Below, one piece after another: positions 1-64,000 of a stretch of DNA of 64,000 nucleotides. Source of the DNA: Halomonas korlensis (GTDB lineage: Bacteria > Pseudomonadota > Gammaproteobacteria > Pseudomonadales > Halomonadaceae); assembly GCF_900116705.1 (NCBI RefSeq), contig NZ_FPBP01000006.1, positions 62,001 through 126,000 of the forward strand, written 5' to 3'. The stretch's first letter is position 1; each line of letters begins with the position of its first letter. The notes under the pieces are model-generated. The model had not been told where the DNA came from. It ran no database searches and saw only the letters and a list, made by a program, of their open reading frames with translations. The position numbers were made by a program, and so were the translations under genes.

Positions 1-2
1 CC

Positions 3-227
3 TCGCTGGTGCTGGTGGCGGCGTCGTTCGTGTTCGGGCCGCTGCGCACCGTGGCCGCCGGCACGCGAGTGTTCTACGGCGTGATCACCGGGCTGTCCTT
101 CAAGTACCTGCAGGACCTGCTGGCCCCGGCATCGACCATATTCGGCTTCTCGCCGGCCTGGGCGGTGCTGGCGCCGATGCTGATCTGTGCGGTGCTGGGG
201 CTCTATCTGCTGCGGCGCACCGGCTGA
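3..227 (+). CDS. lptG: LPS export permease LptG, C-terminal part (cut by window start)
   Basis: Only the last 75 codons are present; the gene enters from the left edge. LptG is one of the two inner-membrane permease subunits of the LptB2FG transporter that extracts lipopolysaccharide for transport to the outer membrane. Visible are the hydrophobic segment beginning LVAASFVFGPLR, the motif GLSFKYLQDLLAPAS and a last membrane helix ending LLRRTG, all typical of the C-terminal membrane half of the LptF/LptG family. The choice of LptG rather than LptF rests on recognition of the tail and on the following RDD gene, not on a search. Confidence 0.85.
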   Translation, partial: SLVLVAASFVFGPLRTVAAGTRVFYGVITGLSFKYLQDLLAPASTIFGFSPAWAVLAPMLICAVLGLYLLRRTG

Positions 228-284
228 GCCGAACGTTGCCTACCGCTCCGTCGCGGGCGCCACCTGACTCGTTAAGGGCTTGCC

Positions 285-782
285 ATGCAACGACGCTTCG
301 ACCAACTCGACGACGTCTGGCCCGCCGGTCTCGGCCGGCGGCTGGGTGCCATGCTCTACGACGGCTTTCTGGTCGCGGCGATCTGGCTGCTGGTCACGGC
401 GCTGCATCTGGTCACGGTGCGCCTGGTGCTGGGACTGCCGCCCGAGGAGGTCGGCAGCGGGCTGGCCCAGGTGCTGTCGCTGCGGGCGCTGCTGTTGATT
501 AGCGCCTTTGCCTTCTTCGCCTTCTTCTGGGTGCGCGGCGGCATGACGCTGGGCATGCAGGCCTGGCGGCTACGCGTGCAGACTCCCGATGGCGCCTCGA
601 TTACCCCGGTCCAGGCGCTGGTGCGTTTTCTCATGGCCTGGGTGTCGCTGGCCGCGCTGGGCCTTGGCTATTGGTGGGTGCTGTTCGACCCCCAGCGGCG
701 TAGCTGGGGCGATATCGCCTCGCGAAGCCAGGTCGTGGTGCTGCCCAAGCCCGACAAGACGCGCCGAAACATCGACCGTTGA
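285..782 (+). CDS. RDD family membrane protein
   Basis: A 165-residue integral membrane protein starting 57 bases after lptG. The RDD signature is visible near residues 16-26 (GRRLGAMLYDGFL, with the conserved Arg and Asp in the first helix). Hydrophobic helices lie at about residues 24-48, 70-88 and 110-132, and the segment MTLGMQAWRLRV between helices two and three is typical of the family. RDD proteins are of mixed and mostly unproven function; some have been linked to ion transport or salt tolerance, so no substrate is proposed. Location next to lptG is common in gammaproteobacteria. The start is an ATG after GGGCTTGCC, with no strong ribosome binding site. Confidence 0.85.
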   Translation: MQRRFDQLDDVWPAGLGRRLGAMLYDGFLVAAIWLLVTALHLVTVRLVLGLPPEEVGSGLAQVLSLRALLLISAFAFFAFFWVRGGMTLGMQAWRLRVQTPDGASITPVQALVRFLMAWVSLAALGLGYWWVLFDPQRRSWGDIASRSQVVVLPKPDKTRRNIDR

Positions 783-850
783 GCGCGGTCGGATAAACAG
801 GACCGATAAATAGGACAAAAAAGGTACGGTTTTGGGTTGTAATGACCCAT

Positions 851-869
851 GCGAATCATTTACATTTGC
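851..869 (+). promoter_or_regulatory. Probable Fur box upstream of bfd
   Basis: The 19-base sequence GCGAATCATTTACATTTGC has complementary ends (GCGAAT and ATTTGC) and agrees at 14 of 19 positions with the usual Fur box form GCAAATGATAATCATTTGC. It ends 42 bases before the bfd start codon. Bfd is classically repressed by iron-Fur, so site and gene agree. No footprint or matrix score was run. Confidence 0.6.
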
Positions 870-911
870 TGTCACGGTCTTCGGGTAGCGCTGACGAACG
901 AGGTGAGCCAA

Positions 912-1118
912 ATGTATGTCTGTATCTGCAAGGGTGTGACGAACCATCAGATCCGCCAGTCCGTCGAGGACGGGGCGCGCAGCTGGCGCGAGGTGCAGGC
1001 CGATACCGGCTGCGGCACCCAGTGCGGCAAATGCGCCTGCCTGGGCAAGGACATTACCCGCGAGGCCGTGGTCAGGGAACTGAACGCCGCTTCCGCCGAT
1101 CTTGCCTACGCGGTGTGA
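912..1118 (+). CDS. bfd: Bacterioferritin-associated ferredoxin Bfd
   Basis: A 68-residue protein beginning MYVCICKGVTNHQIRQ. Bfd carries a [2Fe-2S] cluster and passes electrons to bacterioferritin so that stored iron can be released. The four cluster cysteines are visible as Cys4, Cys6 and the downstream pair in CGTQCGKC, the BFD-type arrangement. I chose the ATG at 912 because GAGGTG lies a few bases upstream and the family starts exactly at MYVC; an upstream in-frame ATG at 849 lies across the Fur-like box and is rejected. bfr follows 259 bases downstream on the same strand, so the release and storage partners are neighbours. Confidence 0.95.
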   Translation: MYVCICKGVTNHQIRQSVEDGARSWREVQADTGCGTQCGKCACLGKDITREAVVRELNAASADLAYAV

Positions 1119-1263
1119 TCGCATGACAGCCCCACTGCGCTGCCTTTCCCAGAGGCGGCGCTACGCGCCATCAAGTGCCCCGTGCCGCCCCCGGACGACG
1201 CTCAACTTTCCTTAACTGCGCCTGAGCTTCTCCCAAGCTGTTGTCGTTGTTGCACTTTCCATG

Positions 1264-1293
1264 TTGACTAGCCAATACTAAGCTACGTCATAC
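1264..1293 (+). promoter_or_regulatory. Possible sigma70 promoter of bfr
   Basis: TTGACT at 1264-1269 is followed, after 18 bases, by TCATAC at 1288-1293. The -35 element is good and the -10 element is weak. It lies about 85 bases before the bfr start. Offered as a candidate only; the rest of the 259-base gap between bfd and bfr shows no gene. Confidence 0.3.
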
Positions 1294-1377
1294 ATACTGA
1301 GTGCTGCTGCGCGCCTGCCGGCAGCGCTGGCTTCGGCAAGCCCCGACACCTGACCGCGACAACCACGGAGCACGACG

Positions 1378-1860
1378 ATGAAAGGCGATATCAAGGTCAT
1401 CGAATATCTCAACACCGCGCTCGGCAACGAGCTGGTGGCCATCAACCAGTATTTCCTGCACGCCAAGATGTACAAGGACTGGGGCCTCAAGGCGCTGGCC
1501 AAGTGGGAATATGATGAGTCCATCGAGGAGATGCAGCACGCCGACAAGCTGATCGAGCGCATCCTGTTCCTCGAAGGCGTGCCCAACCTCCAGGATCTCG
1601 GCAAGCTGCACATCGGCGAGAACGTGCGCGAGATGCTCGAATGCGATCTCAAGATCGAGCACGAGGGCCGTGAGGACTATATCGAGGCGATCACCCACTG
1701 CGAACAGGTCAAGGACTACGTCAGCCGTGATCTCTTCCGTGACATCCTCGCCGACGAGGAAGACCACATCGATCATATCGAGACCGAACTCGGCCTGATC
1801 GACAAGGTGGGTATCGAGAACTACATGCAGACGCAGATGCAGGAAGCCGGCGACGAATAA
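1378..1860 (+). CDS. bfr: Bacterioferritin
   Basis: A 160-residue ferritin-like four-helix protein that stores iron in a 24-subunit haem-containing shell. All ferroxidase ligands line up at the E. coli Bfr numbers: Glu18, Glu51, His54, Glu94, Glu127 and His130, and Met52, the haem ligand, is present (motif EEMQHADKL). Length matches the family (about 155-160). The start follows GGAGCACGACG, a fair ribosome binding site. It lies downstream of bfd with its own promoter candidate, and the hairpin at 1893-1914 probably ends the transcript. The complete ferroxidase and haem sites predict the active haem type and not an inactive ferritin subunit. Confidence 0.97.
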
Positions 1861-1892
1861 GCGCGCCAGCGCCTGCTGCATTATATCTCAGC

Positions 1893-1925
1893 GCCTCGCT
1901 GTTCGCAGCGGGGCGTCTTGTCGTG
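1893..1925 (+). terminator. Probable terminator after bfr
   Basis: GCCTCGCTG, a TTCG tetraloop and CAGCGGGGC form a nine-pair stem with one G-T pair, followed by GTCTTGTCGT. It starts 33 bases after the bfr stop. The U tract is interrupted. Confidence 0.55.
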
Positions 1926-1998
1926 TCAGCCAGGCAGCGGTCGTGCTCGAGGTCGCCGCGTCAGAAAACTTTCTTGTCAAGAAAGTCCCTCACGCTTG

Positions 1999-2226
1999 TC
2001 AAGAAAAGGCCTTCACGAGCGCGAACCGCGACACCGGCTCGTCCTGCACCTCGACGGTTTCCGTGAACATCTCCAGCGGTCTCACCCACAGGCCGTAATC
2101 GCCGTAGAGCGCGCGATAGACCACCAGCGGCTCCTCGGTCTCGCTGTGATGGGCGACGCCGAGCACCTCGTAGTGGTGTCCCTTGTAATGGGAATAGATG
2201 CCGGGAACGGGGAGGGCTTGGCTCAT
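1999..2226 (-). CDS. DUF1653 family protein
   Basis: A 75-residue protein beginning MSQALPVPGIYSHYKGHHYEV. The pattern PGxYxHYKGxxYEVxGxAxHSET followed by LVVYRALYGDYGLWVRPLEMF is characteristic of the small DUF1653 family, whose function is not established. The start codon overlaps the stop of the upstream tcdA gene (ATGA at 2223-2226), so the two are probably co-translated. The GGAG-like element needed for initiation lies inside the end of tcdA. Confidence 0.88.
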   Translation of the reverse strand: MSQALPVPGIYSHYKGHHYEVLGVAHHSETEEPLVVYRALYGDYGLWVRPLEMFTETVEVQDEPVSRFALVKAFS

Positions 2227-3158
2227 GTCGTGGCTCCTTCGGTCGGGGGGCGGATAGCCGCTTGCTTGGCCAGTCGTGCCAGGGCGCGCGAGGCAGCGAC
2301 GAAGCCGAAACTGCCGGTGACGAAGGTGGCGGCGCCGAACCCGGAGGCGCAATCGAGCCGGGTGACGTCGCCGGTGCCGGGCTTTTGCAAGCACACCTCG
2401 CCATCGCTGGAAGGATAGACCAGTTGTTCGTCGGAATAGACGCACTCCACCGAGAAGCGCCGCTTGGGGTTGCGCGAGAAGCCGAAATCGCGACGCAATC
2501 GCGCACGCACCTTGGCGAGCAGTGGGTCGTGCTCGGTGCGCGACAGGTCCGCCACGCGAATGCGCGTCGGGTCGGTCTGGCCACCCGCCGCCCCGGTCAC
2601 CACGATCGGCAACTTGCGGCGCTTGCACCAGGCGATCAGCGCCGCCTTGGCCATCACGTTGTCGATGGCATCGAGCACCAGGTCGGCATCGGCAGGGAGG
2701 CGCTCGGCGAGATTGTGCGGCGTGACGAAGGCGCTGTCGGCGACCACCTCGATCTCCGGCTGGATGGCCCGGCAGCGCTCGGCCAGCACCTCGACCTTGG
2801 GGCGTCCAATGGTGCCGTCCAGCGCGTGCAACTGGCGATTGATATTGGACACACAGACATCGTCCAGGTCGATCAGCGTCAGCTTGCCGATCCCCGAGCG
2901 GGCCAGCGCCTCGACCGCCCAGCTACCGACCCCACCCACGCCGACCACGACCACATGCGCGCGACGAAAGCGTGCGAAGGCGCGGCCACCGTAGAGCCGG
3001 CGGATACCGCCGAAGCGCAGCTCGTGGTCGTCACCAGAATGGCTGGTGAAGGGCGGCATGTCTTGTGTCGCGGCGTCGCTCAAGGAGTCGTTTTCGAATG
3101 AGGTCGGGGAATCGCTTATGGGCATAGGCATGGGTGTGGGTGTCATGGGGTAGTGCAT
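2223..3158 (-). CDS. tcdA: tRNA threonylcarbamoyladenosine dehydratase TcdA
   Basis: An E1/ThiF-fold enzyme of about 280-311 residues that cyclises t6A37 of tRNA to ct6A in an ATP-dependent step. The nucleotide-binding loop GVGGVGSWAVEALARSG, the acidic strand LIDLDDVCVSNINRQ, DAIDNVMAKAALI and DCASGFGAATFVTGSFG are all TcdA-like. The family homology begins at HELRFGG, so the start is uncertain: ATG codons at 3158, 3146 and 3059 are all in frame and none has a clear ribosome binding site; 3059 gives the length closest to E. coli TcdA. The N-terminal tail from 3158 is low complexity (repeated Met-Pro). It overlaps the downstream DUF1653 gene by four bases. Confidence 0.9.
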   Translation of the reverse strand: MHYPMTPTPMPMPISDSPTSFENDSLSDAATQDMPPFTSHSGDDHELRFGGIRRLYGGRAFARFRRAHVVVVGVGGVGSWAVEALARSGIGKLTLIDLDDVCVSNINRQLHALDGTIGRPKVEVLAERCRAIQPEIEVVADSAFVTPHNLAERLPADADLVLDAIDNVMAKAALIAWCKRRKLPIVVTGAAGGQTDPTRIRVADLSRTEHDPLLAKVRARLRRDFGFSRNPKRRFSVECVYSDEQLVYPSSDGEVCLQKPGTGDVTRLDCASGFGAATFVTGSFGFVAASRALARLAKQAAIRPPTEGATT

Positions 3159-3172
3159 TATGGAATCGCGCA

Positions 3173-3946
3173 CTATGGCGTTGGGACAGAGTCGACAGTG
3201 GAGGCTTCGAACTGCGCCCGGTTCACCGGCAGGTGGCCGGCCCAACCGAAGCGCTCGAGCAGGCCCGCCATCGTCGGTTCGAGACCACAGGTGAGCCGCA
3301 GCGGGCGTCCGTCGATCGGATGGTCGAAGGCCAGGCCGACCGCTGCCAATAACAAGTGCGGGCAGCCCAGCTGTTCCTTGAAGAAGCGATTGTGGTTGCC
3401 TTTGCCGTGCTTGGCGTCGCCGATGATGGGATAGCCGCGGCGCGAGAGATGTCGGCGAATCTGGTGGCGTCGTCCGGTCAGCGGGCGTGCTTCCATCAGC
3501 GAATAGCGCGCCTGGGGATAGCGGTCGACGCTCACTGGCAGCTCGACGCTGTCCAGGCGCTTGACCTCGGTGACGGCGGCCAGCGCCGGCATTTCGGCCT
3601 TGGGGCGTCGGCCATCCTCCTCGCGCAGCGCGTAGTCGAGGCGTGCCCGTTCAGGCCCTACCCCGCGCACCACCGCCAGGTAACGTTTCGCCACCCGGCG
3701 CTCAGAGAAGGCCGCCGCCAGCGGCGTGGCCACCTCGGGCGACAGCGCGAAAATCATTACCCCGGACGTGGGGCGGTCCAGCCGATGCACCGGATAGACG
3801 CGCTGGCCAAGCTGATCACGCAACTGCTGCAACAGGAACTCGCGCTCGCCGCGGGCGAGGGCCGTGCGATGCACCAGCAGGCCCGCCGGCTTGCGCACGG
3901 CGACCAAATGATCGTCGCGATAGAGTAGGGTCAGCGGTGGCGTCAT
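3173..3946 (-). CDS. truC: tRNA pseudouridine(65) synthase TruC
   Basis: A 257-residue RluA-family pseudouridine synthase. The catalytic motif HRLDRPTSGVMIF contains the essential Asp, and the conserved GRRHQIRRHLSRRGYPIIGD and the HPIDGRPL segments follow. The RLDRPTSG form and the length (E. coli TruC is about 260) favour TruC, which modifies U65 of certain tRNAs, over the rRNA-directed RluA or RluC, which usually carry an S4 domain or differ in length. The ATG at 3946 begins MTPPLTLLYRDDHLVAVRKP, the normal family start; the longer in-frame extension overlaps the divergent reductase gene and is rejected. tcdA follows 14 bases downstream, so two tRNA modification genes are probably co-transcribed. 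Confidence 0.88.
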   Translation of the reverse strand: MTPPLTLLYRDDHLVAVRKPAGLLVHRTALARGEREFLLQQLRDQLGQRVYPVHRLDRPTSGVMIFALSPEVATPLAAAFSERRVAKRYLAVVRGVGPERARLDYALREEDGRRPKAEMPALAAVTEVKRLDSVELPVSVDRYPQARYSLMEARPLTGRRHQIRRHLSRRGYPIIGDAKHGKGNHNRFFKEQLGCPHLLLAAVGLAFDHPIDGRPLRLTCGLEPTMAGLLERFGWAGHLPVNRAQFEASTVDSVPTP

Positions 3947-4082
3947 GGTGGCATCGACAAAGGTAAAGAGCACAAAGGCAAAAAAGGGCGCTATTGTCGC
4001 TGCCCGAGGCGGTGTTGTCACCCCGGCCTTGAAGTCGTGGCGATCCTCCCGCATCTCACTGCTACAGCAGATGAGCGTTTCG

Positions 4083-4107
4083 CCCAGTTTTTTTACCCAG
4101 TTTTTTA
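4083..4107 (+). repeat. Tandem T-tract duplication before the dkgB-like gene
   Basis: CCCAGTTTTTTTA (4083-4095) is followed directly by CCCAGTTTTTTA (4096-4107), two copies that differ only in seven versus six T. It lies 30 bases before the ATG at 4137, in the expected promoter area. Confidence 0.7.
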
Positions 4108-4136
4108 CAAAGTTCGGATAACGCCCAGGAGCCTTC

Positions 4137-4948
4137 ATGAGCACACCCCTTTACCCAATCCCGGCCTTGGCACTTTCCGCCTCACGGGCGACACTCTCAA
4201 GCAGTCGGTTCATGCCGCGCTGGCATGCGGCTTTCGCCACATCGACACTGCCCAGATGTACGGCAATGAGTCCGATGTCGGCGCGGCGATCGCCGAAAGC
4301 GATTTGTCTCGCAAGGATATTTTCCTTACTACCAAGGTCTGGTACGACAGGCTCGAGCCCCAGGCGTTGAAGGCCAGCGTCGACGAGAGCCTGGCCAAGC
4401 TCGGTACCGACTACCTCGACCTGTTGCTGATTCACTGGCCATCACCCGATGATGCGGTGCCCATGGCCGATTACCTGGGCGCCCTGCGCGACGTCCGGCA
4501 GGCCGGTAAGGCGCGGCATATCGGGGTATCTAACTTCACCATCGCTCAGGTCGACCAGGCCGTCGAACTCCTCGGTGCCGATGCTCTGTTGACCAACCAG
4601 GTCGAGGTGCATCCCTTCCTGCAGAACCATAAAGTCGTTGAGCACTGTCAGCGCCTGGGCCTCACCGTGACCGGCTACATGCCGCTGGCGGTCGGCAAGG
4701 TGATGAAAGACGACACCCTCAAACGCATCGCCGACGACCATGGCGCCACCCCAGCGCAGATCGCCCTGGCCTGGGTCGTCTCGCGCGGCATCGTGGCGAT
4801 TCCGTCCTCCACCAAGGCCAAGAACCTGCAGGGCAACATCGAGGCCTTGCGGATCGAGCTGAGCCAGGCCGAGCGCGATGCCATCGCCGCCCTGGATCGC
4901 GGCGAGCGCATCGCCGACCCGGACTTCGCCCCCAACTGGGATGCGTGA
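4137..4948 (+). CDS. dkgB: Aldo/keto reductase, DkgB-like, with apparent frameshift at codon 4
   Basis: The body encodes an aldo/keto reductase close to 2,5-diketo-D-gluconate reductase B / methylglyoxal reductase (about 270 residues): GLGTFRLTGDTLKQSV, the catalytic Asp-Tyr region HIDTAQMYGNE, the Lys in LTTKVWYD, the His in LLLIHWPSPDD, GVSNFTIAQ and the NADPH-binding IPSSTKAKNL. The good start, AGGAG then ATG at 4137, reads MSTP and then leaves the reductase frame. Deleting one C from the CCCC at 4146-4149 would give MSTPLPNPGLGTF, the expected N-terminus. The intact frame is otherwise open only from a GTG at 4037 with no ribosome binding site. This is a sequencing slip, a pseudogene, or a length-variable tract; see findings. 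Confidence 0.8.
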
Positions 4949-5023
4949 GGGCACGTTTGGCGGTGTGGCCAGCACTAGCTGAAGAGCAGTGAGTGAACAG
5001 CTGGGCGTCGATCGCCCGGAATG

Positions 5024-5500
5024 CTAGAGCCGGGCGAGCACGCTTTCGGCGCTGCTCTTGTCCACGCCCTTGGCGTCGATGCCGATGTACTCGACCACGC
5101 CGTCATTGGCGATCAGCGCGAAGCGCCGGCTGCGAATGCCCATGCCGCCGCCGGAAGCGTCCATTTCGGTGCCCAGCGCCCGGGCGAAGTCGGCGTTGCC
5201 ATCGGCGAGCATGGTGAAGGCCTCGGCGTTCTGCGCCTTCTGCCAGGCGTCGAGCACGAAGGCATCGTTCACCGCCATGCAGGCGATGGTGTCCACGCCC
5301 TTGGCGAGGATCTTGTCGGCGTTGACCACGAACCCCGGCATGTGGGTGTTGGAGCAACCGGGCGTGAAGGCGCCGGGCACCGCGAACAGCACCACGCGCT
5401 TGCCGGCAAAGAGCTCGCCAGTGGAGATGTCCTGCGGGCCATCCGGGCCGTTGGTCTTGATCGTCACGTCGGGAATCTTGTCGCCCTGGGTAATGGTCAT
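5024..5500 (-). CDS. Peroxiredoxin (Prx5 / AhpC-TSA type)
   Basis: A 158-residue thiol peroxidase that reduces hydrogen peroxide and alkyl hydroperoxides. The peroxidatic Cys lies in PGAFTPGCSNTHMPGF near residue 48, and the C-terminal portion has RSRRFALIANDGVVEYIGID. Length and motif fit the Prx5 group, which in bacteria often uses glutaredoxin or glutathione as reductant. The start at 5500 is supported by AGGAAAATCC immediately upstream; the longer in-frame frame has no family match. It stands alone, convergent with the dkgB-like gene. Confidence 0.93.
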   Translation of the reverse strand: MTITQGDKIPDVTIKTNGPDGPQDISTGELFAGKRVVLFAVPGAFTPGCSNTHMPGFVVNADKILAKGVDTIACMAVNDAFVLDAWQKAQNAEAFTMLADGNADFARALGTEMDASGGGMGIRSRRFALIANDGVVEYIGIDAKGVDKSSAESVLARL

Positions 5501-5635
5501 GGATTTTCCTGTGCGCTGGGTAATGAAAGGTATGATCGCCCCTCTGGGAGCGTACCCCAGTTTGATGCTTCTAGCGCCATTCGCCAATGCCCCCTGAGCC
5601 GCCACGCCCGCTTCATGGATTGAGTCGGCGCAGTA

Positions 5636-6319
5636 CTAGTGTCTGCTGTCCTGGAGCGCAGTAGACGCCTTGTGGCGGTACTCAAGCATTATCCGGAGTT
5701 GTTCGATGGTTTCGGAGAGTCGCGTATCGGTCGGTGTTTCCTGGCGTACAGCGGCGAAATTGCCAATGGCGTGCTCGTCATAGCGCTTGAGTAACTCGTC
5801 AGGACCTGGCGCCGCGCCTTGCCGATCGAACAACGGGGCTTCGAGCAGCCTGGAATGTGTCTTGTCGATAATGACATCAAGCGTTGCGATAATTTCCGGG
5901 GCTAGCGGCTCAATCAGATCGGCTTTCTCGATTTCCTTGAGTAGATCTATAGCATCAACGCTTCGTTCGTCGCGAGCGTCAAGAAGATCATCAGGAACTC
6001 TCGACTCCTGCTTAACGAGGCGTAGTGCGATCCGATACAGAGAGACCCTGCTCTCACTCAGGTTCGAAAGCATGTGCTCGGCACTCTTGGTCAAGTTTCT
6101 AAGCTTGATCTCGCTACCAAAGAGCGTGAACTGCTCGATCCGATCCCATACCAGAGAAATACCAAACAAGCCCAGCCCAAGTGTCAGCATGCTGACGAAG
6201 GGTCCGCCTTCCATGCGCTCCGTCAGGAAGAACCTGAAAGCGAGGAAGAGGATGGCTAACGCGACAACGGCTGTGACCCTGCGGGTTGTTGCGTAATGGG
6301 CAATGTTACGAAGATTCAT
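5636..6319 (-). CDS. Hypothetical two-helix membrane protein
   Basis: I do not recognise this 227-residue protein. It has an N-terminal helix at about 14-33 (VTAVVALAILFLAFRFFL), a second at about 41-58 (FVSMLTLGLGLFGISLVW), and a mostly helical, charged cytoplasmic part rich in Leu, Glu and Arg. No catalytic motif is evident. Its base composition is somewhat lower in GC than the flanking genes and it stands between two unrelated genes, which suggests an accessory gene. Frame support: ATG with no overlapping better frame, continuous codon structure and protein-like composition. Confidence 0.65.
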   Translation of the reverse strand: MNLRNIAHYATTRRVTAVVALAILFLAFRFFLTERMEGGPFVSMLTLGLGLFGISLVWDRIEQFTLFGSEIKLRNLTKSAEHMLSNLSESRVSLYRIALRLVKQESRVPDDLLDARDERSVDAIDLLKEIEKADLIEPLAPEIIATLDVIIDKTHSRLLEAPLFDRQGAAPGPDELLKRYDEHAIGNFAAVRQETPTDTRLSETIEQLRIMLEYRHKASTALQDSRH

Positions 6320-6447
6320 TCAACCCCTTCCTTCCGCCAGTGGCCCTTCGGTTGGGCCTTTCATACCCGTTTGACGCCCTTACGGCGGATCGCTAGCTTG
6401 AAACGAAACTCCCTCTAACAGCAAGAACAACCCCCAGGAGGTATGTC

Positions 6448-8019
6448 ATGAGTCTCCCTCTCTGGCAGCCCCGCCGACGTGGTGGCCGATTCTTCATGCG
6501 TGCCGTCTCCCTTTCCCTGCTGATGGCACACTCCTCCCTCCATGCGCAATCCACTGAATCGGCGACGGTGCCGCGCCTGGAAGCCTCCGAATGCGTAACC
6601 GAAGCGTTAACCGAGTTGGGCGCGGATTGTTACACCTTTCACGGTTATGAGAACTGGAACGAGCCCAGTGACAATCAAGTCCGGCTGCCAGTGGCCGTTA
6701 TCGAGCCAGAGGAGGGAAAGCCTGAAGGAGAAGAAGCGTCCGATGAGGTACCGGTCTTCTTCTTCCCGGGTGGCCCGGGCTACTCCTCACTGGGCAACCG
6801 GGACTACATGGAGCAATTACGCGAGGATATCGGCAACCGCACGCTGGTGACGATGGACCATCGCGGCTTCATTCATGCCGAACCGGCGCTGGAATGTCCC
6901 GACTACGCGGCCGTCTCCCCTTACCACAACATCATTCATACCCCGGCGATCACCTCATCGCTTGACCCCATGGAGCGCCTGCAACCGATCACCAGCGCCG
7001 TAGAAGCGTGCTACCGGAAACTCACGGAAGAGGGGATCGACGTCGCACAGTACAACCAGCATGCGGTATCGCGTGATGTCGATGAGATCCGCCAGCTGCT
7101 GGACTACGACGTCATCGATGCCTTCGGTTCGTCGACGGGTAGCGGTACCGTGCTGTCCTTCATTCAGTACCACCCGGACAGCATACGCGCCGCAATTTTC
7201 GGCTGGCCCTGGTTCAGCCATCTGCGCAACCGTCCCCCCGTCGATGAGTTCTACACGGCCAAGCAGATCTTCAACGATACGCTGTCGCTGTGTGTTGCCG
7301 AGGACGAGGCATGCCGCGAGATGCTGCCCGGCTGGCTGCTCGCGGTCGACAGGGCGCGGCGCACCCTGGATAGCCGACCCTATGTGGTAGATGTAAAAGA
7401 TGCTGCCGGCAATGACAAGACGCTCTACTTCGATGGCGCGGCCTTTCTCGATACGCTCTACCTGATGCTGCCCTCGGCCTATGCGGAATTGCCCAGCCTC
7501 GTCGCCGACATCGAGGCGGGCGACTACACGCGCCTTGAGGAGTTCTTCCTGATCGACAGCTACGAGCCCGAGACGGAGTCCCCGAACTATGCCTTGGGCT
7601 ACTTCCTTGCCCACGTCTGTGGCGATATGGGCGCCAATCGGCCAACTAAGCAAGACTCGATCGCCGCCGTGCAGCGCGAGCCGGCCATTCTGGGCTTCGA
7701 GCCTCCCTGGGTCTGCGGCTGGTGGGGCGAGGATGGCGACGTGCCCAGCGAGCATAATGACCCACCGATATCGGACATACCGGCGCTGGCCATTCATGGC
7801 CAGATGGACCCCTGCTGTGGGACACGCTGGAGTGAGCATGTGCGCCAGACCATGCCCAACCTGCAGTTCGTGGAATACCAGGGGCTGGGCCATAACCCCG
7901 TCAACGAGTGTCGTTCGACCATGGTCGATGCGTTTCTCGACGACCCTTACAAGACCATCGACGATAGCTGCAAGAACGAGGTGGCGCTGGAGCCTTGGGT
8001 GATCGAACCACCGCAATAG
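6448..8019 (+). CDS. Exported alpha/beta hydrolase, S33 proline iminopeptidase-like
   Basis: A 523-residue exported serine hydrolase. The N-terminus has basic residues (PRRRGGRFF) and a hydrophobic stretch ending SSLHAQS, a plausible signal peptide cut near residue 34. The oxyanion-loop motif FFPGGPGYSS, the nucleophile elbow GSSTG with Ser229, Asp in HGQMDPCCG and His in GLGHNPV form a complete catalytic set of the tripeptidyl/prolyl aminopeptidase type. It probably cleaves small N-terminal peptides or esters in the periplasm, but the substrate is not visible. AGGAGG lies seven bases before the ATG at 6448. Several Cys pairs suggest disulphides, which fits export. Confidence 0.8.
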   Translation: MSLPLWQPRRRGGRFFMRAVSLSLLMAHSSLHAQSTESATVPRLEASECVTEALTELGADCYTFHGYENWNEPSDNQVRLPVAVIEPEEGKPEGEEASDEVPVFFFPGGPGYSSLGNRDYMEQLREDIGNRTLVTMDHRGFIHAEPALECPDYAAVSPYHNIIHTPAITSSLDPMERLQPITSAVEACYRKLTEEGIDVAQYNQHAVSRDVDEIRQLLDYDVIDAFGSSTGSGTVLSFIQYHPDSIRAAIFGWPWFSHLRNRPPVDEFYTAKQIFNDTLSLCVAEDEACREMLPGWLLAVDRARRTLDSRPYVVDVKDAAGNDKTLYFDGAAFLDTLYLMLPSAYAELPSLVADIEAGDYTRLEEFFLIDSYEPETESPNYALGYFLAHVCGDMGANRPTKQDSIAAVQREPAILGFEPPWVCGWWGEDGDVPSEHNDPPISDIPALAIHGQMDPCCGTRWSEHVRQTMPNLQFVEYQGLGHNPVNECRSTMVDAFLDDPYKTIDDSCKNEVALEPWVIEPPQ

Positions 8020-8136
8020 CAGCGAGTAAGGACCGCGAACGATGCTAACCTTCGTGAATATTGATGTACCCATCGAGTTCGCGGACGCGACCTACCGGGA
8101 GGATGTCACCTGACGACACAAGCGAGCCGAGCCACG

Positions 8137-9303
8137 TTGCGTCTTCTTCTGCACCAAGTCGTTTGTCTGGCGGTCTTGGTCGTCATCGTCCTTCTGCTGG
8201 CGGGGTGCAGCAGCCTCAGTCGGGGTCACGAGGCCTTGCTGGTGCTGGGCGACCTTGCCGCCGGCAGCGAGGAAAGCCGGCTCAAGGCACGCACCGAGGC
8301 CCCGACCCGCGAGGGCATCCGTTATGCGCAGGAGGGTCGTGACTACCAGGCGGATGTCTATCACCCGGCGACGCCGGACCGGGGCATGATGATCCTGGTG
8401 CATGGCTTCACCGAGGACGGCCGTCGCGACCCGCGACTGGTGGATTTCGCGACCACACTGTCACGCGTGGGCTTCACGGTGATGGTGCCGGAGCTCGAGG
8501 GGCTGCGCGATTATTCGATCAGCACGCGCGAGGTGGTGGCCATCGCCGACGCCATCCGCCATGCCACGCAAGCGCTGCCCGAGGGCGAGCCGCAGACGGC
8601 GCTGGCGGCCATCAGCTTCGCGGTCGGGCCGGCAGTGATTGCCGCCCTTCAGGAAGATACCGCGCAGCGGGTGAGCTTCATAGTCTCCGTGGGCGGCTAT
8701 TACGACCTGGTGGAGATGCTGCGCTATGTCACTACCGGCGAGGATCGCCACGGCGAGGGCCAGGCGGCACCGCCGCCGCAGCGGGGCGCACGCTGGGCGG
8801 TGCTGTTGAGTCAGCTGCAGTGGCTGGAGGACGAGCGGGATCGTGAGCGGCTCGCCACCATTGCCCGGCGCCGGCTGGCATCCCAGGCCGAGTCGGCAGA
8901 AGACGAACCAATAGGAGCCGAGCAAGTAGAAGAAGAGGTGGAACGGCTCGGCCCGCAGGGCAGGGCGCTCTACGCCCTGGTGACCAACCAGGATCCGGCG
9001 CGGGTAGAGGCGCTGATCGAGGCGCTGCCGCCCTCGTTGATCGCCGAGCTCGAGGCGCTGGATCTCTCGAACCGCGACCTCGACAGGCTGGAGGCGGAGC
9101 TGGTATTGATCCACGGGCCGCAAGATCGGGTGATTCCGATCAGCCATAGCCGGCGGCTACGTGACGCGCTGCCGGAGGGTCAGGCGCGCCTGTTCGAAGC
9201 CGGCGGGCTTGAGCATGTGGCGGTGTCGCCGGGATGGCGCGACGGCTGGGGGCTGTGGCGCGCGGTCAATCATGTGCTGAGGCTGGGCGAGCAGCAGCAG
9301 TGA
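8137..9303 (+). CDS. Lipoprotein alpha/beta hydrolase
   Basis: A 388-residue protein with a lipoprotein signal (LLLAGC, acylated Cys near residue 24) and an alpha/beta hydrolase core. Visible are the strand-loop MILVHGFTEDGRRDPR, a degenerate nucleophile elbow AISFA where GxSxG is usual, GPQDRVIP with the acid residue and GLEHVAV with the His. A charged Glu-rich insertion occupies about residues 245-275. The start is uncertain: TTG at 8137 has no ribosome binding site, while GGAGG at 8098-8102 is correctly spaced from an in-frame CTG at 8110. The ATG at 8103 is in another frame. Function and substrate are unknown; the missing Gly residues make activity uncertain. Confidence 0.75.
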   Translation: MRLLLHQVVCLAVLVVIVLLLAGCSSLSRGHEALLVLGDLAAGSEESRLKARTEAPTREGIRYAQEGRDYQADVYHPATPDRGMMILVHGFTEDGRRDPRLVDFATTLSRVGFTVMVPELEGLRDYSISTREVVAIADAIRHATQALPEGEPQTALAAISFAVGPAVIAALQEDTAQRVSFIVSVGGYYDLVEMLRYVTTGEDRHGEGQAAPPPQRGARWAVLLSQLQWLEDERDRERLATIARRRLASQAESAEDEPIGAEQVEEEVERLGPQGRALYALVTNQDPARVEALIEALPPSLIAELEALDLSNRDLDRLEAELVLIHGPQDRVIPISHSRRLRDALPEGQARLFEAGGLEHVAVSPGWRDGWGLWRAVNHVLRLGEQQQ

Positions 9304-9318
9304 GACGCGCAAGCGGCG

Positions 9319-10476
9319 TCATGACGCCTTGGCGGTGAGCAGGCGACGAAACTCCAGATGCGAGTACCAGGAAAGATCGCGTGCGGCGGCGTCGAGTTCT
9401 CGGCGGGCCTGCTCGCAGTCCACCTCGGCGGACTCCTCAAGGCAGGCCACCACGGTCACGCGTCCATCGAGGTAATGAAGCTCGAGCTCGTGGATCTGGG
9501 GCCAGACCTCGTGCCTGGACCAGCGCTCGGCGAGGTCGCTCTCGATGTCGGGGCGCAGCGGCAGGCCGGGGAAGCGGCTGGGGTCGCCCTCGCCGGCGTC
9601 GTCCTCGGGGTCGACGTGAAAGGTCAGGTCGGTCAGCGCCGGGAAGGCGTTGCGCAGGCGGCGGCTGACCTCGTTGCCGATCTCGTGGCCCTCGGAGACG
9701 CTGATGCGCGGCGAAACCACCACGTGCAGGTCGAGCATGGTGCGGCCGGCGGATTGGCGAGTTCGCAGGTCATGCACGCCCTCGACGCCAGGGATATCGC
9801 AGGCGACCTCGCGCATGCGCTGCTGCTCGGCTTCCGGCAGTGCAGTGTCGACCAGCTCGCGGCCGGCGTCCCACAACAGCTCCCAACCGACCTTGCCGAC
9901 CAGCAGGCCGACCAGGATGGCCGCGGCGGTGTCGAGCCAGGCGACGCCGAACTGGCTGCCCACCAGGGCGATCATCACCACACCAGTCGAAAGAACGTCG
10001 CTGCGATGATGCCAGGCGTTGGCCTCGAGCAGCTTGGAATTGATGCGCCGCGCTATCCGGCGAGTGACATGGTAGAGCCACTCCTTGGCGAGCAGGGCGA
10101 AGGCGGTGAGTAGCATCGCCCAGATTCCCGGTGGCGGGATATCGGCGCCCGCCAGCAGGCGATTCAGGCTCGACCAGGCGATGCCGCCGGCAACGAAAAT
10201 CAGCACGCTACCCAGGAACAGCGTGGCCAGCGTCTCGATACGGCCGTGGCCGTAGTGGTGATCCTGGTCGGGCCCCTGGCGGCCATAGTGGGCCGCGGTC
10301 AGCACGAAGCTGTCGGTGACCAGGTCGGAGAAGGAATGCACGCCGTCGGCGACCAGGGCGGCCGAGCCGACAATCGTTCCGGTGATGACCTTGGCGATGC
10401 CCAGCAGGCAGTTGACCCAGATGGACAGGTAGGTAACCCGGCGGGTGGCCTGATGGTGCTCTGGGGGGGTCGACAT
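9319..10476 (-). CDS. Cation diffusion facilitator (CDF) with extended C-terminus
   Basis: A 385-residue metal/proton antiporter of the inner membrane. The metal-binding motifs ALVADGVHSFSDLVTD (helix II) and NAWHHRSDVLST (helix V) are intact, giving the site that exports Zn, Fe or similar divalent ions; the specific metal is not readable. The cytoplasmic dimerisation domain follows at about residues 215-300 with HEIGNEVSRRL and LTFHVDPEDD. A further 85 residues after that resemble a second, His-poor copy of the same domain fold (HELELHYLDGRVTVVACLEE), which makes the protein longer than the usual 300. The ATG follows AGGAACGCC. It is divergent from aceK across a 247-base gap. Confidence 0.9.
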   Translation of the reverse strand: MSTPPEHHQATRRVTYLSIWVNCLLGIAKVITGTIVGSAALVADGVHSFSDLVTDSFVLTAAHYGRQGPDQDHHYGHGRIETLATLFLGSVLIFVAGGIAWSSLNRLLAGADIPPPGIWAMLLTAFALLAKEWLYHVTRRIARRINSKLLEANAWHHRSDVLSTGVVMIALVGSQFGVAWLDTAAAILVGLLVGKVGWELLWDAGRELVDTALPEAEQQRMREVACDIPGVEGVHDLRTRQSAGRTMLDLHVVVSPRISVSEGHEIGNEVSRRLRNAFPALTDLTFHVDPEDDAGEGDPSRFPGLPLRPDIESDLAERWSRHEVWPQIHELELHYLDGRVTVVACLEESAEVDCEQARRELDAAARDLSWYSHLEFRRLLTAKAS

Positions 10477-10723
10477 CGGAGGCGTTCCTGAACGGAGTAG
10501 TGTCCGGGGCGCGAATGGCTACGCCTTGCAAAGAGTACCAAAAAGGTACCGATTTGAAAAAGCCCTTTTATCTCCTTGACGAGCAGGATCATCCCGACCA
10601 TTCCGTGACCCGATAATGACACTCGCTCTTCATCGCTTCCGGGATGCTACCACCACCATGGTCGGCTCGCGCTGCGCTGCGATATCGGGGATGCTGAACG
10701 GTGACGCTGCCAGGAGTGAACCC

Positions 10724-12469
10724 ATGAAGCATTCGCCCGCCTATCGACTCGCCGCTACCGTGTTGCACGGCTTCGACGAGTACCGCTCACGCTTCAAACA
10801 GATCACCACTGATGCCAGCCGGCGCTTTCGTGATGCCGCCTGGCGGGAGGCTCAGCAGGCCTCGGCGGAGCGCATCAACCTCTACGGTGAGAAGGTCGAC
10901 GAGACGCGCGAGCGCCTGTGCCGCACGTTTGACGAGGAGGTGCTGACCCACTGCGAGTGCTGGGGCGAGGCCAAGCGCCACTATGCCGAGCTGATCAGTC
11001 AGCGCCTCGACTATGAACTGGCCGAGACCTACTTCAATTCGATGTTCTGCTCGCTCTTCCATCATCGTCATATCCGCAATGACTGGATGTTTGTCTACAG
11101 CTCGCGGGACGGCGCCGCCCACCATTCGGGCATCGAGCGCTGCCGTCGAGTGAAGGTGGGGGGCGACTGGGATGCGGCGATTCGCTGGGCCCTGGCGGAG
11201 GCGCCCTTCGAGACGCCCTACGACGACCTGCAACACGACGCCCGTCTGGGTGGGGAGTTTCTCCGCCATCATCTGCCGGGCGCCATCCTCGACGCTCCGG
11301 ATGCCGAGATCGAGCTGCTCAAGAGCGTGTTCTATCGCAACAAGGGCGCCTATCTGGTGGGTCGCATCAAGGGGGGCGGCGAGCAGGTACCGCTGGTGTT
11401 GCCGGTGCTGCATGACGACGGCAAGGGGCTGCATCTGGATACCGTGATCATCGAGCCCGACGAGGTATCGATCATCTTTTCCTTCACCCGCGCCTATTTC
11501 CAGGTGAACGTCCAGGTGCCTCGCGAGTTCGTCCGCTACCTCAAGGAACTGATGCCCGACAAGCCGGAAGGCGAGCTCTACGCCGCCATCGGTTTCTTCA
11601 AGCACGGCAAGACCGAATTCTTTCGCGCGCTGAATCACCATGTCGCCAAGCGCGAGGATCGCTTCATCATCGCCCCCGGCGTGCGCGGCATGGTGATGGC
11701 GGTGTTCGTATTGCCGTCCTATCGCACCGTGTTCAAGATCATCAAGGACCGTTTCGACCCCACCAAGGAAATGAGCCGCGAGAACGTGCGCGAGAAGTAT
11801 CGGCTGGTCAAGCGTCACGACCGAGTGGGGCGCATGGCCGATACTCAGGAGTTTTCGCACTTCATCGCCCGCCAGGACCACTTCGACCCTGAATGCCTGG
11901 AACACTTGCTCCATGTGGCGCCCTCGACGGTGCACCTGAAGGGCGACAAGGTCATCATCGAGCACTGCTATACCGAGCGCATGATGACGCCGCTGAACAT
12001 CTACGTGGAACAGTGCGACGCCGACGAGATCCGTGCGGTGCTCAAGGACTATGGCAACGCCATCAAGCAGATGGCGGCGGCCAACATCTTCCCCGGCGAC
12101 ATGCTACTCAAGAACTTCGGTGTGACCCGCCATGGGCGAGTGATCTTCTACGATTACGATGAGGTCAGCTACCTGACCGAGTGTAACTTCCGCCATATTC
12201 CCGAGCCCATGTATCCCGAGCAGGAACTCGCCGACGAGCCTTGGTATTCGGTGGGACCCAACGATATTTTCCCCGAGGAATTCGGGCCCTTTCTGTTCGC
12301 CGACGTGCGGCTGCGCAAGCTGTTCTTCGAGCTGCATCCGGAACTGTTCGATGCCGACTATTGGAAAAGCGTACAGCAGGCGATCCGCGACGGGCGGGTG
12401 ATCGACGTCTACCCGTATCGCAACAAGCAGCGCTTCGCGGGCACCGACAGCAACGGCCTGGTCTACTAG
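10724..12469 (+). CDS. aceK: Isocitrate dehydrogenase kinase/phosphatase AceK
   Basis: A 581-residue bifunctional enzyme that phosphorylates and dephosphorylates isocitrate dehydrogenase, sending carbon to the glyoxylate shunt on acetate. Full family length. Typical segments are DWMFVYSSRDGAAHHSG, PGVRGMVMAVFVLPSYRTVFKIIKDRFDPTKE with the ATP-binding Lys, NIYVEQCDADEIR, FPGDMLLKNFGVTRHGRVIFYDYDEV and the C-terminal YRNKQRFAG. The ATG at 10724 is chosen because AGGAG stands seven bases upstream and AceK begins MKHSPAYRLA. In enterobacteria aceK follows aceB and aceA; here it stands alone, so the shunt genes must be elsewhere. Confidence 0.96.
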   Translation: MKHSPAYRLAATVLHGFDEYRSRFKQITTDASRRFRDAAWREAQQASAERINLYGEKVDETRERLCRTFDEEVLTHCECWGEAKRHYAELISQRLDYELAETYFNSMFCSLFHHRHIRNDWMFVYSSRDGAAHHSGIERCRRVKVGGDWDAAIRWALAEAPFETPYDDLQHDARLGGEFLRHHLPGAILDAPDAEIELLKSVFYRNKGAYLVGRIKGGGEQVPLVLPVLHDDGKGLHLDTVIIEPDEVSIIFSFTRAYFQVNVQVPREFVRYLKELMPDKPEGELYAAIGFFKHGKTEFFRALNHHVAKREDRFIIAPGVRGMVMAVFVLPSYRTVFKIIKDRFDPTKEMSRENVREKYRLVKRHDRVGRMADTQEFSHFIARQDHFDPECLEHLLHVAPSTVHLKGDKVIIEHCYTERMMTPLNIYVEQCDADEIRAVLKDYGNAIKQMAAANIFPGDMLLKNFGVTRHGRVIFYDYDEVSYLTECNFRHIPEPMYPEQELADEPWYSVGPNDIFPEEFGPFLFADVRLRKLFFELHPELFDADYWKSVQQAIRDGRVIDVYPYRNKQRFAGTDSNGLVY

Positions 12470-12546
12470 CGGCAGGGCTGTCACAGCGCGCTATGCTGAA
12501 AGCGACCGAGGCGCTTTGCTTTTCTCATAACCCAAGGAGAACGCCC

Positions 12547-12966
12547 ATGTTGGACCTCATCTCCCATCCGGCGGACCATGTCGTGGCGATGAAAGCGGGG
12601 GGTGTCGTGACCGCCCATGAGCTGCAGCGCGCCATCGATGCCATCGAGGTCGCCAAGCGGGCCCATCCCAAGGTCAGCCTGGTGGTCGAGATCGACGCCC
12701 TGCGCTTCATGACCCTGACCGCCCTGCTGAGGGATATCGGCTACGGCCTGACCCAGCTTGGCGATCTCGAGCACTACCACCGGGCCGCCGTGGTCACCGA
12801 CCAGGAGTGGGTCAAGCAACTTGCCCATCTCGAAGAGCGGCTGTTCAAGGCCGTGGAGATCCGCACTTTTCCCAAGCGCGATCATGTCGCGGCCATGGCC
12901 TGGGCCGGTGAGTTAGCCAAGGGGGATCATGAAAGCCCCGAAGAGGATGGCTATCACGGGGCCTGA
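12547..12966 (+). CDS. STAS/SEC14 (SpoIIAA-like) domain protein
   Basis: A 139-residue cytoplasmic protein beginning MLDLISHPADHVVAMKAGGVV. Pattern and length fit the SpoIIAA-like STAS/SEC14 family: alternating strands and helices, KVSLVVEIDALRFMTLTALLRDIGYGL, then DLEHYHRAAVVTDQEWVKQ and the C-terminal EIRTFPKRDHVAAMAWAGEL. The family is thought to bind lipids or partners, without a settled function. AAGGAG lies eight bases before the ATG. It follows aceK by 77 bases on the same strand and may be co-transcribed, and a hairpin follows at 12996. Confidence 0.85.
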   Translation: MLDLISHPADHVVAMKAGGVVTAHELQRAIDAIEVAKRAHPKVSLVVEIDALRFMTLTALLRDIGYGLTQLGDLEHYHRAAVVTDQEWVKQLAHLEERLFKAVEIRTFPKRDHVAAMAWAGELAKGDHESPEEDGYHGA

Positions 12967-12995
12967 CCTTACCGCGCCATATTTGCTAACGAGAA

Positions 12996-13016
12996 CGCCA
13001 GCCGCGGCTGGCGGTT
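12996..13016 (+). terminator. Possible terminator after the STAS gene
   Basis: CGCCAGCC, GC and GGCTGGCG form an eight-pair stem followed by GTTTACC, 29 bases after the stop of the STAS gene. The loop is very tight and the U tract short. Confidence 0.45.
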
Positions 13017-13100
13017 TACCGCTCAGGCGACAGGGACTTTCAAACAACATAGTGCCTTTCGATCAGTTTACAGTTAGTGAAAACAGTTCGGCAGGAACTT

Positions 13101-13622
13101 TCACCCCGATCTAGGGCACGAACCGATGATACGTAAGGTGCGCTCGTCGATGCCGAGTGCATCGAGTGGATCGGAGATGCCCTTGTCCTTTAACCAAAGG
13201 GCCTGAAGTGTCACCGCCTCCCCTTCTAACTGTTCACGACACCTGACTCGTAAGTGTGCATTATTGGCGAGCTGGACATGGTGAACGACCTCGTGCAGCA
13301 AATAGCTGGCGGACGTCAGATCATTGAGGTCACAGTCAACATCCAAATATATGGTTTTATTCTTCGGATCATAGAGCCCACCTACCTGCGGGACATGGTT
13401 CAGATCGAAACCAGGGTAGCAGCGTTGCCGTAGGGCTATCTGATCAAGGAATTCAACAGGTGGAGGATCAGGCGCGGTGTAGTCAGTCTGCGCAGCCACC
13501 CAAGCGGTCATCTTCGCTGCGAGAGTCATGGACCGCTCAGCTCGATCATCGCCTGCCTGCGCTGCGCTGAGTAATAGCATGAGCGGGAGGCACAACAGCA
13601 GGCTTCGAAGCACGAGTAGCAT
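13101..13622 (-). CDS. Exported HExxH putative metalloprotease
   Basis: A 173-residue protein with a clear signal peptide (MLLVLRSLLLCLPLMLLLSAAQAGDD, cut after AQA). The segment LLHEVVHHVQL contains HExxH (His-Glu-x-x-His), a zinc metallopeptidase motif, near the middle of the mature chain. Four Cys in the mature chain (QRCYPG, DVDCDL, RVRCRE, GSCPRSG) suggest two disulphides in the periplasm. An upstream in-frame GTG at 13661 is possible. Base composition is lower in GC than its surroundings, and it sits between non-coding stretches with short tandem repeats, which hints at an acquired gene. Specific substrate is unknown. Confidence 0.7.
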   Translation of the reverse strand: MLLVLRSLLLCLPLMLLLSAAQAGDDRAERSMTLAAKMTAWVAAQTDYTAPDPPPVEFLDQIALRQRCYPGFDLNHVPQVGGLYDPKNKTIYLDVDCDLNDLTSASYLLHEVVHHVQLANNAHLRVRCREQLEGEAVTLQALWLKDKGISDPLDALGIDERTLRIIGSCPRSG

Positions 13623-13668
13623 GGCGGATACCTTGACCGGACCTCTCCGCAAAGAGGTCACCTACTCT

Positions 13669-13706
13669 TAAGCGGCTCATATACAGGTAAGCGGCTCACA
13701 TACAGG
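13669..13706. repeat. 19-bp tandem duplication
   Basis: TAAGCGGCTCATATACAGG (13669-13687) is followed at once by TAAGCGGCTCACATACAGG (13688-13706), one mismatch. It lies in the 246-base gap between the HExxH gene and the sirtuin gene, which otherwise shows only a repeated TGGTAATTTC (near 13801 and 13817) and no gene. Confidence 0.85.
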
Positions 13707-13868
13707 GTAAACGTAGCGGATATCTCGCATTACCGGCGGACCGGTTTATGTTGGAAATGTCCGTCGGCGATGCACTTTCTGGTCGCACTGGGGCCCAAAG
13801 TGGTAATTTCACTCAATGGTAATTTCTGGAAAGTGAGTGACTGGCGCCAGAGTGGCGAGAGGGGATAA

Positions 13869-14603
13869 ATGGCGAAGCAGCGAGCGCCGCATCTGGTGGT
13901 GTTCACCGGTGCGGGGATCAGTGCCGAGAGTGGTATCCAGACCTTTCGAGCCAGCGACGGCCTTTGGGCCGATCATGCTATCGAGGATGTCGCCACGCCC
14001 GAGGCCTGGCGGCGAGACCCCGAGCGCGTGCTGCGCTTCTATGACATGCGCCGCGACCAGGTGCGCCGCGCACGCCCCAATCCCGCGCATCAGGCGTTGG
14101 CCAGCCTGGAGCGGCGGGGCTTTCGGGTCAGCATCATTACCCAGAACATCGATGACCTGCATGAACGGGCCGGTTCGCGCCAGGTGCTGCACCTGCACGG
14201 CGAGATCCTCAAGGCGCGCTCGTCCGTCGATCCGCGCATGCACTATCCGCTGCCGCGCGGCGGCATCTCCCTCGGCGATCTGTGCGACAAGGGCAGCCAG
14301 CTGCGCCCCGACGTGGTGTGGTTCGGCGAGGCCGTGCCGCATTTCGTCGAGGCGTGCGAGGTCGCCGCCGAGGCGGACCTGCTGCTAGTGGTCGGCACCT
14401 CGCTTGCCGTGATGCCGGCCGCCTCGCTGCTCGATCATGCCCCGCTGGACGCGCCCTGCGTGCTGGTCGACCCCGACGCCCAGGTATTGGCGCCTCCCGG
14501 CGTGGCGCGACTCAACCAGTCTGCGGGGCAGGGCGTGCCGGCACTGGTCCGTCACTGGCAGCGCGAGGGTCGGCTCTGGCTGCCGGAGACGCTGCTGGGC
14601 TGA
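13869..14603 (+). CDS. cobB: NAD-dependent protein deacylase, sirtuin without zinc cysteines
   Basis: A 244-residue Sir2-family enzyme that removes acyl groups from lysine using NAD. The NAD site GAGISAESGIQTFR, TQNIDDLH (Gln92, Asn93, Asp95) and the catalytic His110 in HLHGE are intact, as is the C-terminal VVGTSLAVMPAASL. FYDMRR gives the Tyr58 and Arg61 pair that marks SIRT5-type desuccinylases. The usual four zinc cysteines after the catalytic His are missing: the segment 111-150 contains only one Cys. The gene symbol is by analogy only. The start is the ATG at 13869; GAGAGGGG lies upstream. Confidence 0.88.
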   Translation: MAKQRAPHLVVFTGAGISAESGIQTFRASDGLWADHAIEDVATPEAWRRDPERVLRFYDMRRDQVRRARPNPAHQALASLERRGFRVSIITQNIDDLHERAGSRQVLHLHGEILKARSSVDPRMHYPLPRGGISLGDLCDKGSQLRPDVVWFGEAVPHFVEACEVAAEADLLLVVGTSLAVMPAASLLDHAPLDAPCVLVDPDAQVLAPPGVARLNQSAGQGVPALVRHWQREGRLWLPETLLG

Positions 14604-14667
14604 CCCGTCCGAGCGTCATTGCGGTACGGGCATGCTAGAATGCTCGCCCCTTTTTTCGAGCCGTACC

Positions 14668-15444
14668 ATGCTGGACGACGCATTTACCGAGGTTATCGAC
14701 CGTGACCCCGCGACTGGTCTCTCTAGTGACCCCGCGACTGGTCATCCGCGACCGCCGCGCCGCGAGTTCAAGGCGCGCGGCAGCCTGGTCAGGCGCTGTG
14801 CGGGCTGCAACCTGCCGGCGCTCAACTGCCTGTGTCCCTATCGGGTCGGCGCCGAGAGCACCGCGCGGGTCTGGCTGCTGACGCACCCGCTGGAGCACCA
14901 CAAGCCCACCAATACCGGCCGGTTGATCCGCGACGTGCTGCCCGATACCGAGGTCTTCACCTGGTATCGCACGGCACCGGACGAGCGCCTGCTGGCCCTG
15001 CTTGCGGACAGTCGTTACGCGCCCTTCGTGGTCTTTCCCGACGACCAGCCGGACTATGCCGAAAGCGTGGTGGGTATGGATGCAGTGGCCGTCGAGAAAG
15101 TCCACGGGCGAATACCGGTCTTTATTATTCTCGATGGCACCTGGCGGCAGTGCCGGCGTATCTTTCGCAAGAGTCCCTACCTCGATTCGCTGCCGGTGCT
15201 GCCGCTGGCAACCGAGCGGCTGACTCGCTACCGGCTGCGCAAGCCGGCGTCCGCGGCCCATCTGTGCACTGCCGAGGTGGCCGCCGAGCTCTTGACGCAG
15301 TCCGGCGACGTCACGGCGGGCGAGGTGCTCGACGACTATTTCGATGTCTTCAACGACAGTTACGCCGCCAGTCGACGCTTCGAGAAGCTCGAGACACCCA
15401 CCGCGGCAATGCGCCGCTTGCGCTCGCGACAGGCTGATGCCTAG
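14668..15444 (+). CDS. DTW domain tRNA-uridine aminocarboxypropyltransferase
   Basis: A 258-residue DTW-family enzyme; TapT and its relatives transfer the aminocarboxypropyl group of S-adenosylmethionine to uridine 47 of tRNA. The N-terminal cysteine motif RRCAGCNLPALNCLCP is intact, THPLEHHKPTNTGRL follows, and the family motif appears as ILDGTWRQCRRIF (DGTW in place of DxTW). The start may be ATG 14668 or ATG 14632; neither has a strong ribosome binding site. Near the start an 18-base sequence is repeated with a 24-base period (14702 and 14726), duplicating DPATG. The sirtuin gene lies 64 bases upstream on the same strand. Confidence 0.9.
   Translation: MLDDAFTEVIDRDPATGLSSDPATGHPRPPRREFKARGSLVRRCAGCNLPALNCLCPYRVGAESTARVWLLTHPLEHHKPTNTGRLIRDVLPDTEVFTWYRTAPDERLLALLADSRYAPFVVFPDDQPDYAESVVGMDAVAVEKVHGRIPVFIILDGTWRQCRRIFRKSPYLDSLPVLPLATERLTRYRLRKPASAAHLCTAEVAAELLTQSGDVTAGEVLDDYFDVFNDSYAASRRFEKLETPTAAMRRLRSRQADA
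14702..14743 (+). repeat. 24-bp period tandem repeat inside the DTW gene
   Basis: GTGACCCCGCGACTGGTC occurs at 14702-14719 and again at 14726-14743. In frame it encodes DPATGLSS then DPATGHPR, so the unit is eight codons and length change would keep the frame. Confidence 0.85.
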
Positions 15445-15566
15445 TCGAGGCGTGACGGCCATGCCGTGCAAACGCGGCGTGCGGTCGGCGTGGAGGGCCA
15501 CTATCTTGTGAGGACGCTGCCGAGACGACTCGGCATCACCACCGCAAGGGAAGGAACCTGGCCCTC

Positions 15567-17534
15567 ATGACCCCCGATCACCCCGCTGATGCTCTCCAGA
15601 CGGCGCTCGAGCAGTTCGACGCCGCGCTCGAACGCTTCGTACAGGCCCGCCTGACCGAACCCAAGCCACCGAAAACCGAGGTGCTGAGTTCGGCGCAGGC
15701 GCTGATGATCGCCCCCGGGGGGCTGGATGCACTGTATGCCCGCGTGCCTGACATCGAGGCGGCCGGGGTCTTTGCCAATAGCGATTGGGGGCAGCCGGCC
15801 ATCCTTCAGCCGGTGCTGGCCGAGCGTACCCTTCGCCACGGCGAGCCGAGCTACACGGTCATTGAGGCGCTCAGCGAGATCCGCCTGCTGGCGGTCGCGT
15901 CGGGTGACTACTTCCATCCCGGCATCTCGGCCGAGCAGGCGAGAAACTTCCTGACCCAGGTGATGGCGCTGAACCTCGACCTGCTGTCGGAGCAGATGAG
16001 CGAGGCCGACCGCGAGCGCCCGCAAGCGCTGGGCACGCTCGTCCACACGCTCTACCAGTACATGCTGAGCCGCCTGGGCTACGAAAGCATCCTTGAAAGC
16101 CTGGTCGAAGAAGTCTGGCGTTTGCTGGCCCAGCGCCCGTTGCAGGCCGATGGCATCAAGCAGATGATCAGCCAGATCGCCAAGTGCCTCTTCGACCCGG
16201 CGATCGAAACCGCCGGAATGGACAGCGCCGCGCGTCTGGTGAGCGCCCTGTTCGGCCCGACCCCGGGCTGTCGCGAGGACCCGGGGCTGGTGATCTATGC
16301 CCAACGCCTGGCGGACATGGACGATGACGCGTTGATCGAAGAGGTAAGCGGCTTCGCGCGCGCCATGCATGACACCGGGCTGGTGTCGCCGTATCACCCG
16401 GTGCTGGTTCGCCATCTGCACCATCGCCGCGACGACCTGCTGCCGGCTGCATTGGGGCTCAGCAGTACCGGCCATGAGGTAATGAAGTGCTATCCGCAGC
16501 TGGTGCATGCATTGATCGACGAGGCGATCTATCCCGAGACCAGCCAGGCCGTCTACGGCCTGACACTGCTGCTCGAGCGTGGTGCCCTGTTCACGCCGCC
16601 GATCGCCGCGGCACTGTGGCGCCAGATCGAGCTGCCGCTGTCCGAGCAGTCCGAGGCAACCCTGCGTCAGGTCTTCGGTGAGGCCAGGCCGGCGCGGGTC
16701 TTCCTGCTCGCGGGGGTGTTGAGCCTGCTGGGTCAGCCGCTGGGTGTCGGGCAGGGCAACAATCCGACCTGCCAGTCAGTGATCGGATTGTCCATGTGGG
16801 CCTACAACGATGCCGATTATCTGCTGCAGCTGGTGGCCTGGGCGGCGCGCGATGACGAGGTGCTGGCGCGTTTCGAGGGTCAACGCGTATCGTCACGCGA
16901 GCTGGAGCCGGGCCTGGCCAAGGAAGCGCCGTTGGATGTCGACCCGGTGTCGCTGATCCTGGTGCCGCACCTCGACCGCCTCTACATGGAGATGGGGCGG
17001 CTGTGCGGGGAGCGCGACGACGACCTGCACCGCTGGATCAATCCGGAGTTCTACGGCTGGTGGGTGGGCTATGGCTTTCGGGTCGTGGCCGACATTCACA
17101 CCGGCAAGCTCGACGACTACGAGGGCTTCTTGCGCCAGTTCTATGTGCGCTACCACCCCTACTACAACGGCAACCTGCCGCTGATCCACCCGCAGCCGGC
17201 GGGTATCGCGGTGACCGACAGTGCCGCGCGTTTCGTCGGCCGGCATGCGATCACCATTCTGCGGGTGGCGCTGGACCCGCAGGGCGTGATGCGCGTCTAC
17301 TTCTACAACCCCAACAACGACAGCGGTCAGGACTGGGGGCAGGGCATCACCTGCCAGACCCAGGGCTACGGCGAGCGCCCTGGCGAAGCCTCGCTACCCA
17401 TCGCCGAGTTCGCCTCGCGGTTGTATGTCTTCCATTACGACCCCTTGGAACTCGGCGATACCCAGGCGGTGCCGGCGGACGAGGTAGAGCGCGTCATGGC
17501 GCTGGGGCGCGAGAGCTGGGCCAAGGAGCTGTAG
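15567..17534 (+). CDS. Unrecognised 655-residue protein, possible papain-like fold
   Basis: I cannot name this protein. It is soluble, has no signal peptide and no membrane helix, and its N-terminal 400 residues look all-helical, with repeated Leu-rich helices. The C-terminal third holds GQGNNPTCQSVIGLSMWAY with Cys402, VGRHAITILRVALDPQG with His560, and VYFYNPNNDSGQDWGQG with Asn581 and Asp585. That order and spacing (Cys at a helix start, His heading a strand, Asn or Asp in the next strand) resembles papain-like or transglutaminase-like enzymes; this is inference. ATG follows AAGGAAGGAACCTGGCCCTC. It lies 122 bases after the DTW gene on the same strand and ends at a strong hairpin. Confidence 0.75.
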   Translation: MTPDHPADALQTALEQFDAALERFVQARLTEPKPPKTEVLSSAQALMIAPGGLDALYARVPDIEAAGVFANSDWGQPAILQPVLAERTLRHGEPSYTVIEALSEIRLLAVASGDYFHPGISAEQARNFLTQVMALNLDLLSEQMSEADRERPQALGTLVHTLYQYMLSRLGYESILESLVEEVWRLLAQRPLQADGIKQMISQIAKCLFDPAIETAGMDSAARLVSALFGPTPGCREDPGLVIYAQRLADMDDDALIEEVSGFARAMHDTGLVSPYHPVLVRHLHHRRDDLLPAALGLSSTGHEVMKCYPQLVHALIDEAIYPETSQAVYGLTLLLERGALFTPPIAAALWRQIELPLSEQSEATLRQVFGEARPARVFLLAGVLSLLGQPLGVGQGNNPTCQSVIGLSMWAYNDADYLLQLVAWAARDDEVLARFEGQRVSSRELEPGLAKEAPLDVDPVSLILVPHLDRLYMEMGRLCGERDDDLHRWINPEFYGWWVGYGFRVVADIHTGKLDDYEGFLRQFYVRYHPYYNGNLPLIHPQPAGIAVTDSAARFVGRHAITILRVALDPQGVMRVYFYNPNNDSGQDWGQGITCQTQGYGERPGEASLPIAEFASRLYVFHYDPLELGDTQAVPADEVERVMALGRESWAKEL

Positions 17535-17571
17535 ACCTGGGAGAGGCGGTAGACTCGGGGTAGCGGTAGAA

Positions 17572-17596
17572 CGGCGCCGGGGCTTTCCCGGCGCCG
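17572..17596. terminator. Hairpin between convergent genes, likely terminator
   Basis: CGGCGCCGGG and CCCGGCGCCG form a perfect ten-pair stem around a five-base loop, 37 bases after the 655-residue gene and 46 bases from the end of the convergent TraB gene. No U tract follows on either strand, so it may act weakly or with other factors. Confidence 0.5.
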
Positions 17597-17641
17597 CCTT
17601 GGCAGCCGATGCAGACAGCAGACAGGGCGTTGGGGGCAGGC

Positions 17642-18877
17642 TCAGCCGAAGAGCGCCCCGGCGATGCGAAAGCCGGCGATCCAGGTGCCGGCGGCCGAGC
17701 CCAGCGTGGCCAGGATAAACACCAGCAGGGTGCGCGAGACGCGGTTACGCCACCAGCCCTTGAGCTCGGTGACATCGTGGCGCAGGGTCGAGAAGTCACG
17801 CACCTTGGGCTTGCGCATGTAGAGTTCGACCCCGGCGGCGACGAACCCGGCGCCGATGGTGGGATTGAGCGAGGTGAGCGGGGCGGCAAAGAAGGTTGCG
17901 ATCACGGTCACCGGGTGCGCCAGAGCCGCCAGGGTGGCGGCGCCCGAGAGCACACCATTGATCAGGAACCATTCGATGACCAGCTGCCAGCCCAGATCGG
18001 TATTACGCGAGAAGCCGATGGCGAAGCCGGTCAGCACCAGCGCAGTGATCAGCCAGGGCAGCGCCTTCCAGAGTTTCGACGGTGGTGGAGTGTCCTCCAG
18101 TTGCTGGCGTTCGGCAACCGGCGAGACGGGAACCTCCGCCTCCAGCTGCTCGGCCATGCCCTTCATGTGGCCGGCGCCAACCACTACCAGCACATGACGA
18201 TAGCGACCCGGCGGAGCCTCCTCGGCTAGGCGCAGCACCATATAGCGGTCACGCTCGGTAATCAACGGCACATAGAGGTTCTTCGACTCGGCGGCGAACT
18301 CGCTGAAGGTGGACTCCAGCACGTCGCCTTCCTTGAGGCGTTCGATGTCCGCGGCAGACACCTCCTGACGCGACATTACGCTGCCGAGCAGGCCCGAGAA
18401 CAGCCCGAAACGCTGCCACCACGGCACGTTGTGGTAGATGCGCTTGAGCGTCACGCCCACGTCGCGGTCGATCAGCACCAGCGGCAGCCCGGAGCGGCGC
18501 GATTCCTCCAGCGCGGCGCGCATCTCGGCGCCGGGCTCGATGCCGGACTGCTCGGCGAGACGCTGCTGGAAGGCGCCCAGCGCCAGGCTGGCGGCGACCA
18601 TGCCAGCCTTGCCCTGGCGAAAGATCTGGAACAGGTCCTGTTCACCCATGGCATCCGGATTGGCAAGGCTCTGGCGGCGCGAGTCGCACAACTCGATCGC
18701 CACCGCGTCGTAGTCCCCCGAGCGGATCATCGTCCGTACGTCCGCAGCGCTCTCGGCGGAGACATGGGCGGTACCCAGCAGGGTGTAGCGGGTGTCGCCA
18801 ACCTGAACGACGCGGCGCGGGCCGCTGGTGCTGCCGTCCTGTCGCTCGGCGATCACGGATTCCTGGGAGTCGGTCAT
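17642..18877 (-). CDS. TraB/GumN family membrane protein
   Basis: A 411-residue TraB-domain protein. The motif TLLGTAHVSAESAADV near residue 33, AIELCDSRR, LVLIDRDVGVTLKRIY, GDVLESTFSEF and VLVVVGAGHMKGM match the TraB (pheromone shutdown) family, whose relatives include a proposed metalloprotease fold. About residue 275 onward there are four to five membrane helices (LPWLITALVLTGFAIGF and later), giving a cytoplasmic domain and a membrane tail. A biological role in this bacterium is not known. It is transcribed away from trkH with a 79-base gap. Confidence 0.88.
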   Translation of the reverse strand: MTDSQESVIAERQDGSTSGPRRVVQVGDTRYTLLGTAHVSAESAADVRTMIRSGDYDAVAIELCDSRRQSLANPDAMGEQDLFQIFRQGKAGMVAASLALGAFQQRLAEQSGIEPGAEMRAALEESRRSGLPLVLIDRDVGVTLKRIYHNVPWWQRFGLFSGLLGSVMSRQEVSAADIERLKEGDVLESTFSEFAAESKNLYVPLITERDRYMVLRLAEEAPPGRYRHVLVVVGAGHMKGMAEQLEAEVPVSPVAERQQLEDTPPPSKLWKALPWLITALVLTGFAIGFSRNTDLGWQLVIEWFLINGVLSGAATLAALAHPVTVIATFFAAPLTSLNPTIGAGFVAAGVELYMRKPKVRDFSTLRHDVTELKGWWRNRVSRTLLVFILATLGSAAGTWIAGFRIAGALFG

Positions 18878-18956
18878 GGACGCTCGGTATTCAATGGTCG
18901 AAGAGAGTGATTATCCATGAAGGGCCCCGTCACGCCAAACCCTCGATGCCTCGGTA

Positions 18957-20405
18957 TCAGCGCCGCCAGAACGCGGGCGTGAAGAGTACCAGCACGGTAA
19001 AGATCTCCAGGCGCCCAAGCAGCATGGCCACCACGAGAATCCACTTGGCGGCCATCGGCAGGTCGCCGTAGTTGGCGGAGGCATCGCCCAGCGCCGGGCC
19101 GAGGTTGTTGAGCGCCGAGGCTACCGAGGACCAGGCGGTGACCTGGTCGACGCCGGTGGCCATCACGCCCACCAGCATCAGGAAGAACAGCATCACATAG
19201 GCCGAGAAGAACCCCCATACCGCCTGGGCGATGCCATCGGGCACGCTGACCTTGCCGACCTTGACGGCGATCACCGCACTGGGATGAATCAGGCGCATTA
19301 CCTCGCGCATGCCCTGCTTGAGGATCAGGATGATGCGGATCACCTTCATGCCACCACCGGTCGACCCCGAGCAGCCGCCGACGAAGGCGGCCACGAACAG
19401 CAGGAAGGGCAGGGCGCCGGGCCAGGCCGAGAAGTCGGCGACGGCGAACCCCGAGGTTGTGGCGATCGAGACCACTTCGAAGAAACCGTGACGTAGACCC
19501 ATCGCGGTGCCGTACTGACCCGAAAGCCACAGCGAGATCACGGTAATCACCGTCAGCCCGGCGAGGAAGAGCATCAGGAAGCGTGCCTCGGGGTCCTGGA
19601 AATAGTGCGTCACGCTGCGCTGGCGCCAGGCGACGAAGTGCAGGCTGAAGCTCATTGCCGAGACGATCAGAAAGCCCGCACAGATCAGCTCGATGGCGGC
19701 ACTGTCGAAGTAGCCGATGCTGGTGTCATAGGTGGAGAAACCGCCGATGGCGACGGTGGAAAAGCTGTGCCCCAAGGCATCGAACCAGTCCATGCCGGCG
19801 GCGAAGTAGGCAAGAAAGCAGGCGATCGTCAGGCTGGCATAGATGTACCACAGCGCCTTGGCGGTTTCGGTAATGCGCGGGGTCAGCTTGGAGTCCTTCA
19901 GCGGCCCCGGAATTTCGGTGCGATACAGCGCCATGCCGCCGACGCCCAGGGTCGGCAGGATCGCCACGGCCAGCACGACGATCCCCATCCCCCCCAGCCA
20001 CTGCAGCTGTTGGCGATAGTAGAGAATCGACTTGGGCAGGAACTCGATGCCGGTGATCACCGTGGCCCCGGTGGTGGTGAGCCCCGAGAAGGACTCGAAC
20101 ACCGCATCGGTGATCGACAGCGCATCGGCGCCGGTCAGCATCAACGGCAGCGAGCCGAACAGGGCCAGTACGCTCCAGAACAGCACGGCGATCAAAAAGC
20201 CGTCGCGGGTGCGCAGCTCGCGCCGGGCGTTACGATTGGGCAGGAACATCAGTGCACCCGTCACCACGGTGATAGCGATGGCGGTGGCGAAGGCGTCCCA
20301 GAGGCCGTCGGCGTAAAGCAGCGAGATCAGGATCGGCGGCATCATGGTCAAGCTGAACAGCATCAACAGCAGGCCCAGGATACGCAGGATCATGCGCAGG
20401 CTCAT
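18957..20405 (-). CDS. trkH: Trk potassium uptake protein TrkH/TrkI
   Basis: A 482-residue potassium-transporting membrane subunit. The four pore loops are recognisable by their Gly-containing filters: SGLTTTGATV, FSTVAIGGFSTYD, IATTSGFAVAD and the segment ALNNLGPALGD. There are about ten to twelve membrane helices. In halophilic bacteria Trk systems give the first, fast potassium response to high salt; Halomonas elongata has both TrkH and TrkI, and I cannot tell which this is. trkA, the NAD-binding regulatory subunit, lies immediately upstream in the same transcription direction (57-base gap), so subunit and regulator form an operon. Confidence 0.95.
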   Translation of the reverse strand: MSLRMILRILGLLLMLFSLTMMPPILISLLYADGLWDAFATAIAITVVTGALMFLPNRNARRELRTRDGFLIAVLFWSVLALFGSLPLMLTGADALSITDAVFESFSGLTTTGATVITGIEFLPKSILYYRQQLQWLGGMGIVVLAVAILPTLGVGGMALYRTEIPGPLKDSKLTPRITETAKALWYIYASLTIACFLAYFAAGMDWFDALGHSFSTVAIGGFSTYDTSIGYFDSAAIELICAGFLIVSAMSFSLHFVAWRQRSVTHYFQDPEARFLMLFLAGLTVITVISLWLSGQYGTAMGLRHGFFEVVSIATTSGFAVADFSAWPGALPFLLFVAAFVGGCSGSTGGGMKVIRIILILKQGMREVMRLIHPSAVIAVKVGKVSVPDGIAQAVWGFFSAYVMLFFLMLVGVMATGVDQVTAWSSVASALNNLGPALGDASANYGDLPMAAKWILVVAMLLGRLEIFTVLVLFTPAFWRR

Positions 20406-20462
20406 GGCGCGGCTCTCCTCATCGAAAACGCCGTGACGGCGGCAGCAAATGCCGTGGCTGCA

Positions 20463-21836
20463 TTAGAAGAATGTCAGGCCGACCTGGAAGAGTCTTTCCA
20501 CATCGCGGATGCGGCGCTTGTCGATCACGAACAGGATCACGTGATCGCCGGATTCGACCACGACGTCGTCGTGGGCGATCAATACGTTCTTGCCGCGCAC
20601 TACCGCACCGATGGTAGTGCCCTTGGGCAGGTCGATCTCGCCGATCGGGCGGCCGACGACCTTCGAGGACTGGACATCACCATGAGCGATGGCCTCGATG
20701 GCCTCGGCGGCGCCGCGACGCAGCGAGTGCACATTGACAATGTCGCCGCGCCGCACATGGGTCAGCAAGCTGCCGATGGTAGCCTGCTGGGGCGAGATGG
20801 CGATGTCGATCTCACCGCCCTGCACCAGGTCGACATAGGCGGCGTTGTTGATCAGCGTCAACACTTTCTTGGCGCCCATGCGCTTGGCGAGCATCGAGGA
20901 CATGATATTGACCTCGTCGTCGTTGGTCAGCGCGCAGAAGATATCGCATTCCTCGATGTTCTCTTCCTCGAGCAGCCGCTTGCTGGTGGCGCTGCCGTGC
21001 AGCACCACGGTGCGGTCGAGGCGCTCCGAGAGCTGGGTACAGCGCTCGAGGCTGTGCTCGATGATCTTGACCTGGTGGCTGTGCTCGAGGTGCTCGGCGA
21101 GGCGTTCGCCGATATTGCCGCCCCCGGCGATGACCACGCGGCGAAAGTCGCGGTCGAGGCGGCGAAGCTCGCTCATTACCGCACGGATGTCGCGGCGCGC
21201 GGCGATGAAGAACACCTCATCGTCGGCCTCGATAACGGTGTCGCCACGGGGAATGATCGGGCGGTTGCGGCGGTAGATGGCCGCCACACGGGTATCGACG
21301 CTGGGCATGTGGCGGCGCAGGAAGGCCAGGTCCTGGCCAACCAGCGGGCCGCCATAGATGGCCTTGACCGCCACCAGCTGGACGAGGCCGCCGGCGAATT
21401 CCAGCACCTGCAGGGCGCCGGGATGCTCGATCAGCCGGCGGATGTGGTCGGTGACTACCTGCTCGGGGCTGATCAGCACGTCGATGGGTACCGCCTCGTG
21501 GGCGAACAACCCCTTGCGGGTGAGGTAAGCGGTGGCGCGTACCCGAGCGATCTTGGTCGGCGTGCGGAACAGCGTGTGGGCGACCTGGCAGGCGATCATG
21601 TTGACTTCGTCGCGGCTGGTCACCGCGATCAGCATGTCGGCGTCCTCGCAGCCGGCCTGGCGCAATACCATCGGGTAAGAGCCCGGCCCGACCACGGTGC
21701 GGATGTCGAGCCGGGTATGCAGTTCGCGCAATCGGTCGCCGTCGGTGTCGACCACGGTGATGTCGTTTTCCTCGCGGGCCAGGTGTTCGGCCAGCGTGCC
21801 ACCCACCTGGCCTGCGCCAAGAATGATGATTTTCAT
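20463..21836 (-). CDS. trkA: Trk system potassium transport regulator TrkA
   Basis: A 457-residue cytoplasmic regulator with two tandem RCK units. First Rossmann loop [14 protein letters not shown] with [11 protein letters not shown], then a first TrkA-C domain; second loop [14 protein letters not shown] and the second TrkA-C domain ending near [14 protein letters not shown]. It binds NAD(H) or ATP and gates the TrkH channel. Full family length (458 in E. coli). No clear ribosome binding site precedes the ATG at 21836. In many gammaproteobacteria trkA follows def-fmt-rsmB; here those genes lie just upstream (dodecin intervenes), so that arrangement is conserved. Confidence 0.97.
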
Positions 21837-21942
21837 GTTTGTTGTGTCCGCTTCCGTTCCCGGTGACGCCTATTGTGCGTCGCAACAGAGAGAGCAGCTT
21901 AAACCAGGCGGCGCTCCGGGAACAGGGGAGCGTGGCAGCCGG

Positions 21943-22149
21943 TCAGTCCAGCGTGAAGCCGACCTTGACCGTCACCTGCCAATGGGCCACCCGGCCGTTC
22001 TCGATATGGCCACGGGTATCGGTGACCTCGAGCCAGCGCATGCCGTGCAGGCTGTCTGAGGCCTTGTTGATGGCGTTGTTGACGGCCTCCTCGATGCCAT
22101 TTTCAGAGGACCCGGTGAGTTCGATGTGTTTGTAGACGTGCTGGCTCAT
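21943..22149 (-). CDS. Dodecin flavoprotein
   Basis: A 68-residue protein beginning [23 protein letters not shown]. The pattern VYKxIExTGSS, AIxxAVxxA and [28 protein letters not shown] is the dodecin signature, including the Trp that stacks on flavin and the Gln in HWQV. Dodecins form hollow dodecamers that store riboflavin or FMN. AGGAG lies directly before the start. It separates rsmB from trkA and is preceded by an inverted repeat at 22175-22195. Confidence 0.95.
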
Positions 22150-22174
22150 GGCTATCTCCTTTTGCTATCGCCAG

Positions 22175-22195
22175 GTGCACTAGCGCTAAGTGCAC
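22175..22195. promoter_or_regulatory. Inverted repeat before dodecin gene
   Basis: GTGCACT and AGTGCAC are perfect seven-base arms separated by AGCGCTA, itself nearly palindromic. The site lies 26-46 bases before the dodecin start, where an operator could act. There is no U tract, so a terminator role is less likely. Confidence 0.4.
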
Positions 22196-22208
22196 GGTGT
22201 ACTGTAAG

Positions 22209-22235
22209 GCAGGCCGGCGGATTCAGCCGGCCTGC
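22209..22235 (-). terminator. Hairpin overlapping the rsmB stop
   Basis: GCAGGCCGGC and GCCGGCCTGC form a perfect ten-pair stem with a seven-base loop that contains the rsmB stop codon. Read on the minus strand it is followed by CTTACAG, so it lacks a good U tract. Confidence 0.45.
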
Positions 22236-23584
22236 TTGACCAGTCTGGCATAGAAGAAGCCATCGTGACTGCCGGAGGCCGGCAGCAGTTGGCGGCCGGC
22301 GCCGGCAGGACGCCCCCAGGCGACGTCATCGGGCGTGGTGGCAAGGGCGTTGGGTGTACGTTCAAGAAAGGCCGCGATCTGCTCGGCATTCTCATCGGGC
22401 AGCACCGAGCAGGTCGCGTAGAGCAATGTGCCGCCGGGCCGCAGCAGTGACCAGAGATTGTCGAGCAGCCGCCCTTGGAGCTGGGCCAGCTTGACGATAT
22501 CGGAGGGCCGGCGCAGCCGCTTGATGTCGGGGTGGCGGCGGATCACGCCACTGCCGGAGCAGGGCGCGTCGAGCAGGATGGCATCGAAGAGGGAGCCGTC
22601 CCACCAGTTACGCTGAGTCGCGTCGCCATGCAGCAGCGTGGCAGCTAACCCCAGCCGCGCCAGGGCGTCCTCGACACGGGATAGGCGCGCGGCATCGCTG
22701 TCCACCGCGCAGAGATCGATATTGTAGACCTCGAGCAACTGGGCGGTCTTGCCACCCGGCGCGCAGCAGGCATCCAGCACCCGCGCGCCCGGGCGTGGCG
22801 CCAGCGCCGGCCCGAGCAGCACGCCGGTGAGCTGGGCCGCCTCGTCCTGAACGCTGACATGGCCTTCCTCGAAGCCCGGCAACTGGTGCACGTCGCAAGG
22901 GGTCTCGAGGGTCACGCCATCGGGGGCATGGGAGCATAGCCGAGCCGGCAGCCCGGCGCCCGCCAGCTTTTCCAGATAGGCCTCGCGGTCGCCGTGGCGA
23001 CGATTGACTCGCAGTGTCATGGGGCCGGGGTCATTGTTGGCCATGGCGATGTCGCGCCAGTCGTCGGGCCAGGCCTGGCGCAGGGCCTTGAGCAGCCAGC
23101 GCGGGTGCAGCAGCGCCACCGCCGGGTCGCGGTCGACCTCGGCCTGCAGGGCGGCGGATTCGCGCTGCAAGCGGCGCAGGCAGCCATTAAGCACCCTCGT
23201 CGCCCACTCCTTGCCGAGCAGGCGCGCGGCGCCGGCGGTCTCGCCCACGGCAGCGTGCGCCGGCACCCGCAGGTAAAGCTGCTGGAAGATGCCGAGCAGC
23301 AGCAGCGCCTGAATGTCGGCGTCGCGGGCCTTGAAGGGCTTGACCAGCAGCTCACCGGCCAGCGCCTCCAGGCGTGGCAGGGTACGACAACAGCCGTAGC
23401 AGAGCGCCTTGAACAGCGCGCGGTCGCGGGCGACCACCTGATGGTCGTCAAGATCGTTCAGCGAGCCCTTGCCGGTGATGACCGGCACCAGGGCACTGGC
23501 GGCCGCGGCACGCACGACCACCCCGGTGTCGTTGTGCAGGCCACGCGAGGGCGGACGACGGTTGCCGGGTCGGTCGTTGTTCAT
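22223..23584 (-). CDS. rsmB: 16S rRNA (cytosine967-C5)-methyltransferase RsmB
   Basis: A 453-residue methyltransferase (429 in E. coli) with an N-terminal NusB-like RNA-binding domain and a C-terminal SAM-dependent domain. Key motifs are DACCAPGGKTAQLLE, LDAPCSGSGVIRRHPDIK with one catalytic Cys in PCSGSG, and YATCSVLPDENAEQ with the second Cys. ATG overlaps the stop of fmt by four bases (ATGA), as is usual for this pair. The N-terminal 25 residues before NusB homology are a poorly conserved extension. Confidence 0.96.
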   Translation of the reverse strand: MNNDRPGNRRPPSRGLHNDTGVVVRAAAASALVPVITGKGSLNDLDDHQVVARDRALFKALCYGCCRTLPRLEALAGELLVKPFKARDADIQALLLLGIFQQLYLRVPAHAAVGETAGAARLLGKEWATRVLNGCLRRLQRESAALQAEVDRDPAVALLHPRWLLKALRQAWPDDWRDIAMANNDPGPMTLRVNRRHGDREAYLEKLAGAGLPARLCSHAPDGVTLETPCDVHQLPGFEEGHVSVQDEAAQLTGVLLGPALAPRPGARVLDACCAPGGKTAQLLEVYNIDLCAVDSDAARLSRVEDALARLGLAATLLHGDATQRNWWDGSLFDAILLDAPCSGSGVIRRHPDIKRLRRPSDIVKLAQLQGRLLDNLWSLLRPGGTLLYATCSVLPDENAEQIAAFLERTPNALATTPDDVAWGRPAGAGRQLLPASGSHDGFFYARLVKQAG

Positions 23585-24570
23585 GCCGACGTCTCCTCGT
23601 CGTGGCGGCCCAGGCGCAGGCCGGGTGGCAGGCGCTCGGCGCGAGAATGCAGCAGCTCGCGGACCGGCAGCGGCTTGCCGCCCGGCAGTTGGGCCCGCGT
23701 AACGCGCAATACCTGGTCGCCCTCGGGGCCTGCGGCGATGCGCAGCGCCTCGGCATCGGGGGACAGCAGAGTGCCGGGCGCCGCCGGGGTTTCGCCCTCG
23801 GCGAGCGGTGCGGCCTCGGCCATCAACAGGCGCAGGCGGTCATCCTCGAGGGCGCACCAGGCCACCGGCCAAGGGTTGAAGGCGCGCACCCGGTTGGCGA
23901 GCTCGGCGGCGGGACGGCCGAAGTCGAGCTCCGCCTCGGCCTTGGAGAGCTTGGCGGCGTAGGTGACGCCTGCTTCGGGCTGAGGCGTGGCGACCATCTC
24001 GCCCGCGGCCAGGGCGTCCAGCGCCTCGACGAGGGCCGCGCCGCCGAGGGTGGCGAGACGGTCGTGAAGCTCGCCGCCGGTGGTGGTGGCGGTGATCGGC
24101 GCGCGACGTACCAGCAGCATGCCACCGGTATCCAGTCCCTCGTCCATCTGCATCAGCGTCACACCGCTCTCCGCGTCGCCGGCCTCGATGGCGCGCTGGA
24201 TGGGGGCGGCGCCGCGCCAGCGCGGCAGCAGCGAGGCATGCACGTTGAGACAGCCCAGCCGGGGGATTGCCAGCACGGCGCGGGGCAGGATCAGCCCGTA
24301 GGCCACCACGACCATCACGTCCGCCGTATGGGCGGCCAGTTCGCGCTGAACCTCGGGGGCCTTGAGGGACGCAGGCTGATGGACCGGAAGTTCGTGGGCC
24401 AGGGCCAGCCGCTTGACCGGGCTCGGAGTGAGCTTGCGTCCGCGGCCGGCCGGTCGGTCCGGCTGCGTGTAGACGGCGACGACTCGGTGCCGGCTGGCCA
24501 GCAGGGCCGCCAGGCTTTCGGCGGCGAAGTCGGGCGTGCCGGCGAAGATGACGCTAAGGGGTCGGGACAT
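23581..24570 (-). CDS. fmt: Methionyl-tRNA formyltransferase
   Basis: A 329-residue enzyme that formylates Met-tRNAfMet with 10-formyl-tetrahydrofolate. N-terminal VIFAGTPDFAAESLAALL, the catalytic motif NVHASLLPRWRGAAPIQRAI (Asn and His), MQMDEGLDTG with the Asp, and the C-terminal domain FNPWPVAWCALE are intact. It follows def by 114 bases with a hairpin between and overlaps rsmB by four bases, the classic def-fmt-rsmB cluster. Confidence 0.97.
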   Translation of the reverse strand: MSRPLSVIFAGTPDFAAESLAALLASRHRVVAVYTQPDRPAGRGRKLTPSPVKRLALAHELPVHQPASLKAPEVQRELAAHTADVMVVVAYGLILPRAVLAIPRLGCLNVHASLLPRWRGAAPIQRAIEAGDAESGVTLMQMDEGLDTGGMLLVRRAPITATTTGGELHDRLATLGGAALVEALDALAAGEMVATPQPEAGVTYAAKLSKAEAELDFGRPAAELANRVRAFNPWPVAWCALEDDRLRLLMAEAAPLAEGETPAAPGTLLSPDAEALRIAAGPEGDQVLRVTRAQLPGGKPLPVRELLHSRAERLPPGLRLGRHDEETSA

Positions 24571-24633
24571 GATCTCGGATGGCCTTGCCGGTGAGAGACA
24601 GGGTTCATGATAGCGGAGGCGGCCGCAAACGAC

Positions 24634-24661
24634 GAAGACCGATGCATGAGCATCGGTCTTC
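24634..24661 (-). terminator. Perfect hairpin between def and fmt
   Basis: GAAGACCGATGC, loop ATGA and GCATCGGTCTTC form a perfect twelve-pair stem in the def-fmt gap, 23 bases after the def stop. On the minus strand it is followed by GTCGTTTGCGG and not a U tract. It may reduce readthrough into fmt or stabilise the def message. Confidence 0.5.
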
Positions 24662-24684
24662 GGGATCGCGTGAGGGTCTGGCCG

Positions 24685-25197
24685 TCAGGCTGTTTGCAAC
24701 TGCTTCTGGCGCTTGAGCATTTTCTTCGCTACCCGGTCGCGCTTGAGCGGCGAAAGGTAGTCGATGAAAAGGATGCCCTCGAGATGGTCGTGCTCATGCT
24801 GGATGCAATGCGCCAGCAGACCATCGGCCTCGAGATCAAAGGGCGTGCCGTCACGGTCCAGTGCCTTGAGATGAACGCGCAGGGCGCGCGGCACCTCGGC
24901 ATAATACTCGGGGATCGACAGGCAGCCTTCCTGCAACGGCTCGCGTTCGTCACCGAGCGTCGTGACCTCGGGATTGATCAAGACCCGCGGGCTCGAACGG
25001 TCGTCGCTGACGTCCATGACGATCACGCGGCGATGCACGTCGACCTGGGTGGCGGCAAGCCCGATGCCGCTGGCGTCGTACATGGTCTCGAGCATGTCGT
25101 CGACCAGCCGGCGCACCTCGTCGTCGACCGCCTCGACCGGCGCTGCCTTGGTGCGCAGCCGCTCATCGGGAAATTCGAGGATGGGTAATTTGGCCAT
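24685..25197 (-). CDS. def: Peptide deformylase
   Basis: A 170-residue metalloenzyme that removes the formyl group from nascent proteins. All three class I motifs are present: [19 protein letters not shown] with the metal Cys, and [10 protein letters not shown] with the HExxH metal site. N-terminus [21 protein letters not shown] is standard. It is divergent from the LysM gene, and about 220 bases separate the two starts. Confidence 0.97.
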
Positions 25198-25416
25198 GGC
25201 GTTGGAATCACCGTTATGCTTCGTTTACAAGTTGAGGCTGTTTTAGCGTCACACTGTCCAACAAGCGCTGCCAGCAAGACATGCCAGCGGGACATGTTAC
25301 CCGTGCGGGGCAGAGGCATGCAGCCGAGCGTCGATGTTATCAATAAGGGTTGGATTGTATCACGCCTCAGCGGTTCCATGGCGGCGCGCGAGACGACCAA
25401 CGCAGGGGAAGCCGGA

Positions 25417-26559
25417 ATGAAACAACGGATAAAGGATAAGACGAGAGACTGGCGGCGGGGCGGTTCGGTGGCGGGGCTGGGGCTGATCATGGCGCTGAGC
25501 CTCGCGCCGGCGGTGATGCCCGAAGGGGCGGTGGCCGAGTCGGGCAGCGTCCACGCCCAGGCGCTGAGTTGGGACGATGGCCTGCGCAGCGACGCCCCGG
25601 AGCGCTATCCCGTCAGCCGAGGCGACACCCTCTGGGACATCGCGGGACGCTTCCTGCGCCATCCCTGGCAGTGGCCCGAGGTGTGGCAGGTCAACCCACA
25701 GATCGAGAATCCGCACCTGATCTATCCGGGCGACGTGGTCTACCTGTATGACTGCAACGGGCGCCCCTGCCTGGGTCTGGAGCGCGGCCAGGGCCAGGTG
25801 AGGCTCTCACCGACCATGCGCACCACACCGCATCGCGAGGCCATCGAGCCGATACCCATGGAGGCGATCGGTCAGTTCCTGCGCGAGCATCGGGTGATCG
25901 AGGACCCCGATACGCTCGACGAGCTGGCCTACGTGGTCGGCGGCGACGATCGGCGGCTGATCAGCGGCGCCGGCGACCGGCTATATGCACGCGGCAGCGT
26001 CGAGCGTGTCGGCCGTGTCGGCCTCTATCGCACCGGGGAGCGCTATGTCGACAGCGCCAGCGGCGAGCTGCTGGGCCTGGCGTTGGAAAGCATCGGCCAG
26101 GCGCGTCGCGAGCGCAGCGAAGACGATATCGTGGTGCTGGAGGTGACGGCCTCGAGCCAGGAGGTGCGCAATAACGATATCGTCCTGCCGCTGGAGGATC
26201 GCGCGCTGACGAGGCAGTTCTACCCCCGCCCCCCCGAACGGGCCGTCGATGGGCGAATCCTCGCGGTGCCCGGCGGTGTGCGCTTCATCGGCCGCCTGCA
26301 GGTGGTGGCGATTGATCGTGGCCGGCGCGATGGCCTGGAAACCGGGCATGTGCTGAGGGTCGAGCAGCGCGGCGAGCTGGTTGACGATCCACGCACCGGC
26401 GAGGCACTGCGCCTGCCCGGCGAGGAGGCCGGGCTGGTGATGATTTTCCGTCCCTACGACAAGATGAGTTATGGCCTGGTGATGGAGGCCTCCCGCACCC
26501 TGGCGGTGGGTGACCGGGTGCACAATCCCCGCCGTAACCTGGATGCCGCCCTGCGCTGA
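25417..26559 (+). CDS. Exported LysM domain protein
   Basis: A 380-residue exported protein with a signal peptide (positively charged start, hydrophobic GLGLIMALSLAPAVMP, cut near AVAES) and a single LysM domain at about residues 63-112 (YPVSRGDTLWDIAGRFLRHP, NPQIENPHLIYPGDVVYLYD), which binds peptidoglycan. The rest resembles the conserved tail of LysM proteins found next to dprA in gammaproteobacteria. The ATG at 25417 is chosen for the signal peptide; 25378 is also possible. The divergent gap with def shows no gene. It heads a plus-strand series lysM-dprA-tsaC-hemF-aroE. Confidence 0.88.
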   Translation: MKQRIKDKTRDWRRGGSVAGLGLIMALSLAPAVMPEGAVAESGSVHAQALSWDDGLRSDAPERYPVSRGDTLWDIAGRFLRHPWQWPEVWQVNPQIENPHLIYPGDVVYLYDCNGRPCLGLERGQGQVRLSPTMRTTPHREAIEPIPMEAIGQFLREHRVIEDPDTLDELAYVVGGDDRRLISGAGDRLYARGSVERVGRVGLYRTGERYVDSASGELLGLALESIGQARRERSEDDIVVLEVTASSQEVRNNDIVLPLEDRALTRQFYPRPPERAVDGRILAVPGGVRFIGRLQVVAIDRGRRDGLETGHVLRVEQRGELVDDPRTGEALRLPGEEAGLVMIFRPYDKMSYGLVMEASRTLAVGDRVHNPRRNLDAALR

Positions 26560-26648
26560 CGGTTCGTGATGGACAGCGAGAAGAGGAAAGGGGTGAGTGA
26601 GAAAGAGGTGGGTGAGCTGGGAGTGGATGGATGAGAGAGGAGCGCGCA

Positions 26649-27767
26649 ATGCAGGCTCGCGAATGGCTGGCGCTGGCGCGGCTGCCCGGGGTGGGCAGCC
26701 GGCAGCTGTCGCTGATGGCGGAGCACTGCCCCGACTGGCCCGATGGCTGGCTCGCGGCCCTGCCCGGCGAGGCGGCAAGCACGCTGCGGCTATGGCTCGA
26801 TCATCCCGCCAAGAGCCCGCTGTCGGCGCGCATCGATGCCGACATGGCCTGGCTCGAGGCCGAGCCGGCACGCGAGCTGCTTTACCGGGGCCATCCCGAT
26901 TGGCCGGCGCTGCTCGACGAGATTCCCGACCCGCCGCCGGTGCTCTGGGCGCTCGGGGATCTTGCCGCCCTCGAGCCGCCCCGCCTGGCGATGGTCGGTT
27001 CGCGACGGCCGACCCGCGAAGGCCAGACCAATGCCGCAGCCTTCGCCAGCGAGCTGGCCCGGCGCGGCTGGGGCGTGGTCAGTGGCATGGCGTTGGGTGT
27101 GGACGGCGCGGCGCAGCAGGCCGCCCTGGACGCGGGCGGCAGCAGCGTGGCGGTGCTCGGCTGCGGTGTCGATGTGATCTACCCGCCGCGTCATCACCGG
27201 CTCCACGAGCGCCTGCAGGCGTCGGGTGGCCTGCTGCTCTCCGAGCACCCTCCCGGCACGCGGGCTCGTGCCGGTTTCTTCCCGCGCCGCAATCGCATCG
27301 TCACCGGCCTCTCGCTTGGTGTGCTGGTCGTCGAGGCGGCCGAGAAGAGTGGCTCGCTGATCAGCGCCCGGCTGGCCGGCGAGCAGAACCGCGAGCTCTT
27401 CGCGCTGCCCGGCTCGCTGCACAATCCGCAGAGTCGCGGCTGCCTGCAGCTGATCCGCGATGGCGCCGTATTGGTGCGCGATGTCGACGATATGCTCGCC
27501 GAACTGGGGCATTGGGCCATGCCGGTGCCTCTCGTCCCTTCATCGGCTGCGCCCACCACGACACCAGCCTGCGACCAAGGCGCTGCCGATATCAATGCCC
27601 CGTCGGGCCCGTTGCTGCGCTGGTTGAGCAGTTCGCCGACCCCCGTAGATACCCTGGTCGGCCTCTCGGGGCTGGGCATCGCCGAATGCCAGCGGGGACT
27701 GCTGGAGCTCGAGCTGGAAGGGCAGGCGACCCAGACCGCGGGCGGCTGGGTGCGCCTGCCTCACTAG
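26649..27767 (+). CDS. dprA: DNA processing protein DprA
   Basis: A 372-residue protein that loads RecA on incoming single-stranded DNA in transformation. The extended Rossmann fold is visible from LAMVGSRRPTREGQ through GVVSGMALGVDGAAQQAAL, AVLGCGVDVIYPPRH, LLLSEHPPGTRARAGFFPRRNRIVTGLSLGVLVVEAAEKSGSL, and the C-terminal winged-helix DML1 domain. The ATG at 26649 follows GAGAGGAG with good spacing; an earlier in-frame ATG at 26631 has no site. The C-terminal domain after about residue 300 is variable, as usual. Confidence 0.95.
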   Translation: MQAREWLALARLPGVGSRQLSLMAEHCPDWPDGWLAALPGEAASTLRLWLDHPAKSPLSARIDADMAWLEAEPARELLYRGHPDWPALLDEIPDPPPVLWALGDLAALEPPRLAMVGSRRPTREGQTNAAAFASELARRGWGVVSGMALGVDGAAQQAALDAGGSSVAVLGCGVDVIYPPRHHRLHERLQASGGLLLSEHPPGTRARAGFFPRRNRIVTGLSLGVLVVEAAEKSGSLISARLAGEQNRELFALPGSLHNPQSRGCLQLIRDGAVLVRDVDDMLAELGHWAMPVPLVPSSAAPTTTPACDQGAADINAPSGPLLRWLSSSPTPVDTLVGLSGLGIAECQRGLLELELEGQATQTAGGWVRLPH

Positions 27768-27913
27768 CCTTGTGCGTGATAGCATAAGCGCCTGCACCGT
27801 GGACCCGAGCCAGATGACCGCGACCGCCCCAGTAGGTGAAAGACGGCGATGAAGAAAACGCCAAGGTACCCCCGGGCGATCCGCTCCGGCTCATAGACAC
27901 TGCGAGGGACGAC

Positions 27914-28471
27914 ATGACCGAGGCCCGCCGGCTCGACGCCGCCGTGACCGCGCTACGTGAGGGTGGCGTGATCGCCTATCCTACCGAGGCGGTATGGGGG
28001 CTGGGCTGCGATCCGGACAGCGATGTGGCCTTGACCCGGCTGCTGCGCCTCAAGCGGCGCGATCCGAGCAAGGGCATGATCCTGGTGGCGGCGAGCATCG
28101 ATCAGTTCGCGCCCTGGCTCGAAGGGTTGCCCCTCGAGCAGCATGCGCCGCTGGTGGCCAGCTGGCCGGGCCCCACCACCTGGCTGGTTCCCGACAATGG
28201 CCGCTCACGCCCGCTGGTGCGCGGCGCGCATGATCGCGTGGCGCTGCGCGTCAGCGATCATCCATTGGTCGTGGCGCTGTGCCAGGCCTTCGGTGGCCCG
28301 CTGGTATCCACCTCGGCCAATCTCGCGGACGAGCCCCCGGCCATGACTGCCGAGGCGGTGCGCGAGGTCTTTGGCGATGAACTCGATCATGTGCTCGAGG
28401 GCCGCCTGGGCGGCCTCGAGCGTCCCAGTACCATTCGCGACCTGGCGACCGGCCGGGTACTGCGTTCCTGA
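27914..28471 (+). CDS. tsaC: Threonylcarbamoyl-AMP synthase TsaC
   Basis: A 185-residue YrdC-fold enzyme that makes the threonylcarbamoyl adenylate used for t6A37 of tRNA. YPTEAVWGLGCDPD, RLKRRDPSKGMILVAAS (substrate-binding Lys and Arg), PGPTTWLVP, VALRVSDHP and STSANLADEPP all match TsaC. Short TsaC-type length (190 in E. coli) and not the longer Sua5. The ATG at 27914 follows GAGGGACG; the earlier in-frame ATG at 27836 is rejected on length. It makes the upstream base for the TcdA product of this same window. Confidence 0.95.
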   Translation: MTEARRLDAAVTALREGGVIAYPTEAVWGLGCDPDSDVALTRLLRLKRRDPSKGMILVAASIDQFAPWLEGLPLEQHAPLVASWPGPTTWLVPDNGRSRPLVRGAHDRVALRVSDHPLVVALCQAFGGPLVSTSANLADEPPAMTAEAVREVFGDELDHVLEGRLGGLERPSTIRDLATGRVLRS

Positions 28472-30246
<1,775 letters not shown>

Positions 30247-30273
30247 AGCGCCTCGGGGGGGCAGATCGATAGG

Positions 30274-30531
30274 TCAGCGCCGCTTGGTATAGAGCCCGAC
30301 CATGCACATCGCCACGCCGGCGACCGAGAGCAGCATGCCGCCATTGACCAGCCAGGGGTAGCGCTGGAGCCAGGAGACAAAAGGTTGCGGCGTGTCCCGG
30401 CAGACGCCGGCCCGATAGTCCCAGTAGCCGCCGTCCAGGGTGCAGGCACGCACGTCCCCGAGCTCCCAGAAGTACACTCCCATCAGCACCAGGAGGGGAA
30501 GGATCAACAGCAAGAGTCCAAGTTTCAGCAT
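30274..30531 (-). CDS. Small two-helix membrane protein
   Basis: An 85-residue protein of unknown function. The N-terminal helix (LGLLLLILPLLVLMGVYF), an extramembrane loop with two Cys (RACTLDG, GVCRDTP), and a second helix near residues 64-81 (GGMLLSVAGVAMCMVGLY) are visible. The loop Cys would lie outside the cytoplasm if the N-terminus is inside, so a disulphide is possible. It is convergent with aroE and close to the M48 gene upstream. Confidence 0.65.
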   Translation of the reverse strand: MLKLGLLLLILPLLVLMGVYFWELGDVRACTLDGGYWDYRAGVCRDTPQPFVSWLQRYPWLVNGGMLLSVAGVAMCMVGLYTKRR

Positions 30532-30568
30532 TCGGGAGCCTGTTCGCAGGGGGACAAGGGCAGAAACG

Positions 30569-31360
30569 TCATGGGCGAGCGCAACTGGGCCGCTGTCCGG
30601 CCTGCTGATAGCGGGCCAGGGCGCTGTCCATCTGCGCCTGCAGGCCGCCGATGCGCTGGCCGTGGCTCGGGTGGGTCGACATCCAGGCCGGCGGCTGGCC
30701 GCCGCCGGCGGCGCTCATGTTCTCCCACAGCGCCAGGCTCGCGCGGGGATCGAAGCCGGCATCGGCCATCAGCTGCAGGCCGATGACGTCGGCTTCGCTC
30801 TCGTGGCTGCGCGAGAAGGGCAGCAGAATGCCGTACTGGGCCCCGAGCCCCAAGGCGCCCATCAGTTGCTGGCCACCGGCGCCCTGTAGGCCCGAGGCCG
30901 ATGACAGTACCGATAGCCCCATCTTGGTCGCCGTCTCGGTCGAGACTCGCTCATTGGCATGGCGCGCCAGCACGTGGGCAATCTCGTGGGCCACCACGGC
31001 CGCCAGCTGGTCCTGGTTCTCGGCGACCTCGAGCAGGCCGGTGTTGACGCCCATGTAACCGCCCGGCAGGGCGAAGGCGTTGGCCTGTTCCGATTCGAAC
31101 ACGCGAATCTGCCAGTTCTGGTCGCGTTGATTGTCGGGAAGCTCCGCTACCAGAGCATCGGCCACGCACTGGGCATAACGCTGCGCGGCGGCGTTGGCCG
31201 CGGGCAGGTCCTGCTGATACTGCTCGAACGCCTGGGCGCCCATTTGATTAAGCTGGGCGTCGGACACCAGGGTCAGCTGCGAGCGGCCGGTCGGTGAGGT
31301 CGTGCAGGCGGCCAGCGTCAAACTGAGGGTGCCGATGGCGAGGTAATGCGTCCAGCGCAT
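30569..31360 (-). CDS. loiP: M48 family metalloprotease lipoprotein (LoiP/YggG-like)
   Basis: A 263-residue periplasmic zinc protease. Signal with lipobox LAACTTSP (acylated Cys near residue 19), then VVAHEIAHVLARH with HExxH and the third ligand Glu in SHESEADVIGLQLM. LFA-type segment NAFALPGGYMGVNTGLLEVAEN is typical of the family. E. coli LoiP/YggG is an outer-membrane-anchored protease that helps quality control of outer membrane proteins; I infer a similar role. GGAGGAATC precedes the ATG at 31360. Confidence 0.9.
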   Translation of the reverse strand: MRWTHYLAIGTLSLTLAACTTSPTGRSQLTLVSDAQLNQMGAQAFEQYQQDLPAANAAAQRYAQCVADALVAELPDNQRDQNWQIRVFESEQANAFALPGGYMGVNTGLLEVAENQDQLAAVVAHEIAHVLARHANERVSTETATKMGLSVLSSASGLQGAGGQQLMGALGLGAQYGILLPFSRSHESEADVIGLQLMADAGFDPRASLALWENMSAAGGGQPPAWMSTHPSHGQRIGGLQAQMDSALARYQQAGQRPSCARP

Positions 31361-31486
31361 GGGGTGATTCCTCCGTTGCCCAGGCACCTGATGATGCTGG
31401 ACGTGTCATGAAAGGTCGCTACAAGATACCCCGACCACTTGTCGGGTCAACACCGTTCTGCCATATCGACAGCTGAGGAGATAGTT

Positions 31487-32356
31487 ATGGATGCGGAGCT
31501 CTCGCGCCGCCTGCTGGCACTGCTGGATCACGTCGAGCACTGGTTACCGCCCACCCCGGTGGCGGTGGACTGGGAACGTGATGTGGCTGCCCTGTGGCAA
31601 CGCCATCCGCTGGGCGGTCGTCTGGTGCCCGTGCCGCCGCGCGATGCGCTGAGCCTCAATGATCTGCTCGGCATCGAGCGTCAGAAGCGCGCACTGATCG
31701 ATAATACCCGGGCCTTTCTGCAGGGCCACCCGGCCAATCATGCCCTGTTGTGGGGGTCGCGAGGTAGCGGCAAGTCGTCGCTGGTGCGTGCGCTGCTCAA
31801 CAGCCTGGCCGCCGAGGGGCTGCGTCTGGTCCAGGTGGACCGCCACGACCTGGCCGGCTTGCCGACGCTGGTGGAGCAGCTGCGCCATCAGCCGCACCCC
31901 TTCGTGGTGTATTGCGACGATCTGTCCTTCGAGGGCCATGACGACGCCTACAAGGCGCTCAAGAGCGTCCTCGACGGCACCTTGACCGGCCCGCCGCCCA
32001 ATGTGCTGCTCTACGCCACCTCGAACCGCCGGCACCTGCTGCCGGAGTCGATGAGCGACAACGAGGGCTCGCGGCTGGTGGGCGACGAACTGCATCACGG
32101 CGACGCCGTGGAAGAGAAGATCTCCCTGTCGGACCGCTTCGGGCTCTGGCTCGGCTTTCGCCCCTTCAATCAGGAAACCTACCTGGAAACCTGTCGACAT
32201 TGGGTCGGCCACTTGGGCCACGCCGATGACTGGGATGCCGAGGCCAGTGACGCGGCGGTGCGTTTCGCGACCCTGCGTGGTGGGCGCAGTGGCCGCGTGG
32301 CCTGGCAGTTCGCCTGCCAGTGGGTCGGCGCGCGGCGCCTCGATACCGAGCGCTGA
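31487..32356 (+). CDS. DUF815 family AAA ATPase
   Basis: A 289-residue ATPase. Walker A GSRGSGKSSLVRALL near residue 89-103, Walker B VVYCDDLSFEG, and YATSNRRHLLPE with the sensor-1 Asn match the DUF815 family. The residues PESMSDNEGSRLVGDELHHGDAVEEKISLSDRFGLWLGF form the typical long insertion. Function is not established for the family. TGAGGAG precedes the start by six bases. It is divergent from the M48 gene and convergent with der. Confidence 0.9.
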   Translation: MDAELSRRLLALLDHVEHWLPPTPVAVDWERDVAALWQRHPLGGRLVPVPPRDALSLNDLLGIERQKRALIDNTRAFLQGHPANHALLWGSRGSGKSSLVRALLNSLAAEGLRLVQVDRHDLAGLPTLVEQLRHQPHPFVVYCDDLSFEGHDDAYKALKSVLDGTLTGPPPNVLLYATSNRRHLLPESMSDNEGSRLVGDELHHGDAVEEKISLSDRFGLWLGFRPFNQETYLETCRHWVGHLGHADDWDAEASDAAVRFATLRGGRSGRVAWQFACQWVGARRLDTER

Positions 32357-32363
32357 GCCTCCA

Positions 32364-32392
32364 GCGGCCTGTCTTGTTTACCGGCAGGCCGC
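32364..32392. terminator. Hairpin between DUF815 gene and der
   Basis: GCGGCCTG and CAGGCCGC form an eight-pair stem with a 13-base loop containing TTGTTTA, eight bases after the DUF815 stop, between two convergent genes. No clear U tract. Confidence 0.35.
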
Positions 32393-32435
32393 AACAAGCT
32401 CAGCGTTAACGCGGACCGGCAGGTCGGAACAGTCC

Positions 32436-33839
32436 TCAACGGCGGCTCTTGCGCGCCTCGCGGGTGCGGCCGAGTTCGCGCTTCTTGGCCTTTTCCTTGT
32501 CGCTGGCGCCGGCCATCGCATCGAAGGGGTTCTTGCCCGAGCGAAACTCGAAACGCATGGGTGTGCCGCGCACCTTGAGCACCTTGCGAAAGGTATTGGT
32601 CAGGTAGCGGCGATAGGACTCCGGCAGCGAGCCGGTCTGGTTGCCGTGGACCACGATGATCGGCGGGTTACTGCCGCCCTGGTGGGCCATGCGCAGCTTG
32701 ATGCGCCGGCCGTGCACCAGCGGCGGCTGATGCTGGGTCACGGCGTCCTGAAGGATGTTGGTCAGGCGGTTGGTCGTCCAGTGGCTGTTGGCCGAGTCAA
32801 AGGCGCGCTCGATGGAAGGATAGAGATCCCCGACGCCGGTGCCGTGCAGGGCCGAGATGAAGTGCATCTCGGCGTAGTCGGCGAAGCCCAGCCGCCGCTT
32901 GATCTCGGCGCGCATCTTGTCCTTGGCCTCGTGTTCCAGGCCGTCCCACTTGTTGACCGCCAGCACCAGCGCGCGGCCGGAGGTGAGCACGTAGTCGAGC
33001 AGGTGAAGGTCCTGTTCCACCAGCCCGGTGCGCGCATCGAGCACCATCACCGCGACGTGGCACTGCTTGATCGCTTCCAGCGTCTTGATGATCGAGAACT
33101 TCTCGGCGATCTGGCTGACGTTCTTGCGGCGCCGCACGCCGGCGGTATCGATGAGCACGTAGGGCTTGCCGCGCCGCTCGAAGGGGATCTCGATGGCGTC
33201 GCGCGTGGTGCCCGCCTCGTCGAAGACCACGACGCGCTCCTCGCCGAGCAGCCGGTTGACCAGGGTCGACTTGCCGACGTTGGGCCGGCCGATGACGCCG
33301 ATGCGTATGCCCTTGGTACCGGTATCGGCCGGAATGCTCTCGTCGCGCGCGGGGAAGGGCTCGAGCACGATGTCGATCAGGCCGGTGACGTTGCGGCCGT
33401 GGGCGGCGGCAATGGGGTAGGGGTCGCCGATGCCCAGCGTCCAGAAGTCCGCCATGGCGCTGTGCTCTTCCAGGCCGTCGGTCTTGTTGACCACCAGCCA
33501 GGTCTTCTTCTGGTTGACGCGCAGGTGGTTGGCGATGGCCTCGTCGGCCACGTTGAGGCCGGCCCTGGCATCGACCATGAACAGCACGATATCGGCCTCG
33601 TCGATGGCCGCCAGCGACTGCTCGGCCATGGCGCCATCGATGCCCTCCTCGTCGCCGCTGATGCCGCCGGTATCGATCACCGTGTAGGCCTTGCCGCCCA
33701 ACATGCCGTTGCCGTACTTACGGTCACGGGTGAGGCCCGGAAAGTCGGCCACGAGGGCGTCGCGGGTGCGGGTGAGCTGGTTGAACAGGGTCGACTTGCC
33801 CACATTGGGGCGGCCGACCAGGGCGATCACGGGTGTCAT
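32436..33839 (-). CDS. der: Ribosome biogenesis GTPase Der (EngA)
   Basis: A 467-residue protein with two tandem GTPase domains and a KH-like domain, needed for 50S subunit assembly. First domain: [21 protein letters not shown]. Second: [25 protein letters not shown]. The C-terminal KH-like region ends in a basic tail ([20 protein letters not shown]). Its ATG overlaps the bamB stop by four bases, and it is last in the bamB-der order conserved in gammaproteobacteria. Confidence 0.98.
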
Positions 33840-34984
33840 TCGGCGATATCCAGAGCCTCGAGGCTGCCGTCATTGGCCAGTGCGAAAATGCGCCGGCCCT
33901 CGGTGAGGGGGCGAACGCTGATCCCGGAGCGGTCGATCCGCTCGCGCCCGACGATCGCCCCGGTGGCAGGCTCGATCAGGTGCAGATAGCCTTCGAAGTC
34001 GCCGAACACCAGATGGTCGCCAGCGTAGGCAGGTGCGGTGAGCTTGCGTCCGGTCAGGTCGTCGTTGCGCCACACTTCATTACCATTAGCGGCGTTCACG
34101 GCCAGCACTTCACCCGATTCGTCAACGCTGAAAAGCGTATCGCCGACCAGTACCGGCGTCAGGTAGCTGGAGTAATCGCGTTGCCATAAGAGCTCGCCGC
34201 GCGTCGCGTCCAGTGCGACCAGTTTGCCATTATAGCTGGTCACGAACAGGCGGCCGTCCTGGGTCAGTACCGGCTGGGCGGCGAGATCGACCAACCGCTC
34301 AATGTCGCTGCGGCCCTGGGGCACGGCGATGCGCTGCTCGTTGAGCACCCGACCGTCGCGATTGTCGATCGTCACCAGGCGACCATTGGCGAAGCCGGCA
34401 AAGGTCACCGGGTCGATGACCTGGGGCGTGCCAGTGCCGCGCAGGGTCAGCGAAGGCCGGTTGGCGCTGTAGGTCCAGCGCTGCTGGCCGGTGGCGCGGT
34501 CCAGCGCGGTAACGCTGCCATCGATGCTCTGTACCACCAGCAACTGCTGGTTGGGCTGGGGTGCGGCCAGCACTTCGCTGGGCACACGGGCGCGCCAGTT
34601 GACGCTGCCATCGCGCTGGTCGATGGCCAGGACTTCACCGTTGCGAGTACCCAGGTAGACCTCACCGGCCATGGCGGTCAGGCCGCTGGATATGGGCACG
34701 TCCAGATCGGTCTCCCATGCCGTATCACCATTGTCGGCATCGAGTGCCATCAGCGTGCCGAACGCGTCGGCCGCGAAGACACGATCGCCGTCGCGTGCCG
34801 GGGCGATGGGGTAGGTGGCGCGGCTCAGGCCGTCGCCGACCTGCTCGTCCCAGACGCTGTCCAGGGCGGCGCTCTGTGCAAAGTCGCGCAGTTCCTTGGG
34901 CGGGTACTGGGGTTCCACCTTGCCGGCACAGCCGGCCAGCAAGGCGACGCTGGTGAGGGCGGCGATCAGGAGTGTCGGTTTCAT
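33836..34984 (-). CDS. bamB: Outer membrane assembly lipoprotein BamB
   Basis: A 382-residue lipoprotein of the BAM complex. Signal with lipobox LLAGCAGK (acylated Cys19), then an eight-bladed propeller with repeated GxxxALD, W and PQQ-like motifs ([46 protein letters not shown] and others). Upstream yfgM ends within the first codons (a four-base overlap with its stop) and der overlaps its end. Confidence 0.96.
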
Positions 34985-35640
34985 AGCGTGGCCTCGTCGT
35001 GACCCAGGTTGTCGAGTTTGAGCTCTACGCCGTAGAGCGGCTGGTCGCGCTCCTGAGCAAGCGTCAGGGCTTCTTCCCACGCTTGACGCGCTGCGTCTTC
35101 CTGGCCCTGGGCGTAGTGAGCGTCGCCGCGTACGTTGGCCCGTTGGGCGGCCAGCGCCTCGGGTACGCCGGCCTCGAGGGTGGCGAGGGCGGCCTCGGCA
35201 TCGCCCTCGGCGACCTGCAGGCGGCTCAGGCGCAGGCGAGCCAACCCCTGCAGGTAGTCGCGGCTGCTGGTGTCGATGACCGCTTCGAGGGCGTTTCGGG
35301 CGGCGGCAAGGTCGCTCTGTCCGACGGCGAGGCGGGCATCGATCAGCAAGGCCAGGTCGGCATAGAGGGTATCGCCGTGCTCGTCGGTGATCTCGGCGAC
35401 CAGCTCGCTGGCGCGCGCGCGGGCCGACTCGTCGAGCTCTTCCTGACCGCTCAGCGAGAGCAGTTGCTGGTAGCGCATGGAAGCCGCCTCGGCCTGGTTG
35501 GCCTGGTAGTCCTGCCAGGCGTTCCAGCCGAACACACCGGCCGCCGCGAGCGCTACGCCTGCGATCAGCGAGGTGCCGTTCTGCTTCCACCACTGCTTGA
35601 TCGCATCAAGCTGTTCTTCTTCGCTTCTCAGCTCCGCCAC
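34981..35640 (-). CDS. yfgM: YfgM family TPR protein (ancillary SecYEG subunit)
   Basis: A 219-residue inner-membrane protein: short N-terminus MAELRSEEEQLDAIKQWWKQNG, one membrane helix (TSLIAGVALAAAGVFGWNAW) and a periplasmic TPR domain. In E. coli YfgM binds SecYEG and PpiD and links translocation to periplasmic chaperones. I place the start at a GTG at 35640 because AGGAG stands eight bases upstream and the family starts with AELRSEEEQ; the upstream ATG at 35655 overlaps that ribosome binding site. It lies directly between hisS and bamB, as in Pseudomonas and E. coli. Confidence 0.93.
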   Translation of the reverse strand: MAELRSEEEQLDAIKQWWKQNGTSLIAGVALAAAGVFGWNAWQDYQANQAEAASMRYQQLLSLSGQEELDESARARASELVAEITDEHGDTLYADLALLIDARLAVGQSDLAAARNALEAVIDTSSRDYLQGLARLRLSRLQVAEGDAEAALATLEAGVPEALAAQRANVRGDAHYAQGQEDAARQAWEEALTLAQERDQPLYGVELKLDNLGHDEATL

Positions 35641-35742
35641 GGGCGGTCTCCTCATATTGGTCTGGAGAAATAGGGTCTGGCGATACAGGGGCTGAACGTC
35701 CAGCGCCGTGAGACGCCTGTCCGGACCTCCGGGTTTCAGGCA

Positions 35743-37038
35743 TCAAGCGGAGGTGTCCGCCAGCAGAGCGCTCAGCGTGGTGGTCAAGTCGTCCTGGGCC
35801 AGGGTCAGCTGGTCGCGGTCCTCGCGCAGGAACTTGACGGTCGCCGTGCCCTTGGCCAGCTCGTCCTCGCCGAGCAGCAGGGCCAGCCGGGCGCCGCTCT
35901 TGTCGGCCTTCTTGATACGACTCTTGAAACTCCCGCCGCCGCAGTGAAGCTGCAGGGCCAACTCGGGCAGTTCGCCGCGCAGCCGTTCGCCGAGTAGCAG
36001 CGCCGGTTGGGTGGCGGTGTCGTCGATGGGCAGCAGGTAGAGGTCGAGCTCGCCGCGGGCGTCGTCGGGCACCACGTCTAGGGTCTCGAGCAGCAGGATC
36101 AACCGCTCGATGCCCATGGCGAAGCCCACTGCCGGCGTGGGCTTGCCGCCGAGCTGTTCCACCAGGCCGTCGTAGCGGCCGCCGGCGCACACCGTGCCCT
36201 GGCTGCCAAGGGCGGTGGTGGTCCACTCGAAGACGGTACGCCCGTAGTAGTCTAGCCCGCGTACCAGCCGCGGGTTGAGCACGTAGTCGATGCCGGCGGC
36301 GTTGAGCATGGCAGTCAGCGCCGCGAAGTGCTCACGGGATTCACTGTCGAGGTGATCGATCAGTTTCGGCGCCCCGGCCAGCATCTCGGCCATGGCAGGA
36401 TTCTTGGCATCCAGAATGCGCAGCGGGTTGCTCGACAGCCGGCGACGCGAGTCCTCATCGAGCTGGTCGAAGTGCTGGTCGAAATAAGCCACCAGCCGCT
36501 CGCGGTAGGCGGCGCGCGCCTCGCTCGAGCCCAGGGAGTTGAGCTCCAGGGTGACATGCTCGAAGAGACCAAGCTGCTTCCAGAGCCGCGCCGAGAGCAG
36601 GATCAGCTCGGCATCGATGTCCGGGCCCTCGAGGCCGAAAGTCTCCACACCGATCTGGTGGAACTGGCGGTAGCGGCCCTTCTGGGGTCGCTCATGGCGA
36701 AACATCGGTCCCTGATACCACAGGCGCTGGGTCTGGTTGTGCAGCAGGCCATGCTCCATGGCGGCGCGCACGCAGCTCGCCGTGCCCTCCGGGCGCAGCG
36801 TGAGGCTGTCGCCGTTGCGGTCCTCGAAGGTATACATTTCCTTCTCGACGATGTCGGTGACCTCGCCGATCGAGCGCTTGAAGAGCGCCGTCTGCTCGAC
36901 GATGGGCGTGCGAATCTCGTCGTAGCCGTAGCGCTGCATCAGGGTGCGCACCTGGCCCTCGAAGTATTGCCACAGCGTCGACTGTTCCGGCAACAGGTCG
37001 TTCATGCCACGAATGGCCTGGATCTTCTTGGTGCTCAA
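35743..37038 (-). CDS. hisS: Histidyl-tRNA synthetase
   Basis: A 431-residue class II synthetase. N-terminal [33 protein letters not shown] (motif 2 region), [16 protein letters not shown] with the histidine-binding loop, and [33 protein letters not shown] (motif 3) are all present. The start is TTG at 37038 (reading MSTKKIQA), supported by AGGAG at six-base spacing. yfgM follows at 103 bases and ispG precedes at 26 bases. Confidence 0.97.
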
Positions 37039-37063
37039 TGCGTGCTCCTTGTCGTCACCCGCC

Positions 37064-38179
37064 TCACGTCTCGCGGGCGATCAGGTCCTGTTCGGCCTGC
37101 TGCTTCTCGCGGACCCTGTCGCGAATCAACCGCTCCAGGTCGTCGACCAGGTGGTCGTTGCGCAGCTTGGTGGCGGGCTTGCCGTCGAGGTAGACGAGGT
37201 TGGCGGGACTGCCGCCGGTGAGACCGATGTCGACCTCCTTGGCCTCGCCCGGGCCGTTGACCACGCAGCCGATCACGGACACGTCGAGCGGCGTCATGAC
37301 GTCCTCGAGGCGCTCCTCCAGGGCGTTCATGGTGCCGATGACATCGAAGTTCTGGCGCGAGCAGCTGGGGCAGGCGATGAAGTTGATGCCCTTGCTGCGC
37401 AGGCGCAGGCTCTTGAGCATGTCGAAGCCGACCTTGATCTCCTCGACCGGGTCGGCGGCCAGCGACACACGGATGGTGTCGCCGATGCCGTCCATCAACA
37501 GCATGCCAAGCCCGATCGACGACTTGACGGTGCCCGAACGCAGCCCGCCGGCCTCGGTGATACCCAGGTGCAGGGGCTGTTCAATGCGGCTGGCCAGGTC
37601 GCGGTAGGCAGCTACGGCCATGAAGACATCGGAGGCCTTGACGCTGACCTTGAAGTCCGGGAAGTCGAGACGCTCCAGGTGGTCGATATGGCGCATGGCA
37701 GACTCGACCAGCGCGGCCGGGGTTGGCTCGCCGTACTTCTTCTGCAGATCCTTCTCCAGGGAGCCGGCGTTGACGCCGATGCGGATCGGGATGCCGTTGT
37801 CGCGCGCGGCGCTGACCACCGCTCGGACGCGCTCCTCACGGCCGATATTGCCGGGGTTGATGCGCAGGCAGTCGACGCCGAGCTCGGCGACGCGCAGGGC
37901 GATCTTGTAATCGAAGTGAATATCGGCGACCAGCGGCACCTCGACCTCGCGCTTGATGCGCCCGAAGGCCTCGGCGGCGTCCATGTCGGGCACCGAGACG
38001 CGCACGATGTCGGCGCCGGCCTTCTCGAGCTGGCGGATCTGGGCCACGGTGGCGGCGACGTCGAGGGTGTCGGTATTGGTCATGCTCTGCACGGAAATGG
38101 GGGCGTCGCCCCCGACCGGCACCTTGCCGACATGGATCTGACGTGACTTGCGACGGATGATGGGCGATTGGGAATGCAT
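37064..38179 (-). CDS. ispG: 4-hydroxy-3-methylbut-2-enyl diphosphate synthase IspG
   Basis: A 371-residue [4Fe-4S] enzyme of the MEP isoprenoid pathway. [38 protein letters not shown] and the cluster cysteines in [10 protein letters not shown] and [10 protein letters not shown] are conserved. The start is placed at ATG 38179 ([18 protein letters not shown]), which agrees with the family; a longer frame reaches 38218 but overlaps rodZ. It forms a rodZ-ispG-hisS run. Confidence 0.96.
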
Positions 38180-38189
38180 GGCGGCTAGA

Positions 38190-39239
38190 TCATTCTCCCA
38201 GAGTGAAGCGGGCGACATTGTTGGCGCCGGCGCGCGTGCCGAGGTTCGTGCTCTCGCCGCGCCAGCGCATCTCGACGCCGGTGGCGTTGCCCACGGTCAG
38301 GCGGAAAGGGGGTTCGCCTTCGACGCGCGCCGTGGTGCCGGGTTCCTGCAGGCCCACGAAGACACGCTGATTGCTGGCGTCGAAGACCTCGGTCCAAGAC
38401 TGTTCGTTGAAGGTCAGCTCGATGACGCGGCCACCATCGCCGGCAGCCTCGTCGGAGGTCGTGTCGTCGGCGCTGGCGGTGTCGGAATCGGCATCCGTCG
38501 ACGCGGCGTTCGTTGTAACGGCGTCCGTTTCATCGGTAGCGGCGACCTCGGCGCCTGTTTCATCAGCGGCTGGGGCACCTTCACCGTTGGCGGCCACCGG
38601 CGCGTCGTCGGGCGAAGCGGCCTCGCTGTCGGTTTCCGGCGCGGCGACCAGGCCCAGCTCGCTCTCCTCCTGGGGCAGCGGCGGGAGAGAGTCAATATCG
38701 CCGCTTTCCGCCGGGACGCCGGCGTCGTCAGCCGTCTCCGGCGCGTCGCGCTCGGTGATCGCCGCGCTGCCGTCCATATTGTCGACCGATACCGGGTCGT
38801 TGTTGCTCACGTCGGGAACCTCGTTGCCGCCGCGGCTCTGCCACCACAACAATGTCAGGCCGATCAGGCCGGCGATCACCAGCAGGGTCACCAGCCGAAA
38901 CAGCCAGGCGCCCAGCCGCGAAGGCGGCCGGGTGATGTGCACCGGGGTGACCTTCCGTTCCTCAGCATCTTCCCGGGCGAAACGGGCCCGATAGGCCTCC
39001 AGCACCGGACCATCGTCGATGCCCAGCAGATGAGCGTAGGCGCGCAGGTAGCCGCGACGATAGGTGGCAACGGGAATTTCCTCGTAGCTGTCGTTCTCGA
39101 GGCCCTGGATCACGGCCGGTCGCAGGTTCAAGGAGGCGGCGACCTCCTCGAGCGCCAGCCCCTGGGTCGCGCGCTCGCGTTTCAGCTGCTCACCCGGCGA
39201 GATCGTAACGGCCTCCTCGGGGAAATAGGTGTCGCTCAT
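38190..39239 (-). CDS. rodZ: Cell shape protein RodZ
   Basis: A 349-residue single-pass protein. The N-terminal helix-turn-helix (about residues 17-78, [36 protein letters not shown]), one membrane helix ([21 protein letters not shown]), a long acidic low-complexity linker rich in Asp, Ala, Thr and Ser, and a C-terminal DUF4115 domain ([19 protein letters not shown]) form the RodZ architecture. It links MreB to the elongasome. The linker is acidic, which is normal in halophiles and in this region. pilW is 48 bases upstream and ispG 11 bases downstream of it. Confidence 0.95.
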
Positions 39240-39287
39240 GGCTGAGCATCCTTCATCAGAAAACGGTGGTCAGGACCCGGCACGGCA

Positions 39288-40013
39288 TCACTCCAGCTGG
39301 TCGGCATAGAAGCTGGCGGTGGCCGGGTCGCCGCGCTCCCGGGCAATGTCACGGGCCAGGCGCAGGGCATTCGCATTGGGGCCAGCCAGGCGCATGAACC
39401 CCTCCAGTTGCTGCTCGGCGCGGCCGAGATTGCCTTGCGCGAATTCGAGCTCGGCAAGCATCAGGTAGCTGCGCGCGCTGCGTGGGTCGATGGACTGCGC
39501 TCGGGCGAGGCTCTCGCGGGCGGCCTCGGGGTCGCCCAGTTCGCGCTGGCACTGGCCCAGGTTGGCGAAAAGCTGGGCCCGATTGTCGTATTGCGTATCC
39601 CGTGTGGCCTGCTTGAGCTGCTCGCAGGCCTCGCGTATGCGGTTGCGATCGAAGAGAAACGCGGCATAGTTGTTACGCGTGCGAGTGTACTCGGGGTCAG
39701 CCTCGATCGCCTTGCGAAACGTCGCGTCGGCGAGGTCTTCCTCGCCCTGGCGTTGATAGACGATAGCCATGGCCTGGAGTGCCTCGGCGTCGTCGGGGTC
39801 CACCGCCAGCGCACGGTCGAGGGCGTTCATGGCCCGCTGGATATTGCCGCGCTCCAGGTAGGCCACGCCCAGACGAGTGTAGGCTTCCGCCGGATTGCCC
39901 TCGCCGCCTCCGGGCTGGCTTGCCTGGCTCACGCAGCCGGCCAGCCACAGCGACGCCAGCAGGACGGCGATGAGGGCCTGCTGGCGTCCGAGCGAACGGG
40001 AGCGGCGGGTCAT
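39288..40013 (-). CDS. pilW: Type IV pilus biogenesis/stability lipoprotein PilW (PilF)
   Basis: A 241-residue lipoprotein with lipobox LWLAGCVS and at least five TPR units (YTRLGVAYLERGNIQRAMNALDRALAVDP, ALQAMAIVYQRQGEEDLADATFRKAIEADP and following). PilW/PilF pilots the secretin PilQ in the outer membrane. The position between rlmN and rodZ is the conserved Pseudomonas order. The rest of the type IV pilus machine is not in the window. Confidence 0.93.
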   Translation of the reverse strand: MTRRSRSLGRQQALIAVLLASLWLAGCVSQASQPGGGEGNPAEAYTRLGVAYLERGNIQRAMNALDRALAVDPDDAEALQAMAIVYQRQGEEDLADATFRKAIEADPEYTRTRNNYAAFLFDRNRIREACEQLKQATRDTQYDNRAQLFANLGQCQRELGDPEAARESLARAQSIDPRSARSYLMLAELEFAQGNLGRAEQQLEGFMRLAGPNANALRLARDIARERGDPATASFYADQLE

Positions 40014-40132
40014 GGCATCCTCTTGGTCGTGGGCACTGGACGGCCGGAAAGGCGAACTGGACGCCGCGTTACCGGCAAAAAATGCCTGACCATCAAAGCG
40101 CCGAGTCCGGTTGAAGTCAAGCCAGCCTCCGC

Positions 40133-41260
40133 TCAGTCGGCATCGAGCTGGATCGACTGGATATAGCGTTCATGGCGACGCGTACGATCCTTGACGCGAC
40201 CTACCAGCTGACCACAGGCAGCGTCGATGTCCTCGCCCCGGGTGGTGCGGATCTGTGCCGTGTAGCCCAGGTCGTAGAGCCACTGCTGGAAGCGCATCTG
40301 CTGATTGCGTGAAGGCGTCTCATAACCCGAGTGGGGGAAGGGATTGAACGGGATCAGGTTGATCTTGCACGGCAACTCCTTGAGCAGCGCGGCAAGCTGC
40401 TCGGCGTGCGCCTGCTGGTCATTGACGTCCTTGATCAGGGTGTACTCGATGGTGACCATGCGCGTGTCAGCGCACTTGGCGAGATAGCGATGACAGGCAT
40501 CGAGCAGGCTGCGGATATTGTACTTGCGATTGAGCGGCACCAGTTCGCTGCGCAGCTCATCAGTGGCGGCGTGCAGCGAGATCGCCAGGCTGACGTCGAG
40601 TTCGTCGCCGAGCTTGTCGATCATCGGCACCACTCCGGAGGTGGAGAGCGTGACGCGGCGCTTGGACAGGCCATAACCGTCGTCGTCGAGCATCAGCTTC
40701 ATGGCCGGCACGACGTTGTCGTAGTTCATCAGCGGCTCGCCCATGCCCATCATCACCACGTTGGTGACCGGCCGGTTGGCGGTGTCGCGGCGCGGCCCCA
40801 CGCTGCGTTGCGCCACCCATACCTGGCCGATGATCTCGGCGGCGGTGAGGTTGCGCTGAAAACCTTGCTTGCCGGTGGAGCAGAAGCTGCAGTCCAGCGA
40901 ACAGCCTACCTGCGAGGAAACGCACAGGGTACGGCGCTTGCCGTTGTCGGCGGGGATCAGCACGGTTTCCACATAACTGCCATCTTCCACTTCCAGTACC
41001 CACTTGCGGGTACCATCGCTGGAGCTGCCCTCGTAGACCACCCCGGGGCCACGCACCTCAGCGACCTCGGCCAGCCGCGCACGCAGCGTCTTGGAGAGGT
41101 TGGTCATGGCCGCGAAGTCGTCGCAGCCTTCGATGTGAATCCACTTCATCACCTGGGCAGCACGGAATTTCTTCTCGCCGATGGAGAGAAAGAAGGCTTC
41201 CATCTGCTGGCGCGACATGCCGAGCAGGTTGGTGAGGTGGGGAGCGGTCGTGGTTGTCAT
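40133..41260 (-). CDS. rlmN: Dual 23S rRNA/tRNA adenine C2-methyltransferase RlmN
   Basis: A 375-residue radical SAM enzyme that makes m2A2503 in 23S rRNA and m2A37 in some tRNAs. Cluster motif [18 protein letters not shown] (CxxxCxxC), [23 protein letters not shown] and the C-terminal Cys in IDAACGQL (resolving Cys) are present. N-terminal [24 protein letters not shown]. The gap to pilW is 119 bases with no gene, and the gap to ndk is 59 bases. Confidence 0.97.
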
Positions 41261-41319
41261 GGCAGTCAGCGTTCGGTGGGGCAGGGCGCGGGGGCGAACA
41301 GCCCCCGCTTGGGCGTCGA

Positions 41320-41748
41320 TCAGCCGCGCGGGCAGATCTCGCTGTCCTGGAAGAAGTAGGCGATCTCGCGCTCGGCCGATTCCGGAGAGTCGGAACCGTG
41401 CACGGCGTTGGCATCGATGGTGTCGGCGAAGTCGGCGCGAATGGTGCCGGCCTCGGCTTCCTTGGGGTTGGTGGCCCCCATCAGGTCACGATTGGCGGCG
41501 ATGGCGTTCTCGCCTTCGAGCACCTGGACCACCACCGGACCTGAGGTCATGAAGCCGACCAGATCCTGAAAGAAGGGGCGTTCCTTGTGCTCGGCATAGA
41601 AGCCTTCGGCCTGCGCCTGGCTAAGCTGCTGCATCTTGGCGGCCACAATCTTCAAGCCGGCTTTCTCGAAGCGGCTCTCGATTTCGCCGATCACGTTCTT
41701 GGCGACGGCGTCGGGCTTGATGATCGACAGGGTGCGCTGGTTAGCCAT
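41320..41748 (-). CDS. ndk: Nucleoside diphosphate kinase
   Basis: A 142-residue enzyme that exchanges phosphate between NTPs and NDPs. N-terminal [22 protein letters not shown], and the active-site His in [12 protein letters not shown] are conserved. A start at 41754 in the same frame is possible, but GGAG is correctly spaced for the ATG at 41748. A strong promoter lies at 41898-41926. A paralogous regulator gene, rnk, is 17 kb away in this window. Confidence 0.98.
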
Positions 41749-41897
41749 GGGCATATCTCCGGTTAAAATAGCGAGAGGTGTTGAATAGCACTGCGCCGCC
41801 CCGGTAGCTCCTGAATCGAGAGCGAGGGGCGGCGCGGCGAATCGAATAAAGCGGTCCGGCGTTCCGGCAGTGCGGCAAGCTCGCCGACAGGGCGGTG

Positions 41898-41926
41898 AGT
41901 ATACCGCCCACAGGGGCGTTGAACAA
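41898..41926 (-). promoter_or_regulatory. Sigma70 promoter of ndk
   Basis: On the minus strand TTGTTC, a 17-base spacer and TATACT, ending 150 bases before the ndk start. The 247-base iscA-ndk gap otherwise holds only a perfect 14-base palindrome (GCCTGACGTCAGGC, 41977-41990) just after the iscA stop and GC-rich leader sequence. Confidence 0.75.
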
Positions 41927-41995
41927 TCGTCGACCGATCCGCCCCACCTTCGCGAGTTCAGGCCGGCCGCGGCGTCGCCTGACGTCAGGCAGTGA

Positions 41996-42322
41996 TCAGA
42001 CGCTGAAGCTTTCCCCACAGCCGCACTGATCCTTGACGTTGGGGTTGTTGAAACGGAAGAAACGGTTCAGCCCTTCCGAGACATAGTCGACTTCGCTGCC
42101 GTCAAGCATTTCCAGGGCCTCGGGGGCGACGTAGACGGTCACGCCGTGATCCTCGAAGATCACGTCGTCGTTGGCGGCTTCGTCGGCGAAGTCGAGCACG
42201 TAGCTATAGCCGGAACAGCCGCTGGGCTTGACCGTGACCCGCAGGCCCAGGCCGTGGCCGCGTTCGTCGAGTACCCGGCGGATCTGGTCGGCGGCGGCGT
42301 TGGTGATCGAAAGATGCGCCAT
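41996..42322 (-). CDS. iscA: Iron-sulfur cluster assembly protein IscA
   Basis: A 108-residue A-type carrier. The three ligand Cys are in PSGCSGYSY and the C-terminal pair QCGCGESF. A-type carriers accept clusters and pass them to apoproteins. AGGAG precedes the ATG. IscU, which normally lies between iscS and iscA, is absent. The family could also be called ErpA; the location behind iscS makes IscA the reasonable name. Confidence 0.93.
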
Positions 42323-42348
42323 AATGGTTCTCCTGCTCGGGTGATGGG

Positions 42349-43506
42349 TCAGATAGCCCGGCGCCGCAGCCCGTCGAGGGCGTGGCGCAAGGCATTCAGT
42401 GCATGGTCGATATCGGCTGGGGTCGTGAAGCGCCCGAAGCTGAAACGCAATGAGGACAGCGCCAGCGCACGTGGGACTCCAATGCCCTTCAATACATAGG
42501 ACGGCTCGACGCTCGCCGAGTTGCAGGCCGAGCCGGTCGAGAGCGCCACGTCGCGCAGTGCCATCAACAGCGACTCGCCATCCACGCCCTCGAAGGCAAG
42601 GTTAAGAATATTGGGCACCGCCACGTCTGTATCGGTATTGCGGTGGACACCGGGGTGATCCGCAAGGCCGGCCAGCAGGCGGTCGCGCAGCGCGACGATG
42701 CGGCGCTGGTCGGCCTCGCCCTCGGCGGCGGCCAGCGCAAAGGCCTCGCCCATGCCGGCGATCTGATGGGTGGCCAGGGTGCCGGAGCGCATGCCGCGCT
42801 CGTGTCCGCCGCCGTGGATCAGCGCTTCCACGCGGATGTCGGGGCTGCGCCTGACGTACAGGGCCCCGATGCCCTTGGGGCCATAGGCCTTGTGGCCGGA
42901 CAGCGACATCAGGTCGATGCCGAGCGTACCAACCGCCAGCGGCGTGCGGCCCACCGCCTGGGCGGCATCGGTATGAAAGGCCGCGCCGCCCTGGTGAGCG
43001 ATCTCGGCCAGCGCCGCCAGATCGTGGATACTGCCTAGTTCGTTGTTCACTGCCATCAGCGAGACCAGCACGGTGTCGCGGCGCATGGCCTCGCGCAGCT
43101 GGTCGGGCGTGACCCGTCCGTCGCGCCCCGGGGTCAGCCAGGTGACATCGAAGCCTTCGGCCTCGAGTGCCCTGGCGGTATCCACCACCGCCTTGTGTTC
43201 GATGATCGAGGTTACCAGATGCCGACCCCGGGCACGATTGGCGCGCATGAAGCCGATCAGCGCCAGGTTGTCGGCCTCGGTGGCGCCGCTGGTCCAGACG
43301 ATCTCGCGTGGGTCGGCCCCGATCAGCTCGGCGACCTGGCGGCGGGCCATCTCCACCACCTGTTCCGCCTGCCAGCCCAGCATATGGCTGCGCGAGGCGG
43401 GATTGGCGAAGATGCCCTCCTGAGTCAGGTGACGACTCATGACCTCGGCGACGCGCGGGTCGACCGGCGTGGTGGCAGCGTAATCGAGGTAGACGGATGC
43501 GTTCAT
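42349..43506 (-). CDS. iscS: Cysteine desulfurase IscS
   Basis: A 385-residue pyridoxal-phosphate enzyme that frees sulfur from cysteine. VYLDYAATTPVDPRV, SGATEADNLAL, AVNNELGSI, the PLP-Lys in SLSGHKAYGPKGIG, and the catalytic Cys in STGSACNSASVEPSYVLKGIG are intact. It starts 43 bases after the iscR stop and is followed 26 bases later by iscA, with no room for iscU. C-terminal residues end LRRRAI, shorter than E. coli IscS (404), which lacks the final IscU-contact residues. Confidence 0.95.
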   Translation of the reverse strand: MNASVYLDYAATTPVDPRVAEVMSRHLTQEGIFANPASRSHMLGWQAEQVVEMARRQVAELIGADPREIVWTSGATEADNLALIGFMRANRARGRHLVTSIIEHKAVVDTARALEAEGFDVTWLTPGRDGRVTPDQLREAMRRDTVLVSLMAVNNELGSIHDLAALAEIAHQGGAAFHTDAAQAVGRTPLAVGTLGIDLMSLSGHKAYGPKGIGALYVRRSPDIRVEALIHGGGHERGMRSGTLATHQIAGMGEAFALAAAEGEADQRRIVALRDRLLAGLADHPGVHRNTDTDVAVPNILNLAFEGVDGESLLMALRDVALSTGSACNSASVEPSYVLKGIGVPRALALSSLRFSFGRFTTPADIDHALNALRHALDGLRRRAI

Positions 43507-43549
43507 GGGCTCGGAATCGTCTCGGGTTGGCAGGCCGGCGTGCAGACCA

Positions 43550-44020
43550 TCAGGGCGCCGAGGCCAGGATGCCGTCGTTGTCCAGGCGCCGACGCTGGCG
43601 GTTGGCGATCGTCTGCACCTCCTGGCGAACGGCCAGCTGCCCCAGCGTGATGCCGTCGAGGAAGCCGTGGATCTGCTCCGACAGTTCGCACCATAGATGG
43701 TGGGTCAGGCAGGTATCGCCCTGCTGACAGTCGGAGAGCCCGCCGCAGCGCGTGGAATCCACGGACTCGTCGACCGCATCGATCACCTGCGCCACCGAGA
43801 TGCTCTCCGGCGCCATGGCGAGCAGGTAGCCTCCGCCGGGCCCGCGCACGCTTTCCACCAGCCGTGCGCGGCGCAGTCTCGCGAACAGCTGCTCGAGATA
43901 GGAGAGCGAAATCTCCTGGCGCCGCGAAATGTCGGCGAGGCTGATGGGTCCCGTCGCGGCGTTCACGGCCAGGTCGAGCATAGCGGTGACGGCGTAGCGT
44001 CCCTTGGTGGTCAGGCGCAT
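43550..44020 (-). CDS. iscR: Iron-sulfur cluster regulator IscR
   Basis: A 156-residue Rrf2-family repressor. It binds a [2Fe-2S] cluster through Cys92, Cys98, Cys104 and His107, which fall at exactly the E. coli numbers ([17 protein letters not shown]). N-terminal winged helix [18 protein letters not shown]. The ATG at 44020 is chosen because it gives this numbering; a GTG 12 bases upstream is possible. Retention of all ligands suggests that IscR still senses Fe-S supply even though iscU is missing. Confidence 0.96.
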
Positions 44021-44104
44021 GCCAGTGGGCACCTCGGCGTCGATATGGCGACTGATGAAGAAAGCGGCTTCTCACAGGCAGAAGACCGCACAAATTGTAG
44101 GGCT

Positions 44105-44134
44105 ATTATGGGAAAGACCGAGTGTCGCGGTCAA
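44105..44134 (-). promoter_or_regulatory. Candidate sigma70 promoter of iscR
   Basis: On the minus strand TTGACC, an 18-base spacer and CATAAT. The -35 overlaps the last codons of cysE. It lies 85 bases before the iscR start; autoregulation by IscR would act here. No clear IscR-type palindrome was recognised. Confidence 0.5.
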
Positions 44135-45003
44135 CCATTGCGCCGCCGGGGCTCGACGGACCGCTGGCTGGGCTCGTCCGCCTGCCGTGGGGCGTCGTGA
44201 TCAGGTGGGGGGCAGCAGCTGTCGACATCGGCGAGGATATCGGCAAAGTCTTCGTCGCGCAGTTCAGGTAATTGGCCCTCACGGTAGCTCGCGTCGACCT
44301 TGCGCAGGGTGGTGCACATGCGCTCGATGCGCTCATCCACGGCATGCATGTGATCGAGCATGGCCTGGATCGAGCGGGCCACCGGGTCGGGCATGTCCTG
44401 ACTGATGCCGTAGGCATCGAAGCCGAACTTCTCCTGCATGGCCTCACGCCTGGCCGGATCGATGTCCAGCTCTTCGGCCTGGTCCGGGTCGAGGCGCTGG
44501 ACGACCTTGCCCGGGATACCGACCACCGTCGCCCCGGCGGGTACTTCCTTGGTGACCACGGCGTTGGAGCCGATCTTGGCCCCGGCGCCGACACTGAAGG
44601 GTCCGAGAATCTTGGCCCCGGCGCCGACAATCACGCCGTCCTCCAGCGTCGGGTGCCGCTTGCCCTTGTTCCAACTGGTGCCGCCCAGGGTCACGCCCTG
44701 ATAGAGAGTTACATCGTCGCCCACCTCGGCGGTCTCGCCGATCACCACGCCCATGCCATGGTCGATGAAGAAGCGCCGCCCGATGACCGCGCCGGGGTGG
44801 ATCTCGATGCCGGTCAGCCAGCGCGAGAAGGTCGAGAGGCTGCGCGCCAACCACTTCAGGTTCTTCTGCCACAGCCAGTGGGCGAGACGATGGATCAGCA
44901 GTGCGTGCAGCCCTGGGTAGTTGGTCAGGACTTCCAGGAAGTTGCGTGCCGCCGGGTCGCGGGTGAACACGCTGTTGATGTCCTCGCGCAGACGTTGAAA
45001 CAT
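44131..45003 (-). CDS. cysE: Serine O-acetyltransferase CysE
   Basis: A 290-residue left-handed beta-helix acetyltransferase for cysteine synthesis. Hexapeptide repeats from [55 protein letters not shown] carry the catalytic His-Asp pair. About 40 residues of the polar tail ([18 protein letters not shown]) extend past the usual domain. Next to iscR and trmJ as in Pseudomonas (cysE2). It supplies cysteine used by IscS. Confidence 0.96.
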
Positions 45004-45139
45004 GCGACGATCCTTGAGTGGCGGGGCAAAGAGGAGCGATTGGCCTGGCTTTCGCTCAGTATGGCTTTCGCGGCGGAATAATGGGCGCTAGAAGATACGT
45101 CTTAATAGTGGGGGCGCTGCGAGCCAGCTTCAAGCCGGC

Positions 45140-45907
45140 TCACTCATCTGTCTTCGGGCACCGGGTGCGTTGCTCGGTGGCGGTGAGAATGCCGCGCAGG
45201 ATGTTGAGCTCCATGCGCTCGGGACGGGCCCGCAGGGTGAAGCGTCGCAGCCGGGCCATGAGCTGACGCGGGGTGGCCGGGTCGTGAAAGCCAATCGCGA
45301 CAAGCGTGCGTTCCAGGTGCGCGAAATAGCGCTCGAGTTCCTGGTGATTCGCCAGCGCATGGGGCGTGGGCGCGGCGGCCTCGGGGGTGTCGTCGGTATC
45401 CCCCACTTGCTGCGCCAGCCAGACCAGCCGGCACTCGTAGGCCAGCACCTGGACCGCCGTCGCCAGGTTCAGCGAGCTGAAGTCAGGATTGGCGGGAATG
45501 TTGACGTGGGCGTGGCAGCGTTGCAGTTCGCTGTTGGAAAGCCCGCTATCCTCGCGCCCGAACACCAGGGCCACCCGGGCGCGCTCGTCGGCGAGTTCGG
45601 CGGGCAGCGACTCGGCAAGCTCGCGTGGCGTGGTCATCGGCCAGGGCAAGGTGCGCGAACGGGCGCTGGCGCCCACTACCAGGGTGCAGTCGGCCACCGC
45701 CTCTTCCAGCGTCGCCACCTGGCGGGCCGCATGGACGATATGATCGGCGCCCGAAGCGCGCGACACGGTATCGGCGCTGATCGGCTCGCAGCGCGGGGCG
45801 ACCAGCGCCAGGTCCGCAAGCCCCATGTTGTGCATGGCGCGCGCGGTGCCGCCGATATTGCCGGGGTGGCTGGTGCCGATCAGGACGATGCGGATGCGCT
45901 CGAGCAT
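45140..45907 (-). CDS. trmJ: tRNA (cytidine/uridine-2'-O-)-methyltransferase TrmJ
   Basis: A 255-residue SPOUT-class enzyme that 2'-O-methylates position 32 of tRNA. SHPGNIGGTARAMHNMGLADLALVAP, ALVFGREDSGLSNSELQRCH and SSLNLATAVQVLAYE form the knotted SAM site. ATG at 45907 with AAGG at seven-base spacing; the longer in-frame frame reaches into suhB's leader and is rejected. It is divergent from suhB, the conserved arrangement. Confidence 0.96.
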   Translation of the reverse strand: MLERIRIVLIGTSHPGNIGGTARAMHNMGLADLALVAPRCEPISADTVSRASGADHIVHAARQVATLEEAVADCTLVVGASARSRTLPWPMTTPRELAESLPAELADERARVALVFGREDSGLSNSELQRCHAHVNIPANPDFSSLNLATAVQVLAYECRLVWLAQQVGDTDDTPEAAAPTPHALANHQELERYFAHLERTLVAIGFHDPATPRQLMARLRRFTLRARPERMELNILRGILTATEQRTRCPKTDE

Positions 45908-46051
45908 GAGGGTGCCTTCAAGTCGAAGTGTCGAAACGATGGCGAGGGATTCTAGCATGTCGGCGAGACGCTTCGAATGGCGAAGCTTCTCGGCTTCTGC
46001 TAGGATTCGCGCCGATCCGTTCTTTAACACCACCGACGCCTAGGCCCGATC

Positions 46052-46846
46052 ATGCATCCGATGGTCCAATTCGCGCTGCGCGCCTCACGCAGCGCCGCCG
46101 AACAGTTTCTGCGCATCCGCGAGAGAATCGAGAACTCCCACCAGGAGCACAATCTCGACCGTCTCCTCGAGGACGCCGCCCGCAATGCCGAGTCGCTGAT
46201 CGCCCATCAGCTCTCCCGTGGCTATCCCCAGCACGGCGTGGTGGGTCGCTTCACCCCCCACCGTGACGGCGAAGGCGAGGGCCAGGACACCCTATGGAAG
46301 ATCGAACCCTTCCATGGCTATTCCAACCTGACCGTGGCCGCGCCGTCTTTCGCGCTGTCGCTGGTCTGCCTGGTCAAGGGCCGTCCCGAGCATGCGGTGG
46401 TGATCTCCCCCTTCAGCGATGACGAATACCTGGCCAGCCGTGGACGGGGTGCTCAGCTCAACGGCAAGCGCATCCGCGTACCGCGCACCACGGCCGTCGG
46501 TGGTGCGCGCGTCGCCCTGGGCCTGCCCGAGACCTGGCTGCGCCCCCGGCACATGCCCGCCTACCTGACGCTGGCGCAGCAGCTCGGGCCGCAGATCGAA
46601 GTTCAGCGCGCCTCCGGCAGCGGCCTGCTCGACCTGGCCGACCTGGCCGCGGGCCGCGTCGATGCCGCCTTCGTGCTGGGCCTCGAGGAGCAGGACATGC
46701 ACGTCGGCTCGCTGTTGCTCAAGGAGGCCGGGGCGCTGATGGGTACCCCCGACGGTCAGCCCGACATCAAGATCGAAGGGCAGCTGATGGCCGCCGGTCC
46801 ACGGCTCTACAAGTCGCTGGTGCAGCAGCTCAAGCCGCATTTCTGA
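46052..46846 (+). CDS. suhB: SuhB-like protein with lost catalytic metal site
   Basis: A 264-residue inositol monophosphatase-fold protein that keeps the suhB position, opposite trmJ, and the SuhB start MHPM. It aligns closely with E. coli SuhB through the end (RGRGAQLNGKRIRVPRTT, LLDLADLAAGRVDAAF). The metal ligands do not: E. coli TEESG (Glu67) reads GRFTP, and the signature DPLDGTT reads EPFHGYSN (Glu85, His88), so Asp84 becomes Glu and Asp87 becomes His. Only the Asp in the WDFAAG region is kept (EEQDMHVG). Phosphatase activity is therefore unlikely. In E. coli SuhB also acts as a Nus factor in rRNA antitermination independent of catalysis, a role this protein could keep. Confidence 0.9.
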   Translation: MHPMVQFALRASRSAAEQFLRIRERIENSHQEHNLDRLLEDAARNAESLIAHQLSRGYPQHGVVGRFTPHRDGEGEGQDTLWKIEPFHGYSNLTVAAPSFALSLVCLVKGRPEHAVVISPFSDDEYLASRGRGAQLNGKRIRVPRTTAVGGARVALGLPETWLRPRHMPAYLTLAQQLGPQIEVQRASGSGLLDLADLAAGRVDAAFVLGLEEQDMHVGSLLLKEAGALMGTPDGQPDIKIEGQLMAAGPRLYKSLVQQLKPHF

Positions 46847-46914
46847 GGCGTTTCAGACGCAGTTCTGACGCATTTTGAGAGTTGCGGCTCCTCGACGCCT
46901 GACGCCGAAGCCAC

Positions 46915-46947
46915 CACCGCCCCCGCAGCGTCGCTGCGAGGGCGGTG
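46915..46947. terminator. Hairpin between convergent suhB and CNNM genes
   Basis: CACCGCCC with GGGCGGTG and CGCAGC with GCTGCG form a 14-pair stem interrupted by one mismatch, loop GTC. It lies 69 bases past the suhB stop and 28 bases past the CNNM stop. No long U tract. Confidence 0.55.
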
Positions 46948-46974
46948 TCGTATTGGTGGACGACAGGTGCTGAG

Positions 46975-47994
46975 TCAGGCGCCCTGGTGCCGGCGTCCCT
47001 TGGTCCAGCGCTGCTTGGCGTACTTGCGCAGGTTGGCCACGTTGTCGGTCTCGTCGACGATGTCCTGACCGAGAATCGTCTCGATGACATCCTCCATGGT
47101 GATGAGCCCGACCCAGGTGCCCAGTTCGTCGTAGACGACACAGAGGTGCTGGCGGTCCAGCACCATCGAGGTGAAGATGTGCTCGACGTTGTCCTCGGCG
47201 TTCACCGACTTCACCGGATGCATGATCGACTTGAGCTCGGCCGTATCGTCCGCGTGGTAGGTGTCAGCCTTGTGCACATAGCCAAGGGCGTTCTCGCCGC
47301 CATCCATTACCGGGAAGCGGGTAAACGCCGAGCGTCCGAGCGCCTTGTCGAACTCGGCCACGGTCATCTGCGGCTTGACCGTCACGCAGACGGTGCGCGG
47401 GGTCATCGCCTCCTTCACTGGAATATCGTGCAGGTTGAGAATGTTGGTGATAACCCGGGTCTCGTCCGGGTCCAGCGACTTCTCCTCCAGGCCGATCTGT
47501 GCCAGCGCCTTGATTTCGCCGCGCATGTCGGTGTCCTGGCTATCCTTGCCGATACGGTTGGTGATTCGCTCGGAGAGCCAGATGAAGGGCTTGAGAATCC
47601 ACACCATGCCATCCAGCGTCGGCGCGAGCATAGGCGACAATTGACGCCAGTAGCTGGCGCCGATGGTCTTGGGGATGATCTCCGAGAGAATCAGGATCAG
47701 CAGCGTCATCACTGCCGAGGCGGCCCCTAACCAGGCTTCGCCGAACACCACCGTGACTTGAGCCCCCACGCCGGTGGCCCCCACCGTGTGGGCGATGGTG
47801 TTGAGCGTAAGGATTGCCGCCAACGGCTGGTCGATATTCTGTTTCAGCTTGGCGAGCCGGGTATGCAGCGCGGGTCGGGTATCGCGCAGCCGGGCGATAT
47901 AGCTTGGCGTCAGGGACAGCAGCGCCGCTTCGAGCAACGAGCAAACAAAGGAGACGCCGATAGATAACACGGCAAAGGCTACCAGCAGGATCAT
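46975..47994 (-). CDS. CNNM/HlyC family protein (DUF21 and two CBS domains)
   Basis: A 339-residue membrane protein with the DUF21 transmembrane domain (about residues 1-150: MILLVAFAVLSIGVSFVCSLLEAALLSL, ILTLNTIAHTVGATGVGAQV, AVMTLLILILSEIIPKTIG) and two CBS domains (ALGRSAFTRFPVMDGGENALGYVHKAD and HLCVVYDELGTWVGLITMEDVIETILG). Relatives are linked to Mg and Co efflux. The frame is open upstream to 48210, but that extension includes the decayed secF tail (48128-48225), so I place the start at the ATG 47994, which has GAGG upstream and begins at the membrane domain. A C-terminal CorC domain is absent. Confidence 0.88.
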   Translation of the reverse strand: MILLVAFAVLSIGVSFVCSLLEAALLSLTPSYIARLRDTRPALHTRLAKLKQNIDQPLAAILTLNTIAHTVGATGVGAQVTVVFGEAWLGAASAVMTLLILILSEIIPKTIGASYWRQLSPMLAPTLDGMVWILKPFIWLSERITNRIGKDSQDTDMRGEIKALAQIGLEEKSLDPDETRVITNILNLHDIPVKEAMTPRTVCVTVKPQMTVAEFDKALGRSAFTRFPVMDGGENALGYVHKADTYHADDTAELKSIMHPVKSVNAEDNVEHIFTSMVLDRQHLCVVYDELGTWVGLITMEDVIETILGQDIVDETDNVANLRKYAKQRWTKGRRHQGA

Positions 47995-48127
47995 ATTGCC
48001 TCGAGGGGGAATAAAGATGTAAGGGGCGATAACGACCCATGAATCATCGTCGATGAACTTGCCGTTGGCAAACTCGACGGGTCCATCATGATAGATGAGG
48101 CCGCCCTCAATCTCACCACGGCGGCGG

Positions 48128-48225
48128 TCAGGGCAGCTGCTCTTCCTTTTTTGTCCATTTCCTTCTTTACTCAAGAGAACCTCGTTCTCGCGGTTCAGAT
48201 GCATGGTCACCAGTTGGGTTGAGCC
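48128..48225 (-). pseudogene. Decayed copy of the secF 3' end
   Basis: This stretch aligns with the last 95 bases of the intact secF (49705-49798), in the same orientation: GTCAGGGCAGCTG is identical at the stop end, and CTCGCGGTTCAGATGCATGGTCACCAG matches CTCGCGGTCTAGATGCACGGTCAACAG at 23 of 27. Translated, ACCATGCATCTGAACCGCGAG corresponds to TVHLDRE and GAAGAGCAGCTGCCCTGA to EEQLP-stop, but a net five-base insertion shifts the frame. It fills part of the 375-base gap between CNNM and hmp. Confidence 0.75.
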
Positions 48226-48304
48226 CCCCGATGCCGAGCAGCGGGGTACGCTGTGTCGGCCCCATGAGACCGTGCCATCGAGCGCGATGCGAGTCGCTTC
48301 TTGT

Positions 48305-48340
48305 TTGATTCGGTTAAAAGAGGCATTCTAAATACCACTT
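48305..48340 (+). promoter_or_regulatory. Probable NsrR site and promoter of hmp
   Basis: AAGAGGCATTCTAAATACCACTT at 48318-48340 has the 11-1-11 structure of the NsrR site AAGATGCATTTNAAATGCATCTT, matching 9 and 8 of 11 in the two halves. A weak -35/-10 pair (TTGATT at 48305-48310 and TCTAAA near 48327-48332) overlaps it. NsrR is the nitric-oxide repressor of hmp in gammaproteobacteria. The site ends 29 bases before the hmp start. Confidence 0.6.
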
Positions 48341-48369
48341 AAATCCCGCACGTCATCCTGGAGGGTCGT

Positions 48370-49569
48370 ATGCTGTCCCAGTCCACCATCGATACGGTCA
48401 AGAGCACCGCCCCGCTACTCGCAGATGAAGGGGAAAAAATCACCCGTTTGTTCTACGAAAAGCTGTTCAATCACCATCCCGAGCTCAAGAACATCTTCAA
48501 CATGGCTAACCAGGCGAAGGGCGAGCAGGCGCGCGCCCTGGCCGATTCGGTGTTCGCCTATGCCAGTCATATCGATCAGCTGGAGGCCTTGGGGCCGGCG
48601 GTCAAGCGCATCGCGCACAAGCATGCCAGCCTTCAGGTGGCCCCGGAGCACTACCCCATCGTCGGCAAATATCTGCTGGAAGCGATTCGTGACCACCTTA
48701 AGCTGCACCACGACGATCCGGTGCTGACAGCGTGGGCAGAGGCCTACGAGGCCCTGGCGGCGATCTTCATCCAGACCGAGGAGGGGATCTACCAGGCGAA
48801 CGAAGCCACGCCCGGCGGCTGGCGCGGCGATCGGGCCTTCATCATCGACAGGGCCGAACCCGAGACCGACGAGATCAAGTCCTTCTATCTGCGGCCGGAA
48901 GACGGCCAGCCGATCGCCGACTTCCGTCCCGGTCAGTACGTGGGAATCAAGACCCAGCCGCCGTCCTCGGAATTCGACGAGATCCGCCAGTACTCGCTAT
49001 CCAGTGCCCCGGGGGATCCCTACTATCGTATTACCGTCAAGGCGGAGGCTACCGGCACCTCGGCCCCCGGCCAGGTCTCCAACTTCCTGCACGATGCCAA
49101 TGTCGGCGACAGGGTCTGGCTGCGGCCGCCTACCGGTGATTTTGTCGTCGAAAAGCGTTCCGAGAGGCCGGTGTTGATCGGCGGGGGTATCGGCATCACG
49201 CCGCTGGTCAGCATGCTGCTCAATGCCGTGCAGCAAGGCTGGGAACTCGAGCATCTGGTGTTTATCCATTGCTGCCGCGACCGCTCGCACCATGTCATGC
49301 ACGATGAGCTTCGCGCGCTGAGTGCGCAGAAGGGCTTCAAGTATTATGTCGCCTACGAGCAGGGGGAGGGGGCCGATCATCTCGGCTATCTGGATACGGA
49401 CATCCTCGAGAAGTGGCTGCCCTTCGAGGGTCGTGGTGACGTTTATTTCTGTGGTCCCACCGCCTTCATGTCGGGCCTGAACATCCTGCTCAAGCGGATG
49501 GGCTACGGCGATGACCAACTCCATTACGAGATCTTCGGGCCGCGTATCCGCTTCAGCGAGGCCTCCTGA
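48370..49569 (+). CDS. hmp: Flavohaemoprotein nitric oxide dioxygenase
   Basis: A 399-residue enzyme (E. coli 396) that oxidises nitric oxide to nitrate. The N-terminal globin domain has the proximal haem ligand His85 in AHKHASLQV, then the FAD-binding RQYSLSSAPGDPYYRI and the NAD-binding GGGIGITPLVSMLL and FCGPTAFM of the ferredoxin reductase domain. GGAGG precedes the ATG. It is preceded by a probable NsrR site and followed by a strong bidirectional terminator. Confidence 0.97.
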   Translation: MLSQSTIDTVKSTAPLLADEGEKITRLFYEKLFNHHPELKNIFNMANQAKGEQARALADSVFAYASHIDQLEALGPAVKRIAHKHASLQVAPEHYPIVGKYLLEAIRDHLKLHHDDPVLTAWAEAYEALAAIFIQTEEGIYQANEATPGGWRGDRAFIIDRAEPETDEIKSFYLRPEDGQPIADFRPGQYVGIKTQPPSSEFDEIRQYSLSSAPGDPYYRITVKAEATGTSAPGQVSNFLHDANVGDRVWLRPPTGDFVVEKRSERPVLIGGGIGITPLVSMLLNAVQQGWELEHLVFIHCCRDRSHHVMHDELRALSAQKGFKYYVAYEQGEGADHLGYLDTDILEKWLPFEGRGDVYFCGPTAFMSGLNILLKRMGYGDDQLHYEIFGPRIRFSEAS

Positions 49570-49631
49570 CATTAGCCATTAGCAAAGCCCTGGTGTCAGC
49601 GAGGCCGCCTGGCAATTGTCGGCATGAAATG

Positions 49632-49664
49632 AAGACGCCACCCGGCTTGCCGGGTGGCGTCTTT
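49632..49664. terminator. Bidirectional terminator between hmp and secF
   Basis: AAGACGCCACCCGGC and GCCGGGTGGCGTCTT are perfect inverted arms around TT, followed by TTTCC on the plus strand and TTTC on the minus strand. It lies 62 bases after the hmp stop and 41 bases from the secF stop, so it can serve both convergent transcripts. Confidence 0.85.
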
Positions 49665-49704
49665 CCATGAGTGAGCGCTACCTGCTGGTGGCGCAGCGCA
49701 GGCG

Positions 49705-50631
49705 TCAGGGCAGCTGTTCTTCCTCGTCGTCCGCCTCCTTTTTCGGCGGGATCAAGTCCTCGCGGTCTAGATGCACGGTCAACAGCAGGGCTGAGGCCAC
49801 GTAGATGGACGAGAAGGTACCGACCACCACGCCGATGATCAGCGCGATCGCGAAGCCCTCGATCATGTCGCCACCCAGCAGCAGCAGCGCCAGGAGGACC
49901 AGCAGGGTGGTGCCGGAGGTCGCCAGGGTGCGCGACAGGGTCATGTTGATCGCTTCGTTGAAGATCGCCGGCATGTCGTCGATGCGTGACTTGCGGATGG
50001 TCTCGCGGATGCGGTCGTAGACCACGATGGTGTCGTTGAGCGAATAGCCGATCACCGCCAGCAAGGCCGCCAGCACCGTCAGGTCGAACTCCCACTGGAA
50101 CAGCGCGAAGGCGCCGAGCACGATGATCACGTCATGCATGAGCGCGAGCAGTGCACCGATGGCGAACTTGTACTGGAAACGGAATGCCACGTAGAGCATC
50201 ACCACGCCCAGGGCCACCAGCAGGCCCATGCCGCTCTGGTCGCGCAGCTGATCGCCCACCTGGGCGCCGACGAACTCGGCGCGCACCAGCTCCACCTGCT
50301 CGCCGGCATCGCGCAGCATGCTGACCACCTGCTCGCCGACATCGGGGTCGAAGGCCTGCTGCAGGCGAATCAGCACCTCGGTGGAGGCACCGAAGGTCTG
50401 CACCGAGACATCACGGAAGCCGGCATTTTCCAGCAACTGACGAACTGCATCCAGACTCGGCGCTGTCGCATATTGCACTTCGACAAGGGTGCCGCCGGTG
50501 AAGTCCAGACCGAGGTTGAGCGTCTGGAACAGCAGCGCGGCGAAGGCCACCAGCAACATCAGACCCGATACCGCGAAGGCGATGCGGCGCTTGCCCATGA
50601 AATCGAACTGTCGAGTCACGAGGGTTTTCAT
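49705..50631 (-). CDS. secF: Protein translocase subunit SecF
   Basis: A 308-residue RND-type membrane protein that partners SecD to pull proteins through the Sec channel using the proton gradient. Six membrane helices are visible, the periplasmic P1 region QYATAPSLDAVRQLLENAGF and the segment GYSLNDTIVVYDRIRETIRKSR, typical of SecF. The ATG at 50631 follows GAGGTGGT; an in-frame GTG two codons earlier is possible. It starts nine bases after secD. Its 3' end is duplicated in decayed form at 48128-48225. Confidence 0.97.
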   Translation of the reverse strand: MKTLVTRQFDFMGKRRIAFAVSGLMLLVAFAALLFQTLNLGLDFTGGTLVEVQYATAPSLDAVRQLLENAGFRDVSVQTFGASTEVLIRLQQAFDPDVGEQVVSMLRDAGEQVELVRAEFVGAQVGDQLRDQSGMGLLVALGVVMLYVAFRFQYKFAIGALLALMHDVIIVLGAFALFQWEFDLTVLAALLAVIGYSLNDTIVVYDRIRETIRKSRIDDMPAIFNEAINMTLSRTLATSGTTLLVLLALLLLGGDMIEGFAIALIIGVVVGTFSSIYVASALLLTVHLDREDLIPPKKEADDEEEQLP

Positions 50632-50640
50632 TACCACCTC

Positions 50641-52491
50641 TTATATCCAGAGCTTCTTGACCGGCTTGCCACCGTAGGTCAGGTTCACCATCGCCCGGGT
50701 CACCATCAGGGCGGTGAACAGCGAGGTGAGAATCCCGATGGACAGGGTCACCGCGAAGCCCTTGACCGGCCCGGTGCCGATCGAGAACAGGATCACCGCC
50801 ACAAGCAGGGTGGTGATGTTGGCATCGACGATCGAGGTGAAGGCACGCTCGTAGCCGGCTTGAATCGCCTGCTGGACCGACAGGCCGGTGCGCAACTCCT
50901 CGCGTATTCGCTCGAAGATCAGCACGTTGGCGTCGACCGCCATGCCCAGCGTCAACACAATACCGGCGATGCCGGGCAGCGTCAGGGTCGCACCGAGCAT
51001 CGACATGACCGCGATCAGCAGCGTCAGGTTGAGGCCGAGCGCGACCGTCGCGAACGCACCGAACACCTTGTAGCGCACCAGCATGAACGCCACGACCAGC
51101 AGCAGGCCGATCTGCACCGAGAGCAGGCCGCGCTCGATGTTCTCGGCGCCGAGGCTTGGCCCGATGGTGCGTTCCTGGGCGAAGTAGATCGGCGCGGCCA
51201 GCGAGCCCGAACGCAGCAGCAGCGCGAGTTCGGCGGCTTCGGTGGGCGAGTCCAGCCCGGTGATGCGAAAGCTGTTGCCCAGCGCGCTCTGGATGGTCGC
51301 CAGGCTGATGATCCCGCGCTCGGTATAGGTCTCGCGCTCGACGACCGGCTCGCCATCCTCCATCACCGTGCGGTCGCGGCTCTTGTGCTCGATGAACAGC
51401 ACCGCCATGTTACGGCCGATGTTGGTGCGCGTGGCACGGTTCATCAGGGTGCCGCCGGTGCCGTCCAGATCGATGTTGACCTGGGGGCGACCGTTCTCGT
51501 CGAAGCTGTGATTGGCGCTGGAGACGCTGTCGCCGGTGATGATCACATCGCGCATCAGATCGGCGCTGCGCGATTCGTCGTTGCGAAAGGGAAAGCTCTG
51601 GGTCTCGTTGTCCGGCGTGTCGGGACGCGCCTCGAGGCGAAACTCCAGGTTGGCGGTCGCGCCCACGATGCGCTTGGCGGCGGTGGTATCCTGAACGCCG
51701 GGCAGCTCGACCACGATGCGATCCGGGCCCTGACGCTGGACCAGTGGCTCGGCCACCCCCAACTCGTTGACACGGTTGCGCAGGGTGGTGAGGTTCTGGT
51801 TGATGGCGTAGTCCTGCAGCTCATTCACCGCCTGATCGGTCATGGTCATCACCAGTCGGGCGCCGCGGTCCTCGCCCTCATTGGCGTAGTCGAAGTCGGG
51901 AAATTCGTGGCTGATCAGGCTGCGTGCCTGGCCGCGGTCCTCGGCATTGGTAAAGACCATGGAAATGGTGCGGTCGTCGATCTCGGTGTCACGATAGCGA
52001 ATCCGCTCGCTGCGCAGCGTTTCGCGCATGGCGCTAGCGTTGACTTCGAGGCGTTGCTCGAGGGCGGCCGCCATGTCGACTTCGAGCAAGAAATGTACGC
52101 CACCGCGCAGGTCCAGGCCCAGGGTCATCGGCGAGGCGGAGAGGCCCTCGAGCCAGGAGGGCGTCGATTCGGCCAGGTTCAGGGCCACCACGAAGTCCTC
52201 GTCGAGGATCTCGGCGATACGGTCGCGGGCGTCGAGCTGGTCATCGTCATCTTCCAGACGCACCAGTAACCGGCCTTCCTCGGCATCCATGGCCTTGATA
52301 GCGATGTCCGCGTCTTCCAGCGCGGAGCGGATGCGTTCGACCTGGCGCTCGTCGATACGCGCGTCGCCCTGAGCGCTGCTGACCTGCACCGCTGGGTCCT
52401 GGGGAAAGAGGTTGGGCAGGGAGTAGATCAGGCCGGTAAGAAGGACAACGAGTATCAGCAGATACTTCCACAGGGGATAACGGTTAAGCAT
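50641..52491 (-). CDS. secD: Protein translocase subunit SecD
   Basis: A 616-residue partner of SecF. N-terminal membrane helix MLNRYPLWKYLLILVVLLTGLIYSLP, the large periplasmic domain with TLGLDLRGGVHFLLEVDM and KRIVGATANLEFRLE, and five C-terminal helices with GMAVDANVLIFERIREELR (conserved transport motif). Order yajC-secD-secF is conserved. Confidence 0.97.
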   Translation of the reverse strand: MLNRYPLWKYLLILVVLLTGLIYSLPNLFPQDPAVQVSSAQGDARIDERQVERIRSALEDADIAIKAMDAEEGRLLVRLEDDDDQLDARDRIAEILDEDFVVALNLAESTPSWLEGLSASPMTLGLDLRGGVHFLLEVDMAAALEQRLEVNASAMRETLRSERIRYRDTEIDDRTISMVFTNAEDRGQARSLISHEFPDFDYANEGEDRGARLVMTMTDQAVNELQDYAINQNLTTLRNRVNELGVAEPLVQRQGPDRIVVELPGVQDTTAAKRIVGATANLEFRLEARPDTPDNETQSFPFRNDESRSADLMRDVIITGDSVSSANHSFDENGRPQVNIDLDGTGGTLMNRATRTNIGRNMAVLFIEHKSRDRTVMEDGEPVVERETYTERGIISLATIQSALGNSFRITGLDSPTEAAELALLLRSGSLAAPIYFAQERTIGPSLGAENIERGLLSVQIGLLLVVAFMLVRYKVFGAFATVALGLNLTLLIAVMSMLGATLTLPGIAGIVLTLGMAVDANVLIFERIREELRTGLSVQQAIQAGYERAFTSIVDANITTLLVAVILFSIGTGPVKGFAVTLSIGILTSLFTALMVTRAMVNLTYGGKPVKKLWI

Positions 52492-52614
52492 GCAAGGCCT
52501 GCCTTGTAGCTAGCGTGGTGCGCTCGCAGGGAATAGGGGCTCGAGACCATCCGCGGATGGTCTCGTTCCGGATTCGTGCACCGTCAGGGGGGCGCACGGC
52601 GTAGCCAGCGTGCG

Positions 52615-52950
52615 TCAGATGGACTTGATGGTGCCCTTGGGCAGCACTTGAGCAACGGCGGCTTTCTGCACACTGATTTCGGTGCCCTCGGCGATTTCCA
52701 TGGTCAGGAACTCGCTGTCGTCGGAAACCTTGGTGATCCGGCCCAGCATGCCGCCGCCGATGACGACTTCGTCACCCTTGGAGAGGCTAGCGATCAGCTG
52801 TTTGTGCTGCTTGGCGCGCTTGGCCTGGGGACGCCACAGCAGAAAGTAGAAGATCGCGACGAAGCCGACCAGCATGACAATCTGAGCGATACCGCCGCCC
52901 GCGGCGCCCGCGTCCTGGGCCATGGCCGGTGAGATGAAGAAGTCCAGCAT
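52615..52950 (-). CDS. yajC: Preprotein translocase subunit YajC
   Basis: A 111-residue single-pass membrane protein. One helix (IAQIVMLVGFVAIFYFLLWRPQAKRAKQH) followed by the conserved KGDEVVIGGGMLGRITKVSDD. It lies 123 bases before secD, and 120 bases after tgt, with a hairpin between. Confidence 0.95.
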   Translation of the reverse strand: MLDFFISPAMAQDAGAAGGGIAQIVMLVGFVAIFYFLLWRPQAKRAKQHKQLIASLSKGDEVVIGGGMLGRITKVSDDSEFLTMEIAEGTEISVQKAAVAQVLPKGTIKSI

Positions 52951-53036
52951 GAAGGTGTGTCTCCTGATGGTTTGACGGAAAGTGGCGTGAGAGGGCCAAG
53001 GTAGGCGCGACAGGAACGCGGTTCGTGTTCACGCCG

Positions 53037-53063
53037 GCCGGTGCCATCCAGGATGGCACCGGC
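53037..53063 (-). terminator. Hairpin between tgt and yajC
   Basis: GCCGGTGCCAT and ATGGCACCGGC form a perfect eleven-pair stem around CCAGG, immediately after the tgt stop. No U tract on the minus strand, so it may partly separate tgt from yajC rather than end transcription. Confidence 0.5.
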
Positions 53064-53070
53064 TCTTAAA

Positions 53071-54219
<1,149 letters not shown>

Positions 54220-55260
54220 TCAGGAACGCTGGCGGGTTAGGAACATCGCATCGCCGTAGCTGAAGAAGGCGTAGCGTTCGGTCACGGCTTCGCGGTAGGC
54301 CACCATCGTGGTCTCGAAGCCGATGAAGGACGCCACCAGCATCATCAGGGTCGATTCCGGCAGGTGGAAGTTGGTCACCAGCGCATCGACGCAGCGCCAC
54401 GCGTAGCCTGGATAGATGAAGATATCGGTCTCGCCGCGAAGGGGGGCGATGTCACCGCTGTCGCTCATCAGGCAGGCGCTTTCCAGGCAGCGCACGCTGG
54501 TCGTGCCGACGGCCACCACCCGACGTCCCGCCGCCTGGGTGGCGCGCACCTGCTCGCAGGCTTTCTCGTCGACCTCGATCCATTCGCTGTGCATCTGATG
54601 CTCGCGGATATCGTCGACGCGCATTGGCTGGAAGGTGCCGGCCCCCACGTGGAGGGTGACGAAGGCGCTATTGACGCCCTTGGCGGCGAGCGCCTCGAGC
54701 AGCGGTTCGTCGAAGTGCAGCCCCGCCGTGGGGGCGGCCACGGCGCCGTCGCGGCGGGCGTAGACGGTCTGGTAGCGCTCGCGGTCGGCAAGCTCGTCGG
54801 CTCGGTCGATGTAAGGCGGAAGCGGCATGTGGCCGTATCGCTCCAGCAGCTCGATCAGCGGTGTCTCGCCGAAAAAGCGCAGCTCGAACAGCGCATCGCG
54901 GCGGCCTTCGACCACGGCGAGAACGTCGCCCTCGAAGCGGATCTCGGTGCCTGGCTTCGGCGTCTTGCTGCTGCGCAGGTGGGCCAGGCCGCGATGGGCG
55001 TCCAGAGGGCGCTCGAGCAGCATCTCGACCTTACCTCCGCTGGCCTTGTGCCCGTGCAGCCGGGCCGGGATCACGCGAGTATCGTTGAACACCAGCAGGT
55101 CGCCGGGCTCGAGCAGCTCGAGCAGGTCGGTGAAGCGGCGATGCGCCAGGGCACCGCGCTCGCCCTCGACGCACAGCAGGCGGCAGTCACTGCGCTGCTG
55201 CGAGGGGTAACGGGCGATCAGCTCGTCGGGGAGATCGAAGTGAAAATCGGCACGCTGCAT
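54220..55260 (-). CDS. queA: S-adenosylmethionine:tRNA ribosyltransferase-isomerase
   Basis: A 346-residue enzyme that adds the epoxycyclopentane ring in queuosine synthesis. [68 protein letters not shown] and [32 protein letters not shown] are family motifs. The start is the ATG at 55260; a longer frame to 55509 reads through the antisense of tRNA-Leu and is not real. It is the first gene of the queA-tgt-yajC-secDF series. Confidence 0.97.
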
Positions 55261-55372
55261 GAGAGGCGTTTCGGTCCGGTTGAGAAGATTGAGTTTGCAG
55301 CCGGGTCGCATGGCGATGAGCGGCGAAAGCCGGCAAGGATACCGTCTCAGGCCGATGAAGTCAGCCGAACGA

Positions 55373-55400
55373 TTGACCTGGCACGCGTGCCACGTATAAT
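55373..55400 (+). promoter_or_regulatory. Promoter of tRNA-Leu
   Basis: TTGACC at 55373-55378, 16-base spacer and a perfect TATAAT at 55395-55400, twelve bases before the tRNA begins. A GC-rich short run, GCGTTCGCGC, lies between -10 and the tRNA. Confidence 0.8.
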
Positions 55401-55411
55401 GCGTTCGCGCT

Positions 55412-55498
55412 GCCGGCGTGGCGGAATTGGTAGACGCAGCGGATTCAAAATCCGCCGCTGGAGACAGTGTGTCGGTTCGAGTCCGACCGCCGGCACCA
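55412..55498 (+). tRNA. tRNA-Leu(CAA)
   Basis: An 87-base tRNA with acceptor arms GCCGGCG and CGCCGGC and an encoded 3' ACCA. The anticodon loop is TTCAAAA inside the stem GCGGA/TCCGC, giving anticodon CAA (codon UUG). A D-loop with GGTAGAC and a long variable arm (class II) and the T loop TTCGAGT are visible. The 3' half, from the anticodon stem on, is repeated at 56937-56993. Confidence 0.97.
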
Positions 55499-55543
55499 TT
55501 AAAAATCAAGCTCTTAGCGGTTCCTTCCGAGCTTGATTCCTTG
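55442..55543. repeat. 102-bp direct repeat, copy 1
   Basis: This copy spans the tRNA-Leu anticodon stem, variable arm, T arm, CCA and 45 bases after it. It is identical to 56937-57038 except one base (G 55529 versus A 57024). It matches the form of an integration core in a tRNA 3' end. Confidence 0.95.
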
Positions 55544-55878
55544 CGTTTTTTCTAACGTGGCAACCGAGAGCCCACCAATTTTTGGGCAGTTTTCCCGTGT
55601 CCGCTTGGTTTTCAGGTGCGGCGTGGCTACCTCACCGCTGTCCAGGATGCTTCGTCATTTCCCTCAACCCTTATTGACGGTTATAGTTGGTTTTCCGCAT
55701 GTTTCATCGTCTCTCAGCGAGACGTGCTCTGCTAAATGGATGTGCCATGCGGGCAGACAAACTCGGAGATGAGAGAAGCCGCGTAAGACGCTCAAGCAGA
55801 TGGGAACGGATACAGAATAACCAAACAAGTCGTGGATAGATGGTATCTGGGAGGTAGGGGTTAGAATTAGAGGATGGG
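55499..55878. other. Unassigned 380-base stretch after tRNA-Leu
   Basis: Holds the tRNA terminator at 55504-55551 and repeat end, then about 330 bases with no supported gene: small open frames exist, but none has a ribosome binding site or recognised protein. GC falls from left to right toward 55860. Confidence 0.5.
55504..55551 (+). terminator. Terminator of tRNA-Leu
   Basis: AATCAAGCTC and GAGCTTGATT form a perfect ten-pair stem (loop 15), followed by CCTTGCG and TTTTTT, starting six bases after the tRNA. The second repeat copy has one mismatch and no T run. Confidence 0.75.
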
Positions 55879-56097
55879 ATGATGGGTATTCAAGACAGGG
55901 ATTATTACTGGAGGAAATCAGGGAGAAGAGAGCCTCGGTTTAAGAAGGTCAATGGTGCGTGGGTAAGAGTTGAGAAGAATAATAGGCCAAGAATAAAGAG
56001 GCTAAACAATAAAGCGACTATTAAGTTGGTTGTTGTGGGTATTTTAGTTATTGGTGCATTATTTTTTGCCGTATTGAGTTACCTTGGTTATAGCTAA
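55879..56097 (+). CDS. Small hypothetical membrane protein of the element
   Basis: A 72-residue AT-rich gene. The N-terminal two thirds are basic (many Arg and Lys, RRKSGRREPRFKKVNGAWVRVEKNN), followed by one membrane helix (LVVVGILVIGALFFAVLSYLG). AGAGGATGGG precedes the ATG; an alternative ATG is next to it. I do not recognise it. Codon and base use differ strongly from the rest of the window, which suggests acquisition with the element. Confidence 0.5.
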   Translation: MMGIQDRDYYWRKSGRREPRFKKVNGAWVRVEKNNRPRIKRLNNKATIKLVVVGILVIGALFFAVLSYLGYS

Positions 56098-56158
56098 TAG
56101 TTTGGGGTCTATAAATTATAAATACAAATAGTGCTTTAGACTTCAGAGAAGAGGATGT

Positions 56159-56278
56159 ATGAAGTTTTCGAAAACGTATGGCGTTAAAAGCGAAAGGTAT
56201 GTAGATTTTTATGACGCAAAATATATGCTTGTAACTTGTGGTGTATTTGTAAACCATGTTGAAGAAAAGGTAAGTTAA
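56159..56278 (+). CDS. Possible 39-residue protein of the element
   Basis: ATG at 56159 follows AGAGGATGT with good spacing and runs 39 codons: MKFSKTYGVKSERYVDFYDA then KYMLVTCGVFVNHVEEKVS. It ends four bases before the convergent stop of the DUF4124 gene. AT-rich like its neighbour. It is the only frame here with a plausible ribosome binding site. Too short for recognition. Confidence 0.35.
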   Translation: MKFSKTYGVKSERYVDFYDAKYMLVTCGVFVNHVEEKVS

Positions 56279-56280
56279 AA

Positions 56281-56769
56281 CTACCTGTCAATTAAGTTAT
56301 GTTTTATTACCTTGCCGTCACAGATAAGGGCGTAGTGATGGCCGCTAGAAAACCTTGGATTATACCAGCGAAATTGCTTGCATTCGTCTCTTTTAAGTCG
56401 CTGTGATGCATAGTTGTTGGGATAGCCAAGGATGGAAATGGTGTCGGTCTCGGACATGCCAACAGCGAGTTGGCCGCGCCCACGAGCCTTAACGATATTG
56501 TTACGCTTGTTGATGCGCTCCAGGTAGGTTAAGCCGTCAGAAGCAGCCATCTCGGATTGGGGCTTAGTGTTGGACCTAGAGCGTGAGCGTAACGGCCGGG
56601 TATGCGCAGCAGGTGGCTGGTAAGTCGTGAGGGAGTCCTGACTGACTCGGGTCGAATTCTCACCGCAGGGGCTATCCTGGAAGATCGTTCGACCGTCGAC
56701 ATCACATCGATACACCTGAGCCTGGGCGGCAAGCGGGAGAAGCAGCAGCGCAGCCAGAAGTCGTTTCAT
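56281..56769 (-). CDS. Exported DUF4124 and SmpA/OmlA-like protein
   Basis: A 162-residue protein with a signal peptide (MKRLLAALLLLPLAAQAQ) and an N-terminal DUF4124 domain (VYRCDVDGRTIFQDSPCGEN, Cys pair). After a basic low-complexity linker the C-terminal half has VGMSETDTISILGYPNNY, the start of a BamE/SmpA-like fold, with a Cys pair. It stands alone in the element with GC between that of the flanks and the small ORFs. The combined form is unusual, but each half is recognisable. Confidence 0.72.
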   Translation of the reverse strand: MKRLLAALLLLPLAAQAQVYRCDVDGRTIFQDSPCGENSTRVSQDSLTTYQPPAAHTRPLRSRSRSNTKPQSEMAASDGLTYLERINKRNNIVKARGRGQLAVGMSETDTISILGYPNNYASQRLKRDECKQFRWYNPRFSSGHHYALICDGKVIKHNLIDR

Positions 56770-56936
56770 TGCCCCTAATTCCTGTGTTTTTTAGCTATAT
56801 TACTAATATACTTTATCAAGTACCAGTGTCCACAAGTTGACGACAAAAACGCAGGTAAAGGCGGATAGAGGCAATGCGGAGCTTCGTAAGCTGTTGCTAG
56901 GAAAGCCAAAGGCAAAAAATGGCATGATGCCGCCTC

Positions 56937-57038
56937 GATTCAAAATCCGCCGCTGGAGACAGTGTGTCGGTTCGAGTCCGACCGCCGGCACCATTAAAAA
57001 TCAAGCTCTTAGCGGTTCCTTCCAAGCTTGATTCCTTG
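56937..57038. repeat. 102-bp direct repeat, copy 2
   Basis: Second copy of the tRNA-Leu 3' half and adjacent 45 bases, one mismatch from copy 1. It lacks the 5' half of the tRNA, so it is not a functional gene. It marks the right end of the element. Confidence 0.95.
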
Positions 57039-57116
57039 TGATGAACCTTCTAGGGGTGTTTCCTATCTGGTGAAACTGGACTGATGGCGCGGGCCGGAGG
57101 GTTCGGTGCTATCGGG

Positions 57117-57929
57117 TCAGTCTATGGTGGTGTCCCGGAAAGCGGCATTGATCAGGCAGTAAAGGCCGTAGCTGAATAGCCCCAGGGCGACTGCACCCAG
57201 TAACCAGGGGCCAAAGGGTTGTGCGGCAAGTACGTTCAGGGCGCCACCCAATCCTTCCGCCTGATTGGGGTCGGCATGCCAGGCCGCAAGGCATAGCAAC
57301 CCGCCGATGATTTGAAAGACCAGACCGCGTGCCGTTAACCCCCAGCGGGTGACGACTTCCGCCAGGCGTCGTAATGTCGTGCTCATATCCTTGCGATACC
57401 AGTTGTCGAGATAGCTGCGCTTGTAGGCACGCACAAATTGCCGGAACCCGACGCCGATCAGCACGAGCCCGACAAGGGCGATGAGATAGATGCCTCCCTG
57501 ATGCCCCATCAACTGCGCGGTACGATCCTCTGGTGAGCTGTTGCCGGAGGACATCGCCAGGCTACTCAGCAGGTCGACACAATAGACCCCAAGGCTTGCG
57601 TGCGTCAGGCTGCTGACCAAAAAGGCCAGGCGCGACACGATACCCTTGAGCCCCGCACCGAGATTTTCGGTATCCATCAATGCCTGGAGCAGACGCCACA
57701 AGGCATAGGCGAACAGGCCTACTCCCAACAAACCCAGCATGATATCGCCGAAAGGTTTCGTGATGAGCTGATTGATGGCCCCTTTCGAACCGACATTGTC
57801 GCCACCCAGACCCATGGCGGCCATGAAGGCGAATCCTCCGATCAATAGATAGACGACGCCCTTGGCCACGTAACCCGCCCGCGCCGCCAAGCTAACGCCT
57901 TGTCGCAGTGAGGCTATGGGTCTTGTCAT
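57117..57929 (-). CDS. DUF1206 family membrane protein
   Basis: A 270-residue integral membrane protein with six helices arranged as three repeats of about 85 residues, each with ARxGYxxxGxVYLLIG-like starts (AARAGYVAKGVVYLLIGGFAF, LTHASLGVYCVDLLS, LTARGLVFQIIGGLL). DUF1206 has no settled function. It is the first conserved gene after the right end of the element. Confidence 0.88.
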   Translation of the reverse strand: MTRPIASLRQGVSLAARAGYVAKGVVYLLIGGFAFMAAMGLGGDNVGSKGAINQLITKPFGDIMLGLLGVGLFAYALWRLLQALMDTENLGAGLKGIVSRLAFLVSSLTHASLGVYCVDLLSSLAMSSGNSSPEDRTAQLMGHQGGIYLIALVGLVLIGVGFRQFVRAYKRSYLDNWYRKDMSTTLRRLAEVVTRWGLTARGLVFQIIGGLLCLAAWHADPNQAEGLGGALNVLAAQPFGPWLLGAVALGLFSYGLYCLINAAFRDTTID

Positions 57930-57948
57930 GCGTTTTCCTTTATGTTGA

Positions 57949-58563
57949 TCAGGCCAAGCTGGTCACCACGACTGCCAGGGTGCCGCCTGTCAACATATAA
58001 GCGAACAGCGCCATTAACCCATCATCGGCGAGCAGGGCGAGGCCGAACAGGGTCAGCGCCAGGCCGGCGCCGTTGGCGGTGAAGGGCACGAACTCCATGG
58101 GGGGCATGGCCATGGCGATCAGCAGACAGGTCAGCGCCACGGGCAGGTGGGCCGGCGGGCGCGTCAATCGCGAGAGCCGCGGCTTGAGCAGGCGGTCGAC
58201 CCAGCTCGCCGGACGCTTCATCCACCCCATGGCTTTTTGAAAGCGCTCCCGCGATACCTGGCGCGTCAGTAGCCAGCGGGGAAACCAGACGTGCTTGCGT
58301 CCGGCGAGCAGTTGACCGGCTGACAGCACCACTAGAGTGGCCATCAGCGTGGGCACGCCGGGAAGATCGCCAATCAGCGGGGCCAGGGTAATCAGCCCTG
58401 CGATCAGCAGGAACGGTGCGAAGGAGCGCTGGCCGACGCTATCGAGGATGGCCTCCAGGCTTACCCTTTCCTCGCCTTCCCCGGCATGCTGTATCTGTTC
58501 GAGCAGGGCCGTCAGATCGGTAGGCGGGACTTCCGGCTCCATCCCGGGAGAGTCATCGACCAT
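57949..58563 (-). CDS. exoD: ExoD-like exopolysaccharide synthesis protein
   Basis: A 204-residue membrane protein of the ExoD family. The cytoplasmic start (DLTALLEQIQHAGEGEERVSLEAILDSVGQRSFAPFLLIAGLI) is typical, with three or four membrane helices after it. GGAGGTCGA precedes the ATG at 58563, inside the end of the preceding gene. Gene symbol by family only; no polysaccharide genes adjoin. Confidence 0.8.
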   Translation of the reverse strand: MVDDSPGMEPEVPPTDLTALLEQIQHAGEGEERVSLEAILDSVGQRSFAPFLLIAGLITLAPLIGDLPGVPTLMATLVVLSAGQLLAGRKHVWFPRWLLTRQVSRERFQKAMGWMKRPASWVDRLLKPRLSRLTRPPAHLPVALTCLLIAMAMPPMEFVPFTANGAGLALTLFGLALLADDGLMALFAYMLTGGTLAVVVTSLA

Positions 58564-58708
58564 TCGACCTCCGAGTGAAAAAGAGGATGCCGCCAAGCAG
58601 CATCAGCGCCGGGCCCACGAAGCCGACGGGACTGGCGCCCTGCCAACCAATAATGATCAGCAGTATGCCGAGGAATTCCAGGGCGAGGGCGAAGGTCCGA
58701 ACCGTCAT
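58553..58708 (-). CDS. Small two-helix membrane protein (51 residues)
   Basis: MTVRTFALALEFLGILLIIIGWQG with two hydrophobic helices and the tail FFTRRSNGR. It overlaps the ExoD start by 11 bases and the GGAGG of ExoD lies within it, so the two are coupled. A longer frame to 58882 has no membrane homologue-like start; I take the ATG at 58708, though the ribosome binding site is weak. Unknown function. Confidence 0.55.
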   Translation of the reverse strand: MTVRTFALALEFLGILLIIIGWQGASPVGFVGPALMLLGGILFFTRRSNGR

Positions 58709-58818
58709 GGCAGCGTCTCTGTCAAGGTTTGCCGCATAGTGTAGCGTCATGCGCAAGCGGGCTGCAGCCCTGCGGGGCTGTCGCCTTGTCTGGGGATGGC
58801 GTAAGGTAGTGGTAACAT

Positions 58819-58853
58819 AGTCCTTTGCCCGTTCACGGGCGGAGGGCTTTTTT
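58819..58853 (+). terminator. rnk: Intrinsic terminator in the leader of rnk
   Basis: AGTCCTTTGCCCG, loop TTCA and CGGGCGGAGGGCT pair over 13 positions (several G-T), followed at once by six T. It lies 54 bases before the rnk ATG with no plus-strand gene upstream. GGTAAC (58811) and GTTACC (58858) could pair across it, an alternative fold that would lengthen the stem. See findings. Confidence 0.7.
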
Positions 58854-58906
58854 CGTTGGTTACCCCGAAAGCGTGAAATCATCGTTGACGATGTTCAGGA
58901 GGTTCC

Positions 58907-59320
58907 ATGGCAACGCGCCCCACCATCATTATCAACCGACTCGATGCCGATCGGTTGCAACGGCTCATTGACGAGGCCGACGACAAGGACCAGGCAGTGG
59001 CCCGCTCGCTGGAAGAGGAGCTGGCGCGCGGCGAAGTGATTGATCCGGAGCAGATCCCTGCAGACGTGGTGAGCATGTGCAGTCAGGTGCAGTTCACCGA
59101 CCTGGAGCGTGACCGGCAGATCATTCGTACGCTGGTCTATCCCCATGCACTGGCCACCACCGAGGACGGTATCTCCGTGATGGCGCCCGTGGGCGCGGCC
59201 TTGCTCGGCCTGCGCATCGGCGACACCATCGACTGGCCGCTGCCTGGCGGGCGTGAGGTGCGGCTACGCATCGATGCCATTCTCTGGCAGCCCGAGCGGG
59301 AAGGGCAGTTCCACCGCTGA
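58907..59320 (+). CDS. rnk: Regulator of nucleoside diphosphate kinase Rnk
   Basis: A 137-residue GreA-like protein (E. coli 136) that binds RNA polymerase and influences nucleoside triphosphate pools. N-terminal TIIINRLDADRLQRLIDEA, coiled-coil-like helices, and the C-terminal GreA/B fold segment VMAPVGAALLGLRIGDTIDWPLPGG. AGGAGG lies close to the ATG. It is divergent from the small membrane gene and preceded by a terminator hairpin. LysE exporter follows 34 bases later. Confidence 0.93.
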   Translation: MATRPTIIINRLDADRLQRLIDEADDKDQAVARSLEEELARGEVIDPEQIPADVVSMCSQVQFTDLERDRQIIRTLVYPHALATTEDGISVMAPVGAALLGLRIGDTIDWPLPGGREVRLRIDAILWQPEREGQFHR

Positions 59321-59354
59321 GTCTTTACCAACCTCGACGTCTGGAGCTGCCTGC

Positions 59355-59990
59355 ATGCCCCTCTCGCTCTGGCTGTCGCTGGCCATGATCTGCGCCCTGG
59401 GCGCCATGTCGCCGGGACCGAGCCTGGCACTGGTGCTGCGTCACACCTTGGGTGGTGGTCGAGCGCCGGGCGTCACGGCGGCGCTGTCTCATGCGCTGGG
59501 CGTGGGCTTTTATGCCCTGCTCACCGTCTGGGGGCTGGGGGCGATGATCGTGCGCCTGCCCGGGGTATTTCAGGTCATCACCTGGCTCGGTGCCGCTTAC
59601 CTGGCATGGCTGGGCATCAAAGCGCTGCGCGCCGGGCGAGCCGGTGCCTTCGCGGCGACGACGCTGACCACCACCCGACGCCAGGCGGCGCGTGAGGGCA
59701 TGCTGGTGGCGCTGGGCAATCCCAAATTGATCCTGTTCTTCGTGGCCTTGCTCAGCCAGTTCGTGACGCCGGACATGCGTATGTCGGACCGGGCGATCAT
59801 CGTGCTGACGGCGATGGTCATCGACGGCGGCTGGTACGTGCTGGTGGCGCTGAGTCTTTCCCACTCGCGGGTGTTGCCGTGGCTGCAGGCCCGGGCGCAC
59901 TGGATCAATCGCATTACTGGCGTGCTGCTGCTGGCGCTGGCCACGCGGGTGATGATCGGCCCCCTGACCGGCCAGGAACTGGTTGGGTGA
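59355..59990 (+). CDS. LysE/RhtB family amino-acid exporter
   Basis: A 211-residue inner-membrane exporter with six helices. MSPGPSLALVLRHTLGGGRAPGVTAALSHALGVG near the start is the LysE/RhtB signature. The substrate cannot be read. GGAG lies nine bases before the ATG at 59355. Located 34 bases downstream of rnk. Confidence 0.9.
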   Translation: MPLSLWLSLAMICALGAMSPGPSLALVLRHTLGGGRAPGVTAALSHALGVGFYALLTVWGLGAMIVRLPGVFQVITWLGAAYLAWLGIKALRAGRAGAFAATTLTTTRRQAAREGMLVALGNPKLILFFVALLSQFVTPDMRMSDRAIIVLTAMVIDGGWYVLVALSLSHSRVLPWLQARAHWINRITGVLLLALATRVMIGPLTGQELVG

Positions 59991-60080
59991 TGATGTCGTC
60001 TAATTGATACAGAGATTGGCCATTGGCCACTCGTGCTGGTGCTATCCTCAAGGTGTCTTCTGTAGCGGAAATCGTGGTCG

Positions 60081-61304
60081 ATGCACGATCCATTACACAG
60101 AACGCGAGCGCTGGTGCTGGAGACCGACCTGGAAGTCGCCGCCGAGCTTTCCCTGCAACTCCGCGTGCTTGGTATGGAAAGCTGTCATTTCTACCAGGCC
60201 GCGGCCCTACTGGAAGAAGTCGCCCTCTATCCGCCGCCGCTGGTGATCATGACGCTCGAGTTCGGTGAGCAGGACGGCATCGCCTTGCTGCATCGGCTCG
60301 CCGAGGCCGATTACCGGGGCCGCGTGCTGCTGATCAGCGGGGTGGAGCGCAAGGTGTCGCAGATCGCCGAGCGGGTGGGTCAGACGCTGGGCTTGCAGAT
60401 GCTCGGTTCACTGGAAAAGCCCATGCGGCTGGCCGAGTTGCGCCAACGTCTCGGCCGGTGGCGTGCCGTCCGCGAGACGCCTCCCCGCCCCGAGACAGAG
60501 CCGGTAGTGAGCACGCAGGAGCTCGCAATAGCTCTCGCCGGCAATGAGCTGACGCTCTACTACCAGCCTCAGTACGAGCTCGCCAGCGACCGCCTGAGCG
60601 GCGTCGAGGCGCTGGTGCGCTGGGACCATCCGCGCCTGGGTCTGCTTGGCCCGGACAGCTTCCTGCCCCTGCTGACTCGTGCCCAGGGCAAGCGCCTCAC
60701 TCGCTACGTGCTGAAGCGTGCACTGGACGATGCCGAGCAGTGGCGTGAAGAAGGGGTTGTGCTGTCGCTGTCGGTCAACGTGACCGCCGACGACCTGACG
60801 AGCCCCGATTTGCTGGACATGGCACGCCACGCGGTGCCCGACAGCCCACAGCTGGTGGTGCTGGAAATCACCGAGAGTGCCGCGATGGAAGACGAACTAT
60901 TGGGCAGCGAAGTGGCGGCCCGGCTGCATCTTGGCGGGCTGGAAATGTCGGTGGACGATTTCGGCGTGGGCTTCTCGTCGCTGTCACGCTTGCAGGTGCT
61001 GCCGATCAGCGAGGTCAAGATCGACCGCAGTTTCGTCAGCCACTTGCATGAAAACCCCCAGGATTCGGCGATCGTCGAGGCAGTGGCGCTGCTCGGCCGG
61101 CGGCTGGGCATCCGCGTGGTGGCCGAGGGCATCGAGGAGCTGCGTATCCTGCCACTGCTGGAGCATTTCGGCTGCACGCACGTGCAGGGCTTCGGCCTGT
61201 CGCGACCGGTACCCGCGAACGCCATTCCCGCGCTGGCGCGGTATCAGTTGCCGATTCGCTCGAGGATGGCGGCAAGCGGCGCGTCGCTCGGCAATATGCC
61301 GTAG
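60081..61304 (+). CDS. EAL phosphodiesterase with degenerate receiver domain
   Basis: A 407-residue cyclic-di-GMP signalling protein. The N-terminal 130 residues have a receiver fold (acidic pocket Glu14, Asp16, and Lys in LEKPMRLAEL), but the phosphoacceptor position reads Thr58 (LVIMTLEFGEQDG), so it is a pseudo-receiver. The EAL domain from about residue 145 has the catalytic set: ALVRW (EAL form GVEALVRWDHP), NVT, EITES, DDFGVGF, K in EVKIDRS and AEGIE. It is probably an active c-di-GMP phosphodiesterase not driven by phosphotransfer at the usual Asp. It overlaps the convergent acyl-CoA dehydrogenase by 61 bases. Confidence 0.9.
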   Translation: MHDPLHRTRALVLETDLEVAAELSLQLRVLGMESCHFYQAAALLEEVALYPPPLVIMTLEFGEQDGIALLHRLAEADYRGRVLLISGVERKVSQIAERVGQTLGLQMLGSLEKPMRLAELRQRLGRWRAVRETPPRPETEPVVSTQELAIALAGNELTLYYQPQYELASDRLSGVEALVRWDHPRLGLLGPDSFLPLLTRAQGKRLTRYVLKRALDDAEQWREEGVVLSLSVNVTADDLTSPDLLDMARHAVPDSPQLVVLEITESAAMEDELLGSEVAARLHLGGLEMSVDDFGVGFSSLSRLQVLPISEVKIDRSFVSHLHENPQDSAIVEAVALLGRRLGIRVVAEGIEELRILPLLEHFGCTHVQGFGLSRPVPANAIPALARYQLPIRSRMAASGASLGNMP

Positions 61305-62896
61305 GCCGGACTCGCCTCGCTGCCGAGACGGGCGCGACAGAAGGTCTCGGCGACGGCATTCGGCGCGTGGTGTAACAGCAGCGCGGCCTGGGTACACTGC
61401 GCCAGGCGCTGAGCCAACCAGCGGGCGCGCGGTTCGAGGTCTTCCACTGGCTGGCCGAATTCGCGCTCCAGTTCATTGAGTGCGGCATCGAAATTCGCCT
61501 GTTGCCCCCGCGCCTTCCCCAGCAGCTGGCGCAGGGCGTCGAGCGCCTCGGGGTGACGCGCAAGCACCCGCAGCACATCCAGGCAGATCACGTTGCCCGA
61601 GCCTTCCCAGATCGAGTTGACCGGCGCTTCGCGGTAAAGACGCGCCAAAGGCAGCTCCTCGACATAGCCGATTCCGCCCAGGCACTCCATGGCCTCGGCC
61701 ATGAAGCCCGGCCCGCGCTTGTTGTGCCAGTATTTGGCCAGCGCCGGCAGTAGCCTGGCCAGCGCGGCTTCGTCCTGCTCGCCACGGGCCGCGGCGTCGA
61801 AGGCGCGCGCGGTACGCATCACCAGCGCCAGGCCGGCTTCTACTTCCAGCGCCAGGTCGGCGATTACCCCGCGCATCAGTGGCTGGTCGGCCAGCGGTCG
61901 GCCGAAGGCGTGGCGCTGGCGGGCATGGCGCCATACCTCGTCCAGTGCCTGACGCATCATGCCCACCGGGGCGGTGGCGGTATCCAGGCGCGTCTGCTGG
62001 ACCATTTCGAGCAGGGTGGCGATGCCGCGGCCCGGCTCGCCGATCGGTTCCGCCCAGGCGCCGCGATATTCGATCTCCGCCGAGGCATTGGCACGATTGC
62101 CGCACTTGTCCTTTAGGCGTTGCAGTTCGATGGGGTTGCGCTGGCCATCCGGCGTGAAGCGCGGGACCAGAAAACAGCCAAGTCCGGCATCGCTCCGGGC
62201 AAGCGTCAGGAAAGCATCGGACATCGGCGCGCTGCAGAACCACTTGTGGCCGATGAGTCGCCAGCCGTCGCTGTCCGGTTCGGCACGCGTGCTGATGGCC
62301 CGCAGATCGCTGCCGCCCTGCTTCTCGGTCATCGCCATGCCGAAGGTCAGGCCGCTCTTGTCGCTGGCGGGAATTGCGCGGGGGTCATAGTCCCAGGCCA
62401 GCAGCCCTGGCGCCCAGCGGGCATGCACGACGGTCGAATGGCGAAGCACCGGCATGGCAGCGTGGGTCATGGTGATCGGGCAGCAGAAGCCCGGTTCGGC
62501 CTGGGTGAGCAGGTAGAGCGCGGCGACGTGGGCCTGGTGGCCGCCGCAGCCCTCTTCCTGCCAGGCCACGGCGTGCCAGCCATGGTCGATGGCCAGGTGC
62601 ATCAGCTCATGGTAGGCGGGGTGATAGCTCACTTCGTCGAGTCGCCGGCCATAAGCGTCGAAGGCCCTCAGCACCGGCGGGTGGCGGTCGGCTGCCTGGC
62701 CAAGTTCGCGCACGCGGGCGCTGCCGGCCTCCTCGCCGAGGGCGGCGAGTCGCTGGGCGACCCACTGCGGGGCGTCGCGGGCGAGCGCTTCCTGCAGGGG
62801 CAGGTCCGCTGCCAGCAGGTCGCGGTCGCCGCTGACATCGGGCTGGTTATCCACCTCATGCGTGCCCTGGCGTGAGCGGGGCGCCTGGTCGGCCAT
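61244..62896 (-). CDS. aidB: AidB-like acyl-CoA dehydrogenase
   Basis: A 550-residue flavoprotein (E. coli AidB 541) with the AidB-type N-terminal region (YHPAYHELMHLAIDHGWHAVAWQ) and the acyl-CoA dehydrogenase core (FGMAMTEKQGGSDLR, LIGHKWFCSAPMSDAFLTLA, CLGGIGYVEELPLARLYREAPVNSIWEGSGNVICLDVLR). AidB is induced by alkylation damage in E. coli. Its 3' end overlaps the EAL gene on the other strand by 61 bases. Divergent from the Nudix gene across a 173-base gap. Confidence 0.9.
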   Translation of the reverse strand: MADQAPRSRQGTHEVDNQPDVSGDRDLLAADLPLQEALARDAPQWVAQRLAALGEEAGSARVRELGQAADRHPPVLRAFDAYGRRLDEVSYHPAYHELMHLAIDHGWHAVAWQEEGCGGHQAHVAALYLLTQAEPGFCCPITMTHAAMPVLRHSTVVHARWAPGLLAWDYDPRAIPASDKSGLTFGMAMTEKQGGSDLRAISTRAEPDSDGWRLIGHKWFCSAPMSDAFLTLARSDAGLGCFLVPRFTPDGQRNPIELQRLKDKCGNRANASAEIEYRGAWAEPIGEPGRGIATLLEMVQQTRLDTATAPVGMMRQALDEVWRHARQRHAFGRPLADQPLMRGVIADLALEVEAGLALVMRTARAFDAAARGEQDEAALARLLPALAKYWHNKRGPGFMAEAMECLGGIGYVEELPLARLYREAPVNSIWEGSGNVICLDVLRVLARHPEALDALRQLLGKARGQQANFDAALNELEREFGQPVEDLEPRARWLAQRLAQCTQAALLLHHAPNAVAETFCRARLGSEASPAYGILPSDAPLAAILERIGN

Positions 62897-63069
62897 GGGG
62901 AAACCTCCGACGGTGGTGCGCTTGTCTGAGCATGGTCGGCGCTATCCCAACGGTCAACGTAGCCAGCGGTCAACGTGGCAAACCAACGTGGAGAGCGGGG
63001 CAGGAGACGCACTAGGTGACGTGCCAGGCGCGACTGGTTAGGCTGAAGGCCTTTTACCGGGAGGCTCTC

Positions 63070-63618
63070 ATGACCGCCGACATCTCCTTGCCCGCGTCGC
63101 TGCCGCGCCCGCATATCGCCGATGAACGCATCCAGCTGGTGGACGCGCGCAATCGCCCCTGCGGCAGCGCCATGCGGGCGACGATGCGGCGTTTTCGGTG
63201 CTGGCATCGCGCCACCTATATCGTGGTGCGCAACCGGCGGGGCGAGCTCTGTGTGCAGCGACGCACCTTGACCAAGGAAGTCTTCCCCGGTGGCCTCGAT
63301 CTGGCTGCTGGTGGCGTGGTGGGGGCTGGCGAAGCGGTGCACGTGGCGGCGCGCCGCGAGCTTGCCGAGGAGCTCGGCGTCAACCATGCCCCGCTGCGCC
63401 ACGTGCTGGAATTCGTGCATGCCGAGGGCGGCCATCACATCTTCGGCAGCGTCTTTGTGGTCGAGCATGACGGGCCGCTCGTACTGCAGGCGGAAGAGGT
63501 GGCCGAGGCCTTCTGGCTGTCGCCGGAAGACGCCCTGGCGCTTGAAGGCGTGACGCCGGATACCCGCCAGGCCGTGATGGCGCTGGACGAGACCGGCGCT
63601 CTCGCGGTGGCGCCATGA
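63070..63618 (+). CDS. Nudix hydrolase (YfcD-like)
   Basis: A 182-residue hydrolase of nucleoside diphosphate-linked compounds. The Nudix box [24 protein letters not shown] fits GX5EX7REUXEEXGU. N-terminal [34 protein letters not shown] and [18 protein letters not shown] resemble YfcD and the IPP isomerase-like group. ATG at 63070 follows GGGAGGCTCTC. Its stop overlaps the start of the next gene (ATGA). Confidence 0.88.
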
Positions 63619-64000
63619 ATCGCCAGGCGAAGGGGGAGAGCACGTTGCGGCAGCAGAGCAGGGCGCGAGATGAGGATCCAGCACGGCTCGAGAGTCTGGC
63701 ACCAGTAGTGGCCGCGCTCGAGGCGGTGGTGCTCGGCAAGCCGCATGAAGTACGCCTGGCGCTGTGCTGCCTGCTGTGTCGCGGGCATCTGTTGATCGAG
63801 GACCTGCCGGGACTCGGCAAGACCACGCTGGCCCAGGCGCTGGCGAGAGTCACCGGGCTGGACATGCAGCGCCTGCAGTTCACCAGCGACCTCCTGCCCG
63901 CCGACGTGCTGGGCGTTTCAGTGTTCGATCCCCGCGAGGTGTGCTTCCGCTTTCATCCCGGGCCGGTCTTCCACGGCTTGGTGCTGGCCGACGAGATCAA
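63615..64000 (+). CDS. MoxR family AAA ATPase, N-terminal part (cut by window end)
   Basis: The first 128 codons are present. The motif [19 protein letters not shown] (Walker A, Lys69), [37 protein letters not shown] (Walker B start) is the MoxR signature. MoxR proteins act as chaperones with DUF58 and von Willebrand A proteins, which would be expected after the window end. The start overlaps the Nudix stop by four bases, so they are coupled. Confidence 0.88.

Follow-up and report, generated by a model that had tools for sequence, protein, structure and literature searches.

The gene studied here lies in a 64-kb stretch of Halomonas korlensis DNA, which we call the window. Features of the locus are listed in Table 1. 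The encoded protein matches the PF00459 profile with 90.2 bits, against a cut-off of 27. The nearest solved structures are those of Pseudomonas aeruginosa SuhB (PDB 9j90 and 8wdq, both named Nus factor SuhB; E=2.5e-51 and 2.6e-51, respectively). Entry 9j90 aligns across residues 1-263, and E. coli SuhB (2qfl) across residues 1-261 (E=4.2e-40). Hence, the full-length likeness to SuhB claimed in a first-pass annotation, made from the DNA letters alone, is borne out over nearly the whole protein. Identity to E. coli SuhB (b2533), which is both a Nus factor and an inositol monophosphatase (IMPase), is 32%. The two proteins share their length, their family, the MHPM start already pointed out in the first pass, and residues R10, R13 and K251. 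By homology, the residues that support the fold are likely retained. Note that an AlphaFold model built from 33 sequences had a mean pLDDT of 37.7 and was set aside. The genes share their setting as well. As first described, suhB is syntenic and divergent to trmJ, and the layout in E. coli K-12 agrees: there, trmJ and then iscR-iscS lie on the same side of suhB. One difference is the cysE-like gene, which in the window sits between trmJ and the isc genes and which is absent from that place in E. coli.

Conservation was assessed in two samples that partly overlap. The first comprises 60 Halomonadaceae loci, 30 from the same genus and 30 from genomes of 23 other genera. The second, the ‘named loci’, holds the best 80 of 171 confirmed, from Halomonas, Billgrantia, Vreelandella, Franzmannia, Litchfieldella, Onishia and Bisbaumannia; these are close relatives, 72-98% identical. 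The nearest genome for the protein is G040 (98% identity), and the copy in H. jincaotanensis TRM 85114 (L160) is also 98% identical to the window protein. Outer members of the family are 37-46% identical. A match at E<=1e-30 occurs in 275/275 Halomonadaceae genomes, from 24 genera. The median dN/dS for suhB is 0.171 (30 same-genus copies), compared with 0.233 for trmJ (29 copies). The divergent arrangement with trmJ recurs in 59 of the 60 loci and in all 80 named loci. In the exception, L059 (genome G171, genus g19), an apparent trmJ start lies just downstream of suhB, on the same strand. The leader boxA is retained there, although the divergent arrangement is gone.

Table 1. Features at the H. 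korlensis suhB locus (window positions; names ending in ‘-like’ are readings of domain matches).
Feature	Position	Strand	Basis
suhB orthologue, canonical IMPase metal site absent; ATG at 46052, product of 264 aa	46052..46846	+	Match to solved SuhB, PF00459; E67, D84 and D87 replaced
R66 codon, in place of metal ligand E67 of E. coli SuhB	46247..46249	+	R in 80/80 named loci
E85-P-F-H88, in place of D84-P-L-D87	46304..46315	+	E and H each in 80/80 named loci
D215, equivalent of D212, sole canonical metal ligand kept	46694..46696	+	D in 52/60 Halomonadaceae loci and 79/80 named loci
K254, equivalent of NusA-AR2 contact residue K251	46811..46813	+	Alignment; role of K251 from PMC6614801
boxA GTTCTTTAACA, exact match to GYTCTTTAANA, starting 33 nt before the ATG	46019..46029	+	Pattern search
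Extended -10-like element TGCTAGGAT, its end 12 nt 5' of boxA; putative suhB promoter	45998..46006	+	Consensus match only
trmJ (SpoU_methylase), divergent upstream neighbour marking the suhB locus	45140..45907	-	Domain match
Hexapeptide acyltransferase (cysE-like), separating trmJ from the isc genes	44131..45003	-	Domain match
Rrf2-family regulator, iscR-like	43550..44032	-	Domain match
Aminotransferase class V, iscS-like	42349..43506	-	Domain match

We take the IMPase metal ligands to be E67, D84, D87 and D212 (E. coli SuhB numbering, used below for alignment columns). E. coli SuhB has E67, D84, D87, D44, T89, R184 and W211, whereas Halomonas SuhB has replacements. Similarly, the solved P. 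aeruginosa protein carries the canonical EE and DPLDGT motifs, both absent here. The first-pass annotation had stated that Glu67 is gone and that the DPLDGT signature has become EPFHGY. Alignment to E. coli SuhB agrees on both points: R66 stands at the first position, D84 has become E85 and D87 has become H88. The family-wide alignment then proposed gives the same result. The full set of four ligands occurs in 0/60 Halomonadaceae loci, from 24 genera; E67 is found in none, D84 in two, D87 in none and D212 in 52. In the named loci, the ligand columns read REHD in 79 of the 80 and REHE in one. Positions T41, D44, E68, T89, R184 and W211 are likewise replaced in most family members, so the loss goes beyond the substitutions listed at first. 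With no full ligand set in 60 loci, and R-E-H in all 80 named loci, sequencing error or chance is ruled out. The ligand loss is family-wide and not peculiar to the H. korlensis genome.

The replacements are themselves conserved. Columns 67, 84, 87, 88, 89, 90 and 211 are R, E, H, G, Y, S and Q, each in 80/80 named loci, and the R184 column is A in 79. Note that the mean top-residue frequency in this alignment is 0.858 and that 93 of its 259 columns are invariant. Side chains of E, H and D are able to bind metals. Two metal-binding Asp residues are gone, as the first-pass annotation said. Its further reading, an ablated metal site, is best put conditionally, because the E and H replacements could still coordinate a metal and the pocket is invariant in 80/80 named loci. 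The kept D212, together with the invariant remade pocket, suggests that the pocket may still do something. Outside the named loci the ligand columns differ. In outer Halomonadaceae genera they read RNLE, TNVA, GDVQ, HNHE or QQHE, and in degenerate copies from other families RDQE, QQDK, RCDS and more. Hence, there is no single new site common to degenerate copies.

We turned to residues that contact NusA. PMC6614801 examines an E. coli KL251/254AA variant for contact with NusA-AR2, and gives a Kd of 94 nM for the binding of E. coli SuhB to AR2. We sorted SuhB proteins as ‘degenerate’ or ‘intact’ on the basis of the four ligands, and the ligand counts of each group therefore simply follow from its definition. 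This does not apply to column 251, which was picked beforehand from PMC6614801; the other ‘Nus-type’ columns were selected using the very data in which they are counted. A further group holds 16 intact-site paralogues not linked to trmJ; in compiling it, f33 proteins L133 and L138, which fall with SuhB in the tree described below, were placed with intact SuhB together with L135, also from f33, and L114 and L123 were dropped. A basic residue stands at column 251 in every intact SuhB (31/31), in 30/31 representatives of Halomonadaceae and in 31/32 of the other trmJ-linked degenerate copies, compared with 0/16 of the paralogues. L055 and L146 are the exceptions among trmJ-linked copies. In the sample of 60 Halomonadaceae loci, the residue is basic in 59. 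Column 254 is aliphatic (I, L, V or M) in 30/31, 27/31, 31/32 and 1/16 proteins of the four groups, in the same order, and R10 is present in 30/31, 31/31, 31/32 and 1/16. The L254 position is V in 48 of the 60 Halomonadaceae loci, and is V257 in the window protein. The basic C-terminal helix is common to Halomonas and P. aeruginosa SuhB.

The presumed partner is conserved as well. All genomes tested encode NusA (30/30), and AR2 aligns in each of them; the H. korlensis protein is encoded at locus L251. In f6, NusA is short of a few residues at the AR2 start, and in genus g19 the C-terminus differs. The latter is the genus of L059, whose genome encodes a NusA (L265) with an altered C-terminus.

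The suhB leader is a further candidate link to the Nus complex. PMC5725501 gives GYTCTTTAANA as the gammaproteobacterial boxA consensus, and describes repression of E. coli suhB by the Nus complex through a boxA in the 5' UTR. A leader boxA has been reported in many, not all, gammaproteobacterial genera. PMC5725501 also mentions three genera with boxA ahead of an unannotated suhB homologue; Halomonadaceae may be among them. The boxA in Table 1 is the sole consensus match in the window, and 0/100 shuffles had any. As in Halomonas, the E. coli boxA comes just after an extended -10-like element, with TGCTATACT located 15 nt ahead of it. Among the 79 named loci with an exact boxA, TGNTANNNT occurs within 45 nt 5' of boxA in 44 (35 are without it), where shuffling gives an expectation of 1.1. 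The gap between the two elements varies among named loci. An exact leader boxA is found in 55 of the 60 Halomonadaceae loci and the other five have one mismatch. With up to one mismatch allowed, 60/60 Halomonadaceae loci carry the motif within 100 nt of the start. Among trmJ-linked copies elsewhere, it is found in 17/32 degenerate and 13/28 intact ones, and among intact copies without the trmJ link in 1/21 (of which 21, three are f33 SuhB). Exact matches outside the family number 7/32 for other degenerate copies versus 4/28 for intact trmJ-linked copies. On this comparison, we rejected the idea that a boxA in the leader marks degenerate suhB outside Halomonadaceae.

Counts of boxA across whole genomes differ between relatives. 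The 4.04-Mb H. korlensis genome has four exact matches versus seven for a reversed-pattern control. An Rfam search of its boxA loci (L155-L158) gave no match; two of these, L157 and L158, are located at the ends of contigs and have near-identical leader-like sequence. The complete genome G002 has ten exact matches versus none for the reversed control. Of seven sites searched with Rfam in G002, four precede 16S and three precede 23S rRNA. An eighth is at 16S-23S pair spacing from an rRNA-linked site, a ninth belongs to the suhB leader, and the tenth is unexplained. For three other single-contig genomes, the counts are 7, 38 and 43, versus 7, 14 and 27 in the control; G190 is the genome with seven of each. 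The suhB leaders of these three genomes are among the matches. Two exact boxA sequences remote from suhB are possible further Nus targets, or chance matches: G000:C11:200242-200252 (L156), with no Rfam match, and G002:C1:3193354.

Our next goal was to define how widely the ligands have been lost. With E. coli SuhB as the query, 384 of 391 genomes from the order gave a match, with scores that looked bimodal. All four ligands are present in each of the best 30 loci (30/30); a divergent trmJ was within the fetched flank for 23 of these and not for seven. We then chose 44 genomes with low or mixed family or genus scores, from which 60 of the 75 matches listed became loci. This identified 32 trmJ-linked copies without the full ligand set, in f5, f6, f18, f24, f34, f35, part of f36 and part of f41. 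Intact trmJ-linked copies were seen in f33 (L127), in f41 (genera g123, g151 and g152) and in f36 (g117). Counting Halomonadaceae, degenerate copies occur in at least nine of 43 families seen; this is a minimum, since the genomes sampled were selected ones.

Across 281 genomes sampled from the class, most SuhB scores were strong and 14 weak genomes were examined. Three of the 14 have trmJ-linked degenerate copies (L305, L308 and L310); degenerate copies L302, L304 and L313 are not trmJ-linked. L310 is basic at both column 251 and column 10, L305 has K251 and not R10, and L308 has neither. L300 retains the DPLDGT and WD motifs in its readable part, and L323 is CysQ-like, with DPLDGT retained. 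The genomes with L302 (f161), L304 (f181), L305 (f183), L308 (f61), L310 (f154) and L313 (f47), all outside the order, are 1.1-1.8 Mb in size.

Phylogenetic trees suggest that the loss is repeated. The SuhB tree was made by a quick method, with 57 rows covering a subset of copies (f18 and L135 are absent) and CysQ (L002) as outgroup. Degenerate copies from f1, f5, f6, f24, f34 and f35 are gathered in a single clade (SH-aLRT 99), and those from f41 and f36 group with intact f41 proteins (95). The best tree places degenerate SuhB with intact SuhB and not with the paralogues, but joins the two with a support of 77.7 only. The TrmJ tree needs at least seven state changes and is poorly resolved at depth. 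In the NusA tree, two degenerate f41 genomes have an intact f41 genome as their sister (100/99 and 99/97); just two changes are needed overall, because few intact genomes are included. We read these data as one old loss and two or more further ones inside the order, with the caveat that long branches may be misleading. Hence, ligand loss was probably repeated, several independent times, and probably predates Halomonadaceae.

Taken together, our data make it likely that Halomonas SuhB is a true orthologue, kept as a Nus factor for rRNA transcription, and no longer an IMPase. The sequence data show directly that the gene is syntenic and homologous to suhB, that its ligands are replaced, that it is under purifying selection and that K251 is retained; they also show boxA in the leader and, in one relative, at rRNA genes, and a NusA with AR2. 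The first-pass proposal, of a protein kept for its Nus role and not for phosphatase activity, thus gains in silico support from synteny, purifying selection, K251, the leader boxA and NusA-AR2 in 30/30 genomes. Loss of activity, NusA binding, a function in antitermination and autoregulation are properties that we infer for the Halomonas protein. Mechanistically, it probably has the fold and dimer of SuhB. The conserved basic C-terminal helix, including K254 (K251 in E. coli), would probably dock with NusA AR2. SuhB would then probably help load NusB/NusE onto boxA of nascent pre-rRNA, and the same Nus complex probably represses suhB synthesis via the leader boxA. PMC6614801 discusses an E. coli SuhB variant with R184 changed to A, and states that phosphatase activity is unnecessary for relieving the effects of a suhB mutant. 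Several points weigh against this reading: D212 is kept, the pocket with its potential metal ligands E84 and H87 is invariant in 80/80 named loci, L254 is mostly V, L308 (one of three trmJ-linked degenerate copies outside the order) is without K251 and R10, an exact leader boxA is not general outside the family and does not follow degeneracy, boxA counts do not exceed the control in the H. korlensis genome or G190, and the support for joining degenerate to intact SuhB is 77.7.

The first two of these points also bear on an unlikely alternative, in which the active site was rebuilt. Here R66, E85, H88, Y90, Q214 and D215 would make up a new pocket for a metal or ligand, conferring another activity or binding a regulatory ligand, perhaps atop the Nus role. 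Seven pocket columns invariant in 80/80 loci, with D212 in 79/80, exceed the mean top-residue frequency given above, and some of the residues can bind metals. However, the pocket lies within a generally conserved protein, and outer genera and other families differ at the ligand columns. More broadly, and only as a tentative proposal, SuhB might be a dedicated pseudoenzyme Nus factor across a large part of the order and in unrelated families. The pocket would then have been rebuilt and fixed separately in each lineage (R/E/H/Y/Q/D in Halomonas), and would now be structural, an RNA or protein contact, or a new metal or ligand site. On this proposal, the loss of R184 from these proteins could lock a dimer that is independent of metal.

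It is highly improbable that Halomonas SuhB remains an IMPase with an unusual metal site. The PF00459 score is well above the cut-off, D212 is kept and D84 to E is a conservative change. Conversely, E67, D44, T41, T89 and D87 are lost together with W211 and R184, and the H. korlensis genome encodes a paralogue with an intact site. The NCBIfam equivalog NF008027 scores the window protein at 150.1 bits, with a cut-off of 332; this is a weak point, since the intact paralogue (L001) is also under the cut-off, at 144.7. We give equally little credence to SuhB having left both jobs for an unrelated role. While its function in Halomonas is deduced from sequence, and outer family members have diverged to 37-46% identity, the AR2-contact residues and leader boxA are retained and NusA-AR2 is found in all 30 genomes tested.

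Least probable of all is that the window carries a decaying copy and that the paralogue on contig C17 is the real suhB, for although an intact-site PF00459 protein (L001) exists elsewhere in the genome, it is not at trmJ and falls outside SuhB in the tree, the 16 intact-site paralogues from the order have no basic column 251, no truncated SuhB was found among the 60 read and 80 named loci (lengths 257-268), and decay is ruled out by a dN/dS of 0.171 and a match in 275/275 family genomes. The first pass had named, as contrary evidence, another complete suhB in the same gene neighbourhood alongside decay of this copy in relatives. No such second gene was found in the H. korlensis genome, and the relatives show no decay.

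We conclude that evolution appears to have split the phosphatase and transcription jobs of SuhB in Halomonas and its relatives. PMC4807359 describes SuhB as a widely conserved IMPase, with no obvious need for the activity in E. coli. Whether phosphatase activity contributes to the Nus role was previously addressed using E. coli mutants. Evolution seems to have run the mutant experiment across families, with catalytic residues lost and contact residues kept. Hence, degenerate SuhBs are ready-made separation-of-function proteins, and offer a prediction of which SuhB surfaces are relevant to antitermination. No printed account of a natural phosphatase-dead SuhB was found in the literature searched, on SuhB, boxA/NusA, pseudoenzymes and Halomonas. 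Note, as a warning for annotation, that the IMPase profile is matched by genes without the IMPase metal site.

IMPase-like paralogues not linked to trmJ (L001, L106, L109, L112 and others) share PF00459 with SuhB and are often encoded in the same genomes. Unlike Halomonas SuhB, they have an intact metal site, other neighbours and, in the 16 examined (L001 excluded), no basic column 251. Strict coupling of ligand loss to an intact paralogue was rejected as a rule. The reason is four f34 genomes (G307, G337, G386 and G604), in which a search with the SuhB profile (E<=1e-18) found degenerate SuhB only and no intact paralogue; these genomes may have no IMPase of the SuhB kind. H. korlensis has two further PF00459 proteins, both at other locations. 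L002 is CysQ (299.5 bits, cut-off 228.8) and adjoins a gene read as cysNC. L001 (G000:C17), with its intact site, does not reach the cut-off of any of the NCBIfam models listed, and histidinol phosphate is a possible substrate.
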